Of a stretch of 42,874 nucleotides of DNA, positions 1-42,874 are shown in pieces. Position 1 is the first letter of the stretch, and every line of letters starts with the position of its first letter. The position numbers and the translations under genes were made by a program. The stretch spans positions 1 through 42,874 of the IMG/VR virus record IMGVR_UViG_3300003322_001574; one strand, 5' to 3'. The notes beneath the pieces are model-generated. The model was not told the DNA's origin, made no database searches, and saw only the letters and a program-made list of their open reading frames with translations. The stretch comes from a virus.

Positions 1-3000
1 CCCAGTAGTATCAAACGGTATTGTTCCGGCGCTATCCTGGTAGAAATACGCGATATACGTTGCATAACTTATAAACCCGCCCTTGGTTGCATTCGGACAG
101 TATATAATGTTTTGCGTTGTCCGCTGGTTAGTGGTAACGAACCTTACATATACAGGCGGCAGCACTTTAACCGCAATTGTGGCGGTAGCTGTCCCCCCGG
201 CTCCATTAGTTGCCGTATACGTTATAGTCTCATTGCCAGTAAATCCGGATGCAGGGACGTAGGTAAACGCGCCATTTGCTGAAATCGTGTATGTCCCTCC
301 GCTGGCAGTGCTACCACTTGCCGGTACCGCTTGTTTTACTCCATTTGAACCGGCGGTATCATTTGCCAGGATGCCTGGCGCTGCAATGTTTATCGTCTGA
401 TTCCTGGTTGTGGTATAACTATCGTTTTGCGGTTTTGGCAATGACAGGTTTTGCACGGTTATGGTCACGGTTGCCGGTGCAGATACCACGTTTAACCCGT
501 CCTTGATGGTATATGTAAAAGTATCTACACCGTAATAACTGGTAGATGGTGGCGTGTAGGTAAACGACCCGTTTGCATTTACTACGACAGTACCACCTGC
601 AGCGCTCGTGGGGCTATACCCGTTTAAGGTATATGAAACGTCGTCCGTATCATTTGCGAATACACCAGGTGCGGCAACATTCAGCACATTGCCCATGATC
701 ATGGTATAAGCGTCATTATTTGCAACCGGTGGCTGATTTGGTGGATAAATGATAATACTTACAAGCGCATTATTGCTATACTCTGTCCAGTTGTCAAAGC
801 ACTTGTAGACCAGGTAATCATCCCCATTATACCCAGGCGTAGGGGTATATTTTATCTTATTACTCACTATCTCCGCCGTCCCGTGGGATGGCGGTGTAAC
901 TATAACTATGCCTTGTATAGTACCGCCTCCGTCCGGGTCTGTATCGTTAGCCAAAACATCAATGGTTACCGGTACATTCTGGTAGGTGGTAGCCATATCA
1001 GGCGAAGCAATTGGGGCCTTATTCAATACCAGGCCGTCATCAGATGGACGCAATAACGATAGTGTCAGCATTTCGCTGTCAAAATTATACGTTGCCTTGC
1101 CTACTATGGCCGGGCCTTCCCAGGTATTTACCGTGTCGTCCGGGTTGAATTCATCCCCGCAACACAATGGAATGGTGATATCTTCCAGCTCTTTGGCAGG
1201 TTGTACGCTGAAAAAGTCGGTTAATACGCCATTCATGGTACCACTCCGTAACGGCCGGTAATATTTATGGTAATCCCGGTGCAGCTGTGCCCATGCGAGG
1301 GAGTTGTTGAGCGTGGACCCTCCCAGTATAGTGGCTTCCGAAATGATCCAATAGTTAATACCATCCGTCTGCGTAGCAACAAAAACGAATCCATCATCAG
1401 AAACCCGGTCGCTGTCACTGGACGGGTTATCAAAGCATAGTTGTACATCCGTTGTAACGTCTTCTACATCGTGTTTGACAATATTATCCTTTGGACCAGC
1501 GGCAGCACATCCACCGGAATAAATAATAGGCAGTCCGGTAAAGTCACCTGTACCCGCCTCCTGAAATGTATATTCTTCCCGCTGTGGTATCTTGGAATTA
1601 TTGTAGCTGTACGCACGCAGTCCGGTAGTATACTTATCATATCGCGAATCAGTGAGATCTATACCTGGGTTTTTCCTGTACCAGGTAATATGCTCGATAC
1701 GGAATTGTCCATTTTCAAACCTCCAACGCAACCAAAACATTTCTGTTAATGCCGTCATCAGCTTTTCAAAATTCCATTTTGCTTTTGATGCGTTGTTTGT
1801 GGCTGTTGGTCGTTTAACGTCTGATTTCTGGAATATGATAATATTCCCGGTTTTAGTGGGCGCGCCTGTCACATAGTTAACCCCACTGGTTCCGTTATAT
1901 ATTGCCCAGGGAGAACTCGGATTATCACCGGACGGCGGCAAAGGATCAACAGTGAATAAATAATACCCAGGCGCGGGTACGTACGTGGATGTGATAACAG
2001 TATAATTACCGCCCAGTATCGCCAATATCATACCCTTTTTGATAATCAAATTGCCCAGCCCATACAGCCGGACAGTGAACCCGCTGGCTACGATACGAGT
2101 AACGGCGCTATATACCGGTGCGCCTATGGGTATGTTATCGGCATTTATCCCGAAGAAATCCGACTTTACCACGATCCCACCGCAAAACATGTTCGTGAAA
2201 ACATTCAGTACGTCACGCAAATGGATTCCGTTATCTATTTGGGTAATCGTGCCGGTATCTCCTAATATTTTACAGCTTCTAGTAAACCCATATAGACCGG
2301 TTTCTGATCCTGGATAATCGGTAATACAGTCATAGACGCTAACTGGTTTGGCGTATTCCCTGGCGCTGGTTGGGCAGTTATCGGAAAGTAGTATCCATTC
2401 AGAACCGGGGGCAGGATCGCCGCAAGGAACGGTTAATTTATATCGTGCCCATTTTGTAATCCGTCGGCATCCATGCAGGTCATCCGGCCGGTCTTCTTCC
2501 TGATAGTACACCGTAAATCCCTGGGCTACCGGATCACCCGCACCACCCCACAACGGCTCGCCTGTGCAATCGTCGCCGGTAAAAGGCTCCGAATAGGTCA
2601 CCTTCTCTATGGTGATATTGGGGTTAATGGTCTTTACTGTGTACCTGGTACTAATATTCTGAAATAGATCAACCTCAACCCCCTTGTTATCAGTAAAGCA
2701 TTGGTCTAACTTCCATTCAAGTAGCTTAATAGTCACCTCACAGCGATATGGGTTCCACTGCCCGTCATTCAATGACATTTTACCAGTCAACCAGGTAACC
2801 CACAAATCACCGCAACGCCTGTCTATGGTTATATCAATGATATCACAACGGTATATTGATTGTTCGAGCTTGAAAAGTGTTTGATAGGGAGCGCCCCGGA
2901 ATAATATTTTCCCTGGCATATTCTTTTCATAATCGAGCTTTTCCTCGTCGTTTAGTTGCCATTCGATAGTAAAGTCGCCTTCACCTAACGGGTCCGCGTT

Positions 3001-3057
3001 GATAACCCCTAACCGGCTGGAAATCGTGTATCTGTAGTAATTTACTGGTTGCTTCAT
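1..3057 (-). CDS. Large tail protein with tandem Ig-like domains (partial, C-terminus beyond left edge)
   Basis: The frame stays open from an ATG at 3057 to base 1, giving 1019 codons with no stop, so the C-terminus is missing. The first ~670 residues (starting MKQPVNYYRYTISSRLG) match no family I can name. Their place after the tape measure suggests a distal-tail or baseplate-associated role. From ~680 to ~965 come three domains of ~95 residues, each with the pattern PxAxxDxYT...VLANDTD...YTPxxGYxGxDxxxY that is typical of Big_9/VCBS cadherin-like folds. Such domains often decorate phage tails and bind cell-surface glycans, so host adhesion is inferred. Its ATG overlaps the tape-measure stop (ATGA), indicating translational coupling. 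The frame was translated by hand. Confidence 0.85.
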   Translation of the reverse strand, partial: MKQPVNYYRYTISSRLGVINADPLGEGDFTIEWQLNDEEKLDYEKNMPGKILFRGAPYQTLFKLEQSIYRCDIIDITIDRRCGDLWVTWLTGKMSLNDGQWNPYRCEVTIKLLEWKLDQCFTDNKGVEVDLFQNISTRYTVKTINPNITIEKVTYSEPFTGDDCTGEPLWGGAGDPVAQGFTVYYQEEDRPDDLHGCRRITKWARYKLTVPCGDPAPGSEWILLSDNCPTSAREYAKPVSVYDCITDYPGSETGLYGFTRSCKILGDTGTITQIDNGIHLRDVLNVFTNMFCGGIVVKSDFFGINADNIPIGAPVYSAVTRIVASGFTVRLYGLGNLIIKKGMILAILGGNYTVITSTYVPAPGYYLFTVDPLPPSGDNPSSPWAIYNGTSGVNYVTGAPTKTGNIIIFQKSDVKRPTATNNASKAKWNFEKLMTALTEMFWLRWRFENGQFRIEHITWYRKNPGIDLTDSRYDKYTTGLRAYSYNNSKIPQREEYTFQEAGTGDFTGLPIIYSGGCAAAGPKDNIVKHDVEDVTTDVQLCFDNPSSDSDRVSDDGFVFVATQTDGINYWIISEATILGGSTLNNSLAWAQLHRDYHKYYRPLRSGTMNGVLTDFFSVQPAKELEDITIPLCCGDEFNPDDTVNTWEGPAIVGKATYNFDSEMLTLSLLRPSDDGLVLNKAPIASPDMATTYQNVPVTIDVLANDTDPDGGGTIQGIVIVTPPSHGTAEIVSNKIKYTPTPGYNGDDYLVYKCFDNWTEYSNNALVSIIIYPPNQPPVANNDAYTMIMGNVLNVAAPGVFANDTDDVSYTLNGYSPTSAAGGTVVVNANGSFTYTPPSTSYYGVDTFTYTIKDGLNVVSAPATVTITVQNLSLPKPQNDSYTTTRNQTINIAAPGILANDTAGSNGVKQAVPASGSTASGGTYTISANGAFTYVPASGFTGNETITYTATNGAGGTATATIAVKVLPPVYVRFVTTNQRTTQNIIYCPNATKGGFISYATYIAYFYQDSAGTIPFDTTG

Positions 3058-6000
3058 TTAGTGGTTTTTATCCTGGTGACTTTATTCCCCTTTTTCGCAT
3101 ATTGGTATTTGCCATCTGTCCAGCGTTCAACCTCCTTAGATTTGCGGTCCGCCATGTAATCAACGCGCCTACGCATGGCCTTAACGTCTCCGCTGATATC
3201 TGGACCTGGCGTAATCGCAAATACTTTAAGTGCGTCCCGCTCCCTGGAAACATTCAACGCCTGTTTTACCTCCTTTTCTGGTAGGTGGATGCCGGTACCC
3301 TCAAACAGTTTAGCCAGTTCGTGATCACTCATACCGCCAATACTGTCGTCATTCATGGCCCGTAACAGGTTCCCGTATTTCCCGGTTTGCTTTTTATTAA
3401 CGACATATTCGCCGCCTTCAAGTTCTACCACGTCGCCGCTATCATCCACCGCGCGGTATTTCTTACCTCCTGCCGCGTGGCTCTTACCATCTACCAAACC
3501 ACCACCACCGAACTGCGTTGTAGTGCCTTGCTGTATTGCTTGGTACATTTTAATCCTACCGGCAACAAATGCCCCGATCATGAGGGCGACGGTAGCAATA
3601 GCCAGCGGGATACCCAGACCGAAAGGGATGGCCGCAAAGCTGCTAAATATCTGCGTTGATGCGGTGATCAGGTTACTTGCCTGGATCGCTGTATCTACTG
3701 CGAATTTTGCTTTAGCTGCTGCCTGTTGTTTCTTTAATATTTCCTGCTGCTGGCGTAGTTCTTCATCCCTGGCGGCCTTCTTTGCTGCCAGTTCAGCCTC
3801 CAACGCCTGTACATTATTTGCATATCCCTGGTCCTGTAGTTCCTTTTCACGCTCGATATGATCCTCCAAAGTGTCTATATCCTCATCATATTTATCAATT
3901 AATTCCTGCTTTTTATCAATCTGCCGTTGATACTGGTCTACTATGAAATCGGTTATTTCTCCTATCGAATCAGCAGACCGCTTTAGTGCATCCGCAATAG
4001 CGGCATTACCTTTGGTGCCCTGATCCCCAAATATGAGTTTTTGGAAGTCTATACCCTCTCCCTTAATCTCTGCTGTTTGGTCGTTTATAGCCTTTTCCAG
4101 GTCCTGTATTTGCTTCTTTGCCTGCAATACTACCAGGCTATTCTCCGCCTCTCCGCTGCTTAAAAGGACCTCTAACCGCTTTTTGGCCCCCTCTAACTGA
4201 ACTTTAGATATAGCCAGTTGCTTATCCCTTTCTACTTTTTCAGATGGCCCTATAAACTTAGCCGCTGTTTCTACCAGCAACTGCTGCCGTTCCGTTTCCT
4301 TATCGATGGCGTCCAGGGTGGCCTCTCTTCTTAACCTGGTCGTCTGTTCTACCTCTGCTTTGTTGATCGCCTCCAATATCTTCGCCTGAAGCTCTGGGAA
4401 GTTCTTGTACTTGTCTACTATCTCCGCGCGCTGCCCTTCAAAGCTCAGTTTAAGCTCATTAAGCTGCCTTTCATAGCTTTCTTTCTGCATGCCTTCCAGC
4501 GTAATGTTGGATTCCAACAGAATGGCCGCACGGTCTGCCGCTTCTTTCTTATCTATTTCTGCCAGCTGTTTTGCCAGGGTTGCCCGTAACTGAATGATCA
4601 GTTTATTTCGCTCTTCGGTAGCACCAGCTGAAAGGCTTTTTTCTGCGTTCAGCGCCTCTTCCTGGTCCTTCACCGCATTGCGGGCCTGCTGTCTCTGCTT
4701 CTCATAATCGTTTGTGATTGCAGCTGCTTCCGCATCCCTCAGCGCTTTAGCATACTTATTTTGCTGCTCCAATATGGCTTTTTGCTTTTCGGCGTTCTCC
4801 TTTTGCTTCTGTAAAGCCTGTTTTGCCAATTCTTCCCGCTTCTTTTTCAGTGCAACTTCGTCCGTGAAGGCTTTCTGATCGTTATTATATCGAGCCACCA
4901 GCAGATCCGCCTCGGTATCTTTTATGGCGTTTTCCTGCTTTATAAGCTCTTCGCCCAGTTTCTTGCGGTCCGCATTCTCCTGGTCATACAATCGTTGTGT
5001 TTCAGCCAGGTTTGTGCGCTGAAGTTTCAGCCGGTCTTCCAATGACTGTATTTGAGCGTTCCGGACTGCTTTATCCGTTTCCTGCTGTACTTTTAGGGCG
5101 GCCCCTTCATCCTTTGCGGCTTCCAATCGTTTAGCACCTAATAGCTGCAATGCCGCTATCTGTACATTTGTACGTCTGCTTATGCTCTGTTCATCCAGCT
5201 GCAACAGTTCGTTTTGCCGCTCTAATTCGTCGTTAAGTTCTTCAGTAGACTTTTGGGCTACGTCTTCCTGTGTGGCAAAGTATATAAGCGCTGCCGCTGT
5301 TGCTGCTATTACGGCCAATATAGCCACCAGGGGATTGGCAAGCAGGGAGGCAGTAAATGCGTTCGTTGCTGCCGTGGCGGCAGTAGTTGCAGCCGCTTCT
5401 GCTCCAGTTGCTGTGGTTAATGCCGCCGTTGTCGCCGTCGCTGTAGCCTGGCTACGTGACAGGAAGAGCACCGAAAAAGCACTGTCTTTATTCAATACGT
5501 TAGCCACTGCCTGAATACCTTGTAGTACTGACATGGCCGCCGTGATCTGCTGGATACTCTTTTGTAGGTCCTCATTTTCTTCACCAAACAGCGCCGCCGC
5601 TCCCTGGGCAGCTGCAAAACCACCCACAAGGCCCTCGACGGCCTGAACTCCCGCGTCAAGATATTTAGTATCAGATGCCAGTACCTTAACGCGTGCGCTA
5701 ACGTCTCCGATCTGGTCCTCTAACTCTCCGGCGCGTTCGCTCAACGCCTTAAATTCTTCACTGTTACCCTCCCCTGCTAATTCCATTTGGGAAAGCTGCT
5801 CCTTTATTTGGCGTAGTTCAGATTTAAGCGTTTTTGACTTCCCAGAAAGATCGTTTGAGGCGTCGCCCAGGTCTTTTAAAAATCCCTCTGCTGTCTCTAT
5901 CTGTGCCGCATAGTCCTTAAATTCCTGACTGTCCGGGGCCATGCCTTCCAATTGTCCTTTGGCAAATGCTACTACAGCGGACAGGCGTTCTATGTCAGTT

Positions 6001-6416
6001 TTTGCTGACTCTATGGTCTGTTCGAAAACCTTCAGCTTATCGGCATTTACATTGAATGAAACCGGGTCCTTTGCCCGGTTTGTTATATCAGTTAATAAGG
6101 ACTGATACCGCTTAAACTTCTCTTCCATGCCAGCTCCGACCGCCTTGCCGTCTAAGGCCTTTTTAATTCCTTCTGCCGTAATCCCAGCAGTAGATGTAAG
6201 GACCTTTAGCGCCTTGCTGTTTTCGTTAACCTTGTTTTCCAGTTGGTCCGCTGCCTCGCCTGCACCCTGGAATGCTTTTGTCATCTGCACCCCCGCTTTT
6301 TGGGCCTCCTGGGCAGTCTCATTAATACCCTGCTGCATGCCTGATAGGTCTTTAAAGAACTGCGCCGGGTTGGCGTCAAAGGGTATACTGAACCCTTCAT
6401 TACCTAAATCTGCCAT
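3054..6416 (-). CDS. Tail tape measure protein
   Basis: About 1120 residues from the ATG at 6416 (MADLGNEGFSIPFDANP). An upstream in-frame ATG at 6482 would run much deeper into the previous gene. Long Ala/Glu/Lys/Gln-rich coiled coils occupy most of the chain. Two hydrophobic segments lie near residues 355-380 (NPLVAILAVIAATAAALIYF) and ~905-958. A glycine-rich stretch with GGLVDGKSHAAGG and GEYVVNKKQTG near 975-1010 is typical of tape-measure C-termini in Bacteroidota phages. The protein sets tail length and is ejected with the DNA. At roughly 0.15 nm per residue the tail would be about 165-170 nm (inference). It follows the tail chaperone ORFs, as in lambda. Confidence 0.9.
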   Translation of the reverse strand: MADLGNEGFSIPFDANPAQFFKDLSGMQQGINETAQEAQKAGVQMTKAFQGAGEAADQLENKVNENSKALKVLTSTAGITAEGIKKALDGKAVGAGMEEKFKRYQSLLTDITNRAKDPVSFNVNADKLKVFEQTIESAKTDIERLSAVVAFAKGQLEGMAPDSQEFKDYAAQIETAEGFLKDLGDASNDLSGKSKTLKSELRQIKEQLSQMELAGEGNSEEFKALSERAGELEDQIGDVSARVKVLASDTKYLDAGVQAVEGLVGGFAAAQGAAALFGEENEDLQKSIQQITAAMSVLQGIQAVANVLNKDSAFSVLFLSRSQATATATTAALTTATGAEAAATTAATAATNAFTASLLANPLVAILAVIAATAAALIYFATQEDVAQKSTEELNDELERQNELLQLDEQSISRRTNVQIAALQLLGAKRLEAAKDEGAALKVQQETDKAVRNAQIQSLEDRLKLQRTNLAETQRLYDQENADRKKLGEELIKQENAIKDTEADLLVARYNNDQKAFTDEVALKKKREELAKQALQKQKENAEKQKAILEQQNKYAKALRDAEAAAITNDYEKQRQQARNAVKDQEEALNAEKSLSAGATEERNKLIIQLRATLAKQLAEIDKKEAADRAAILLESNITLEGMQKESYERQLNELKLSFEGQRAEIVDKYKNFPELQAKILEAINKAEVEQTTRLRREATLDAIDKETERQQLLVETAAKFIGPSEKVERDKQLAISKVQLEGAKKRLEVLLSSGEAENSLVVLQAKKQIQDLEKAINDQTAEIKGEGIDFQKLIFGDQGTKGNAAIADALKRSADSIGEITDFIVDQYQRQIDKKQELIDKYDEDIDTLEDHIEREKELQDQGYANNVQALEAELAAKKAARDEELRQQQEILKKQQAAAKAKFAVDTAIQASNLITASTQIFSSFAAIPFGLGIPLAIATVALMIGAFVAGRIKMYQAIQQGTTTQFGGGGLVDGKSHAAGGKKYRAVDDSGDVVELEGGEYVVNKKQTGKYGNLLRAMNDDSIGGMSDHELAKLFEGTGIHLPEKEVKQALNVSRERDALKVFAITPGPDISGDVKAMRRRVDYMADRKSKEVERWTDGKYQYAKKGNKVTRIKTTK

Positions 6417-6594
6417 GTCTTGCGTTTTTTTGTTGTTCAAGTGCATCCCGCTCCGATTCGTTACGGGCTTTCCATAGATCAAATAGTTTCCAGAATTCCA
6501 GCACGTTTGTGGCTTTTAAGCGATCGTATTCTGCCTTTTCTCCGTTCGCCATAGACCACCATATTTCAATCCACATTTCACGCAACTCCTTCAC
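6400..6594 (-). CDS. Tail assembly chaperone, downstream ORF (probable frameshift product)
   Basis: A small helical, charged ORF (ELREMWIEIWWSMANGEKAE...) between the upstream chaperone ORF and the tape measure, which it overlaps by 17 bases. The listed start is a GTG at 6594; the first ATG is only at 6576, and neither has an SD. The frame stays open upstream through 6648, where it is -1 relative to the preceding ORF. That is the lambda G/GT arrangement, in which the second ORF is made only as a C-terminal extension. Expression by re-initiation is the alternative. Identity rests on position and frame relation, not sequence similarity. Confidence 0.6.
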   Translation of the reverse strand: MKELREMWIEIWWSMANGEKAEYDRLKATNVLEFWKLFDLWKARNESERDALEQQKNARHGRFR

Positions 6595-6635
6595 CTGGTT
6601 AAATACTGTTTGTGGTGCCGGGTCTTCCTTTTTAC

Positions 6636-6650
6636 GTTTTTTTATCGGTT
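6636..6650 (-). other. Candidate -1 frameshift region at chaperone stop
   Basis: On the coding strand the upstream ORF ends AAC CGA TAA and runs straight into six more bases, AAAAAC, so the heptamer A-AAA-AAC overlaps the last base of the stop. The downstream frame (CCG ATA AAA AAA CGT) is open through the site. The slip heptamer itself lies at or just past the stop, so a canonical slip before termination is not demonstrated. Confidence 0.35.
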
Positions 6651-7178
6651 TGCTGGCGTCCCTGGTTCTTCCAGGCCCGAAACGATCCGGGTAATAGTCT
6701 CCGAGAGTTCGCGAAAGCCATTTATTGAACTGGACGCCAGCACGAAAAAATCTTGCGCCGCGATCCCTTCCTCCTTCCAGTCGTTAATTTTTGCGGTCAT
6801 GATTGCAGTGTCTATTTTGGTCCTGTCTTCGTCGTCCCGGTTGATAAATAGCGTGCACATTTTGATCGCTGTGGATTCCCTGGTTTGTACCAGCTGTACA
6901 GCTTTCATCATGTCGTATACTTTGACGCATGAGGCAGCAAACTGCTGTTTATCAAGATTGTTCCATAAAGTGCGCAATTCTGTAAAAAGGGCTTTACTAT
7001 CCATGCCGTAAATCAGTTCCTTTTCTAATGCCTGGTATTCTGCGTATCGCTCCATACTCAGTACCGGGTCAATTCTATAAATATGCCCGTTTGCTTTAAA
7101 TACACCGGTTTCCATGTCTATACGTTTTACCTGTTTGCCGGTAATTGTTGATTCGGGGATGTTGTTTTGCTCGTTCAT
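6642..7178 (-). CDS. Putative tail assembly chaperone (gpG-like)
   Basis: 178 residues starting MNEQNNIPESTITGKQVKRID. It is mixed alpha/beta at first, then strongly helical, with no membrane segment. It sits immediately before a small -1-frame ORF and the tape measure, the position of tail assembly chaperones that hold the tape measure during tube polymerisation. I see no diagnostic motif, so the call rests on gene order, size (typical 110-200 aa) and the frame relation to its neighbour. It could instead be an unrelated tail protein. Confidence 0.6.
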   Translation of the reverse strand: MNEQNNIPESTITGKQVKRIDMETGVFKANGHIYRIDPVLSMERYAEYQALEKELIYGMDSKALFTELRTLWNNLDKQQFAASCVKVYDMMKAVQLVQTRESTAIKMCTLFINRDDEDRTKIDTAIMTAKINDWKEEGIAAQDFFVLASSSINGFRELSETITRIVSGLEEPGTPANR

Positions 7179-7183
7179 AGTCT

Positions 7184-7528
7184 TTAATAATCGGTTGATT
7201 CAATAATTCTTTTAAGTCTGATGGCTACATATATAGCGATACATATAGCAGAAATAGTCCCTAAAATCATAATGGGCAGCCATTGCAACGGCCACCCCGA
7301 TATAATGCAAATGATCACGCAGGACCATAATGTTAGCTGTCCGGAAATGCACTTATGGCACCCCCATATAGGAGGATAAAACCACCGGCCGTTATATTTA
7401 TCTCCAAAACGAAACCACCAGTTAAGTACCGGTTCCTGGTTGAGTACAAACCGGTAAACTGCTGCGCTGATCCCTGAAGCGGCCCCGATAAGTAATAGAA
7501 AGGCAAATGCTACTATCATGTTTATCAT
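7184..7528 (-). CDS. Small multi-pass membrane protein with Cys motif
   Basis: 114 residues starting MINMIVAFAFLLLIGAASG. There are three likely membrane helices: the N-terminal ~22 residues, ~62-80 (LTLWSCVIICIISGW) and ~82-105. A short loop before the second carries WGCHKCISGQ, a CxxC pair next to the membrane. Such proteins occur in the tail region of several Bacteroidota phages, but I cannot assign a function. A holin-like or tail-associated membrane role is possible. Five bases separate it from the next gene, consistent with co-transcription with the tail genes. Confidence 0.7.
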   Translation of the reverse strand: MINMIVAFAFLLLIGAASGISAAVYRFVLNQEPVLNWWFRFGDKYNGRWFYPPIWGCHKCISGQLTLWSCVIICIISGWPLQWLPIMILGTISAICIAIYVAIRLKRIIESTDY

Positions 7529-7573
7529 TTTTAGCTAAAATTATTCTTCCAAAATCGTTAAAAATATTCCTCC

Positions 7574-8200
7574 TTAAAAGCAGCTGGACCCGGACCAGTC
7601 TATTTGTTCCAGGCACTTATCAGAAACGCGGAATTTACATGTCAGGTCCAGGCCGAAGAATTCGAACGGCGGCCGTAAGTACTGCCGGGTATTCTCATCA
7701 TATGAATACCGGCCGAATAACGCCGGATCTTGTGCTGGAATGTTGGTCACCTGGGTTATTAATGCGGTGATCATACCTGAAGATATCCCGCCGGTACCCT
7801 GAACTGCATTTATACAGGCATTCATTGCCGGTCCTGACACCTCCGTATATATGCCCCCACTTACCAGGTTTGCCCGGTTCATCCAGCATATTAACCGTAA
7901 CCTGCTGGTGTAATGGTTCATGTTGTTGTGGCGTTCGTTTAATGTTACCCCGAAATCTTCAAAGTATATTATTGATTTTCGGTTGCTATCCGGGATCAAT
8001 GCGCACTCCTGCCCCATGCACTCCTGACCGGCTAGTACTACATCATAGGAAACAGGGAATTTCTGCGTTATACTGGTCTTATTCTCTTCGTCTCCCAATG
8101 CCTTTACAGATGTTACTGTTTGGGCCAAACCGGCTACAATGTCCGCAAACGGGAGCGACGCCAGCCGGGTGCGTAATACGTGTGCTACTTCTTTATTCAT
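7574..8200 (-). CDS. Putative tail or neck structural protein
   Basis: 208 residues starting MNKEVAHVLRTRLASLPFAD, with six or more cysteines (AGQECMGQECAL, CFxxDxC-like C-terminus ending SGSSCF). It lies between the gp10-like gene and the membrane protein, in the slot where siphoviruses encode the tail terminator and major tail protein. I do not recognise its family. Its ATG overlaps the upstream stop (ATGA at 8197-8200), so it is translationally coupled to the gp10-like gene, which supports a joint role in tail joining. It is the best-placed candidate for tail terminator or tube protein, but that is inference only. Confidence 0.6.
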   Translation of the reverse strand: MNKEVAHVLRTRLASLPFADIVAGLAQTVTSVKALGDEENKTSITQKFPVSYDVVLAGQECMGQECALIPDSNRKSIIYFEDFGVTLNERHNNMNHYTSRLRLICWMNRANLVSGGIYTEVSGPAMNACINAVQGTGGISSGMITALITQVTNIPAQDPALFGRYSYDENTRQYLRPPFEFFGLDLTCKFRVSDKCLEQIDWSGSSCF

Positions 8201-8802
8201 GATCTGAATGGTTCTAATATTATCAATACTTCGTCTCTTAATACCTGCTTTAACAGGGCCTTGCTTTCATCTGTCAGGGCTTTCATGATAAAATTTCCGT
8301 ACCGCTCATAGTTCCAATTCATTTTATCCTGTGCCTCCTTATTGGTCGCGCCCAGGCGCACGCGCGTGACTTCCCCGTCTTGCTCTGGTGCCTGTGGCCC
8401 CATGTTGGCATACATTTTATTTGAATAGTGTAAATCCACATGATTACCCTGCAGCCCTTGTGCCTCTCTGAATTCTTCCCAGTTGACCAGGGTATCCGCA
8501 TATTCTAACGTCCGTTTGGTAGACTTTTTCCCCTTCTGTACGTTCCGTGTCTGCTTACCGGTGGTATCTACTCCATGGGCTGCCAGGAAAGTAGTTCCTT
8601 TCTGGTTCAGTTCTTTACCCGCCAGGAAGAACGCCGGGTATTTCTCTTTGCTATACTTAGCACCAATCCCATTTTGCACTATTTCCCTTTCTGCCAGTGC
8701 TTTAGCAGTTACAACCATTGTTGTTAATGCGTCGGGCAGGCGCTGGCGTATTGCCTCTTTCATCTGCTCCAGTATGTTGTCCAGGTCCTTTATAGTTGCC
8801 AT
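8197..8802 (-). CDS. HK97 gp10-like tail completion / neck protein (putative)
   Basis: 201 residues starting MATIKDLDNILEQMKEAIRQ. An N-terminal amphipathic helix is followed by a region with ALAEREIVQNG, a basic linker (KGKKSTKRTLEY) and a closing helix. The overall plan (two long helices flanking a small mixed domain, just after the capsid genes) resembles the HK97 gp10 family of minor tail / head-tail joining proteins. The match is to architecture and position, not a clear motif. The gene starts 13 bases past the upstream stop and overlaps the downstream ATG by four bases. Confidence 0.55.
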   Translation of the reverse strand: MATIKDLDNILEQMKEAIRQRLPDALTTMVVTAKALAEREIVQNGIGAKYSKEKYPAFFLAGKELNQKGTTFLAAHGVDTTGKQTRNVQKGKKSTKRTLEYADTLVNWEEFREAQGLQGNHVDLHYSNKMYANMGPQAPEQDGEVTRVRLGATNKEAQDKMNWNYERYGNFIMKALTDESKALLKQVLRDEVLIILEPFRS

Positions 8803-8814
8803 AGCGGTGATTAT

Positions 8815-9915
8815 TTACGACAATATGCCCCCTGTTACCGGCTGATTTACCACCGCCTTGCATATGTAACAGTTGGACGACTTTACATCTACGCCGTCTA
8901 CCAGGTATTTAATTCGGTTTGCGTACTCTCTTTGGAACGTGGCCGCACGGTTCCGGAGTTGTTCGTCGCTCATTTGGGTATACCTGTTAACGTCTGGTGA
9001 CTTCCTTACGTCCTGGATCAGCAATTCCCCCGTTTTGTACCATACGGCCCATGCCATTGCCACGGAAATAGCGTTTCGGTTATCGTATTCGCGGCAAACC
9101 AGCTGCCCGGTGGTGCATCTGATATCTACATACAGGATCAGGCCCTGGCTATATATGTCTACTGTCTTACTCAGTAGGTTATCCGGTGTATCGAGTGTTA
9201 CGCCGTATATGTTTGCATAGTCTGCCAGGATGTTGGCGGCCCTGCTGTCGCATGAGGAACATGATATTTTTGTATCCTTTGGCACGAATGGGACGCCTGT
9301 TACCTGTGTATCATATAAAACCCAGTATTCTACCTCATCCATGTAGTTATTAATCATGAATGGTAAGTAAAGCGGCGTAGGTAGGTAATAATCTGCGAAG
9401 GCGTTGGGGGTCGCCTGGATATCTGCCGTATAGATTAATTCACCCTGAACGCTACCCTTTGGGACACGATAAATATGTACTGGCACGGTTCCCCCTTGTG
9501 TAAATATGGCCTGTATCCTGGTTAGTGTAATACCGGCGTCGCTTTCTTCAATAGGGACTATCTGCATACCGCGCCATCTTTTCCCAGCTGGGAGTGATCC
9601 GGAATAAGATGCACGCCCCAATGTCCCAATAAATGAGCTTTTACCGGATTGGTATTTCTCGGCTATACCCAGTGTCAGATCCGCTTCTAGGTTAAGGATA
9701 GCATTATCACGCGCTTTTAATGCAATGTCTGCCATAGTTCGCGCGCCGTCTATCCATCTTAATGCCTTCAGGTGAACCCCTCCCGGTAGATCATCCACAA
9801 AACGATCGCTTTTAGATAGTTTAAGCTGTGCCAACACTTCAGCCGGTAGCCCACCGGTTAAACATTGGGTATCCTCCTTTGTGATCCCGACTATGTTCTT
9901 TAAGCATTCTAACAT
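8815..9915 (-). CDS. Virion structural protein, probably head-tail interface
   Basis: 366 residues starting MLECLKNIVGITKEDTQC. The N-terminal ~95 residues are helical (ALKARDNAILNLEADL). From ~115 the chain turns into a beta-rich segment. Cysteine pairs occur at CSSCDSR and NCYICK near the C-terminus, so metal or disulfide stabilisation is possible. The family is unknown to me. It is the first gene after the terminator behind the capsid gene, ahead of the tail-completion gene, which fits an adaptor or connector. Tail-tube function cannot be excluded, because no other gene is recognisable as the tube. Confidence 0.6.
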   Translation of the reverse strand: MLECLKNIVGITKEDTQCLTGGLPAEVLAQLKLSKSDRFVDDLPGGVHLKALRWIDGARTMADIALKARDNAILNLEADLTLGIAEKYQSGKSSFIGTLGRASYSGSLPAGKRWRGMQIVPIEESDAGITLTRIQAIFTQGGTVPVHIYRVPKGSVQGELIYTADIQATPNAFADYYLPTPLYLPFMINNYMDEVEYWVLYDTQVTGVPFVPKDTKISCSSCDSRAANILADYANIYGVTLDTPDNLLSKTVDIYSQGLILYVDIRCTTGQLVCREYDNRNAISVAMAWAVWYKTGELLIQDVRKSPDVNRYTQMSDEQLRNRAATFQREYANRIKYLVDGVDVKSSNCYICKAVVNQPVTGGILS

Positions 9916-9942
9916 GTTAAGTAAGTTTTCATAAAAGTAAAT

Positions 9943-9972
9943 AAAAAAAGCGGGTGGCTGTAGACCACCCGC
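9943..9972 (-). terminator. Intrinsic terminator after major capsid gene
   Basis: On the minus strand GCGGGTGG and CCACCCGC form a perfect 8-bp stem with a 7-base loop, followed by seven T. It lies between the capsid gene and the next structural gene and would lower downstream expression relative to capsid. Confidence 0.9.
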
Positions 9973-10015
9973 GTAGAACGCTTGCTATAATATTCGCAAA
10001 AACTAAAAGCCTGAA

Positions 10016-11071
10016 TTAAGCCGCTGCCAGCTTGTTGTAGCTGATTACACCGGTAGGGCTGTACGTAGTGCCGCCGATAGTAACCGGACAGCCTTCAGGG
10101 TTCAGGAATATACCCATTAGAACCTGAACTTTAAACGTATGTACCAGGTGTTCCTTGCCGCTAACCGTTTTACATGACAGCTGATAGAAAATATCATAGC
10201 TGATACCAGGTAATGAACGGCTTGCAATGGTCCAGCGTGTTTGTGCAACCTTACCCCCGAACTCTGTAGGGTTTTCGGGGTTGCGGGTTTTACTTGCCAG
10301 CGCAACCGCACCAGGATTGACCATAAACATGTCCTCAGTTACTCCCGCTTTCGCGAAGTTGCGGCGGTCAAAGTAAAAGCGACCATTTAGGGCCTGCATT
10401 CTAGCCAGGTCGCCCTTGCCGTCCAGGTTACCAGCGTTAAACATGGCGTTGGTCCATGGTATCCACAGGCTGCCCGCTTCGATGAAGTACGGGTTATCCA
10501 TGTTGTTCAGGTCTGCCTGGTTTAACAGGTGAGCCACCATAGATAAATTCCAATCCGCATTTGGCACGTCTGTAGTGCCGGTAACGTCGTTCCAGGTCCA
10601 TGGTTCTGGTGCTACGTTAACGCCTGCATAGGCTTTCAGCTTTACCAGTACTTGCTGTGCCACGTACTCATCCATCTTGTTCAACGCGGTATTCAGCATT
10701 GGGGCGAGAACCTCGTCGTAACTGTATGTATTAGTACGCAGCTTTTCCGCATCGATGGAAAAAGGGATTTCCTTACACAGGTCCAGCGTGTACTCCTTAC
10801 CGCCGGTTTCCACTTCCGGCCCTGTAAGGTCGCAGTTTGTGGTACAGTCCTGTACGGCCATAGCACACGTATTAACCCAGTTAATTTTTACCACGTTGTC
10901 CTTTTCCTTGTCCTCTAACTGGGTGATCCGTGCGGTTTGGTTAGCCAAAAGGGCCTGTGCCGCTTCTGCATGTGGTACCTGTGAGTTAGCAAGCTGTGAG
11001 TTAGCCCAGGCCTGTTCGGCTTTGAGCAAAATTTTATTAATCTGACTGGGTGAGAAATCCCCGGCGGCCAT
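10016..11071 (-). CDS. Major capsid protein
   Basis: 351 residues starting MAAGDFSPSQINKILLKAEQ. The helical N-terminus (~1-60) carries ALLANQTARITQLEDKEKD, and the rest is mixed alpha/beta with NPGAVALASKTRNPENPTEFGG and a long beta-rich C-terminal part. Size, position right after a scaffold-like gene, and its own strong terminator all fit an HK97-fold capsid subunit. No fold-specific motif can be read directly, so the call depends on context. There is no SD; the leader is A/T-rich, as usual in Bacteroidota. Confidence 0.75.
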   Translation of the reverse strand: MAAGDFSPSQINKILLKAEQAWANSQLANSQVPHAEAAQALLANQTARITQLEDKEKDNVVKINWVNTCAMAVQDCTTNCDLTGPEVETGGKEYTLDLCKEIPFSIDAEKLRTNTYSYDEVLAPMLNTALNKMDEYVAQQVLVKLKAYAGVNVAPEPWTWNDVTGTTDVPNADWNLSMVAHLLNQADLNNMDNPYFIEAGSLWIPWTNAMFNAGNLDGKGDLARMQALNGRFYFDRRNFAKAGVTEDMFMVNPGAVALASKTRNPENPTEFGGKVAQTRWTIASRSLPGISYDIFYQLSCKTVSGKEHLVHTFKVQVLMGIFLNPEGCPVTIGGTTYSPTGVISYNKLAAA

Positions 11072-11106
11072 AGTGATATGATTTAAAGGTTAGGTAATAA
11101 CTGTGT

Positions 11107-12048
11107 TTATGCTTCCGGGTGTTCGGCTTCCCATTCAGCCTGGATTTTTAGGCGCTCTTCAAGTGGTCGGGCTGTATCCCGTGTAAGTTTGAATAGTTCC
11201 GCTTCCGTGGCCGGCTTGGTATAACCTCCGCCCCCTTGTCCTCCAGCTCCTGCTGATCCACCTGTCCCGCTGTTACCGGTGCCCCCATTACCTCCGTTAC
11301 TGCCTCCGTTGTTCTGTTTGAATTCGTAATGTTCTCCGGCGCGCTCCTTTACATATTCATCGAACTGTAAAGTATGTCCCATTTTATCAGTCAGGACCTT
11401 TCCGTCCTTTGATAAGATAATAGCGCCGTCGTCATTAAACGTAAATTCCAGACTGGCGAATTCGCCCAAAAACCCTTTTTCCATATTGGCCGCAATCTTT
11501 GCGTTACCAGGAATAGACGGGTTTAACGAATTCCGGATTTCGAGGGCTTTCTGTTGCACTTTAGAAAGGGCTTCACCTCTTTTTATTTCGGCTTCCCTGT
11601 CGTTGTACTTCTTTTCCCATTCGGCGGTGGTGTCTTGCAATTGCTTTTTGACTGTTTTTTCTAACTGCTGGTATACCGGGTGTTTCTTAACGGCTTCGTC
11701 GTCAAGTGTTGCGGTTTTTCCGGACGCTGCTGCCTGCGCGGTTATTATCTCTTTCACAAGGTCCATACCGGTAGCGGTACTTTCGATGTCGAATTCTTCG
11801 CGGATAGACTTTTCCAGGTTAGACATTGCATCTTTGAACCCTTTCTTAACTCCATCTTTGAAGGTTTGCCCTTCCGGCGGTCTTGCTTCTGCGGTAATTT
11901 CGGCGACGCGGGTAGCGTGTCTTTCAGTTAGTGCTTTAACCAGTTTGGCCTGGTCTTCCCCTGATTCATTTAGGATAGAATCAATATCCCCGGCTGTCAT
12001 TTTGTAGGCTGTTGACAGAAACGCCCTAATTGGTTCTTTGTGATCCAT
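11107..12048 (-). CDS. Capsid scaffold protein (putative)
   Basis: 313 residues starting MDHKEPIRAFLSTAYKMTAG. A short N-terminal region with GDIDSILNESGEDQAKLVKAL precedes a long charged coiled coil (~90-180, rich in K/E/Q), a small beta region, a Gly/Ser/Thr linker (NGGSNGGNGGTGNSGTGG) and a C-terminal amphipathic helix (ARPLEERLKIQAEWEAEH). A highly helical, low-complexity protein directly upstream of the capsid gene is the usual scaffold arrangement, with the C-terminal helix as the likely capsid-binding end. No protease motif is evident. Confidence 0.65.
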   Translation of the reverse strand: MDHKEPIRAFLSTAYKMTAGDIDSILNESGEDQAKLVKALTERHATRVAEITAEARPPEGQTFKDGVKKGFKDAMSNLEKSIREEFDIESTATGMDLVKEIITAQAAASGKTATLDDEAVKKHPVYQQLEKTVKKQLQDTTAEWEKKYNDREAEIKRGEALSKVQQKALEIRNSLNPSIPGNAKIAANMEKGFLGEFASLEFTFNDDGAIILSKDGKVLTDKMGHTLQFDEYVKERAGEHYEFKQNNGGSNGGNGGTGNSGTGGSAGAGGQGGGGYTKPATEAELFKLTRDTARPLEERLKIQAEWEAEHPEA

Positions 12049-12095
12049 GACAAAAATAATTATTGCTTTTAGTTTATGAAAATTTTTTTAATCGT

Positions 12096-12371
12096 TTAGC
12101 TTTCTGCGTTCTCTTCGTCTGCCGGTGTTTCCTCTGGCGGACTTTCTGGTTCTTCTGGCTGTGCTACCTTTTTACGGGTCCGGCGTTGTACTTGCTCGGC
12201 TTTTGCTTCCTGGCGTTGCTGCTGCTGTAAGGCCTGGACTTCTGGTAAGTCGTCCAGGCCTGGCTGCGCTTGAAATACTTTATAACGCCGGTCGCCTTTC
12301 ATGGCGTCCCATTGTTCATTTGTGACATAACCGGCATCTTTACCGGTTAATGTATTAAGCAGTCTGGGCAT
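12096..12371 (-). CDS. Small head-region protein, partial paralogue of its upstream neighbour
   Basis: 91 residues starting MPRLLNTLTGKDAGYVTNEQ. Residues ~16-55 (NEQWDAMKGDRRYKVFQ...LPEVQALQQQQ) echo the C-terminus of the gene before it (EKAWNLLSVDRNKEG...PPEVLALQKQR). The tail is a basic stretch (RRTRKKV) followed by an acidic, proline-rich end. The gene overlaps its upstream neighbour by 17 bases. The function is unknown; head decoration or capsid assembly is likely from position. Confidence 0.6.
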   Translation of the reverse strand: MPRLLNTLTGKDAGYVTNEQWDAMKGDRRYKVFQAQPGLDDLPEVQALQQQQRQEAKAEQVQRRTRKKVAQPEEPESPPEETPADEENAES

Positions 12372-13059
12372 TGCGCTGTTTTTGAAGGGCCAATACTTCC
12401 GGCGGCGTGTTAGCTTCCGGTTTCCATCCGTCGCGGGTACCTGTCGGGTGACCCTCTTTATTCCTGTCTACGGAAAGCAGGTTCCAGGCTTTCTCGGTAA
12501 ACACGGTTTTTTGTGCGCCATTGGTAGCTGCAACATAGTTTTGCCCGTATGCCTTCACGCGCTGATCGTGCAGGGTCTTACTGTCTTCAGCTGACTTCAG
12601 TAAATCTTCCTGCATTTTCTTACTCTCTTCCTCCTGTTGGCGGGCTTTCTCTGCTTCTTCAGCCTGTAGCTGATCGTTATACTTATTGATTTCGTCGGTC
12701 ACCCATTCCGGTAACTGGCTGATCTCTTCGGGGGTAAGCTCCCCACGCTTATAAGCACCTAACGCAAGTTTCAGTACGAAATCTTTACCGGTTAACGCGT
12801 TGGCGCTTTCTTCCTCGTCTTCGTCTTCATCTACAGACGGCGGAGGGGGTGGCGGTGCTGGTGTTGCCGGTGCAGTCGTTGGCGTGGTAACTGGTGCAGG
12901 CGTTTCGGTAGCGGTCTTACCTTCTGGTGCTGGATCGGTTGCCGGTGTTTTAGTAGTCGTCGCCGCTTTAGCCGGTTTGGCTGCTGCCGTGTTATTACTT
13001 GCCGCCTGTTTTGCTGCTGATGTTGCGCCGGTCTGTGGCGCGTTTTGCTGTTCTGCCAT
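12355..13059 (-). CDS. Proline/alanine-rich head-region protein
   Basis: 234 residues starting MAEQQNAPQTGATSAAKQ. Residues 1-~75 are an Ala/Thr/Pro-rich disordered linker ending in a run of seven prolines, then an acidic patch (DEDEDEEES), a short folded part (GKDFVLKLALGAYKRGELTP) and a helical charged region. The C-terminal ~45 residues carry the WNLLSxDR...PPEVLALQKQR module shared with the next gene. This resembles capsid-anchored fibres or internal head proteins, but it is unproven. A -7-type promoter lies just upstream. Confidence 0.6.
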   Translation of the reverse strand: MAEQQNAPQTGATSAAKQAASNNTAAAKPAKAATTTKTPATDPAPEGKTATETPAPVTTPTTAPATPAPPPPPPSVDEDEDEEESANALTGKDFVLKLALGAYKRGELTPEEISQLPEWVTDEINKYNDQLQAEEAEKARQQEEESKKMQEDLLKSAEDSKTLHDQRVKAYGQNYVAATNGAQKTVFTEKAWNLLSVDRNKEGHPTGTRDGWKPEANTPPEVLALQKQRNAQTA

Positions 13060-13081
13060 GATTTAAAGTATTAATTGTTAA

Positions 13082-13089
13082 CAAATATA
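13082..13089 (-). promoter_or_regulatory. Putative Bacteroidota -7 box TATATTTG
   Basis: TATATTTG matches TAnnTTTG and lies 23 bases upstream of the ATG at 13059, in the only gap between the minor head and proline-rich head genes. No clear TTG -33 element is seen, so its strength is uncertain. Confidence 0.45.
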
Positions 13090-13100
13090 GAAAAGATAAA

Positions 13101-13988
13101 TTAAGCCGCCATTCTTCGCAGTTCTGGACGAAGTGCAAACGCCACGCTTTCCGGTATCCAGTTAAGGTGGTGTCTACACCCGTACCCGCCTAAATCAATG
13201 AATGGGTTGTAGTCCGGTTGCTTTGCCTCTGGCGGGTCGAAAGCCTCTATTTCCTCCCTGGTATAAACTTTCCCGTTGTGATCTATGCAGAATTGGCGGG
13301 ACGTTTCTATCAGGCCCCCTTCATATATCGCATATTTCAGGCCCAGTTTATCCGCTGTAATCTTCCCTGCAGTTCTATCTGCCTGACTATACAGATCATA
13401 GGTAAAATTCCGGTAGTACTGTTTCATTTTGCCGGTACGCTCCGGGGTATCGGTTAAGAAGTCTTTCAGGTTCTTCTTTGTTTCAAACCACCCGTTTTGT
13501 GATACAACGGACTTCATAACGCTATCCTTTATGAGGTTCTTTACTTGCGGGTCGCGGATCAGCGTATCAAGATATCCGTTACGGGCTATCTTATTTCCGT
13601 CAATACCCAGCCACCCGTGTAGGCTTTCTATAACCTGTTTATTGATTGGTGATAATTTGGCCTGGGTGGTGATCTCGGAAAAGTACTTCTTATTAAAAAC
13701 GATCAGGTCTGTTACCCCATCAACCAGGGTACCTGCCAGGCCTACCCCAAATTTGCGGGTCCAGCCATCGAATACCGCATCTATCTTATCAATGATGTAC
13801 CGATTGTTAACGGTATTCTTGATCCGGTCGTTTTCGTCCACGTCCAGGCGATCCACAACACCCTCCAACAGGTCAGACAATAAACTACTTTGGACCTCCC
13901 CGACCTTTCGGTCCAGGCGGTCCAGTAAGCGGCGGATAAGTGCGTCTCTATCCTTTGACAGCTTTTTAAATGGGTTATTCGTTGGCAT
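13101..13988 (-). CDS. Phage head morphogenesis / minor head protein (Mu gpF-like)
   Basis: About 295 residues from the ATG at 13988; in-frame ATGs at 14030, 14027 and 14000 are alternatives that overlap the portal gene further. The N-terminal two thirds are helical (RDALIRRLLDRLDRKVGE). The C-terminus carries the family signature: QFCIDHNGKVYTREEIEAF, then DLGGYGCRHHLNWIP, with conserved C, R and H residues. This is the Phage_Mu_F domain found just after portal proteins, thought to act in head assembly or in shielding ejected DNA. Confidence 0.85.
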   Translation of the reverse strand: MPTNNPFKKLSKDRDALIRRLLDRLDRKVGEVQSSLLSDLLEGVVDRLDVDENDRIKNTVNNRYIIDKIDAVFDGWTRKFGVGLAGTLVDGVTDLIVFNKKYFSEITTQAKLSPINKQVIESLHGWLGIDGNKIARNGYLDTLIRDPQVKNLIKDSVMKSVVSQNGWFETKKNLKDFLTDTPERTGKMKQYYRNFTYDLYSQADRTAGKITADKLGLKYAIYEGGLIETSRQFCIDHNGKVYTREEIEAFDPPEAKQPDYNPFIDLGGYGCRHHLNWIPESVAFALRPELRRMAA

Positions 13989-16032
13989 TCTGGTTGTCAT
14001 TTGCGTTATCACCTGGGTTACTTCCATCATTACCCGTGCCCTCTTCTACCTGGTCCGTTGTTGATCCGGTAGCTGGATTACTACCACGAAATTGGGTGAG
14101 GTCCATAGTAGGCGTTTGAGCGTCGAGCCTTGCGATATATTCCGTTACCTTCTTTTTAACTGCCTCATTTTGCGCCCGGGTGTCTTTATCGTAAAAACTG
14201 GGGTCCTCTTCCAGTATCTCAGTAAATATTTGGTCAAAGTTCATGTATAGCACCTTCGCCTCCTTTGGTACATACTGGCTACCTATTGCCAGGGCTATCT
14301 CTTCCCGCCCCTTTCCTATAAACGGCATGAATGCAGTCTTTACCCGGTACATCAGTAGCCCTTTTGGATCACCTGCATAGGTAAGGTTAGCCAAATCGTC
14401 ATTTATTGACTGTACCAGGAATTGAGGCGCGCCCGCGTCTGTGGATGCCTTCAGATCAGCAAGCAACATTAAGACGGTTTTCATTTTCAGGTCTGCCGGG
14501 AATTCATGGGTAACGCTGATATCTTCCAGCGGCTCACCTGCCAGCACTCCGAATAGGGTAATAAACTCCCTGGTTACTTCGCTGTACTTTTCCGTAAACC
14601 CTTCAATTGCGTTATACACACCCTGAATGTCTATATCTGCCTGGGTGGCGGTGACAGGACTAGCGGCTGGTCCTGTAGCCTTTATTATAATTGAACTGCT
14701 AAAAACTGCCCTCAATGCCTGCTGTTCCAGCTGCAAAACATATTCATTTTGAAACTTTACTGTTTCGATAGGCGGCGCTTTATATGCGCTCAGTTTTTCC
14801 AGGTCAATCATGTCGTCCGGACCGTCAGGCATGGGCAGGTATACCACATCCTGACCGGTGGTGTGTATCTTATACCCGGTACCCTTACACACGGTACATG
14901 TATCGTTCGTATTCGGGATACGGCCATCCCTACATTTAACCTCCCGGCTCAATCCCATACATTTACTAACGTACTGGTACTTCTGTGGGAAGGTGTGCAG
15001 TGTCATGGTAATATCTTGTTCAGATACCGTTTTTAACGACTTCTGGAAGAATGGGAGCGCCTGGTGCCATGGGTTCACACATGTACGGTCCTGGGTAAAC
15101 GGATCGGTTACATACCCAATACGGAAGGCCGGTACATATCCCACTTTCGGCTCTGCACTCCGTTGGATATAGAAAACCTTATTAATGTTTACTAACGCTT
15201 CATTTGCCGCCATCTTGTACCCGATCTTCTCTAAATACACGGGGTCTACCTGCTCATATACCAGGGTCAGATCCTCGTCATATAGTGTCCATCTTTCACC
15301 AGGAGCCTTTATAGCTCCGTCTTTATCTGGTACAGTTGGACCACTGGGAGGGACTACGCGGGCAGTACTGGCAATTAACGCCCCGGGTCCCACTATTGGG
15401 GTTATTTGCGGTGCCAATTTACTGCCTACCTGTGCAACTGGTACGCCTGCCGGTTTGATAGTCTTATAGGTTATTGGCTGGTTAACCCAAAGCCATTTAA
15501 GCTCCCCATTTACGTTACTGAAGTTATACGCCCAGGATGCGGGCACCTCGAAAGGCCGGGGCTTTATCGGCGTGCGGTCGTTTGGCGGCGCGTCCCACTC
15601 GGCCACTACCCAGGAATTAGGGTCTGTAAAGGTGAGGGAACGAAAACGGGTATCCATCCATGTTTTAAGTCCGGTTACTTTCTTACGCTTTGCCCCGTAG
15701 AATTCCTTCATCATTTGCTGAATGGTGACCAGGCGCTGCTCATTCTTAACCTTAATATCCTCCCTGACATTCTTTATTCTTAATGCCTGGTTGTATGGGT
15801 TCTGAATGGCGGATGCTATGCTGGGCGTGATCGACTTCGTTAGCGCCATACGCTGAGTAAATAACGCCGGATCTTCCCGTGGTACAAAGTGGATCAACAG
15901 CGACCCGATTTTTTCGCCGGTGCTGAATTTCATATACTTGTCGGCAAGGTCCACAACGCGCTCGTAATCCTGGTGCTTTGCCCTGGTATTGATCATATCC
16001 TGGGTAAGTAGTATAGCTTCTTCTAATTGCAT
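13975..16032 (-). CDS. Portal protein
   Basis: 685 residues starting MQLEEAILLTQDMINTRAKH. Size, an acidic Asn/Asp-rich C-terminus and position between terminase and the Mu gpF-like gene identify it as the dodecameric portal through which DNA is packaged. The middle holds a four-cysteine cluster near residues 363-390 (CMGLSREVKC...CTVCKGTGY) resembling a zinc-ribbon or DnaJ-type CxxCxGxG repeat, which is unusual in portals. The C-terminal ~45 residues are low complexity. It starts after a terminator and an A-rich leader. Confidence 0.8.
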   Translation of the reverse strand: MQLEEAILLTQDMINTRAKHQDYERVVDLADKYMKFSTGEKIGSLLIHFVPREDPALFTQRMALTKSITPSIASAIQNPYNQALRIKNVREDIKVKNEQRLVTIQQMMKEFYGAKRKKVTGLKTWMDTRFRSLTFTDPNSWVVAEWDAPPNDRTPIKPRPFEVPASWAYNFSNVNGELKWLWVNQPITYKTIKPAGVPVAQVGSKLAPQITPIVGPGALIASTARVVPPSGPTVPDKDGAIKAPGERWTLYDEDLTLVYEQVDPVYLEKIGYKMAANEALVNINKVFYIQRSAEPKVGYVPAFRIGYVTDPFTQDRTCVNPWHQALPFFQKSLKTVSEQDITMTLHTFPQKYQYVSKCMGLSREVKCRDGRIPNTNDTCTVCKGTGYKIHTTGQDVVYLPMPDGPDDMIDLEKLSAYKAPPIETVKFQNEYVLQLEQQALRAVFSSSIIIKATGPAASPVTATQADIDIQGVYNAIEGFTEKYSEVTREFITLFGVLAGEPLEDISVTHEFPADLKMKTVLMLLADLKASTDAGAPQFLVQSINDDLANLTYAGDPKGLLMYRVKTAFMPFIGKGREEIALAIGSQYVPKEAKVLYMNFDQIFTEILEEDPSFYDKDTRAQNEAVKKKVTEYIARLDAQTPTMDLTQFRGSNPATGSTTDQVEEGTGNDGSNPGDNANDNQNANE

Positions 16033-16062
16033 AATGGATAGTTTATGAAATCAAAAGTAAAC

Positions 16063-16088
16063 AAAAAAGCCCCGGAATTATCCAGGGC
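16063..16088 (-). terminator. Intrinsic terminator upstream of portal
   Basis: On the minus strand GCCCTGGA and TCCGGGGC (one G-T pair) form a stem with a 4-base loop, followed by six T. It ends transcription coming from the 16.3-17.1 kb insert and the gene-free stretch before it. Confidence 0.8.
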
Positions 16089-16100
16089 ATGAGGTGCAAC

Positions 16101-16110
16101 ATTATGCTTT
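16101..16110. repeat. Direct repeat ATTATGCTTT, copy 1
   Basis: This 10-base sequence recurs exactly at 16231-16240 in the same orientation, 130 bases away, flanking the gene-free stretch. Confidence 0.6.
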
Positions 16111-16230
16111 TAACAGTGGCAAGGCAACCAACTTACTATTGATTCCCATTTTCCTTAGGCGGGCCTAACCCGGTCATTGCGCTCTATCTGCCGTCCGGCT
16201 CCTACGTCCGTCTGACTGCCTCACTTATTA

Positions 16231-16240
16231 TTATGCTTTC
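16231..16240. repeat. Direct repeat ATTATGCTTT, copy 2
   Basis: Exact copy of 16101-16110. The pair could be a target duplication, a recombination scar or chance. Confidence 0.6.
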
Positions 16241-16248
16241 AGGTTACA

Positions 16249-16278
16249 AAAAGGGCAGGGTTAAAAGCCCCGCCCTTG
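16249..16278 (-). terminator. Intrinsic terminator after 16.3 kb gene
   Basis: On the minus strand AAGGGCGGGG pairs with CCCTGCCCTT (one G-T pair) over a 7-base loop, followed by TTTG. It ends the unit that carries the secreted protein. Confidence 0.75.
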
Positions 16279-16304
16279 TAATTAAACCTATGCCAACTTT
16301 AAAA

Positions 16305-16652
16305 TCATACTACGCCCGGCCTGTCTACGGTGAGCACGTTTAAGCAGTGTACCCCGTCTATATGCGTGTAGCCCCCGCCATCAAGCGGAATAAATATTCT
16401 ATGTGTTACGTTCCCCTCTTCCAGGGTGGTAGCTACTATTTTACCTCTTATAGGCTCAGTGCCGGTTTGGTTGAAATTTACCATAACATCCGCACCAGGT
16501 GCGTCAGCTGCATACGTACCGCCCGCGCTCATATAGTTTGCTACATCTGCGTGAGTCAATTCTGCGGCATCACCGAATATGCCCCGTGACTGTAGTACAA
16601 ACCCTACTAATCTTGCTACCTGTTCGCTTGTGTAAAATCGCTTATTATCCAT
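16305..16652 (-). CDS. Hypothetical protein in terminase-portal insert
   Basis: 115 residues starting MDNKRFYTSEQVARLVGFVL. A helical N-terminus (SEQVARLVGFVLQSRG) is followed by a beta-rich C-terminal half (IRGKIVATTLEEGNVTHRIFIPLDGGGYTH). I see no signal peptide and recognise no family. It follows the signal-peptide gene by 33 bases and is closed by a terminator, so the two form one unit set into the packaging module. Confidence 0.65.
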   Translation of the reverse strand: MDNKRFYTSEQVARLVGFVLQSRGIFGDAAELTHADVANYMSAGGTYAADAPGADVMVNFNQTGTEPIRGKIVATTLEEGNVTHRIFIPLDGGGYTHIDGVHCLNVLTVDRPGVV

Positions 16653-16685
16653 ATTGCTTATGTTCAGTTTACCCTGTCCCCGGCT

Positions 16686-17078
16686 TTAATTACTTTTAAA
16701 CAGCCAATAACTATTTGGAAATCCTGGCCCTGTTGAATAAGATATAGCGGGCCACCTTACGAGATATTCCGGCGCACCTACATTCTTAACAATCAGCAAC
16801 GCCACTTTATACCCTGGATAATCGATTATTCCCAATATCTGACAACGCAGGGAACAATAAGTACCGTACATGTTATACGGATAAGGGTAGTCTGCCAGCT
16901 GCTCATCGTACCAATTTGGTACGCCTGGCGTGTTGGTTGCCATAAACTCAAACTGTACGGGTTGCACGTAATCCCCTGGCTGTGGATTCGTATTAAACTG
17001 CTGAAGTTGTGCCGATGCGTTGAGCACCCCTACGAATAGCATTAAAGCCAGCGTGATAGATTTAATAATGTGTTTCAT
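16686..17078 (-). CDS. Secreted small protein (signal peptide), moron-like
   Basis: 130 residues. The first ~23 form a clear Sec signal peptide: basic MKHIIK, hydrophobic LALMLFVGVL, then NASAQ, with likely cleavage before LQQF. The mature ~107 residues are rich in Pro, Tyr, Asn and Gly with two cysteines (YCSLRCQ). There is no lipobox. The unit lies between terminators at 17167 and 16249 with a possible own promoter upstream, the usual form of a moron gene. Superinfection exclusion or host-envelope modification is a reasonable guess, not supported by homology. Confidence 0.7.
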   Translation of the reverse strand: MKHIIKSITLALMLFVGVLNASAQLQQFNTNPQPGDYVQPVQFEFMATNTPGVPNWYDEQLADYPYPYNMYGTYCSLRCQILGIIDYPGYKVALLIVKNVGAPEYLVRWPAISYSTGPGFPNSYWLFKSN

Positions 17079-17159
17079 TTACGTTTCTTTTAATTAAAGA
17101 TTATTTACGGGGCTAAAGGTATGAACATGCGGGCAGAATTGTAAAGGGGATTTTTCCGG

Positions 17160-17189
17160 TATTTTAAGGACCCGTAGAAATACGGGTCC
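17160..17189 (-). terminator. Intrinsic terminator upstream of secreted-protein gene
   Basis: A perfect 9-bp stem GGACCCGTA / TACGGGTCC with a 4-base loop. In the minus direction it is followed by TTAAAATA, a weak T-run. It separates the secreted-protein gene from the terminase side. Confidence 0.6.
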
Positions 17190-17240
17190 GTTGTTAAATC
17201 AACCTTATAGCATTAGTAAATAATGGGACAACGAAGGTAT

Positions 17241-17267
17241 ATAAAAAGCCGGGGAAGACACCCCGGC
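17241..17267 (-). terminator. Intrinsic terminator after 17.3 kb gene
   Basis: On the minus strand GCCGGGG and CCCCGGC form a 7-bp stem over a 6-base loop, followed by five T. It closes the terminase unit. Confidence 0.85.
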
Positions 17268-17299
17268 CGATTCGAGAACCATATGTATTTTATACAGGA

Positions 17300-17575
17300 T
17301 CATGCAGACGTTACAGCCTCCCAGGCCGTTCCGTTCCAGAAGTTCAATTTATTGGTAGTCGTATTGTAGATCACCATTCCCGCGTATTTGTCACCAGCTG
17401 CCAGGGCATTGCGTGCGGTAGTGGTAAACTGTAAAACCGTTGCTTTCTGCAAGGTTTTGGAACTGGCACCGGCGCTACTTCCTGGAGCGTCGCCTGCCTT
17501 GCCGAATAGGGCATCAAATAGGTATGACCTTTCCAATGCCTCTTTGATTTCGTTAAGTGATTTGCGTAATGACAT
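17300..17575 (-). CDS. Small protein with tail-fibre-type C-terminal motif
   Basis: 91 residues starting MSLRKSLNEIKEALERSYLF. A helical N-terminus and a Gly/Ser/Ala linker lead to a C-terminus AGMVIYNTTTNKLNFWNGTAW. The pattern GxMVYxTTTNKLxxWNGTAW is common at the ends of trimeric phage tail fibres and Bacteroidota surface proteins. Here it sits alone on a short protein downstream of the large terminase. It may be a free-standing fibre tip or an assembly chaperone; this is inference. Confidence 0.6.
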   Translation of the reverse strand: MSLRKSLNEIKEALERSYLFDALFGKAGDAPGSSAGASSKTLQKATVLQFTTTARNALAAGDKYAGMVIYNTTTNKLNFWNGTAWEAVTSA

Positions 17576-17615
17576 GTTATAAACTCGTTTAATGAAGGTT
17601 TACAATGCGATAAAG

Positions 17616-19220
17616 TTAGCGCTTTTTAATTCTGTCCTTAAATATTTCACTGACCAGGTATTCCACGCAATCCGTTTCATGCCCTACCTTCTCGAATGAC
17701 GCTCCGGTATCCTTATCCTTTGGCCTGGGCTTGTGCTTACCCTGTGGCCCTATCTTGACGCTCTCGAAATCTTCTATGGTATGGGTCATATCCGTATCGA
17801 AATACATTTCAATGTCTTCATACAGCCCGGCCAATATATCATTAACCAGCTTTATACGGGAGTGCGGCCCAACATTGGGGTTTTTCACCTTCTTACTGTG
17901 CCCATGTAGATAGGCTTCCATTGCTTCCTCTACCCAGGTGAATCGGGTAGTACTGCCCAGGCCCTCAATTCTATTTAATCCCTGACTATCCCCGTAGTAC
18001 TCCACCTCTGTATCCCTTGGGTCGTGATCTTCTTTAAACAGGTTCCCGACCTGCTCCACGGATGATACGGGGGGTTCTGGGCAATACTCCTTATACCATA
18101 GCACCTGGGTTACGAATACCGGCATAAGCCCGTATGCCGGTTCGTCAAACTTGGTACCTACCGCGTTCTTATACCTGATCACCTCCCTGACCGTGCAGCA
18201 TAAACACGTCATATGTGGTAAGACGTTAAAATCCCAGGACTGTAAAACGGTATGCCCCTTAGTACGGGTAACCTTCCTTACATGCGCGTCACGGTTAAAC
18301 GCTGGGTAGCATTCGCCACCCGTCTTACTGAATGGGTAGGCATCGATAAGCATAAATGCCAGGTCTGGGTTATTCAGGTTCTTTGCCTTCTGCTGAAGAT
18401 GTCCAGGTGGCAGGTTCTTTTCGTTATGGTATGCGCTGTATATCACCACGCACTTACCGTCGAATTCCTTATGAAAGAAGTCAGCACCGCGCGCCTCACA
18501 CTTACGCTTTATCTCCTTTTGGAACTTCCCCAGGGAAAACATTTTGTTGATCCAGGGGGCCACGCCTTCAGCTGGTGACGTATGTATCTTCAGGGGGTTG
18601 AACGCCTGCAGTCCGCCTGCGATATTTTCAGCCTCGTGTTCCTTGATTTCATCCCAATACAGATTACCAGCCTTATCATACCATAGGCCGTACTGTCTGA
18701 GACGCCCCAGTATTACCTTGGTTACGGCATCCTCTACGGTATCTTTCGTTTCGTCCAGGTGTGCCCATGCGAACTGCTTACCATCATGCGCGGAATAGTT
18801 TTCCAGTGATCCAATGAAGATTAACGCGCCATTCCAGAAACTGATCGTACCCCGGTAGTCTCTTAATGTGTAGTTCCTCTTAAAATGGGGAGGCGGTCGC
18901 CGGTCCACCACGAAAGTGCCGGTAGGGTTCGATACCTTTTCGTATTGACTGAACCCGTATATAGCTTCCCAGGTGGCAAATACCTCAGATAGGGTAGACT
19001 GTGATAGCTGTGTCTGTGTATTAGCTCCTATAAACCCCTTTGCGCGCGGGAATTCCTGTATCATCATACCGGTATCATAACCGATATTTCGCGACTTTCC
19101 GCCACCCTGCCCCGCCATATCGAGCGTAATACTTGCGATACTGGATAAAACAACCATTTGGGGGTCGCTTAGTTCCACTTCTAACACTACGTTTTGTTCG
19201 TTCATGCTGATTTCCGACAT
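17616..19220 (-). CDS. terL: Terminase large subunit
   Basis: 534 residues; a second in-frame ATG is at codon 6. The ATPase domain has a Walker A variant GQGGGKS at residues 37-43 and a Walker B with D156-E157 (FAWAHLDE). The C-terminal nuclease domain shows the expected acidic residues in LQSWDFNV, EVEYYGDSQG and HETDCVEYL. It packages DNA through the portal and cuts concatemers. Codons 1-6 coincide with one copy of a 15-base motif that recurs in the replication gene. It follows the small subunit by 39 bases. Confidence 0.93.
   Translation of the reverse strand: MSEISMNEQNVVLEVELSDPQMVVLSSIASITLDMAGQGGGKSRNIGYDTGMMIQEFPRAKGFIGANTQTQLSQSTLSEVFATWEAIYGFSQYEKVSNPTGTFVVDRRPPPHFKRNYTLRDYRGTISFWNGALIFIGSLENYSAHDGKQFAWAHLDETKDTVEDAVTKVILGRLRQYGLWYDKAGNLYWDEIKEHEAENIAGGLQAFNPLKIHTSPAEGVAPWINKMFSLGKFQKEIKRKCEARGADFFHKEFDGKCVVIYSAYHNEKNLPPGHLQQKAKNLNNPDLAFMLIDAYPFSKTGGECYPAFNRDAHVRKVTRTKGHTVLQSWDFNVLPHMTCLCCTVREVIRYKNAVGTKFDEPAYGLMPVFVTQVLWYKEYCPEPPVSSVEQVGNLFKEDHDPRDTEVEYYGDSQGLNRIEGLGSTTRFTWVEEAMEAYLHGHSKKVKNPNVGPHSRIKLVNDILAGLYEDIEMYFDTDMTHTIEDFESVKIGPQGKHKPRPKDKDTGASFEKVGHETDCVEYLVSEIFKDRIKKR
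19205..19219 (-). repeat. Iteron-like motif copy at terL start
   Basis: Plus-strand TGCTGATTTCCGACA, identical to 19241-19255 and, inverted, to 36263-36277. It covers terL codons 1-5, so it would fall in the leader if translation starts at codon 6. Confidence 0.6.
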
Positions 19221-19235
19221 TTTTTATTAAAACAC

Positions 19236-19260
19236 AAAAGTGCTGATTTCCGACACTTTT
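19236..19260 (-). repeat. 25-bp inverted-repeat element between terS and terL
   Basis: AAAAGTG and CACTTTT arms flank the 11-base core CTGATTTCCGA. The whole element matches 23 of 25 bases of 36300-36324 inside the replication gene. It lies in the 39-base gap between the terminase genes and is a plausible protein-binding site. Confidence 0.6.
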
Positions 19261-19886
19261 TAATTTTCCTCGTCTGTACTCAAAAGCTCCTGGGACGTGC
19301 GTATGGTCCTTCCGTTGAAAATTACGGTTCTGTTTGAATTCGACACATTTGCAGCAACGGCAGTGTTTGTATTTGTGTTGTTTATCTGCACTAATGCGGC
19401 AACTTCAGGGCCTAATATCTTACATCGTTGCTCAATGCACCATTGTACACCCTGAAGGAAACGGACATCTCCCTGGCTCTGTCGTTCCTGATCCTGCTTT
19501 TCTGCCAGGGCCATACCGCCCGCGCTCGTTTTGGTCTGTTTCTTAGTGGTGGACTTGACCACCTTGCAGGAATTAAACCAGGCATCCCAATAAGTAGTTT
19601 CTAACAGGTTGATCTTTTCCAGCTGCTCTGCCTTCCAGGTGGTTATTATCTCCTCCTTACTGTGCTGCCATTCCAGTATACACTCCTTAATGTACTTGTT
19701 GATCGTACCAATGGCAAACTTATGGCCGCCTGTTTCCTCTGTCATTAGTTGGCGGACCGTTTCCTGGCTGTGGCCCTGTAGGTATAGGCGGACCGCTTTA
19801 CCTTTCCAGTCTTCCCGCCTCATGAGCGACGGGGACATAGGTTTTTTCATGGGCATTGTAATGGTCCCTTTTACTTTTCCTTTCAT
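19260..19886 (-). CDS. terS: Terminase small subunit (putative)
   Basis: 208 residues. Residues ~20-70 form a helix-turn-helix region (WKGKAVRLYLQGHSQETVRQLM, then AIGTINKYIKECILEW), followed by a long helical part (~80-130) and a C-terminal segment with Asn/Thr repeats and a short basic strand (NRTVIFNGRTIR). This matches small terminases, which recognise the packaging site. Placement directly before the large subunit supports the call. A later start at codon 11 or 13 is also possible. Confidence 0.8.
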   Translation of the reverse strand: MKGKVKGTITMPMKKPMSPSLMRREDWKGKAVRLYLQGHSQETVRQLMTEETGGHKFAIGTINKYIKECILEWQHSKEEIITTWKAEQLEKINLLETTYWDAWFNSCKVVKSTTKKQTKTSAGGMALAEKQDQERQSQGDVRFLQGVQWCIEQRCKILGPEVAALVQINNTNTNTAVAANVSNSNRTVIFNGRTIRTSQELLSTDEEN

Positions 19887-19949
19887 TTGCTTTTTAGTTT
19901 TGCATTTTAAAGATACAAAACTGTCCTTTCCCTTCTCTCTGCGTATTGC

Positions 19950-20183
19950 TTAAAAGCGTATAGAGTTACTTAATAAGCGCATTATTTCCGTTTTATAGAA
20001 GTATTTACGCCCTCCTTCTGGCGCTTTAAACCACTTCCCGTTGACCCGTAGCCTGTATAACTTCTTACTCCGCATTTCGGGTCCGCCCCAGTCCGTAGAC
20101 CTGAATACCTCTAATTTGTTCGTTTTGCCGTTGCTCGTTTTTTTGAGCAAGAAAACGTAAACCGGCTTTCTCTTTTCCGCCAT
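19950..20183 (-). CDS. Small basic hypothetical protein
   Basis: 77 residues starting MAEKRKPVYVFLLKKTSNGK, strongly basic, predicted as beta hairpins with a final helix (KTEIMRLLSNSIRF). It is the first gene after the terminator that ends the small-gene region and precedes the terminase pair. The family is unknown. The size and charge would suit a nucleic-acid binder or a regulator of the late module, but nothing more can be read. Confidence 0.6.
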   Translation of the reverse strand: MAEKRKPVYVFLLKKTSNGKTNKLEVFRSTDWGGPEMRSKKLYRLRVNGKWFKAPEGGRKYFYKTEIMRLLSNSIRF

Positions 20184-20251
20184 AGTATTGTATTTTAAGT
20201 TAGATAGTGAGGTTCCGTAATTTCATAGCTGCCGTGAGAGCCCCGAACTAA

Positions 20252-20283
20252 ACGGGCTACGCCTCCGTATGAGTGTAGCCCGT
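20252..20283 (-). terminator. Terminator-like hairpin between early and late regions
   Basis: ACGGGCTAC and GTAGCCCGT form a 9-bp perfect stem over a 14-base loop. In the minus direction TTTAGTT follows. It separates the small-gene array from the virion genes. Confidence 0.65.
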
Positions 20284-20311
20284 GCCGTTGTTTGTTTGTT
20301 TTACCGTGTTT

Positions 20312-20494
20312 TTATCCCTTAATGTGGTCATCTGGTGATAATATCCGCTGTTCGTTGATATAGTCTATATCGCGTTCGTACTTCGGTAATTCCGATCCGC
20401 ATACCCACCATATCCCCCGTGTGGCGTTCCATTCTGCCACCTGCCACGTAGACGAAAGGTATTGAATCCAATAAAATCCGCTTTCTCTTCTCAT
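20312..20494 (-). CDS. Small conserved phage protein
   Basis: 60 residues starting MRRESGFYWIQYLSSTWQVA. The pattern GFYW...W.VAEW......WWVCGSE....D.DYINE.RI matches a small hypothetical family that recurs in Bacteroidota phages. Its start has AGGAGG exactly nine bases before the ATG, inside the shared junction sequence. No function is known. Confidence 0.65.
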   Translation of the reverse strand: MRRESGFYWIQYLSSTWQVAEWNATRGIWWVCGSELPKYERDIDYINEQRILSPDDHIKG

Positions 20495-20519
20495 ATAGTC
20501 CGGCCTCCTAACCGGTTTT

Positions 20520-20816
20520 TTACCTGTATTCTTCGTCGAATTCGTTGTTTAGTTTGTCATTGCAGTAGTCACAGGTCTTCAATTCACCGTACTTGCTTGT
20601 TGCAATCCGCCTTTTGCACTCTTCGCATAGCTGATCCGGTTGGGCATGTGACAATTTTTCTATTTCTGCCATTATCTTATCGTAAGCCTGTCCGACCGCA
20701 TTTAAAAAAAGCTCCTTGTTGCCCGCATATATATGGCATGTATGATCTTCCCTGACCTTTATTTCTACCTTCAGGTTATGGTCGTACGCGTCTATCCTTA
20801 CTATGAAATTTGGCAT
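20520..20816 (-). CDS. Small protein with C-terminal zinc ribbon
   Basis: 98 residues from the ATG at 20816 (MPNFIVRIDAYDHNLK). A longer frame to 20852 exists, but the junction SD (AGGAGG, nine bases) fixes this start. The N-terminal half is beta/alpha. The C-terminal half has LCEECKRR and TCDYCNDK, two CxxC pairs fit to bind zinc. It belongs to the run of tiny zinc-ribbon genes; no function is known. Confidence 0.7.
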   Translation of the reverse strand: MPNFIVRIDAYDHNLKVEIKVREDHTCHIYAGNKELFLNAVGQAYDKIMAEIEKLSHAQPDQLCEECKRRIATSKYGELKTCDYCNDKLNNEFDEEYR

Positions 20817-20817
20817 G

Positions 20818-21024
20818 TTATCCGGCCTCCTTAACCGGTTCTTTTGGTTCACATTTTGGTAGGTCCGTCTGATATGACGTATTACCTATTACTGTTTTAA
20901 AAAAATAGACCTTTACAAACTTAGACCCGAACTGTGACGGCATAAGGGTATATGTTTGATTGCAGCCACAGCGTATACATTCCTTATTCAGCCGGTCCCG
21001 ATTGCTCCAGCGGTGTCTGCCCAT
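20818..21024 (-). CDS. Zinc-ribbon small protein, paralogue A
   Basis: 68 residues starting MGRHRWSNRDRLNKECIRCG. CIRCGC and a C-terminal LPKC provide zinc ligands. The pattern HxWxNxD...CxxC...YxxK...PxC...KEAG is shared with the overlapping upstream gene, so the two are tandem paralogues. The SD AGGAGG lies nine bases before ATG. The family recurs in Bacteroidota phages without a known role. Confidence 0.7.
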   Translation of the reverse strand: MGRHRWSNRDRLNKECIRCGCNQTYTLMPSQFGSKFVKVYFFKTVIGNTSYQTDLPKCEPKEPVKEAG

Positions 21025-21235
21025 TTCCCCCGGCCTCCTTATCCGGTTTTTTTATCTTACGAGTTATACATCTGGGACGCCCAGGTAGCTTTACGCCGTT
21101 TTTATAGTAAATGTATGCCCGGCCACTCCCATATGGTTCAGTTTCATAGCGCTTAACCTCGCAATGTGGACAGTGAGATACTACACCGTCATTCCCTACC
21201 CACTCGTGTTTATTTACGCTCTTAATCCCCACCAT
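20984..21235 (-). CDS. Zinc-ribbon small protein, paralogue B
   Basis: 83 residues starting MVGIKSVNKHEWVGNDGVVS. SHCPHCEVK and PRCITRK give three cysteines in the same spacing as paralogue A, and the C-terminal KKPDKEAG matches KEPVKEAG. The last ~13 residues run 41 bases into paralogue A, past that gene's SD. AGGAGG is nine bases before ATG. Confidence 0.65.
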   Translation of the reverse strand: MVGIKSVNKHEWVGNDGVVSHCPHCEVKRYETEPYGSGRAYIYYKNGVKLPGRPRCITRKIKKPDKEAGGNGQTPLEQSGPAE

Positions 21236-21503
21236 TACTGCCGCCCTCCTGATCCGGTGTAATTACCCATTTCTTAACGGCGGCCTCCCGTCCCAGGTCG
21301 GTAATTTTTAACTGCTGGTCTATGTAGCCTTTAGAAATAAGCGCTTTAAGTGTTGATTCCCTGAACTCTGCCAGGACGAACTGTGCGCCTGCAATTTTTA
21401 CACGGTACGTACTGGTCATTGAATACGGCGTAGCGATATACGTACCCTCTTTAGCCAGGTGCTTTAATACGTTCTTTTCGCTCTGTGTTACCTGTAGTCT
21501 CAT
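21222..21503 (-). CDS. Small winged-helix-like protein
   Basis: 93 residues starting MRLQVTQSEKNVLKHLAKEG. The succession SEKNVLKHLAKEG - FRESTLKALISKGYI - KITDLGREAA resembles a compact winged helix, with the typical ITDLGREA end seen in phage and MarR-like proteins. DNA binding is plausible. It overlaps the downstream start by 14 bases, and its own SD (AGGAGG, nine bases) lies in the upstream gene's 3' end. Confidence 0.6.
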   Translation of the reverse strand: MRLQVTQSEKNVLKHLAKEGTYIATPYSMTSTYRVKIAGAQFVLAEFRESTLKALISKGYIDQQLKITDLGREAAVKKWVITPDQEGGSNGGD

Positions 21504-21715
21504 TCCTCCGGCCCTCCTTCGTCGTGGTGTGTTATTTCTATGCCATCAGGCTTAATAAGGTATATTGCCCCAAATACCAGCAAAGTAGCAGGCCACAACA
21601 ATGCAATAATAACACGCATCCAGTTAACAGCATGTCCTGCCTTATTAACTGAGCTATTTTTGTACAGGTAGTGGCTTACCCCAAGATAAGCCAGTAATAT
21701 TATGATCGTTATCAT
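21500..21715 (-). CDS. Two-helix membrane peptide
   Basis: 71 residues starting MITIIILLAYLGVSHYLYKN. Two membrane helices (1-18 and ~33-54, WMRVIIALLWPATLLVFGAI) and an acidic tail HHDEGGPEE encoded by the junction sequence. The stop overlaps the next ATG (ATGA). The GGGAGG SD lies nine bases before ATG. Role unknown; a holin or small envelope-active protein is possible. Confidence 0.6.
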   Translation of the reverse strand: MITIIILLAYLGVSHYLYKNSSVNKAGHAVNWMRVIIALLWPATLLVFGAIYLIKPDGIEITHHDEGGPEE

Positions 21716-21823
21716 ACTTTCCGGCCTCCCCGCCGGTGTTTAATGTTAATAAATGTACTGTATGCAGCAAGTCCCCATAAGAACCCGCTTACCCATGCGA
21801 ATACATTCGTTGAATGTGGGCAT
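21712..21823 (-). pseudogene. Possible broken membrane-peptide ORF
   Basis: The frame ending TGA at 21712-21714 encodes VFAWVSGFLWGLAAYSTFI, a convincing membrane helix, then HRRGGRKV. It has no ATG, GTG or TTG downstream of its upstream stop. The ATG at 21823 (MPTFNE) is in another frame, and removing one base near 21808 would join them. Either a frameshifted gene, a sequencing error or a shadow. Confidence 0.3.
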
Positions 21824-21835
21824 CTTTAACCGGTT

Positions 21836-22102
21836 TTACCATGAAATAATATAATAGTCGCATTCGCGTGGGTCCTTGCTTGGTGGCACATGTACCCTCC
21901 TTAACCGGTATTTATCTACTTCCTTTAGATGGTGTATTGCTGTATCAGAAAGATAAAATACGATGGCTGCCTCCATTTTTTTTGGGTTGCTTTCAATCGC
22001 CCGGTTTATCGCCTCGTAAACCTTATCCAGTGTTTTTTTATCTGATTCGGTCAGTACCGGCTGCTGGTGCATTGCTTTTTCCCTTGCTTGTTTTGCGTTC
22101 AT
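21836..22102 (-). CDS. Small helical hypothetical protein
   Basis: 88 residues from the ATG at 22102 (MNAKQAREKAMHQQ), chosen because GGGAGG lies nine bases upstream in the shared junction; the frame extends to 22183. Helical N-terminal half (ESDKKTLDKVYEAINRAIES), then a beta/charged C-terminus ending CDYYIISW. An internal junction-like sequence (ACCGGTTAAGGAGG) occurs at 21896-21909. No family recognised. Confidence 0.6.
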   Translation of the reverse strand: MNAKQAREKAMHQQPVLTESDKKTLDKVYEAINRAIESNPKKMEAAIVFYLSDTAIHHLKEVDKYRLRRVHVPPSKDPRECDYYIISW

Positions 22103-22283
22103 TTTGTGCGGCCTCCCTGCCGGTCTTTTCGTATTCCGCTTCCCAGTATTCCAAAGCGGTAACAGTCTGTTTGAGTTTTGCAATGTTGTACCCGTTGCGT
22201 TTCTTCCGTAGCTTCTCTTCCCTTGACTTTAGTAAGGATCTTAACCTGGCTATTATTTCCGGGTAATTTGGTTCATCCTGCAT
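22038..22283 (-). CDS. Small coiled-coil protein
   Basis: About 81 residues from the ATG at 22283 (MQDEPNYPEIIARLRSLLKS); a TTG at 22292 would add three. Lys/Arg/Glu-rich helices suggest a coiled coil. It runs 65 bases past the next gene's start, so its C-terminus (REAAQNERKT...) is encoded over the junction sequence. No SD at its own start. No family recognised. Confidence 0.5.
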   Translation of the reverse strand: MQDEPNYPEIIARLRSLLKSREEKLRKKRNGYNIAKLKQTVTALEYWEAEYEKTGREAAQNERKTSKGKSNAPAAGTDRIR

Positions 22284-22308
22284 TTGTGACAATCTTTAAC
22301 AACAAGCG

Positions 22309-22593
22309 TTATTTTACCTTATTCCTCCTACGGTGCCCCATGCTGAAGCTGCCGCAGTCCCGGCAGCTGTACCGGTAGTGATCCGTGCGTATGTTCGTGC
22401 TGCCGCAGGTCGTACAGCACATTTCCCACATCTTGTCGAATAAGGCCATACGCTTTTTGTAACTCTCTTCGCTTTCTGGCTTTACAATGATGTTTCGTTT
22501 GTCTACAAAACGCATAGCAATTAATGAAGCGGCAGCAACTACTACCATGATTGCAACGCAGATAAGCCCTACTTTTTGTTCAAATGTTAACAT
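22309..22593 (-). CDS. Membrane-anchored zinc-ribbon protein
   Basis: 94 residues starting MLTFEQKVGLICVAIMVVVA. One N-terminal membrane helix (~9-28), a charged linker, then CCTTCGSTN and SCRDCG, a classic two-CxxC zinc ribbon, and a basic end (HRRRNKVK). The same plan occurs in the gene at 25880-26119. It would hold a small zinc module on the cytoplasmic side of the membrane. Function unknown. Confidence 0.7.
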   Translation of the reverse strand: MLTFEQKVGLICVAIMVVVAAASLIAMRFVDKRNIIVKPESEESYKKRMALFDKMWEMCCTTCGSTNIRTDHYRYSCRDCGSFSMGHRRRNKVK

Positions 22594-22619
22594 AGTGGTG
22601 TTATTTGATTGATATGTGA

Positions 22620-22931
22620 TTAATATTTTAATACCTGGTCAGGGGTCACCATCTTTTTAGAAAGGTGTACTATTTTTTCGAGTATGTACCGGTTGTGATC
22701 TTCCAGCTTAACCGGTATTGGTTTAACCTCTCCGTGGCAGGAATACGCGTGTTTTACTGCTTCCTTCTTTGTAAAAATACCGGCATCTTCCTTGTGCTCT
22801 GTATACCCCTTTGCCCCAGGACGGTAATAATACCCTCCCTTCATAAGATAGCAGTATTCAACCGTCTTGTCCTTTTCTACATCAATAACCGCCTTTATAG
22901 CCGCCCCGGCTCTCTCTATTGCATTAGACAT
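22620..22931 (-). CDS. Small hypothetical protein
   Basis: 103 residues from the ATG at 22931 (MSNAIERAGAAIKAVIDVEK), preceded by GGGGGAAGCAA and overlapping the upstream stop by eight bases; an upstream ATG at 22949 is less likely. The central part (YCYLMKGGYYYRPGAKGYTEH) is Tyr/Gly-rich, and the C-terminus is helical. No family recognised. Confidence 0.6.
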   Translation of the reverse strand: MSNAIERAGAAIKAVIDVEKDKTVEYCYLMKGGYYYRPGAKGYTEHKEDAGIFTKKEAVKHAYSCHGEVKPIPVKLEDHNRYILEKIVHLSKKMVTPDQVLKY

Positions 22932-23250
22932 TTGCTTCCCCCTTTTCATTTAATGTAAACAATGCCATTGGCGGCAGCCCGTTACTGACTGTTTTAATAA
23001 AAATCGGTTCGCCACGGTTGATCGCTTCCCGGTCTTCCTTGTTTGGCATCCAGGCGGTAAGGAAGTATCGGAAACCATCATTATCAGTTTCCGGAAGGAC
23101 GCCCGGAGGGATCGGGGCGGCTCCCTTGTTCGCAAATATGGTAAGCAATGTTTCCAGGCCGAACTTCGCCCATATGCTTGTACATTGCTCGTCTGTCATG
23201 TCTACCGGCTTTTTGATCTCGGTAGCTCCTTCGAAAAATACAGGATACAT
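22924..23250 (-). CDS. Hypothetical protein
   Basis: 108 residues starting MYPVFFEGATEIKKPVDMTD. A helical first half (DEQCTSIWAKFGLETLLTIF) and a compact C-terminal beta region (EPIFIKTVSNGLPPMALFTL). No motif that assigns a function. Co-directional, eight-base overlap with the next gene. Confidence 0.6.
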   Translation of the reverse strand: MYPVFFEGATEIKKPVDMTDEQCTSIWAKFGLETLLTIFANKGAAPIPPGVLPETDNDGFRYFLTAWMPNKEDREAINRGEPIFIKTVSNGLPPMALFTLNEKGEANV

Positions 23251-23260
23251 AATGTGTGTT

Positions 23261-23527
23261 TTATGATTTAAATGGTTCTGTGTTTATCTGTTGCAGTAGG
23301 TTCTGCAGGCCGCGTCCGTCCTTTATGCCTTTACCGGTAGCCCATCCACTGTACGGGAAATAGGTAATAATGTTGCCCTTAAACTTAAATTGTATCTCTC
23401 TAACCGGCTGATTATTATAACTAACCATTACCGGGTTATATCCTGCCTTCATAATCTCATTATAGGCATATTCTACACGTTTAGGCTCCAGCCGGTCCTG
23501 TCGTTCCTTGTTTAGTCTGTTCGCCAT
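23261..23527 (-). CDS. Conserved small phage protein
   Basis: 88 residues starting MANRLNKERQDRLEPKRVEY. The core QFKFKGNIITYFPYSGWATG followed by KGIKDGRGLQNLLQQI is a pattern I associate with a small uncharacterised family of Bacteroidota phages. Its start lies 47 bases inside the upstream frame, after an ACCGGCC sequence. Function unknown. Confidence 0.65.
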   Translation of the reverse strand: MANRLNKERQDRLEPKRVEYAYNEIMKAGYNPVMVSYNNQPVREIQFKFKGNIITYFPYSGWATGKGIKDGRGLQNLLQQINTEPFKS

Positions 23528-23684
23528 ATGGCCGGTTTAATAGTGAAAGAATGAATTTTGCTTCGTTGATGGTAAGTATTACACCTTCTGTTCGGTCCCA
23601 GGATGCACTGTCAGGGTCTACCCTTACCCTTTCCATCCCCTTCACCTGGTCCTTCAGGTCGTCCGCTATTTCGTCTATGGTCAT
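23481..23684 (-). CDS. Small hypothetical protein
   Basis: 67 residues starting MTIDEIADDLKDQVKGMERV. Acidic helix first, then GVILTINEAKFILSLLNRPYG, an amphipathic helix. The C-terminal ~15 residues overlap the next gene. No family recognised. Confidence 0.55.
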   Translation of the reverse strand: MTIDEIADDLKDQVKGMERVRVDPDSASWDRTEGVILTINEAKFILSLLNRPYGEQTKQGTTGPAGA

Positions 23685-23802
23685 ATGTTAACATTTCCTT
23701 TGTTACAAACTTGAATACCAGTATTTGCAGACCAAATAATTCATGGTCCATCCGCTTAACTGTCCATAGGAACAAGTAAGGCGGGCACGGGCTACATTCC
23801 AT
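23611..23802 (-). CDS. Doubtful small ORF
   Basis: 63 residues starting MECSPCPPYLFLWTVKRMDH. It overlaps the upstream stop by 11 bases and fills the 107-base gap before the gene that starts at 23684. Its second half is a Gly/Arg-rich shadow of that gene. It may be a real coupled peptide with a run-on tail, or noise. Confidence 0.3.
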   Translation of the reverse strand: MECSPCPPYLFLWTVKRMDHELFGLQILVFKFVTKEMLTYDHRRNSGRPEGPGEGDGKGKGRP

Positions 23803-24181
23803 TTCCTGCCCTCCTTTTTGCTGCCATTTCAGAGCGCCATTGATCTTTAAAGGATACCTTACGTTCCCGCCCCTTCTTATCCTTTACGGTGATCCTTAAA
23901 TTAGGATTGAGCGCCGCCGCTTTCTCCCGGATTGCTTTTATTTCGTCCAATTCCTTCCTGATATCAGGTTTTGGGGTTGTATGATCTACACAAATGGTCG
24001 TCCCATGATCAGTACGTGACCAATAATTTATTTCTGCCGCGCATTTCTCACAGTAATACATCCTGGTGGATACGTTATACCAGGTGGCTGGGCTGTTGCT
24101 GCATGCACTACGGTTACATTCGCCATAGAATACCCCTTTATCTTCAGGATTTGGACAGGTGTTTTTTATTGAATTCGCCAT
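23792..24181 (-). CDS. Zinc-binding small protein
   Basis: 129 residues starting MANSIKNTCPNPEDKGVFYG. Cysteines at NTCPN, GECNRSACS and YYCEKCAAE form a likely zinc site (~residues 9-50). A Lys-rich helical C-terminus (RITVKDKKGRERKVSFKDQW) follows. Compatible with a small nucleic-acid or protein adaptor. Family not recognised. Confidence 0.65.
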   Translation of the reverse strand: MANSIKNTCPNPEDKGVFYGECNRSACSNSPATWYNVSTRMYYCEKCAAEINYWSRTDHGTTICVDHTTPKPDIRKELDEIKAIREKAAALNPNLRITVKDKKGRERKVSFKDQWRSEMAAKRRAGNGM

Positions 24182-24235
24182 ACCGTTGCGTACCGCGCCC
24201 GGTGATTTATGCCGCCTTACGGGGCAGCTTATTAT

Positions 24236-24448
24236 TTAATGATTTTTAACAACGTCATACGCCCCCGCCAGACATTTTGCAACTATATCACCTGATGGGT
24301 TCCTGCCTTCTGGGAAGAGCTTAACCAAATATTTAAAATCGTTACGAGTTGCCGTATTATTCAATTTTATTTCCGCAAAACCGCCTTTATAAGCTATTAT
24401 ACGGCTTCCTGTTGCTGATTTTCTTACTGATAATATTGAATGGTACAT
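24236..24448 (-). CDS. Small hypothetical protein
   Basis: 70 residues starting MYHSILSVRKSATGSRIIAY. Beta strands, then a helical C-terminus (DIVAKCLAGAYDVVKNH). It is the first gene after the terminator at 24.5 kb. Its leader is A-rich (AATAAAACAAAG) with no SD. No family recognised. Confidence 0.6.
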   Translation of the reverse strand: MYHSILSVRKSATGSRIIAYKGGFAEIKLNNTATRNDFKYLVKLFPEGRNPSGDIVAKCLAGAYDVVKNH

Positions 24449-24514
24449 ATACTTTGTTTTATTGTTTATGTTTCGTTTATCTTTCTTTTACAAATCTATT
24501 CATTTTATTTTAAT

Positions 24515-24546
24515 AAAACAAAGAACCCTGATAAAATTATCCGGGT
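24515..24546 (-). terminator. Intrinsic terminator at 24.5 kb
   Basis: On the minus strand ACCCGGATAA pairs with TTATCAGGGT (one mismatch), then TCTTTGTTTTA. It ends the unit that begins near 29 kb. Confidence 0.7.
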
Positions 24547-24573
24547 CCGCTCCATATATTTTTTCCACGTTTA

Positions 24574-24774
24574 TTAATCCTTTGGCTGTTTGATCCTGGC
24601 GGCCTCCTTTGGAATGGTAAACGGCTTGCCATCTACACCTGTTCGGAAGGCCTCTTCTATCGGCCGGTAACATCCTATACTTATTTCAACCTTTATTACG
24701 TCTCCAACTTCCAGCCCCACGTCCTCCATGCCAATTACATCGTCAGTGATTACCACGTCTACAATTTTATTCAT
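24574..24774 (-). CDS. Small hypothetical protein
   Basis: 66 residues starting MNKIVDVVITDDVIGMEDVG. The sequence DDVIGMEDVGLEVGDVIKVE suggests a small beta-barrel-like fold. It overlaps the upstream gene by four bases (ATGA), so it is coupled. Function unknown. Confidence 0.6.
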   Translation of the reverse strand: MNKIVDVVITDDVIGMEDVGLEVGDVIKVEISIGCYRPIEEAFRTGVDGKPFTIPKEAARIKQPKD

Positions 24775-25004
24775 TTGTCGCCGGTATCCGTTCCCGGTTC
24801 GGTTAAAAGATAATACTTACTGTTAAACTCGTCATGTGTTACAAACCGCTGTGCTATCCCGGTCAGGGTATTGCCCTTATAATGTAGCTTAACACAGAAC
24901 GCCCCATACTTCCATGCCTTATATACTTTCCCGCCTCTAATAGTCGTCACTTTCAGCCCCTCGCCTCTGTCTTTTAGCATGGATACGTTTGCGCGGTCCC
25001 TCAT
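24771..25004 (-). CDS. Small hypothetical protein
   Basis: 77 residues starting MRDRANVSMLKDRGEGLKVT. Predicted beta-rich (GGKVYKAWKYGAFCVKLHYK). It is coupled to both neighbours by ATGA overlaps. No family recognised. Confidence 0.6.
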   Translation of the reverse strand: MRDRANVSMLKDRGEGLKVTTIRGGKVYKAWKYGAFCVKLHYKGNTLTGIAQRFVTHDEFNSKYYLLTEPGTDTGDK

Positions 25005-25759
25005 AGGTTCATTGTTGTAGGGTCCTTAAATTTTACCGGTAATAGCCCGTATTTGGCTTGCCTCGCGTCCAGGTTCCACCCGTCATCGTATGGGTTCATT
25101 GAACGCGGTTTATCCCCCATCCCATCGTTGAACCCTTCGGCATATCCCACCTCGAAAGCTGTACATTGCTCATATACCGCAATACTTACACGCGGCATCT
25201 CTTCACGCACAATAGGGGATTGAACCGATTTATCCAGGTCGCTAAATTTCCTTTCACCTGGCATATGCTGCCTTAAAAAGTCATATGCCGCCCCGGCCAA
25301 TCTTTCCCCCATATACCACATACGCTCGGCAAAACTCATGGGCTTCAGATATTCTTCTTCTGATCCTGGATATGGATCTGTATCTGGCTCAAACTGTTTA
25401 AGTAATTCCGTTACGCTACCCTCTGCGTATACTACCGGTATGCCTTTACTATTTGCCATCTCGATCTCTGCCAGCACGCCCCGGCTATGTTCTCCAATCT
25501 TCGTATAACCGAATACCCACAGTTCGTCCATAACGCCGCGTTTGAAATACTCCAGGTCGTTCTCTATGCCGCGCGCGCGTTCCTCTGCTTTGTCATCGTC
25601 CAGCGCGTGACAATCCAGCCAGTAAGGCGCGAATGGGATTACATAAGGAGTAGACATGTTTATAACACGTACTATCCTACGTATCCTTTCCAGGTTACCC
25701 TTTACATTACCGCTGATAGGGTGCGCTATATAAACTATGCGCTTTTTTTGCTGATCCAT
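25001..25759 (-). CDS. Nucleoside 2-deoxyribosyltransferase-like protein with C-terminal extension
   Basis: 252 residues. The first ~120 have the superfamily layout: IVYIAHPISGNVKGNLERI (phosphate/nucleoside loop), VIPFAPYWLDC, an ERARGIENDLEYFKRGVMDE helix with acidic residues, DELWVFGY, SRGVLAEIEMA and GIPVVYA. This resembles phage DUF4406/DUF7768-type proteins related to deoxyribosyltransferases, which move deoxyribose between bases. The C-terminal ~110 residues are an added region with no match I can name. A role in nucleotide metabolism or base modification is inferred. Confidence 0.7.
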   Translation of the reverse strand: MDQQKKRIVYIAHPISGNVKGNLERIRRIVRVINMSTPYVIPFAPYWLDCHALDDDKAEERARGIENDLEYFKRGVMDELWVFGYTKIGEHSRGVLAEIEMANSKGIPVVYAEGSVTELLKQFEPDTDPYPGSEEEYLKPMSFAERMWYMGERLAGAAYDFLRQHMPGERKFSDLDKSVQSPIVREEMPRVSIAVYEQCTAFEVGYAEGFNDGMGDKPRSMNPYDDGWNLDARQAKYGLLPVKFKDPTTMNL

Positions 25760-25879
25760 ATTAACCGGTTTTTATCCTGTAATTCTGCAATAGTTTTTGT
25801 ACAGGATGTTATAAGTTATTGATTACTAACAATACCACGCTTTTACGTAGTAGTGTAAATTTACCCGACTATTTGCACA

Positions 25880-26119
25880 TCATGGGAACGTTTCTTCTAT
25901 TCCGCACTGGTTGCACTTATAACGTTCTGTACTACCCCTGAAACCTGGCGACGTGCTTATTAGCTTCATTTCACCACATGCGCAATCATTACATGGGAAT
26001 TCCCGGCAGTCTGTTTCCTGTCTTACCCTCTCGGCCATTAACCGGCGGACCAGTTCCAGGCATACCAGTGAAGAACAAAGGAAAAGTATTGCTAATACTA
26101 TGCTGATAGTCTCCAACAT
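25880..26119 (-). CDS. Membrane-anchored zinc-ribbon protein, second copy of the plan
   Basis: 79 residues starting MLETISIVLAILFLCSSLVC. One membrane helix (~4-24), then FPCNDCACGEM and YKCNQCGIEE, two CxxC pairs. Same plan as the gene at 22309-22593 but little detailed similarity. Between this gene and the next lies a 120-base gap with a 7-bp inverted repeat (ATCCTGT/ACAGGAT) and no ORF. Confidence 0.65.
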   Translation of the reverse strand: MLETISIVLAILFLCSSLVCLELVRRLMAERVRQETDCREFPCNDCACGEMKLISTSPGFRGSTERYKCNQCGIEETFP

Positions 26120-26120
26120 A

Positions 26121-26339
26121 TTAATGAATTTTGTTTTTAATAATGTCGGCTACAACCTCATTCATGCGTTTTTCAGCTGCCCCCGATGTTTCATAAATTG
26201 GTTTGGATGTAAGCAAAACGACAGGATTAAGGCCGTTTTTCTCCACTACAATCCCCATATATAACCCCCCTGGTGATTGTATAGACTTGATACCGATTAA
26301 ACCCGGATTGTTCCGGATCATTTCTACCGCTGTTAGCAT
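26121..26339 (-). CDS. Small hypothetical protein
   Basis: 72 residues starting MLTAVEMIRNNPGLIGIKSI. Beta strands (GGLYMGIVVEKNGLNPVVLL) followed by a C-terminal helix (EKRMNEVVADIIKNKI). One base separates it from the next gene. No family recognised. Confidence 0.6.
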   Translation of the reverse strand: MLTAVEMIRNNPGLIGIKSIQSPGGLYMGIVVEKNGLNPVVLLTSKPIYETSGAAEKRMNEVVADIIKNKIH

Positions 26340-26357
26340 AGGTTAGGAATTTAGAGG

Positions 26358-26906
26358 TTAGAAAGTGTTTTTTAATGTGTTGGGGTCTGTTAGATCAGGG
26401 GTACCTGTAAGATGCGTCAAGATTACCGGCACATCTTCAAAGCAACCCGTATTATTTGGCACTGGTCCGCCTGACTTAAATGGCGGAGACATAACAGCCT
26501 CGTGAAAGTCGTCACGCTTTTTAACCGCCTGACCATATGCAACCAGGACCTGCAACATAAATGCCGCCAGGGCATAATCTGGTGTATTACTATGGTTTTC
26601 CAGGCTATGACGGTTTATAACCTTCTGCATGTCGTAGATAAGTGATTTACCGTTTATTACCTGCGGAGCCATAACGGATATAAAACCGCCCTTTGCCTGG
26701 TATTCTATACCGTTATATGTGATCTTGTACCCGTCTTCCATTCTTTCAACCTGTGGGCGTTCCGGATCACCTAACCCTGCAGCCCGTTCTCCCATTATCT
26801 GAAGGGCTTGCAATGTACTATCTGCAAACATGTCGCCGTTAGTGTCGGCGTGTTCCTCGTATAGCTCTTTTGCCCATTCTTTTATTACTTCCTTCGTAAC
26901 CATCAT
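26358..26906 (-). CDS. Hypothetical protein
   Basis: 182 residues starting with tandem ATGs (MMVTKEVIKEWAKELYEEHA). The N-terminal helix is followed by a Tyr/Gly beta segment (YKITYNGIEYQAKGGFI) and a helical C-terminal half (DYALAAFMLQVLVAYGQAVK). No catalytic motif seen. Its ATG overlaps the Walker A peptide stop, so the two are coupled. Confidence 0.6.
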   Translation of the reverse strand: MMVTKEVIKEWAKELYEEHADTNGDMFADSTLQALQIMGERAAGLGDPERPQVERMEDGYKITYNGIEYQAKGGFISVMAPQVINGKSLIYDMQKVINRHSLENHSNTPDYALAAFMLQVLVAYGQAVKKRDDFHEAVMSPPFKSGGPVPNNTGCFEDVPVILTHLTGTPDLTDPNTLKNTF

Positions 26907-27055
26907 TTACGCTTTTTAAAGTTTTTGAAGAATTTCAATATAAACTGTTTTGCGGCGGTTGTTTTACCAGTACCGCGCCCTGATTGTACGTACACCGCAT
27001 TAGTATGCAGCCACAGGTCCGCAATCGGAGAAACTGGCTTTTTCTTATCCCTCAT
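26903..27055 (-). CDS. 50-residue peptide with Walker A motif
   Basis: Fifty codons starting MRDKKKPVSPIADLWLHTNA. A strand AVYVQ leads into SGRGTGKTTAAKQ, an exact P-loop (GxxxxGKT), then a helix and a basic end (FKNFKKRK). No Walker B can fit. It looks like the N-terminal piece of an AAA or packaging-type ATPase, either a relic or a genuine mini-protein. It overlaps both neighbours (11 and 4 bases), which argues that it is translated. Confidence 0.6.
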   Translation of the reverse strand: MRDKKKPVSPIADLWLHTNAVYVQSGRGTGKTTAAKQFILKFFKNFKKRK

Positions 27056-27311
27056 AGGTGTTTTTTCCTGCCTCCTGTATGCAGACTGCTACTTTTTCAT
27101 CTTTTACGAATTCGGCTACCTTGCTACGTATGGCGGTTATAATTGCCTTCCTGGTGGCTTTTGGTGGAATTTCGAAACTGTCGTTTTGCAGTACGCTAAA
27201 TCGGTATGCCTCTGCATTTTTTCCGAATGCGATAAAGGATAAACGATGTACTGACGTACTGAACTTTTCAATACTGAATGTGACATTTACGGTGTTTACT
27301 TTCTTAGCCAT
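27045..27311 (-). CDS. Small hypothetical protein
   Basis: 88 residues starting MAKKVNTVNVTFSIEKFSTS. Beta-rich first half (TVNVTFSIEKFSTSVHRLSF) and a Lys/Glu helix (TRKAIITAIRSKVAEFVKDE). It ends inside the start of the Walker A peptide. No family recognised. Confidence 0.6.
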   Translation of the reverse strand: MAKKVNTVNVTFSIEKFSTSVHRLSFIAFGKNAEAYRFSVLQNDSFEIPPKATRKAIITAIRSKVAEFVKDEKVAVCIQEAGKNTYEG

Positions 27312-27342
27312 TTAAAAAAATATTGAATTTTTTGTTAAAAAA

Positions 27343-27852
27343 TTATCTCATTTGTTGTAGTTCTGTCCTGAGCTTACTAACTCCCCGGCTTGCCTCATTT
27401 TTTACAACCTGGTAGGAATATCCCAGGTGTGTAGCTATATCCTTTTGCTTTTCTCCCTTCAAATAGTACAGAACTACAACTTTTTGCTGAACCGGTGGCA
27501 AGCAATCTATTGCTTTAGCTAACAGGTCCCTAACCTCCTTTGCGTGTGTATTATACTCAACAGGCGTGTACATTATAAAATCTTCGTAACGCTGGTGCTG
27601 TTTGGCCCTGTACTTCCCCATTTTATACACCTGGTTAACCCGATCAGCAACCGCTTTGTAAACATATGGTTTCAGGTTTCCTTCATACATGCGGTCGCGT
27701 CTCTGCCATATCCCCATAAAAACGTCCTGTACAATGTCCTGGGCGTCTCTCCATGAAAGTATTCTACTGTAAGCGAATGCGGTTAACCTTTCGTGATAAG
27801 TAATGAATAGTTCGCAATAGGCATTGTATAATAAACGGTCCTTTCCATTCAT
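27343..27852 (-). CDS. ECF-type RNA polymerase sigma factor
   Basis: 169 residues. Region 2 is at ~15-70 (YHERLTAFAYSRILSWRDAQ, then DIVQDVFMGIWQRRD, the typical DxxQxxFxxxW core) and region 4 at ~110-165 (LPPVQQKVVVLYYLKGEKQK, then DIATHLGYSYQVVKN). There is no region 1.1 or 3, as expected for group IV factors. It may direct host polymerase to a phage promoter class. It is coupled by ATGA to the 58-aa membrane protein upstream, a possible partner. Confidence 0.88.
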   Translation of the reverse strand: MNGKDRLLYNAYCELFITYHERLTAFAYSRILSWRDAQDIVQDVFMGIWQRRDRMYEGNLKPYVYKAVADRVNQVYKMGKYRAKQHQRYEDFIMYTPVEYNTHAKEVRDLLAKAIDCLPPVQQKVVVLYYLKGEKQKDIATHLGYSYQVVKNEASRGVSKLRTELQQMR

Positions 27853-28025
27853 CTTATCGCGGTATCCGTCGCCGCTACGGTCTTAAAACCTGATAGGCGG
27901 TTATATTCCGGATCATTACCGTTATACTGTGAGCGTTTACCGGCCACCAGTAAAATAACCACCATAGCCATAACATAGGCTATCATAATTACAACTACTG
28001 CGTTTTTCTTAATGTTTTTCATCAT
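27849..28025 (-). CDS. 58-residue single-pass membrane protein before the sigma factor
   Basis: Tandem ATGs at 28025 and 28022, starting MMKNIKKNAVVVIMIAYVMA. One membrane helix (~9-28) with a short basic N-terminus, then a soluble tail of ~30 residues (GKRSQYNGNDPEYNRLSGFK). Its TGA overlaps the sigma-factor ATG. Gene order resembles a sigma/anti-sigma pair, but the tail is too short for a known anti-sigma domain, so the partnership is inference. Confidence 0.65.
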   Translation of the reverse strand: MMKNIKKNAVVVIMIAYVMAMVVILLVAGKRSQYNGNDPEYNRLSGFKTVAATDTAIR

Positions 28026-28039
28026 TTTGAGATTTTGGG

Positions 28040-28720
28040 TTATTTAAAAAGCGTGCTCTGTTTGTATCCTCCTACCCTGTTAACTGCTGTTTCAATATTG
28101 TTTTCATCCAGTTCAAACCCGTAAAAATTCCGTCCTAACTTCTGACAGGCTACGGCTGTAGTGCCGCTACCCATAAACGGGTCCAGGACGGTATGACCCT
28201 CTGAGGTGCTTTCCCTTAAAATCCTTTCTATGATCTCCAGTGTTTTCTGCGTTTCGTGCACCTTTTCGCCGTTTGTCTTTTTAGCCCCGGCAGCGAATCC
28301 GGGAGAACGCCAGATATTTGGCCCCTTCTTTTTGGCATCGTTTTCTACACAGTGGAACAAAATAAGTTCGTGGTTAAATCCATAAAAGTTGCCTGGTCCA
28401 CTCATTTTGTCCCATACTATGAGGTTGCGCGCTCCCAGGATAGCGTCGAAAATAGGGTAATAGAACGCATACCCACGCCAGTCTGTGAAAAAATATACCT
28501 CCCCGTCTGGCCGCAATACCCTTTTAAACTGCTTGAATAGCTCTTTAAAAAACGGCTTGCAGATTGCCAGGTCTACAAAGTTTCCACGCTGCCCATTATG
28601 GGTCATGCCCATAAAATACGGAGGATCGGCAATTATAGACTTTATAGACTGGGATGGTATTAACTCCATTCCGTCCAGGCAGTCCATGTGGTGCACCTTG
28701 TTAAGCTCTAATTGCTCCAT
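28040..28720 (-). CDS. DNA methyltransferase (N6-adenine or N4-cytosine, beta class)
   Basis: 226 residues. Motif IV DPPY is at residues 32-35 and motif I DPFMGSGTT at 180-188, the IV-to-I order of beta-class enzymes; the target-recognition region lies between. No restriction enzyme is nearby, so it is probably an orphan enzyme that protects phage DNA or marks regulatory sites. The specificity cannot be read. An SD-like GGGAGG lies nine bases before ATG, the same spacing as in the small-gene array. Confidence 0.9.
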   Translation of the reverse strand: MEQLELNKVHHMDCLDGMELIPSQSIKSIIADPPYFMGMTHNGQRGNFVDLAICKPFFKELFKQFKRVLRPDGEVYFFTDWRGYAFYYPIFDAILGARNLIVWDKMSGPGNFYGFNHELILFHCVENDAKKKGPNIWRSPGFAAGAKKTNGEKVHETQKTLEIIERILRESTSEGHTVLDPFMGSGTTAVACQKLGRNFYGFELDENNIETAVNRVGGYKQSTLFK

Positions 28721-28989
28721 TATAAAATACCTCCCTGTTTTTTAATGGCCTCATGTGCCTTTTTAATGTCCTGGTTGAATTTCCACATTATGATCGGCTT
28801 AATGATCCGTAAGCGAAGAGGCGCGGAAATGTTTAATAAGCCGTCCAGCGCCTTAATGATATATAGTATTCCTTCAATAATCAGCGGCAGGAACACCTCA
28901 AACCAGGACAGGTCCGGACCGGTGCCGGTTAACTTATAATGTATCCCCATCAAGGTAAGCGCTGTACAAATTAGCTCGGTTCTTTTCAT
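28720..28989 (-). CDS. Small membrane-associated helical protein
   Basis: 89 residues starting MKRTELICTALTLMGIHYKL. Two hydrophobic stretches (~35-50 WFEVFLPLIIEGILYIIKAL and ~61-70) suggest membrane association; the C-terminus is a charged helix (DIKKAHEAIKKQG). It is the first gene after a strong promoter and shares one base with the methyltransferase start. Function unknown. Confidence 0.6.
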   Translation of the reverse strand: MKRTELICTALTLMGIHYKLTGTGPDLSWFEVFLPLIIEGILYIIKALDGLLNISAPLRLRIIKPIIMWKFNQDIKKAHEAIKKQGGIL

Positions 28990-29020
28990 ATTCTTTTCTG
29001 TTTTGTTTTATTTTCTTTTC

Positions 29021-29050
29021 CAAATGTATTACTTTTCTTTTAAAAAACAA
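29021..29050 (-). promoter_or_regulatory. Bacteroidota-type promoter for the methyltransferase unit
   Basis: TTG, a 19-base spacer and TACATTTG match the TTTG-N19-TAnnTTTG pattern exactly. The leader after it is A-rich (ACAAAACAGAAA). Confidence 0.75.
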
Positions 29051-29075
29051 TGCCCGGATAAAAAATTATCCAGGC
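29042..29075 (-). terminator. Intrinsic terminator fused to the downstream promoter
   Basis: GCCTGGATAA pairs with TTATCCGGGC (one G-T) over a 4-base loop, then ATTGTTTTTT. The T-run doubles as the -33 element and spacer of the promoter at 29021-29050, so one unit stops exactly where the next starts. Confidence 0.85.
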
Positions 29076-29103
29076 GTTACATTACTACCCCATAAACAAC
29101 CAG

Positions 29104-29418
29104 TTAAAAAAGTTCTATCTGTTTTGCTCCCCGGATTAATTCGTCCGTATCCTTATCCAGGTCCCTTTCCAGTCGCATAGCTTCCGGCTTTATCCGGTTA
29201 GCCAGCGCCCAGTCTTTTGCCTTCGCCGCTGCAAAGTATTCCTTTTGTACATTCCGACACGTACGTACCTGCTCCGCGAATTTCCTAACGGCCCCGTTCT
29301 GGCTGTTTGCTGCCAATACCAGGCCGTCAATTCTTTTTTGTAATTGGCCTTTATAAGGCTCTGGTAACGCATTTATTGCGTTAATTAATTGCTCTGTTTC
29401 CTGTACTACGTAGTTCAT
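29104..29418 (-). CDS. Helical coiled-coil protein
   Basis: 104 residues starting MNYVVQETEQLINAINALPE. Almost entirely helical with Lys/Arg/Glu heptads, including a repeated AxxAKDWALANR. It ends 29 bases before a strong terminator. No family recognised; structural or DNA-compaction roles are possible. Confidence 0.6.
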   Translation of the reverse strand: MNYVVQETEQLINAINALPEPYKGQLQKRIDGLVLAANSQNGAVRKFAEQVRTCRNVQKEYFAAAKAKDWALANRIKPEAMRLERDLDKDTDELIRGAKQIELF

Positions 29419-29421
29419 TGC

Positions 29422-29877
29422 TTACGGTTTAAAGATGTTTTTGTAACGTTTAATACAATCCTCCGGCGTAACCTTACCGGAAGTAATTAACATTTTCAAT
29501 ACGAAGGCGGACGCCTCAGCGCCGGACGTAAATACCTTCAGTTTGTCCGGCATAAATATGGGGTATTGATGCCGCTTGTATTTGTACGGGGTATCCTCTT
29601 TCTCTGCTGCCGCCAGTCCCAGCTCACGATCAGTAAATAAATCCGGCTTATCTCTGTTTGGCCCGATCATTACGTCCAATTCTTCTTTGGTCCAGGCAGG
29701 TATGCAAGTGTCTGGGAGTGGTGCCGGATCTGCAAGTGGCTTAACCTGCCAGTCTCCCAATGTATCCGCGTCGATGGCCTCCCGGTTATGCCATAAAAAC
29801 GCTATTTCCTCTACTCCCATTTCAACCAGTTCATTACATATTTCCCGGCTTGCTGTCAGTTGTCCCAGTCTCTGCAT
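29422..29877 (-). CDS. Conserved hypothetical phage protein
   Basis: 151 residues from the ATG at 29877 (MQRLGQLTASREICNELVEM); a longer frame to 29964 exists but lies over the upstream gene. The C-terminal part (YPIFMPDKLKVFTSGAEASA, then ITSGKVTPEDCIKRYKNIFK) recalls a small family seen in Bacteroidota phages. It starts 44 bases inside the upstream frame. Function unknown. Confidence 0.6.
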   Translation of the reverse strand: MQRLGQLTASREICNELVEMGVEEIAFLWHNREAIDADTLGDWQVKPLADPAPLPDTCIPAWTKEELDVMIGPNRDKPDLFTDRELGLAAAEKEDTPYKYKRHQYPIFMPDKLKVFTSGAEASAFVLKMLITSGKVTPEDCIKRYKNIFKP

Positions 29878-30106
29878 GTGATTCGATGTATTTTTTAAGG
29901 TGATATAACCGGTAGTATGCCGGTTCAAATGGCTTTGCGTCTGGCATGTCCTTATAATGATCAATGATATTCAGGTTAGTTTCTACATACTTCGCTACAT
30001 CTGTTATAGTACTGTAGTCATTCATCATTATAGGACCGGCCGGGAGGGCGCGGCCTTCATACCATTTTTTCATTTTTTCGGCTCCCTCCTTCCACTTTGT
30101 ACTCAT
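29834..30106 (-). CDS. Hypothetical protein
   Basis: 90 residues from the ATG at 30106 (MSTKWKEGAEKMKKWYEGRA), chosen because it overlaps the HNH stop (ATGA). Helical with a central DVAKYVETNLNIIDHYKD. No family recognised. Confidence 0.55.
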   Translation of the reverse strand: MSTKWKEGAEKMKKWYEGRALPAGPIMMNDYSTITDVAKYVETNLNIIDHYKDMPDAKPFEPAYYRLYHLKKYIESHAETGTTDSKPGNM

Positions 30107-30522
30107 GGGCGTAAATGGTCCGGGACATTCTTCTGCTCTGATCTGGCTATCCTGTCCCAAAGCAGGGTTACCCGCTGTTTTAATAATGGGTAAATCTTCA
30201 TTTTCTTAACGTAGTCAGCGCCCAGGTTGTCCATATTAGTGTGACAATCCCCGCAGAGGAAAACCACGTTATCCTCTTCGTATTGTACGGAAGGGCACCC
30301 GCCGTCCGGCCTTTTAGGCAAAATATGCGCTACAACTGCCGCCGGATTTATCAACATGGTGCCAATGGTAGGCTTTTCGCACTCCATGCAGAGGCGTGGC
30401 GCTTTCTGCCACATCTTTTTAAACCAATTCCCCCGGCCTGGTTCTTTTTTCTGTCCGGGTTTCTTCTGGGCGCTATGCCCTAACTTTTGTTGGAAACGTT
30501 GTTCCATGTACTGAGACTTCAT
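30103..30522 (-). CDS. HNH-type nuclease-like protein
   Basis: 139 residues from the ATG at 30522 (MKSQYMEQRFQQKLGHSAQK); ATGA overlap with the exonuclease stop. CMECEKP and CGDCHTNMDN give zinc ligands, with AAVVAHILPKRPDGG between, the AH.LPK and N..LC..CH pattern of HNH endonucleases. A basic N-terminus may bind DNA. Function in packaging or recombination is inferred. Confidence 0.7.
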   Translation of the reverse strand: MKSQYMEQRFQQKLGHSAQKKPGQKKEPGRGNWFKKMWQKAPRLCMECEKPTIGTMLINPAAVVAHILPKRPDGGCPSVQYEEDNVVFLCGDCHTNMDNLGADYVKKMKIYPLLKQRVTLLWDRIARSEQKNVPDHLRP

Positions 30523-31139
30523 AAAGGGATTGCTTTTAGTTCGATTATACCGCGTTTTATTACTTCTACGAGGCACAACCGGCATGCGGTTCTATCGTTT
30601 TCTGCACGGTGTGCCCCTTCAAGCTCTTTATTGAACAAATATTTATAGAGTTCAGATAGTTTCATTTTGCCGATCGCTTTAAGATCGTTAAGAGTGCAGA
30701 TAGTTGGTAGCTTTTTATTAGCACGCATCCCGTACCGGATCATTTCATTACCTACAACGTCCTTATCAAATGGTAGGTTATGAGCTGCTAAGAGGTCACA
30801 TGTTTCTAAATCTGAGATAAATTCCTGCAGGACCTGTGGCATAGGTACGCCCTCACGCATGCTTTTATATGTGCTAAATCCGTGTTTGATCCAGAAGGCG
30901 GCGGACTGTATGGCCCTTTCTTCTGTTTGCCCCTGGGCCATAAAATATTTTGCATTTGGGATTAACCAGCCATCCGGCTTTATCAGGTATACTTTTTCCT
31001 TTTCTACCTGCATGGTGTTCAGGTTAAATATTTCCCAGGAAAGCTCGATAACTCGCCCTTGCTTGTCTGATAACCTGGGTCCTTTGGCGTAATTACGCTT
31101 AAACCCGTTTGTTTCCGAATCAATTACTAAAATGCGCAT
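30519..31139 (-). CDS. DnaQ-like 3'-5' exonuclease (DEDDh)
   Basis: 206 residues. Exo I: VIDSETNGF (D7, E9); Exo II: AAHNLPFD (D125); Exo III: GAHRAENDRTAC (H177, D182). That is the complete DEDDh set. It would trim single-stranded or nicked DNA, or degrade oligonucleotides, within the replication/recombination module. It is followed by the HNH gene with an ATGA overlap. Confidence 0.88.
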   Translation of the reverse strand: MRILVIDSETNGFKRNYAKGPRLSDKQGRVIELSWEIFNLNTMQVEKEKVYLIKPDGWLIPNAKYFMAQGQTEERAIQSAAFWIKHGFSTYKSMREGVPMPQVLQEFISDLETCDLLAAHNLPFDKDVVGNEMIRYGMRANKKLPTICTLNDLKAIGKMKLSELYKYLFNKELEGAHRAENDRTACRLCLVEVIKRGIIELKAIPL

Positions 31140-31149
31140 GCTGATGGTT

Positions 31150-31407
31150 TTAAGTACCTAAAATTGGCGTATTATCCGCCGGTTCGTCATATACTCCGTT
31201 TATAACTTCCTGTATAATGTCTGATAATTCAGGGAATGCGGAAAGGCATTCCACTAAATACGTTTTTGGGCTGCTGATCTCCAACGGGCTTTTAAAATCG
31301 TGAAAATGGTTATGTCGTGCCTCGTTAATTAGTTTATCGTATTTACCATCCCTATTTCTTTCTACCAGGATGTTAACCAGGTCTACAGATGTAGTTTTGT
31401 CCCCCAT
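31150..31407 (-). CDS. Small hypothetical protein
   Basis: 85 residues starting MGDKTTSVDLVNILVERNRD. Helical (LVNILVERNRDGKYDKLINE) with an acidic C-terminus. A GC-rich hairpin (31423-31443, GCCGGGGG/CCCCCGGC) precedes it. No family recognised. Confidence 0.6.
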   Translation of the reverse strand: MGDKTTSVDLVNILVERNRDGKYDKLINEARHNHFHDFKSPLEISSPKTYLVECLSAFPELSDIIQEVINGVYDEPADNTPILGT

Positions 31408-31422
31408 GGCTCTTATATTAAT

Positions 31423-31443
31423 GCCGGGGGGAAATCCCCCGGC
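31423..31443 (-). other. Intergenic GC-rich hairpin
   Basis: An 8-bp stem (GCCGGGGG/CCCCCGGC) with a 5-base loop between two genes. No T-run follows, so it may protect RNA or weakly pause polymerase rather than terminate. Confidence 0.5.
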
Positions 31444-31451
31444 TTGGTTAG

Positions 31452-32534
31452 TTAATTGTTATTGCTTGGTTTCTCGTCTGTCGCCTTCTTCTTACGGGTC
31501 TTTTTTGCTGGCGGATTCTCTTCCACAGCCGCAGGGTTATAAAATGCCGTTATTGGCTCCTGTTCGGCTACTTCCTCCGTTTTAGGATCAATACCGATTA
31601 ATTCGTACCACTCTTCCGCTGTCGCCTCCTGTACGCCTGCGTTTGTAATTAAGTGATCTCCTTTGCGGTATCCTGATTCGTCCACCTCGTACCCTAGTTC
31701 TTTGAGCTGGTCAATTCTGCCCATGATCATTTCCGCCTTTTCCTTATGCTCTTCTTCGGCAGGATCTTCCTGTGGTCCCATTACATCCGCCAGGGTAAAA
31801 TCCCATTCGTCTGCATTCAGGTCCCGAACGTCTCCCCAGGTCAGCTGGTTACCATTTGCATACTGGTATGTCTGACCGTCTCCCACGATCTCAAACCGGC
31901 ATGTTTTAAGATAGTCAAGCCGCTCACCTGCTATTTCTGCCGTCTCTTCGTCCAGGTTATACAGCTGGGCCGTTATGTGATCGTTCCAGGTATTCTCCCA
32001 GGCGTCGCGCTCTTCCTCCGTGGCGAATTCGTCGGCTGGATTATCGGTTGTTTCGTCTTCCGTTCCGGCAATTACTTCGCCTTCCTCTTTGTTTATTGAT
32101 TCCACAATAAGATCCCGTTCCTGTTCTTCACCATTGAACAACCGGCCTTGCTTTTCGTCCGCTTGCATTTCCCTGGTGTGTACTACTTCCCCGGCTTTTG
32201 TGACGTAGGTCATTACATTGGTAGTGTGATCCGGAATTAAAAAAACCTCTTCCGAGCGCTTCCGCTGCTCCATGGTTATTATCTCCAGGGTCTTCTCTGC
32301 CTCTGCATCGATCTTTTTAATTTCCGCCTTAATCCTGTCATTTTCCAGCTTTAGCTCATCTTTAAGCTGGTCCTTACGCATGTGCGCGCGTGCGAACCTG
32401 TCTTTTTCTGCGTTCAGTTCCTCTTCAGTCAGGGACACAGTAAACGCGAATTCTTCTTTACGGATGCAGATTTTTGACAGTGCAATAATCCGCTGTTTCG
32501 GGGGCAGTTCTTGGTAAATGAACGTTCCAGCCAT
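31452..32534 (-). CDS. Coiled-coil protein with two copies of an EEW-type module
   Basis: 360 residues. N-terminal region and coiled coil ~40-95 (LKDELKLENDRIKAEIKKID), an acidic middle, then two related modules at ~205-250 (ERLDYLKTCRFEI...DEWDFTL) and ~272-313 (RIDQLKELGYEV...EEWYELI), and a basic end (KKTRKKK). The module is also in the 564-aa neighbour. Function unknown; the location in the recombination cassette suggests a DNA-metabolism accessory. Confidence 0.6.
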   Translation of the reverse strand: MAGTFIYQELPPKQRIIALSKICIRKEEFAFTVSLTEEELNAEKDRFARAHMRKDQLKDELKLENDRIKAEIKKIDAEAEKTLEIITMEQRKRSEEVFLIPDHTTNVMTYVTKAGEVVHTREMQADEKQGRLFNGEEQERDLIVESINKEEGEVIAGTEDETTDNPADEFATEEERDAWENTWNDHITAQLYNLDEETAEIAGERLDYLKTCRFEIVGDGQTYQYANGNQLTWGDVRDLNADEWDFTLADVMGPQEDPAEEEHKEKAEMIMGRIDQLKELGYEVDESGYRKGDHLITNAGVQEATAEEWYELIGIDPKTEEVAEQEPITAFYNPAAVEENPPAKKTRKKKATDEKPSNNN

Positions 32535-32536
32535 CG

Positions 32537-32872
32537 TTAATTTGATTTTATGGTTTGTAAATGGGCGGGTGGCTTGCCGTAGCGCACCAAATAATCCGCC
32601 AGAAAATTCTGCATTTGTTCCAGGTTCCCGGCCGCTTCAATAAGACAAATCAGGTTCTTTTGATGGTTTACAGGTTTAACCACCGTCCGGCTATATACAT
32701 ACAATACGTTATGTAATACAGGATTGCCGTTTATGTCCTGATTCATTCCCATGGCAATCATTTGGGACCCGTCGGCCTCCACTATTTCCTCCTGCTCATG
32801 TAGTTGATCCGGGTCTAACCTGGATAATATAGGCGCCATGATCTCCTGCGCGTATTTTTTGGGTAGTACCAT
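32537..32872 (-). CDS. Hypothetical protein
   Basis: 111 residues starting MVLPKKYAQEIMAPILSRLD. Mixed fold with a conserved-looking core (NVLYVYSRTVVKPVNHQKNL) and C-terminal helix. Two bases separate it from the next gene. No family recognised. Confidence 0.6.
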   Translation of the reverse strand: MVLPKKYAQEIMAPILSRLDPDQLHEQEEIVEADGSQMIAMGMNQDINGNPVLHNVLYVYSRTVVKPVNHQKNLICLIEAAGNLEQMQNFLADYLVRYGKPPAHLQTIKSN

Positions 32873-32885
32873 TGGTATAAAAGTT

Positions 32886-32901
32886 TGGGGGATTTCTCCC
32901 C
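32886..32901 (-). other. Intergenic hairpin before 32.5 kb gene
   Basis: GGGGGA and TCCCCC stem with a 4-base loop in the minus direction, similar in sequence and placement to the hairpin at 31423-31443. No T-run follows directly. Confidence 0.45.
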
Positions 32902-32910
32902 CGGTTAATA

Positions 32911-34605
32911 TTATTCGCTGATTTCGTTAATTACTCGCTGCACCTCTTCAATACCGATCCACGCATGGACAGTAAAATTATTTGTAGCTATAAACAGATC
33001 GCTTTTTTCATCTGCAGGCATGGGTGCATCTGAAAGGATTGCGCCTATTTTATTAATCCACTCCTTAATCCTTTCGGCATCTGATAGCGCCGCCTTACGC
33101 TCATCCTCCTTTCTCTTCTCTGCTTCCTTATCCTGTTCGGCGTCGTATGCTTCCACGCCTTCCACGAATAATTTAGCATCTTCCAGAACATTGGCCCATT
33201 GTTCTGCTGTAGATTTTTCTACCTCTTCTTTTGATATTGACCATACCTGATATGGGTCATATTTACTTACTCTACTATACATGTTATTTGTTAGAGTAAA
33301 TCCCAGGTGGTCCATATCATTGGCATGGACTGCCGCGCGCGCCTTGCGGTCTGCTTCCGCTGTCTGTTTCTGGTTATACTTTTCCTTTTCTTCCGCAATA
33401 ATGTTGCGGGTTGTCCGGGTCAGTTCTTTAAATTCCTCTTCAGATATGGTATTAAGCTCATCAAGGCTACAAATTACTATGTTTTCCGCATCGTATGCAA
33501 CTGAGAAAACCACGTTATTTTCAAGTGTAAACCCGCCTAAATCTGATAGCGTAGTTTTACGCAATTCAAAAGCATGACGCCTGGCGGCCTCATTCTCTAT
33601 ATCAGTTACCGCCTTTTTTGCTTCTGCCTTTTTAACTTCCCATTCTTCTTTTGACATTTCACCCAGACTATCCACTGAAATAACGCTACATAGGTCCTTA
33701 TCCAGCTGATACCGGTAATTTGAACCATCCTTTACGTAACCGTAGTTTTCTATTACTTCCCCCCGGCTATCTGCCAGCTCCTTTTTAATCCGGCCTTGCT
33801 CTTCCCTCAGTTCATCCGCAATTCGTTTATTATCAGCCGCCAGTTTTTCCTGATCCTGACGGCGCTTTTCTTCTGCCGCTTTTTCCGCCTCTTCCTGTGC
33901 CTTAATTACCTGGTGTTCCTTTTTAACACGTTCCAGGAAGACAGCGTAATTTTCATCGTCAAACTGTTTTATTGTAACTACATCCACAGACAGCGTTTCC
34001 CCTATGCAATAAAAATTACCTACCAGCTTGATACCATTATCCAGCAACTCCATTATACGGGCCTGTAACTTTTCCTGTTCCTGCCTCTGCTTCTGTAGCT
34101 TCGCTTCCTCCTTTAGCGCTTCTATACGGTCTATCTCAGCTTTCAACGGCGCTTCTATTTCTTCAAGCAGCCCCGTAAACTGATTTTTTGCCGCATCAAT
34201 AGCCCGGCCAACAACCAGGTATCCCTCTTTTAGTTCCTTGTGACGGTCCCTAACTTCAAAGCGCTTCCCCTTGATTTCCTGCCATGCCTCTGTTACTTTC
34301 TTCAGACCCTCTTTATCTTCCGGCCCTTCCACTTTAAGGCCTGCATATTTAGCCTTCCTTTCCTCTATCCACGGGACAGTTATATCAAACTTTGCCACCT
34401 CGGCCTTCGCCTGTTCCTGTGGATTTACAATTCTAACATCTGTAGTTGTATTGGCAAGCTGTATAACCTTGGAAGGGTCCACATGTCCAATTTCTTCGGC
34501 ATTTGCCTCTAAATAATCATTCTGACTATTATGTGGGTCTTTATTAACCACTGATCCGGATTTAACCGGTTCTTTACTTGCCTTCTGTTTTACTGATTTA
34601 GCCAT
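32911..34605 (-). CDS. Large coiled-coil recombination-cassette protein with four modules
   Basis: 564 residues. After a Lys/Ser-rich start, a helical region (~65-185, with long K/E/Q runs) resembles in composition the DUF1351-type proteins found beside RecT in other phages. Four related modules follow at ~187-230, 286-330, 353-397 and 432-475, each near LGFTLxNNxYxxV...I.SxxxxExxxEEW. The spacers between are coiled coil. A promoter at 34.63 kb precedes it. Function unknown. Confidence 0.6.
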   Translation of the reverse strand: MAKSVKQKASKEPVKSGSVVNKDPHNSQNDYLEANAEEIGHVDPSKVIQLANTTTDVRIVNPQEQAKAEVAKFDITVPWIEERKAKYAGLKVEGPEDKEGLKKVTEAWQEIKGKRFEVRDRHKELKEGYLVVGRAIDAAKNQFTGLLEEIEAPLKAEIDRIEALKEEAKLQKQRQEQEKLQARIMELLDNGIKLVGNFYCIGETLSVDVVTIKQFDDENYAVFLERVKKEHQVIKAQEEAEKAAEEKRRQDQEKLAADNKRIADELREEQGRIKKELADSRGEVIENYGYVKDGSNYRYQLDKDLCSVISVDSLGEMSKEEWEVKKAEAKKAVTDIENEAARRHAFELRKTTLSDLGGFTLENNVVFSVAYDAENIVICSLDELNTISEEEFKELTRTTRNIIAEEKEKYNQKQTAEADRKARAAVHANDMDHLGFTLTNNMYSRVSKYDPYQVWSISKEEVEKSTAEQWANVLEDAKLFVEGVEAYDAEQDKEAEKRKEDERKAALSDAERIKEWINKIGAILSDAPMPADEKSDLFIATNNFTVHAWIGIEEVQRVINEISE

Positions 34606-34624
34606 TTTATAAACTTTTATGAAG

Positions 34625-34632
34625 CAAATATA
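34625..34632 (-). promoter_or_regulatory. Putative -7 box TATATTTG
   Basis: Exact match to TAnnTTTG, 20 bases upstream of the ATG at 34605, in a gap with an A/T-rich upstream stretch (TTG at 14 bases before it). It would drive the 34.6-29.1 kb unit. Confidence 0.55.
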
Positions 34633-34681
34633 AAAGAATAAATAAACAATTCGTAAACTTTAATTAAATATTTGTCCACAT

Positions 34682-35131
34682 TTACAGGTTCACTTCCACT
34701 ATATCAATATTATGCAGCGCCTTCATTAACTTCTTTTTCAAGATATATACAGGTAATTGCCTGGTTATATTACTTTTCACGTCTATTACTTCCCGTTCAC
34801 CCGTCCAGTGTACCAGTATAAAATCGGCTTCGTAAGTACAGATTAGCATATCATTTACAACCAGCTTAAAACGTAGGTCCCGTTTTTTATACAGGATATG
34901 TTTAAATTCCTTTGCTAATAGCCTGATCTTTAGCCGATCGTAATAATTTGCCTCCTTCTCACTATCGAATGTTTCCCCGTCTCGGATCGTATTGTATACC
35001 CTTCCCTTTTCCGTCACACCCTGTCCGCGTAGGTTTCCGTATTTGTTCTTCTTCTTTACGGCCGCTTGTTGCTGTTTTTTTTTAATCAAGTGTTGCCGGT
35101 ACTGATCCACATTCCAATTATTTGTTTCCAT
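34682..35131 (-). CDS. DUF1064-family protein (putative resolvase/nuclease)
   Basis: 149 residues. NKYGNLRGQGVTEKGRVYNT, then GETFDSEKEANYYDRLKI, YEADFILVHWTGEREVIDVK and ILKKKLMKAL reproduce the DUF1064 pattern (FDSxxEAxxYxxL, Y.ADF, VxDVK, KKKL). This family has a restriction-endonuclease-like core and is usually called a phage Holliday-junction resolvase or ssDNA nuclease. It overlaps the upstream gene by 14 bases. Confidence 0.82.
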   Translation of the reverse strand: METNNWNVDQYRQHLIKKKQQQAAVKKKNKYGNLRGQGVTEKGRVYNTIRDGETFDSEKEANYYDRLKIRLLAKEFKHILYKKRDLRFKLVVNDMLICTYEADFILVHWTGEREVIDVKSNITRQLPVYILKKKLMKALHNIDIVEVNL

Positions 35132-35741
35132 TCAGCTGGTCTTTAAAAGTATGTAAGTGATCAGACATAGCGCCCAGGCGCGCGTCCATTTCCCTTTGTT
35201 CTTCCCGCTCTTCTGTCGGTACCTCGTAGTGGTATGCCCTGGCGCGCCTGGTTTCTACTACCTCCATCCTGTGGTCTATGTATTCCGCCCAGCATGCCCA
35301 AATAGTTGGCGCGTCTAGTCTCTCATATATCCGGCCATATTTTCCCCGCTTTACGCAGTGGAAAAATGCCAGTAGTTCCTCCAAACGTACCCACCATAGT
35401 TCGCCAGTCATTTCCGCCGCCAGGTCGCCAATTTGTTCGGGCGTCATTGGCCTGGACACATTGAATGTATTCACCAGGTCGGACAGGAAAATAACAATTA
35501 TAGCCGCCACGAACTCCGGCCCCTGGTGCGCCCTTAATACGGCTATCGGCGTTCCTTCATCCAGTACTTTATCCACATTAACCATCCCGCCAGACGTAAA
35601 GCGTGGTAAGTTCTGCTTAATTACCTGTACCCCTGTTTCCCCCTTGTCCAAAGCGGCCATTAACCACAGACATGGCGGCTTTAAGTCCTCCAGCGTCGAT
35701 TTTTTTACCCCCGTTTCCTTGTTGTTTTTTTGCAATTCCAT
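35118..35741 (-). CDS. Replication-associated protein (DUF6633-like)
   Basis: 207 residues starting MELQKNNKETGVKKSTLEDL. The middle (MTPEQIGDLAAEMTGELWWV, VKRGKYGRIYERLDAPTIWA) resembles the DUF6633 proteins that follow replication initiators in Bacteroidota phages; a helicase-loader role is only a guess. It overlaps the upstream replication gene by 125 bases. A shorter start at 35660 would reduce that, but the N-terminus looks conserved. Confidence 0.6.
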   Translation of the reverse strand: MELQKNNKETGVKKSTLEDLKPPCLWLMAALDKGETGVQVIKQNLPRFTSGGMVNVDKVLDEGTPIAVLRAHQGPEFVAAIIVIFLSDLVNTFNVSRPMTPEQIGDLAAEMTGELWWVRLEELLAFFHCVKRGKYGRIYERLDAPTIWACWAEYIDHRMEVVETRRARAYHYEVPTEEREEQREMDARLGAMSDHLHTFKDQLNGNK

Positions 35742-36651
35742 CCTTTAACTGTTTTAAAATGTTCTGAATGTTTGAATTAAAATCGATAAGGCGGAGCCGA
35801 TCCTGGTAGAATCCATCTACCTTACCGTAATTGTCTAACACATATTTCCACGCCTGCATTATCCTTTCATCTTCCCCGGCCTCGTCCAGGACCTTTTTTT
35901 CTTCCCTGGCTTTATCCCGTATTACTGTGCGCAAATAGGCGGCCAGTGCTTTGGCGGCATTTCCCTGTGCTCCGTCTATTTTTGGCGGCACTCCTTCCCT
36001 TTCCTTATGCCATGTGTAATACATGTCAATAACTTGTTGAAATATGGCCTTTTTAGGCGCGGCGGCTGCCCCATTTTCCGCGCCGGGTGCATCTGTATCA
36101 ATTTCGGTCTGTACTGCCTTAATTCGCTCCTTTTTGTCCTTTTTCGGTTTCCCCTGAACTTTCGCCGCATCTACGGTAGTAGATGCAATATTTGTAACTA
36201 CAGTATTTGTATTACTTATAGTATTTGTTAGGTGCTGATTTCCCGAATTACGGGTTTCCGACTGTCGGAAATCAGCATTTCGGCGCTTCTTATTTTTTGA
36301 AAAGTGTTGATTTTCGACACTTTTACCCGACTGCTGATTTTCAGCATTTCGCGGACTGCATGGCGTTTCATATACCTGGTAATCCCAGACAGGACGCTTT
36401 TTTTCATCACAGTATATTTTTTCTGAAACAATGTAACCGGCTTCCTGCAATTCCTTCCACGCACTGTCGAATGACGCGCGCCCGTCCTTTAAGTCCTTTA
36501 TAAGGTTCTTTTTGTAAATGATCCAATCAGCGGGATAATGTAGGATGTAAGTAAGTAGCCCGATTGCTTTAAGTGACAGCCCAGAACGGAAAATAGAGTT
36601 ATCTACCTGGGTAAAGTCTGAATTCTTGCGTATGCGCTTTATTCTATCCAT
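35617..36651 (-). CDS. Replication initiation protein with embedded origin repeats
   Basis: 344 residues from the ATG at 36651 (MDRIKRIRKNSDFTQVDNSI); the longer frame to 36702 runs into a hairpin. The first ~95 residues are a winged-helix replisome-organiser type (SLKAIGLLTYILHYPADWII, FDSAWKELQEAGYI). An Asn/Gln/Ser linker (~100-155) is encoded by the inverted and direct repeats at 36232-36346. A C-terminal helical domain (YYTWHKEREGVPPK...) resembles DnaD/DnaB-loader regions. This is the lambda-O plan with the origin in the gene. Confidence 0.75.
   Translation of the reverse strand: MDRIKRIRKNSDFTQVDNSIFRSGLSLKAIGLLTYILHYPADWIIYKKNLIKDLKDGRASFDSAWKELQEAGYIVSEKIYCDEKKRPVWDYQVYETPCSPRNAENQQSGKSVENQHFSKNKKRRNADFRQSETRNSGNQHLTNTISNTNTVVTNIASTTVDAAKVQGKPKKDKKERIKAVQTEIDTDAPGAENGAAAAPKKAIFQQVIDMYYTWHKEREGVPPKIDGAQGNAAKALAAYLRTVIRDKAREEKKVLDEAGEDERIMQAWKYVLDNYGKVDGFYQDRLRLIDFNSNIQNILKQLKDGIAKKQQGNGGKKIDAGGLKAAMSVVNGRFGQGGNRGTGN
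36232..36346. repeat. Iteron-like repeats, candidate replication origin
   Basis: Related copies of TGCTGATTTCCGACA: 36233-36246, 36263-36277 (inverted, exact), 36305-36319 (two mismatches, inside the arms AAAAGTG/CACTTTT of 36300-36324) and 36332-36346 (palindrome TGCTGATTTTCAGCA). There is also a 17-bp palindrome TTTCCGACTGTCGGAAA at 36255-36271. The clustering within the initiator gene fits an origin. Confidence 0.65.
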
Positions 36652-36655
36652 GGGC

Positions 36656-36709
36656 AATAAAAAAACCGTTTGGCGGTCGGGAAGGCAGTCCCTACAGGCC
36701 AAACGGTTT
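36656..36709 (-). terminator. Terminator-like hairpin directly before the replication gene
   Basis: On the minus strand AAACCGTTTGGC pairs perfectly with GCCAAACGGTTT (12 bp) around a 23-base loop that itself holds a GGGA/TCCC stem; seven T follow, only a few bases before the ATG at 36651. Could be an attenuator. Confidence 0.7.
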
Positions 36710-36733
36710 AAAAAAGTTGTCCGTCGTGTATTG

Positions 36734-36741
36734 CAAATATA
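36734..36741 (-). promoter_or_regulatory. Putative -7 box TATATTTG before the replication gene
   Basis: Exact TAnnTTTG match between the YqaJ gene and the leader hairpin. No clear TTG lies at the ideal -33 distance. Confidence 0.5.
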
Positions 36742-36789
36742 ATACCCTGCCCGATATTATAAAAGCATTATTAACACAAACGTAAAAAA

Positions 36790-37806
36790 TTATTTCGTTT
36801 TATTGAGAAAAACACGCGTCCCGTTTTTGTCAGGTTTCCAACTTACGTAGCCGTTAGGGCCAAAATTAAGTTTCGTTACGTCGCTACGCATTTCGTTTTT
36901 AATGAGCTGTTCGTATAGTTTGGCGTTCTGCTCTATCTCCTTTATGGCGTTCTTTTCACCCATATGCAGACGCGCCCAGGATAACTCGTCTAAAGTACCG
37001 GCACGCTCCCCTGGTTCCGCTATGTTGTACTTTTTCTTCAGGAATGCGCTGTACGCATCTGATCCGTCCGGTGGTGGTTCAATGGCCTGTAATTCCGCTG
37101 TAAGTTCTTCAGCTACCCGCATGTTATAATCTACATGCTTTGCGTGGTAAAGTTTGGTAGCTATCCCGCGCGCCTTTTCTACCTTATCCCAAAACTCTTT
37201 AGTAACTGTGAGGATCTTATCCTGCAGCTCGTTGTGTACCTCAAACGGTAGACATTCCAAATGCCTGCCGTTCTTCATGGTAAACAGTTCGCCCCATAGG
37301 AACTCGCACACCAAAATTTGTGTTTGTACCTGGACCGCGTATGATGGCGGTATCTCATTTTCCCACTTTTCAGCCTCCCAGGCCTCGATCGTTTTAAGTT
37401 CCAGTGCGCCCTCTCCCCTCCCCTCAATGTGGTTGATCTTCCTATCCAGTGAGACAAACAGCCACGGGAAACGGGGATTATTAACATATGCGTTTACACG
37501 CTGGCAACGCCTGATAATATTATTGCTCCGCCAGTTTCTGATCACGCTTTCCGGGTCACCGTCCCAGAATTGCCACAGCTTTGCCATAAATGGTTCCTGC
37601 TCCTTACCCATGAACATGGCTATATTTTCAACCGTATAGCCCAGTTCCTCCCCTATCTTTTCGTAAAACAATTCTATACTTGATTTGTACGGGTTTAATC
37701 CCATTACCGTGCCCACCTCGGATGCTCCTACCCCTCTTTTCCTGTATCTCAGCCAGTCTTCATGGCTCATGTTGTTAGTAGATGTTAGTAATAAGTGCTG
37801 TTTCAT
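36790..37806 (-). CDS. YqaJ-type viral recombinase (5'-3' exonuclease)
   Basis: 338 residues. RKRGVGASEVGTVMGLNPYK at ~23-42 is the YqaJ start motif. LELKTIEAWEAEKW (E-x-K) and YAVQVQTQILVC complete the nuclease core. It resects double-stranded ends so the neighbouring RecT can anneal them. An internal ATG at codon 13 could be the true start. A promoter-like box lies upstream and a terminator overlaps the RecT stop, so it may form a separate transcript. Confidence 0.85.
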   Translation of the reverse strand: MKQHLLLTSTNNMSHEDWLRYRKRGVGASEVGTVMGLNPYKSSIELFYEKIGEELGYTVENIAMFMGKEQEPFMAKLWQFWDGDPESVIRNWRSNNIIRRCQRVNAYVNNPRFPWLFVSLDRKINHIEGRGEGALELKTIEAWEAEKWENEIPPSYAVQVQTQILVCEFLWGELFTMKNGRHLECLPFEVHNELQDKILTVTKEFWDKVEKARGIATKLYHAKHVDYNMRVAEELTAELQAIEPPPDGSDAYSAFLKKKYNIAEPGERAGTLDELSWARLHMGEKNAIKEIEQNAKLYEQLIKNEMRSDVTKLNFGPNGYVSWKPDKNGTRVFLNKTK

Positions 37807-37849
37807 TCGCTTACCAGAATTATATATGTGATGTAAAGTATTAGGATAA

Positions 37850-37857
37850 CAAATATA
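37850..37857 (-). promoter_or_regulatory. Putative -7 box TATATTTG before the YqaJ gene
   Basis: Exact TAnnTTTG match 43 bases upstream of the ATG at 37806, just past the hairpin at 37865-37900. Confidence 0.5.
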
Positions 37858-37864
37858 AGCCTAA

Positions 37865-37900
37865 GAAGGCCCCCTAATTGCTCAATTATTGGGGGCCTTC
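37865..37900 (-). terminator. Hairpin overlapping the recT stop codon
   Basis: GAAGGCCCCC and GGGGGCCTTC form a 10-bp stem, extended by AAT/ATT pairs. The recT stop (37882-37884) lies inside the hairpin. Only TTCTTAG follows, so termination may be partial. Confidence 0.65.
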
Positions 37901-38889
37901 TTTCGTTTAGCTGCGTTCTTTTTCTCGGCATCTTCGCGTTTTTGGAGTAGGGACATTGTGCCCGCTGCAACCTTGTCCGCTTTATCCTTACTCTTTTGGT
38001 TACGTTGAATTTTGCGGGTCTGTTGTTCTTCCTCCTTTTCCGCTGCTGCCTCAGAAATGACGTTTTGCGCTATGTCGTTAGCGAATTCCGGCATAACGTC
38101 TATGAACGAAGACGCTGCATTTTGGCCGCCGTAATCCGCCGCCTCGTCTGTTGATATGGCATTCATCATGTCCGGAGAAATTGGGGTGTTCTTAAACAGC
38201 TTACGGATGGCCGTTTTCATTCCCATTTCATCAAACTTTTTTGTCCAGATAGTATGGGACTTGCTACCGGTTGCTTTCCCTATTAGGGTTTCGTCCCTCA
38301 CTTTTTCCACTGCTTTACGGGTCAGAACCTTAAAGTTTTTTCGCCCGTCTGGCAAATACACGATGGCATAAAAATGGGTTATTCTGTTTATGTCATCCAG
38401 GCCCACCGGTTTGTGTTCCAATTTCTTATTCAATCCCAGGTCATAATCGAAGTAATCCCCGTCGTTTTCATTAGCCGCGTACACTACTTCAGTTTCTACG
38501 TCCGCAATCTGACCGGAACGTTTTGCCAGTGTTATAAGGCCCTTATAACCTATGATGTATGTACATTCCTTAACCTTTGACCGGTTATATTCAAAGCTCA
38601 GATAGGCCTGCCCTGTTACGTCGTCAGGGATCAAACCATATTGCGCCAACTTAAACGCACACCCCAACAGACTGTATTTAGTACACTCCATCAGGTCCGG
38701 ATTTTTTAGAACATACATCAGGAATGAAGAAATAAAGGCATCCGGACGGATGTACTGAGGCAGCAATTTTGATATTTGCACGCGGTAGCTATTCAACAGG
38801 TTTGTTATTTCCTCCTTACCCTTATTAAACTTGCTGATCCTTTCGTTTTGCTCGTTTTGGGATGCCACGATCTTTTTTTCTGTACTCAT
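37882..38889 (-). CDS. recT: RecT single-strand annealing protein
   Basis: 335 residues. The RecT family layout is clear: KFNKGKEEITNLLNSYRVQI, RPDAFISSFLMYVLKNPDLM, GCAFKLAQYGLIPDDVTGQA, then YIIGYKGLITLAKRSGQI and KVLTRKAVEKVRDETL with DEMGMKTAIRKLFKN. It anneals complementary single strands and works with the YqaJ exonuclease downstream. The C-terminal ~60 residues are charged and repetitive (KKNAAKRKKAPNN). Confidence 0.92.
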   Translation of the reverse strand: MSTEKKIVASQNEQNERISKFNKGKEEITNLLNSYRVQISKLLPQYIRPDAFISSFLMYVLKNPDLMECTKYSLLGCAFKLAQYGLIPDDVTGQAYLSFEYNRSKVKECTYIIGYKGLITLAKRSGQIADVETEVVYAANENDGDYFDYDLGLNKKLEHKPVGLDDINRITHFYAIVYLPDGRKNFKVLTRKAVEKVRDETLIGKATGSKSHTIWTKKFDEMGMKTAIRKLFKNTPISPDMMNAISTDEAADYGGQNAASSFIDVMPEFANDIAQNVISEAAAEKEEEQQTRKIQRNQKSKDKADKVAAGTMSLLQKREDAEKKNAAKRKKAPNN

Positions 38890-38913
38890 GGATTTATTGT
38901 TAATGGTTAAAAA

Positions 38914-39195
38914 TTAATTCGCTTCTGGTAAGTCGCTCCGCATTGATTGAAGTTGACGGGCTTGCTGTTTTTCTGCATCTAACCGCGTCATAAAGTAATT
39001 GGTAATAGCCCCTACCAGTTCCGGCTGGTTTACATGTCCATGCTTTAGCGCCTTGTTGATTACCGGCACACTATACCCCAGGGCAACGGCCATATCTTTA
39101 ACGTCGGATCTCCTGGTGCACTGTTTCCACTGTGCAAATAATTCGTCTGAAATGGTCTGTTTAGGCGGTTCGTGTTTCTGTCTGGTTTTACTCAT
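38914..39195 (-). CDS. Helix-turn-helix regulator, Cro/CI-like size
   Basis: 93 residues. DVKDMAVALGYSVPVINKAL (~35-54) is a convincing HTH, followed by KHGHVNQPELVGAITNYFM as the continuing helix. The basic start and Gln-rich C-terminus fit a small DNA-binding regulator. It lies first in the recombination unit, directly below a promoter that carries a TTTCTGAAA palindrome, so autoregulation is likely. Cro, CI-like repressor or activator cannot be separated. Confidence 0.7.
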   Translation of the reverse strand: MSKTRQKHEPPKQTISDELFAQWKQCTRRSDVKDMAVALGYSVPVINKALKHGHVNQPELVGAITNYFMTRLDAEKQQARQLQSMRSDLPEAN

Positions 39196-39204
39196 ATTGG
39201 TTTG

Positions 39205-39245
39205 TTTGATGCGAAAATAAACATTTCTGAAACAAAACAGAAACT
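39205..39245 (-). promoter_or_regulatory. Promoter with TTTCTGAAA operator for HTH/RecT unit
   Basis: On the minus strand TATTTTCG (near TAnnTTTG) follows TTTTG at 13 bases. The 9-bp palindrome TTTCTGAAA (39224-39232) overlaps the promoter and is also present twice at 42268-42298. Confidence 0.55.
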
Positions 39246-39251
39246 TTTATG

Positions 39252-39288
39252 AAAATAAAAAGGCCCGAACTTATTAAAGTACGGGCCT
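39252..39288 (-). terminator. Intrinsic terminator C of the tandem array
   Basis: AGGCCCGTACTT and AAGTTCGGGCCT form a 12-bp stem with one mismatch and a 4-base loop, followed by TTTTTATTTTC. Confidence 0.85.
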
Positions 39289-39387
39289 GATGGCTAAAAA
39301 CGATATCAACAAGAAGGACGGGCAAAGAACGTGGGAGACTATTAAGACCGAAGTAACCCCCAACAACGGCACCGACTTAACAAAGGT

Positions 39388-39421
39388 ATAAAAAAATACC
39401 AGCGCTCCCACGCTGGTATTT
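39388..39421 (-). terminator. Intrinsic terminator B of the tandem array
   Basis: AAATACCAGCG and CGCTGGTATTT form a perfect 11-bp stem over TGGGAG, followed by TTTTAT. Confidence 0.88.
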
Positions 39422-39473
39422 ATGACAGATAAAATTTAGCTAGTCTACAGTAAGCCGAAACCGAAAACAAAAA

Positions 39474-39506
39474 TAAAAAAAGCCTGGGAATTTACGCCCA
39501 GGCTTT
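39474..39506 (-). terminator. Intrinsic terminator A of the tandem array
   Basis: AAAGCCTGGG and CCCAGGCTTT form a perfect 10-bp stem over an 8-base loop, followed by TTTTATTTTTG. Confidence 0.9.
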
Positions 39507-39556
39507 CAGCTATGCAATTTTATACGCATTACGTCCCTGGTGCAAATATAATTCAG

Positions 39557-39865
39557 TTATGCCGGGTATGGGAAAAAATTATTCTCCCATGCACTTCCCA
39601 ATACATCAGTTATGTACTGTTTATTTTGGATAAGCAGTCCAGTAGCACGATGCAGACTATCAACGCCAGCTCCCACCATGATGGCAGTAATTAAAAAGTT
39701 AATTTCTACTGTATTGGTGGCATGGTCCCCGTTCATGTTCCGGTGATTGAATGAGATAATACAACTAAGTTCCACGCCATCAACATGAATGCGCGCGGCT
39801 ATTTGCCTGTCGTCTATTACCTCTGTCTTTTCTATAAACATTTGCTTATTAATGAAAAACAGCAT
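39557..39865 (-). CDS. Hypothetical protein
   Basis: 102 residues from 39865 (MLFFINKQMFIEKTEVIDDR) or 94 from the ATG at 39841. Beta strands (RQIAARIHVDGVELSCIISF), then NTVEINFLITAIMVGAGVDS as a possible helix. It is the last gene before the tandem terminators. No family recognised. Confidence 0.55.
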   Translation of the reverse strand: MLFFINKQMFIEKTEVIDDRQIAARIHVDGVELSCIISFNHRNMNGDHATNTVEINFLITAIMVGAGVDSLHRATGLLIQNKQYITDVLGSAWENNFFPYPA

Positions 39866-39868
39866 ATG

Positions 39869-40354
39869 CTATAATTTTTCGGTTAATTGATCCTGTGCAT
39901 TCACCAGAACGGACAATTTGCTATCAAGCGCTTTCATATCGTTATCAATCCAAGATTTACGTTCTTTCAGGGTGTTAATCTGTGCATCCCGTTCACTTTC
40001 TATGAGCGTCTGAGTAATAGAAATAGCACGGTTTTGCAGTGAAGGCGGTAGCCCTGAAAGGCCAGTAAACATGCGGTAAATTATACCCAAAATACTCGCA
40101 TCACCTGTCAACCCACTTGACCTGCCATCAATATTACCGGCTGATGTATTACAGCCATCCATTCTGCGTTCTTCAGCCCTCTTTTGTTCCTGCAGGTACT
40201 TGTCCACCCATTCATGAAACTTTTTATCTGCCAGGGCATTTGCGTAGTTTTCCAGTCCTTCCGGTACTGGTTCCTGTCCGTCCTTCCATGCGTATGCCTT
40301 GTATCCTGCTGCCTTTAATTTTGCCAGTATTGCTGGTACGTTCAATTTTGCCAT
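39869..40354 (-). CDS. Helical hypothetical protein
   Basis: 161 residues starting MAKLNVPAILAKLKAAGYKA. Mostly helical; a Gly/Ser-rich hinge (~66-85) separates an N-terminal domain (FHEWVDKYLQEQKRAEERR) from a coiled coil (INTLKERKSWIDNDMKALDS). No family recognised. Confidence 0.6.
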   Translation of the reverse strand: MAKLNVPAILAKLKAAGYKAYAWKDGQEPVPEGLENYANALADKKFHEWVDKYLQEQKRAEERRMDGCNTSAGNIDGRSSGLTGDASILGIIYRMFTGLSGLPPSLQNRAISITQTLIESERDAQINTLKERKSWIDNDMKALDSKLSVLVNAQDQLTEKL

Positions 40355-40387
40355 AATGTTTTTACCGGTATCCGACCGGTGGCGGTT

Positions 40388-40621
40388 TTACCAATGTTTA
40401 ATATTAAATACTCTGATGTAGTCCCGTCGAAGGTTTAACCAAATATCAACGTAATATGTCCTACTGCTATACTCTAAAGCGTGACGCGCCACCCTGTCCG
40501 CGAAGTCCTTAACAGCGATATCCTTTGTATCCTTGTCAAACAGCCTGGCTATTTCTTGACGGTACATGTATACGAATTCCTCCCGTTCATGCCTTCGCTC
40601 CCTGGTGCTGTACTGTCTCAT
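40388..40621 (-). CDS. Small basic hypothetical protein
   Basis: 77 residues starting MRQYSTRERRHEREEFVYMY. Basic and helical with DVAVKDF-like and YYVDIWLNLRRDYI segments. Its ATG overlaps the upstream stop (ATGA). No family recognised. Confidence 0.6.
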   Translation of the reverse strand: MRQYSTRERRHEREEFVYMYRQEIARLFDKDTKDIAVKDFADRVARHALEYSSRTYYVDIWLNLRRDYIRVFNIKHW

Positions 40622-40929
40622 GTATAACTGGTGCTTTGCGTGTCATTTATGCGGTGGTGATCAACGTACTTTAATGACTGGATCACATACGTTTTGCCAT
40701 TGCTGGTGTGCTTATACCCCTTTACCTCAACGGTTACCGCCAATTTATCCCCGGTTTTGATCTTGAATTGATCCACCTTGTTAGCGTCCCCCTGTTGAAA
40801 TTCGATAGGCCAAACGTTTTTACGATCCCCGGCAAGTTCCCGCAGCCAGATAATTCGCTTTTCGAAAGCTCCGCGTATCTCTGCCGGGAACACCTCTTCT
40901 ACGAACCCGGACAAAATTGCTTTACTCAT
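40618..40929 (-). CDS. OB-fold-like DUF3127-type protein
   Basis: 103 residues. FPAEIRGAFEKRIIWLRELA, then WPIEFQQGDANKVDQFKIKT, GDKLAVTVEVKGYKH and KTYVIQSLKYVDH. The order F..I.G.FEKR...(W/P)IEF.QGDAN..D.F..GDK..V..EVKG......K.Y..QSLK is that of DUF3127 proteins, thought to bind single-stranded DNA. A role as phage SSB is plausible. ATGA overlaps on both sides show coupling. Confidence 0.75.
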   Translation of the reverse strand: MSKAILSGFVEEVFPAEIRGAFEKRIIWLRELAGDRKNVWPIEFQQGDANKVDQFKIKTGDKLAVTVEVKGYKHTSNGKTYVIQSLKYVDHHRINDTQSTSYT

Positions 40930-41261
40930 AATTTTGGTAGTTTGTTAAGGATCGCGCGCGCTTCCTGTACCTGGTATTGTGGCGCTTGCGTTCCTAATAG
41001 TTGGAAAATCTTGTGAATATCTGCGCGGATAGGTAGTAACTGCACCACTTCCTCCAGTGCTGCTGCCCGCACCTGTTCCATTGAGATAGTAAATACCCGC
41101 TCTTCAATTGTAACCCACTTATTAAAAACAAGGTGGCTACGTTCTGGACGGGTGATCTTTGCGAAATCACCCGTATGTTGCCCAGTCGTACGAAGAAAGA
41201 TATAAAAGTCAATTGCTGACTTATGCCCGCTTGCCTCTTCTATTTGGTTTAATAGTTTCAT
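40926..41261 (-). CDS. Hypothetical protein
   Basis: 111 residues starting MKLLNQIEEASGHKSAIDFY. Helical ends around a beta core (RSHLVFNKWVTIEERVFTIS). The start and stop overlap neighbours by one and four bases. No family recognised. Confidence 0.6.
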   Translation of the reverse strand: MKLLNQIEEASGHKSAIDFYIFLRTTGQHTGDFAKITRPERSHLVFNKWVTIEERVFTISMEQVRAAALEEVVQLLPIRADIHKIFQLLGTQAPQYQVQEARAILNKLPKL

Positions 41262-41716
41262 CAGTATGGGCGTATTTTAATAGTTCCATTATTCAGGTCC
41301 TCTGCCAGCCTTTCCACCGCTTCCAGTTCATACAGCGGCAACCAATATGCGCGTAGATGGTTAATAAATTCGCTGCCTACAATTCCACCGTTACCGTTCC
41401 ATCTACAGGAAAGCAGGTTTAACGCGGTTGTCCTCTGCCTGCGTTGTCCTCCATTCTCAGGATATACATGTAACAATTCCGGGTACTGTCCAAGTGGTTC
41501 GTCCACGTCGTATTCTTCATCTTCACGGGCACCCAGCAACCGGGAATTTTCATGATCGTTTATTGATCTAAATAGAGATACCAGGTGTTCATCTAACATG
41601 GCGGCGGCCTGTCGTTTTACTGCTTCAATCAGCATAGAAACCGCCTCACCTTCTGAACGGTATTCCGGACCCTTTACCACCGTGTCCCGTGAAAAACTGA
41701 AATTAACTGCTTTCAT
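41261..41716 (-). CDS. Hypothetical protein
   Basis: 151 residues starting MKAVNFSFSRDTVVKGPEYR. Helical first half (SMLIEAVKRQAAAMLDEHLV), an acidic loop, then LNLLSCRWNGNGGIVGSEFI and a final helix. Single-base overlap with the next gene. No family recognised. Confidence 0.6.
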   Translation of the reverse strand: MKAVNFSFSRDTVVKGPEYRSEGEAVSMLIEAVKRQAAAMLDEHLVSLFRSINDHENSRLLGAREDEEYDVDEPLGQYPELLHVYPENGGQRRQRTTALNLLSCRWNGNGGIVGSEFINHLRAYWLPLYELEAVERLAEDLNNGTIKIRPY

Positions 41717-41724
41717 AGCGTATG

Positions 41725-41838
41725 TTATTTAGTGAAAATTGCAATTAGTGAAATAATGAACGCCACCAGTACCCCCCACTTTAACCATGGTAGTGGGATA
41801 TCTTCGTTGTCCAGTAGTACGTCTATAATCTTTTTCAT
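41725..41838 (-). CDS. 37-residue single-pass membrane peptide
   Basis: ATG at 41838: MKKIIDVLLDNEDIPLPWLK, then WGVLVAFIISLIAIF as membrane helix and a TK end. An amphipathic N-terminus precedes one membrane span. It lies 10 bases after a strong terminator, with no promoter of its own visible. Tiny holin-like or regulatory peptide; function unknown. Confidence 0.6.
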   Translation of the reverse strand: MKKIIDVLLDNEDIPLPWLKWGVLVAFIISLIAIFTK

Positions 41839-41848
41839 GATGTGGCTT

Positions 41849-41874
41849 TAAAAAGCCCCCGCATAACGGGGGCT
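41849..41874 (-). terminator. Intrinsic terminator just before the 37-aa gene
   Basis: AGCCCCCG and CGGGGGCT form a perfect 8-bp stem over a 5-base loop, followed by TTTTA. It separates the 42 kb gene from the operon below, and sits 10 bases before an ATG, so read-through must be controlled or the operon has another promoter. Confidence 0.9.
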
Positions 41875-41915
41875 GTGGTCAATGGTTAGTTATTGTTATG
41901 AAAAAAGCATACTGT

Positions 41916-42233
41916 TTATAATTGATCAGCAAAATACTGATCCGATTCGCCGCCGCCTGGGATATAATCGTCTTCACTATCCTGGTACTCTTCCACCTCT
42001 TCGTGTGTCTCATACCAGATATCCACCTTACAGGGGTAGAACTCCCCCTTTACTCCCCTTACTATCATGTCCTGGGTTGTTAATACATAGCTGTGCCCTT
42101 CCAGGGTCTTAATTCTCCAACCTTCTGGGCTTTTAAATAGTGCGCCATTTGTCCAGGAAATTACCTCCTGTGTTGGGTTGCCATCAAACTGGATTGCATG
42201 TACTACGACGGGCTTTTTTCTGAATTGTTTCAT
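41916..42233 (-). CDS. Widespread small phage protein (GVKGEFYPCK type)
   Basis: 105 residues. MKQFRKKPVVVHAIQFDGNP, then KTLEGHSYVLTTQDMIVRGV and KGEFYPCKVDIWYETHE match a very common uncharacterised family found across phages of Firmicutes and Bacteroidota. The C-terminus is acidic. It is the only gene between a promoter with two operators and a strong terminator. Confidence 0.75.
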   Translation of the reverse strand: MKQFRKKPVVVHAIQFDGNPTQEVISWTNGALFKSPEGWRIKTLEGHSYVLTTQDMIVRGVKGEFYPCKVDIWYETHEEVEEYQDSEDDYIPGGGESDQYFADQL

Positions 42234-42249
42234 TTTTATTTCTGTTTTG

Positions 42250-42300
42250 TTATACCAAAGATAATACTTTCTGAAATAAAAAAGAAATCTTTCTGAAACT
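42250..42300 (-). promoter_or_regulatory. Promoter with two TTTCTGAAA operators
   Basis: TATCTTTG (42256-42263) matches TAnnTTTG exactly. TTTCTGAAA palindromes at 42268-42276 and 42290-42298 are 22 bases apart (two helical turns) and cover the spacer and upstream region. One copy of the same palindrome lies in the HTH-gene promoter. Confidence 0.6.
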
Positions 42301-42307
42301 TTTTATA

Positions 42308-42342
42308 AATAAAAATGCGCCGGGTTGAGCAACCCCGACGCA
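42308..42342 (-). terminator. Intrinsic terminator after endolysin gene
   Basis: TGCGTCGGGGTT pairs with AACCCGGCGCA (one G-T pair, one bulge) over a 4-base loop, followed by TTTTTATTT. Confidence 0.85.
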
Positions 42343-42382
42343 TTCGACTGGTAAACGAACGTAAGCAATTCCCGCTAATATA

Positions 42383-42874
42383 CTACAATACTACGTACTG
42401 ATTATCCTCAATAAACCGCTTTTTATCGTACAAGGCCTTCAGCTGTGCCACAGTCTTACCAAATGTCTTTTCAAAGTGCGGATAATCTTTAAAGCCCTCC
42501 CAATCTCCGCCCCAGGACCAGCCATGTGCCTTAAATATCTTTACGCACTCCATCCAGTCCGCCACGCGGTCCCCGTCGAAGTCTTTAACCATGTCGTAAC
42601 TGGCTTCCTTCCCGTCAATGATCAGCACTATATCAATAGCCAGCCCATAGTTATGGTAACTGCTTCCCCCCTTCGCGTTGGTTACCTTTTTTCCCGGCTT
42701 GGTGCGGCCAATGGCATATAATGCGTCCTGTTCTACTATGGTCCGTAATGTCTGAGCAAAACGAACCTGTGCGCGCCCTGTCAGCGCCTGTGTGATCTCC
42801 GTATAAACAGACATTGCATCCGCCCTTACGGCTGGATGCAATCTCTGTATACGTTCCACGGTAATGTTATCCAT
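42383..42874 (-). CDS. Endolysin, M15-type peptidase (L-alanyl-D-glutamate / D-Ala endopeptidase)
   Basis: 163 residues starting at the last base of the window; the true start might be further upstream. SSYHNYGLAIDI gives zinc ligands H74 and D81; YPHFE gives H133, the SxHxxGxAxD and PHFE signatures of M15C/VanY-like peptidases. GWSWGGDWEG near 118-127 is also typical of phage endolysins of this family. It cleaves peptidoglycan stem peptides at lysis. There is no signal peptide, so a holin is needed, and none is certain here. Confidence 0.9.
   Translation of the reverse strand: MDNITVERIQRLHPAVRADAMSVYTEITQALTGRAQVRFAQTLRTIVEQDALYAIGRTKPGKKVTNAKGGSSYHNYGLAIDIVLIIDGKEASYDMVKDFDGDRVADWMECVKIFKAHGWSWGGDWEGFKDYPHFEKTFGKTVAQLKALYDKKRFIEDNQYVVL

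Follow-up and report, generated by a model that had tools for sequence, protein, structure and literature searches.

The terS-terL junction

The DNA analysed here (the window) is a viral stretch of 42,874 nucleotides, IMG/VR record IMGVR_UViG_3300003322_001574. Its terminase genes are separated by a short gap that contains two copies of a 15-bp motif, while further copies lie in the gene for a replication initiator, 17 kb away (Table 1). For terS, a family search by itself gives only a weak match to phrog_645.

Table 1. Genes, iterons and flanking elements of the terminase junction and of the origin region
Feature	Position	Strand	Remarks
terL, large terminase	17616..19205	-	phrog_979; relatives 33-54% identity; listed ORF start 19220, likely start codon 19205-19203
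ter copy 2	19205..19219	+	15-bp iteron identical to copy 1; ends on A of likely terL start codon
Spacer between ter copies	19220..19240		21 bp, AT-rich; possible unwinding element
25-bp dyad AAAAGTG...CACTTTT	19236..19260		encloses ter copy 1; 23/25 identity with origin site 3
ter copy 1	19241..19255	+	15-bp iteron TGCTGATTTCCGACA, exact match; 22.9 bits (origin-trained matrix), 20.3 leave-one-out
terS, small terminase	19260..19886	-	by position and homologues adjoining terL in G003, G018, G019, G021
Holliday-junction resolvase	34682..35131	-	phrog_190, DUF1064; function parallel to SPP1 gp44
Replication initiator, DnaD/lambda-O/G38P type	35617..36651	-	likely start 36651; predicted winged-helix N-terminus, disordered linker, helical C-terminus
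AT-rich tract flanking origin sites	36180..36232		candidate unwinding element; up to 99th percentile of AT (40-bp windows)
Origin site 1	36233..36247	+	TGCTGATTTCCCGAA
Origin site 2	36263..36277	-	identical to both ter copies (TGCTGATTTCCGACA)
Origin site 3	36305..36319	+	TGTTGATTTTCGACA; within 25-bp dyad 36300-36324
Origin site 4	36332..36346	+	TGCTGATTTTCAGCA; near-perfect dyad
YqaJ/RecE-like exonuclease	36790..37806	-	function parallel to SPP1 gp34.1
RecT-like annealing protein	37882..38889	-	function parallel to SPP1 gp35

The sequence-only reading had one copy of the motif covering terL codons 1-5, which is probably wrong. The first in-frame ATG (19220) lies 16 residues ahead of the conserved LSDPQ/LSEPQ motif and the second (19205-19203) lies 11 residues ahead of it, while the closest relatives (L003-L008, L033 and L034) have 10-11 residues there. 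Because the shorter N-terminus agrees in length with these relatives, we place the terL start at 19205, and probably not at 19220; in that case copy 2 reaches only as far as the A of the start codon, and the two copies are intergenic, non-coding DNA. With this start, the terS-terL gap is 55 bp long (19205-19259), of which the iteron copies occupy 30 bp, the remainder being the spacer and 4 other bases. The 40-bp windows around the spacer rank in the 91st to 98th percentile of AT content. A terminator in the gap is unlikely: the extended copy can fold into an AU-rich RNA hairpin, yet the scan gave no terminator-like site. An RNA-level operator is likewise disfavoured, as the origin copies are found in both orientations.

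The initiator gene and its iterons

The initiator matches phrog_4707 (6.7e-16), phrog_186 (1e-14), phrog_428 and phrog_345, and is homologous to TP901-1 Rep (50% over 73 aa, E 6e-11), while PF13730 is matched only at E 0.23. Aligned with three relatives, both ends of the protein match and the linker, the part that encodes the iterons, does not. An AlphaFold model based on three sequences is poor overall; the ten-residue blocks of residues 1-100 have pLDDT of 50-84. In this low-confidence model, the pattern of residues 1-100 resembles a winged helix. Its fold matches include primosome DnaB and DnaD; the best is the DnaB/DnaD-type primosome protein 5wtn (E 4e-3), and none falls below E 0.001. 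Four dyads lie in the linker-coding part of the gene (cluster 36233-36346), with the AT-rich tract alongside. Two marks of DnaD/lambda-O/G38P-type organisers are found here, namely kinship to replication initiators by sequence, and iterons with an AT-rich tract within the initiator gene itself. The genes for the exonuclease, the RecT-like protein and the resolvase surround this origin.

Direct reading confirms that the motif occurs as two exact 15-mers between terS and terL, and that 19236-19260 (AAAAGTGCTGATTTCCGACACTTTT) and 36300-36324 (AAAAGTGTTGATTTTCGACACTTTT) are identical at 23 of 25 bases, both as the sequence-only reading had it. The whole-window search that it had called for returns a third exact copy, on the minus strand at 36263-36277 inside the initiator gene, and 11 matches in all at ≤3 mismatches; 0.84 are expected, and none of 100 shuffles reaches 11. 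A weight matrix was then trained on the four origin sites only and scored across the window. With this matrix both ter copies share the top score in the genome (22.9 bits). When the identical origin copy is left out of training they still score 20.3 bits, level with the origin sites, and the next off-origin match, at 16.7 bits, is well below them. Among 400 order-3 Markov genomes, hits at ≥20 bits occur at 0.005 per genome, with none at 22, and no close pairs (≥14 bits, within 100 bp) are found. The match of the ter pair to the origin set is not due to chance.

Weaker iteron-like matches are seen at 38963-38977 and 39054-39068 (15.6 and 17.6 bits), 91 bp apart in an ORF at 38914-39195; they are possibly a third, weaker cluster of initiator sites. 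Weak matches near terS (19331 and 19376) appear with a symmetrised matrix only and were left uncounted.

Relatives and other phages

Related TerL loci were gathered from IMG/VR, and four of these genomes (G010, G018, G019 and G021) also carry a related initiator. Together with thirteen phage records and five more contigs, they bring the survey to 22 phages other than the window, all with such initiators. Most of the 22 have repeats clustered in the part that codes for the linker, each lineage having its own sequence, e.g., GAAACCTGTTTC in G021, TTTGCCCnnnnGGGCAAA in G010 and GGGTTTTCCGGAT in BF695P2. In this initiator family, as judged from the phages surveyed, iterons are generally embedded in the linker-coding part of the gene.

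Among the window and the 22 phages, the window alone shows a cluster of off-origin copies as strong as those in the gene. In BF695P2 a single isolated near-match lies off-origin (25392), and TPELB has one off-origin match (3121), at its weakest in-gene score; in REQ2, which is GC-rich, the chosen motif has too little strength for a verdict on off-origin copies. The automatic choice of iterons is poor in G018 and G019, where it fell on low-complexity tracts, and in REQ2. For the closest relatives the sites were set by hand in what is a rough check, the G018 set being weak and one site each in G019 and G021 approximate. In the four relatives related in both TerL and initiator, the iterons differ and none lies near terL, and no repeat was found ahead of terL in the relatives' TerL loci. 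The sequence-only reading had looked to relatives that keep both copies; we found none, the nearest relative having ~54% TerL identity.

Searches of IMG/VR with the 25-bp element, in the form searched, returned no match in other contigs, and the two exact 15-mers returned none. The two 11-mers returned one match, which was rejected as an unrelated 23-bp tandem repeat (TACCCCCACGAGGAAATCAGCAG, at 9130-9180 of L125, where this contig of an unrelated phage ends). As a separate observation, the DNA methyltransferase at 28040-28720 (N6_N4_Mtase) shares 76% identity with its G018 counterpart, against 30-57% for most shared proteins.

Possible roles of the distal pair

Given that linker iterons are general in this initiator type, we assign the set of sites to the initiator and not to an unrelated regulator, and it is likely that the phage's own initiator binds the ter pair as it would the origin sites. 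That initiators have distant sites is already known. Plasmid control iterons, the crr of P4 and the distal sites of Vibrio RctB are off-origin sites through which initiators regulate replication, although these initiators are unrelated to that of the window. For RctB, distal-site regulation through crtS also appears in the abstract of one paper. In a limited literature search, we found no precedent for two iterons composing a terS-terL junction.

The nearest parallel is SPP1, where oriL, inside the gene for G38P, and oriR, ~12-13 kb off in the late region, are both bound by G38P (PMC6316719, PMC3485210). G38P-bound oriR has been proposed to stall a fork and so trigger the theta-to-sigma switch together with an exonuclease, a recombinase and a resolvase (PMC6316719, PMC3485210). 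Both phages have repeats within the initiator gene itself and another cluster far from it, in the late region (here at 19205 and 19241, adjoining late genes), where binding has been shown for SPP1 and the window offers sites only. Both also have genes for an exonuclease, an annealing protein and a resolvase. They differ in that the SPP1 segment holding oriR also carries the moron genes 8-10, the two SPP1 origins being ~12-13 kb apart, whereas in the window the distal cluster is a pair of dyads that takes up the gap between terS and terL, at 17 kb from the origin, SPP1 being compared here by description.

In lambda, the iterons also lie mid-gene in the initiator gene O with an AT-rich tract alongside, and two iterons plus an AT-rich tract form the minimal unwinding unit (PMC7466680); two iterons and an AT-rich spacer are likewise present in the gap. 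However, the kinship of the window initiator to the O-like PHROG 345 is weak. We know of no distal O-site cluster in lambda. The initiators of Staphylococcus phiJB and 80alpha (ORF20) are homologous to the window initiator at the N-terminus; the homologous phiJB gene contains an annotated rep_origin, and in 80alpha, ORF20 resembles G38P and the origin probably lies within it (PMC5499656). Unlike these two, the window protein has no Phg_2220_C match, and in phiJB the survey found no distal iteron copies.

As the best explanation, we tentatively favour by analogy that the ter pair works like SPP1 oriR, an initiator-bound pair that either blocks or starts replication. The main origin would be the iteron cluster within the initiator gene (36.23-36.35 kb), and initiator on the distal pair would hinder forks derived from it, which on a circle would travel 17 kb one way or 25.8 kb the other; alternatively, the distal pair would act as a late second origin. 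Either way, it would help the passage from theta to recombination-dependent concatemer replication, which feeds packaging. In support, the ter copies appear to be non-coding and free of codon constraint, yet they are identical and near the origin consensus. Against it, the pair is kept by no relative found, and the survey contains no other clustered off-origin copies; moreover, the window has just two strong off-origin sites and no larger array, GC skew shows no turn at the pair, and the initiator model is of low confidence. The sequence-only reading suggested that a replication initiator or regulator binding both places could couple replication to packaging. Of this, shared recognition by the initiator is well supported, the pair being the iteron consensus from the initiator gene. 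A link of replication to packaging or to terminase expression is possible, with SPP1 oriR as a partial precedent.

Initiator bound in the gap might instead serve as an operator, roadblocking transcription into terL or shielding the DNA before its start, and so delaying the large terminase until replicated DNA dilutes the initiator. The position of both copies in the leader immediately ahead of the likely start codon would suit this; however, a sigma-70 scan, whose model does not extend to Bacteroidota promoters, finds no promoter-like site in the gap, terL lies within an apparent late operon, and for timing the phage could rely on a sigma factor of its own. We regard such an operator as rather unlikely. 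That the pair is a functionless relic, left when part of the origin cluster was copied into the gap, is more doubtful still. It would explain why the pair was seen in this phage alone, out of everything searched, and why its flank resembles origin site 3 while its core is that of site 2, but in a compact genome cores that are identical where flanks and spacers differ favour selection, even though a recent copy would look alike.

Identical sites in a separate cluster also recall copy control, in which the distal pair would titrate the initiator or be handcuffed to the origin by initiator bridges, ending theta initiation late. Plasmid control iterons such as P1 incA are a precedent. Handcuffing is described in a passage of PMC4857107. 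Yet two sites titrate little and a lytic phase needs no tight copy control, and this role seems improbable. The least supported reading, which we consider very improbable, is that of a packaging element (pac or cos) recognised by the small terminase, its motif common with the origin by chance or through coupling. The sequence-only reading had raised it, and the pair does adjoin terS and terL, but copies lie at the origin within the initiator gene, the motif is missing from relatives whose TerS is homologous, and SPP1 pac overlaps the start of terS and not the terS-terL junction. The ends of the record are uninformative on packaging, since it is linear and without end repeats.

The theta-to-concatemer switch and its timing against packaging are unsettled even in lambda and SPP1 (PMC5499656). 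It is conceivable, if doubtful, that the replisome organiser gates packaging directly, occupying the terS-terL junction and thereby stalling forks near the packaging region and holding back terL; large terminase and concatemers would then appear together once replicated DNA dilutes the initiator. With the only strong clustered off-origin sites confined to a 55-bp gap, both the fork-block and the terminase-gating ideas would be testable by one small mutation.

Several further features were noted. The sigma-70-family factor encoded by the phage (27343-27852; Sigma70_r2 and r4) adjoins the 40-bp stretch with the highest AT content in the window (27312). A leader of the form ACCGG-NN-AGGAGG-CCGG, that is, a Shine-Dalgarno sequence flanked by CCGG half-stems, is repeated before small minus-strand genes at 20492-20521, 20814-20843, 21022-21051, 21713-21742 and 22100-22129; the strict pattern is counted four times in the window, three times in G021, once in G019 and not at all in the other scanned genomes. 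Finally, a common leader-like repeat, AAACAAAACAGAAA, is found near gene starts at 28980-29010, 39230-39258 and 42228-42254, one copy being inverted.
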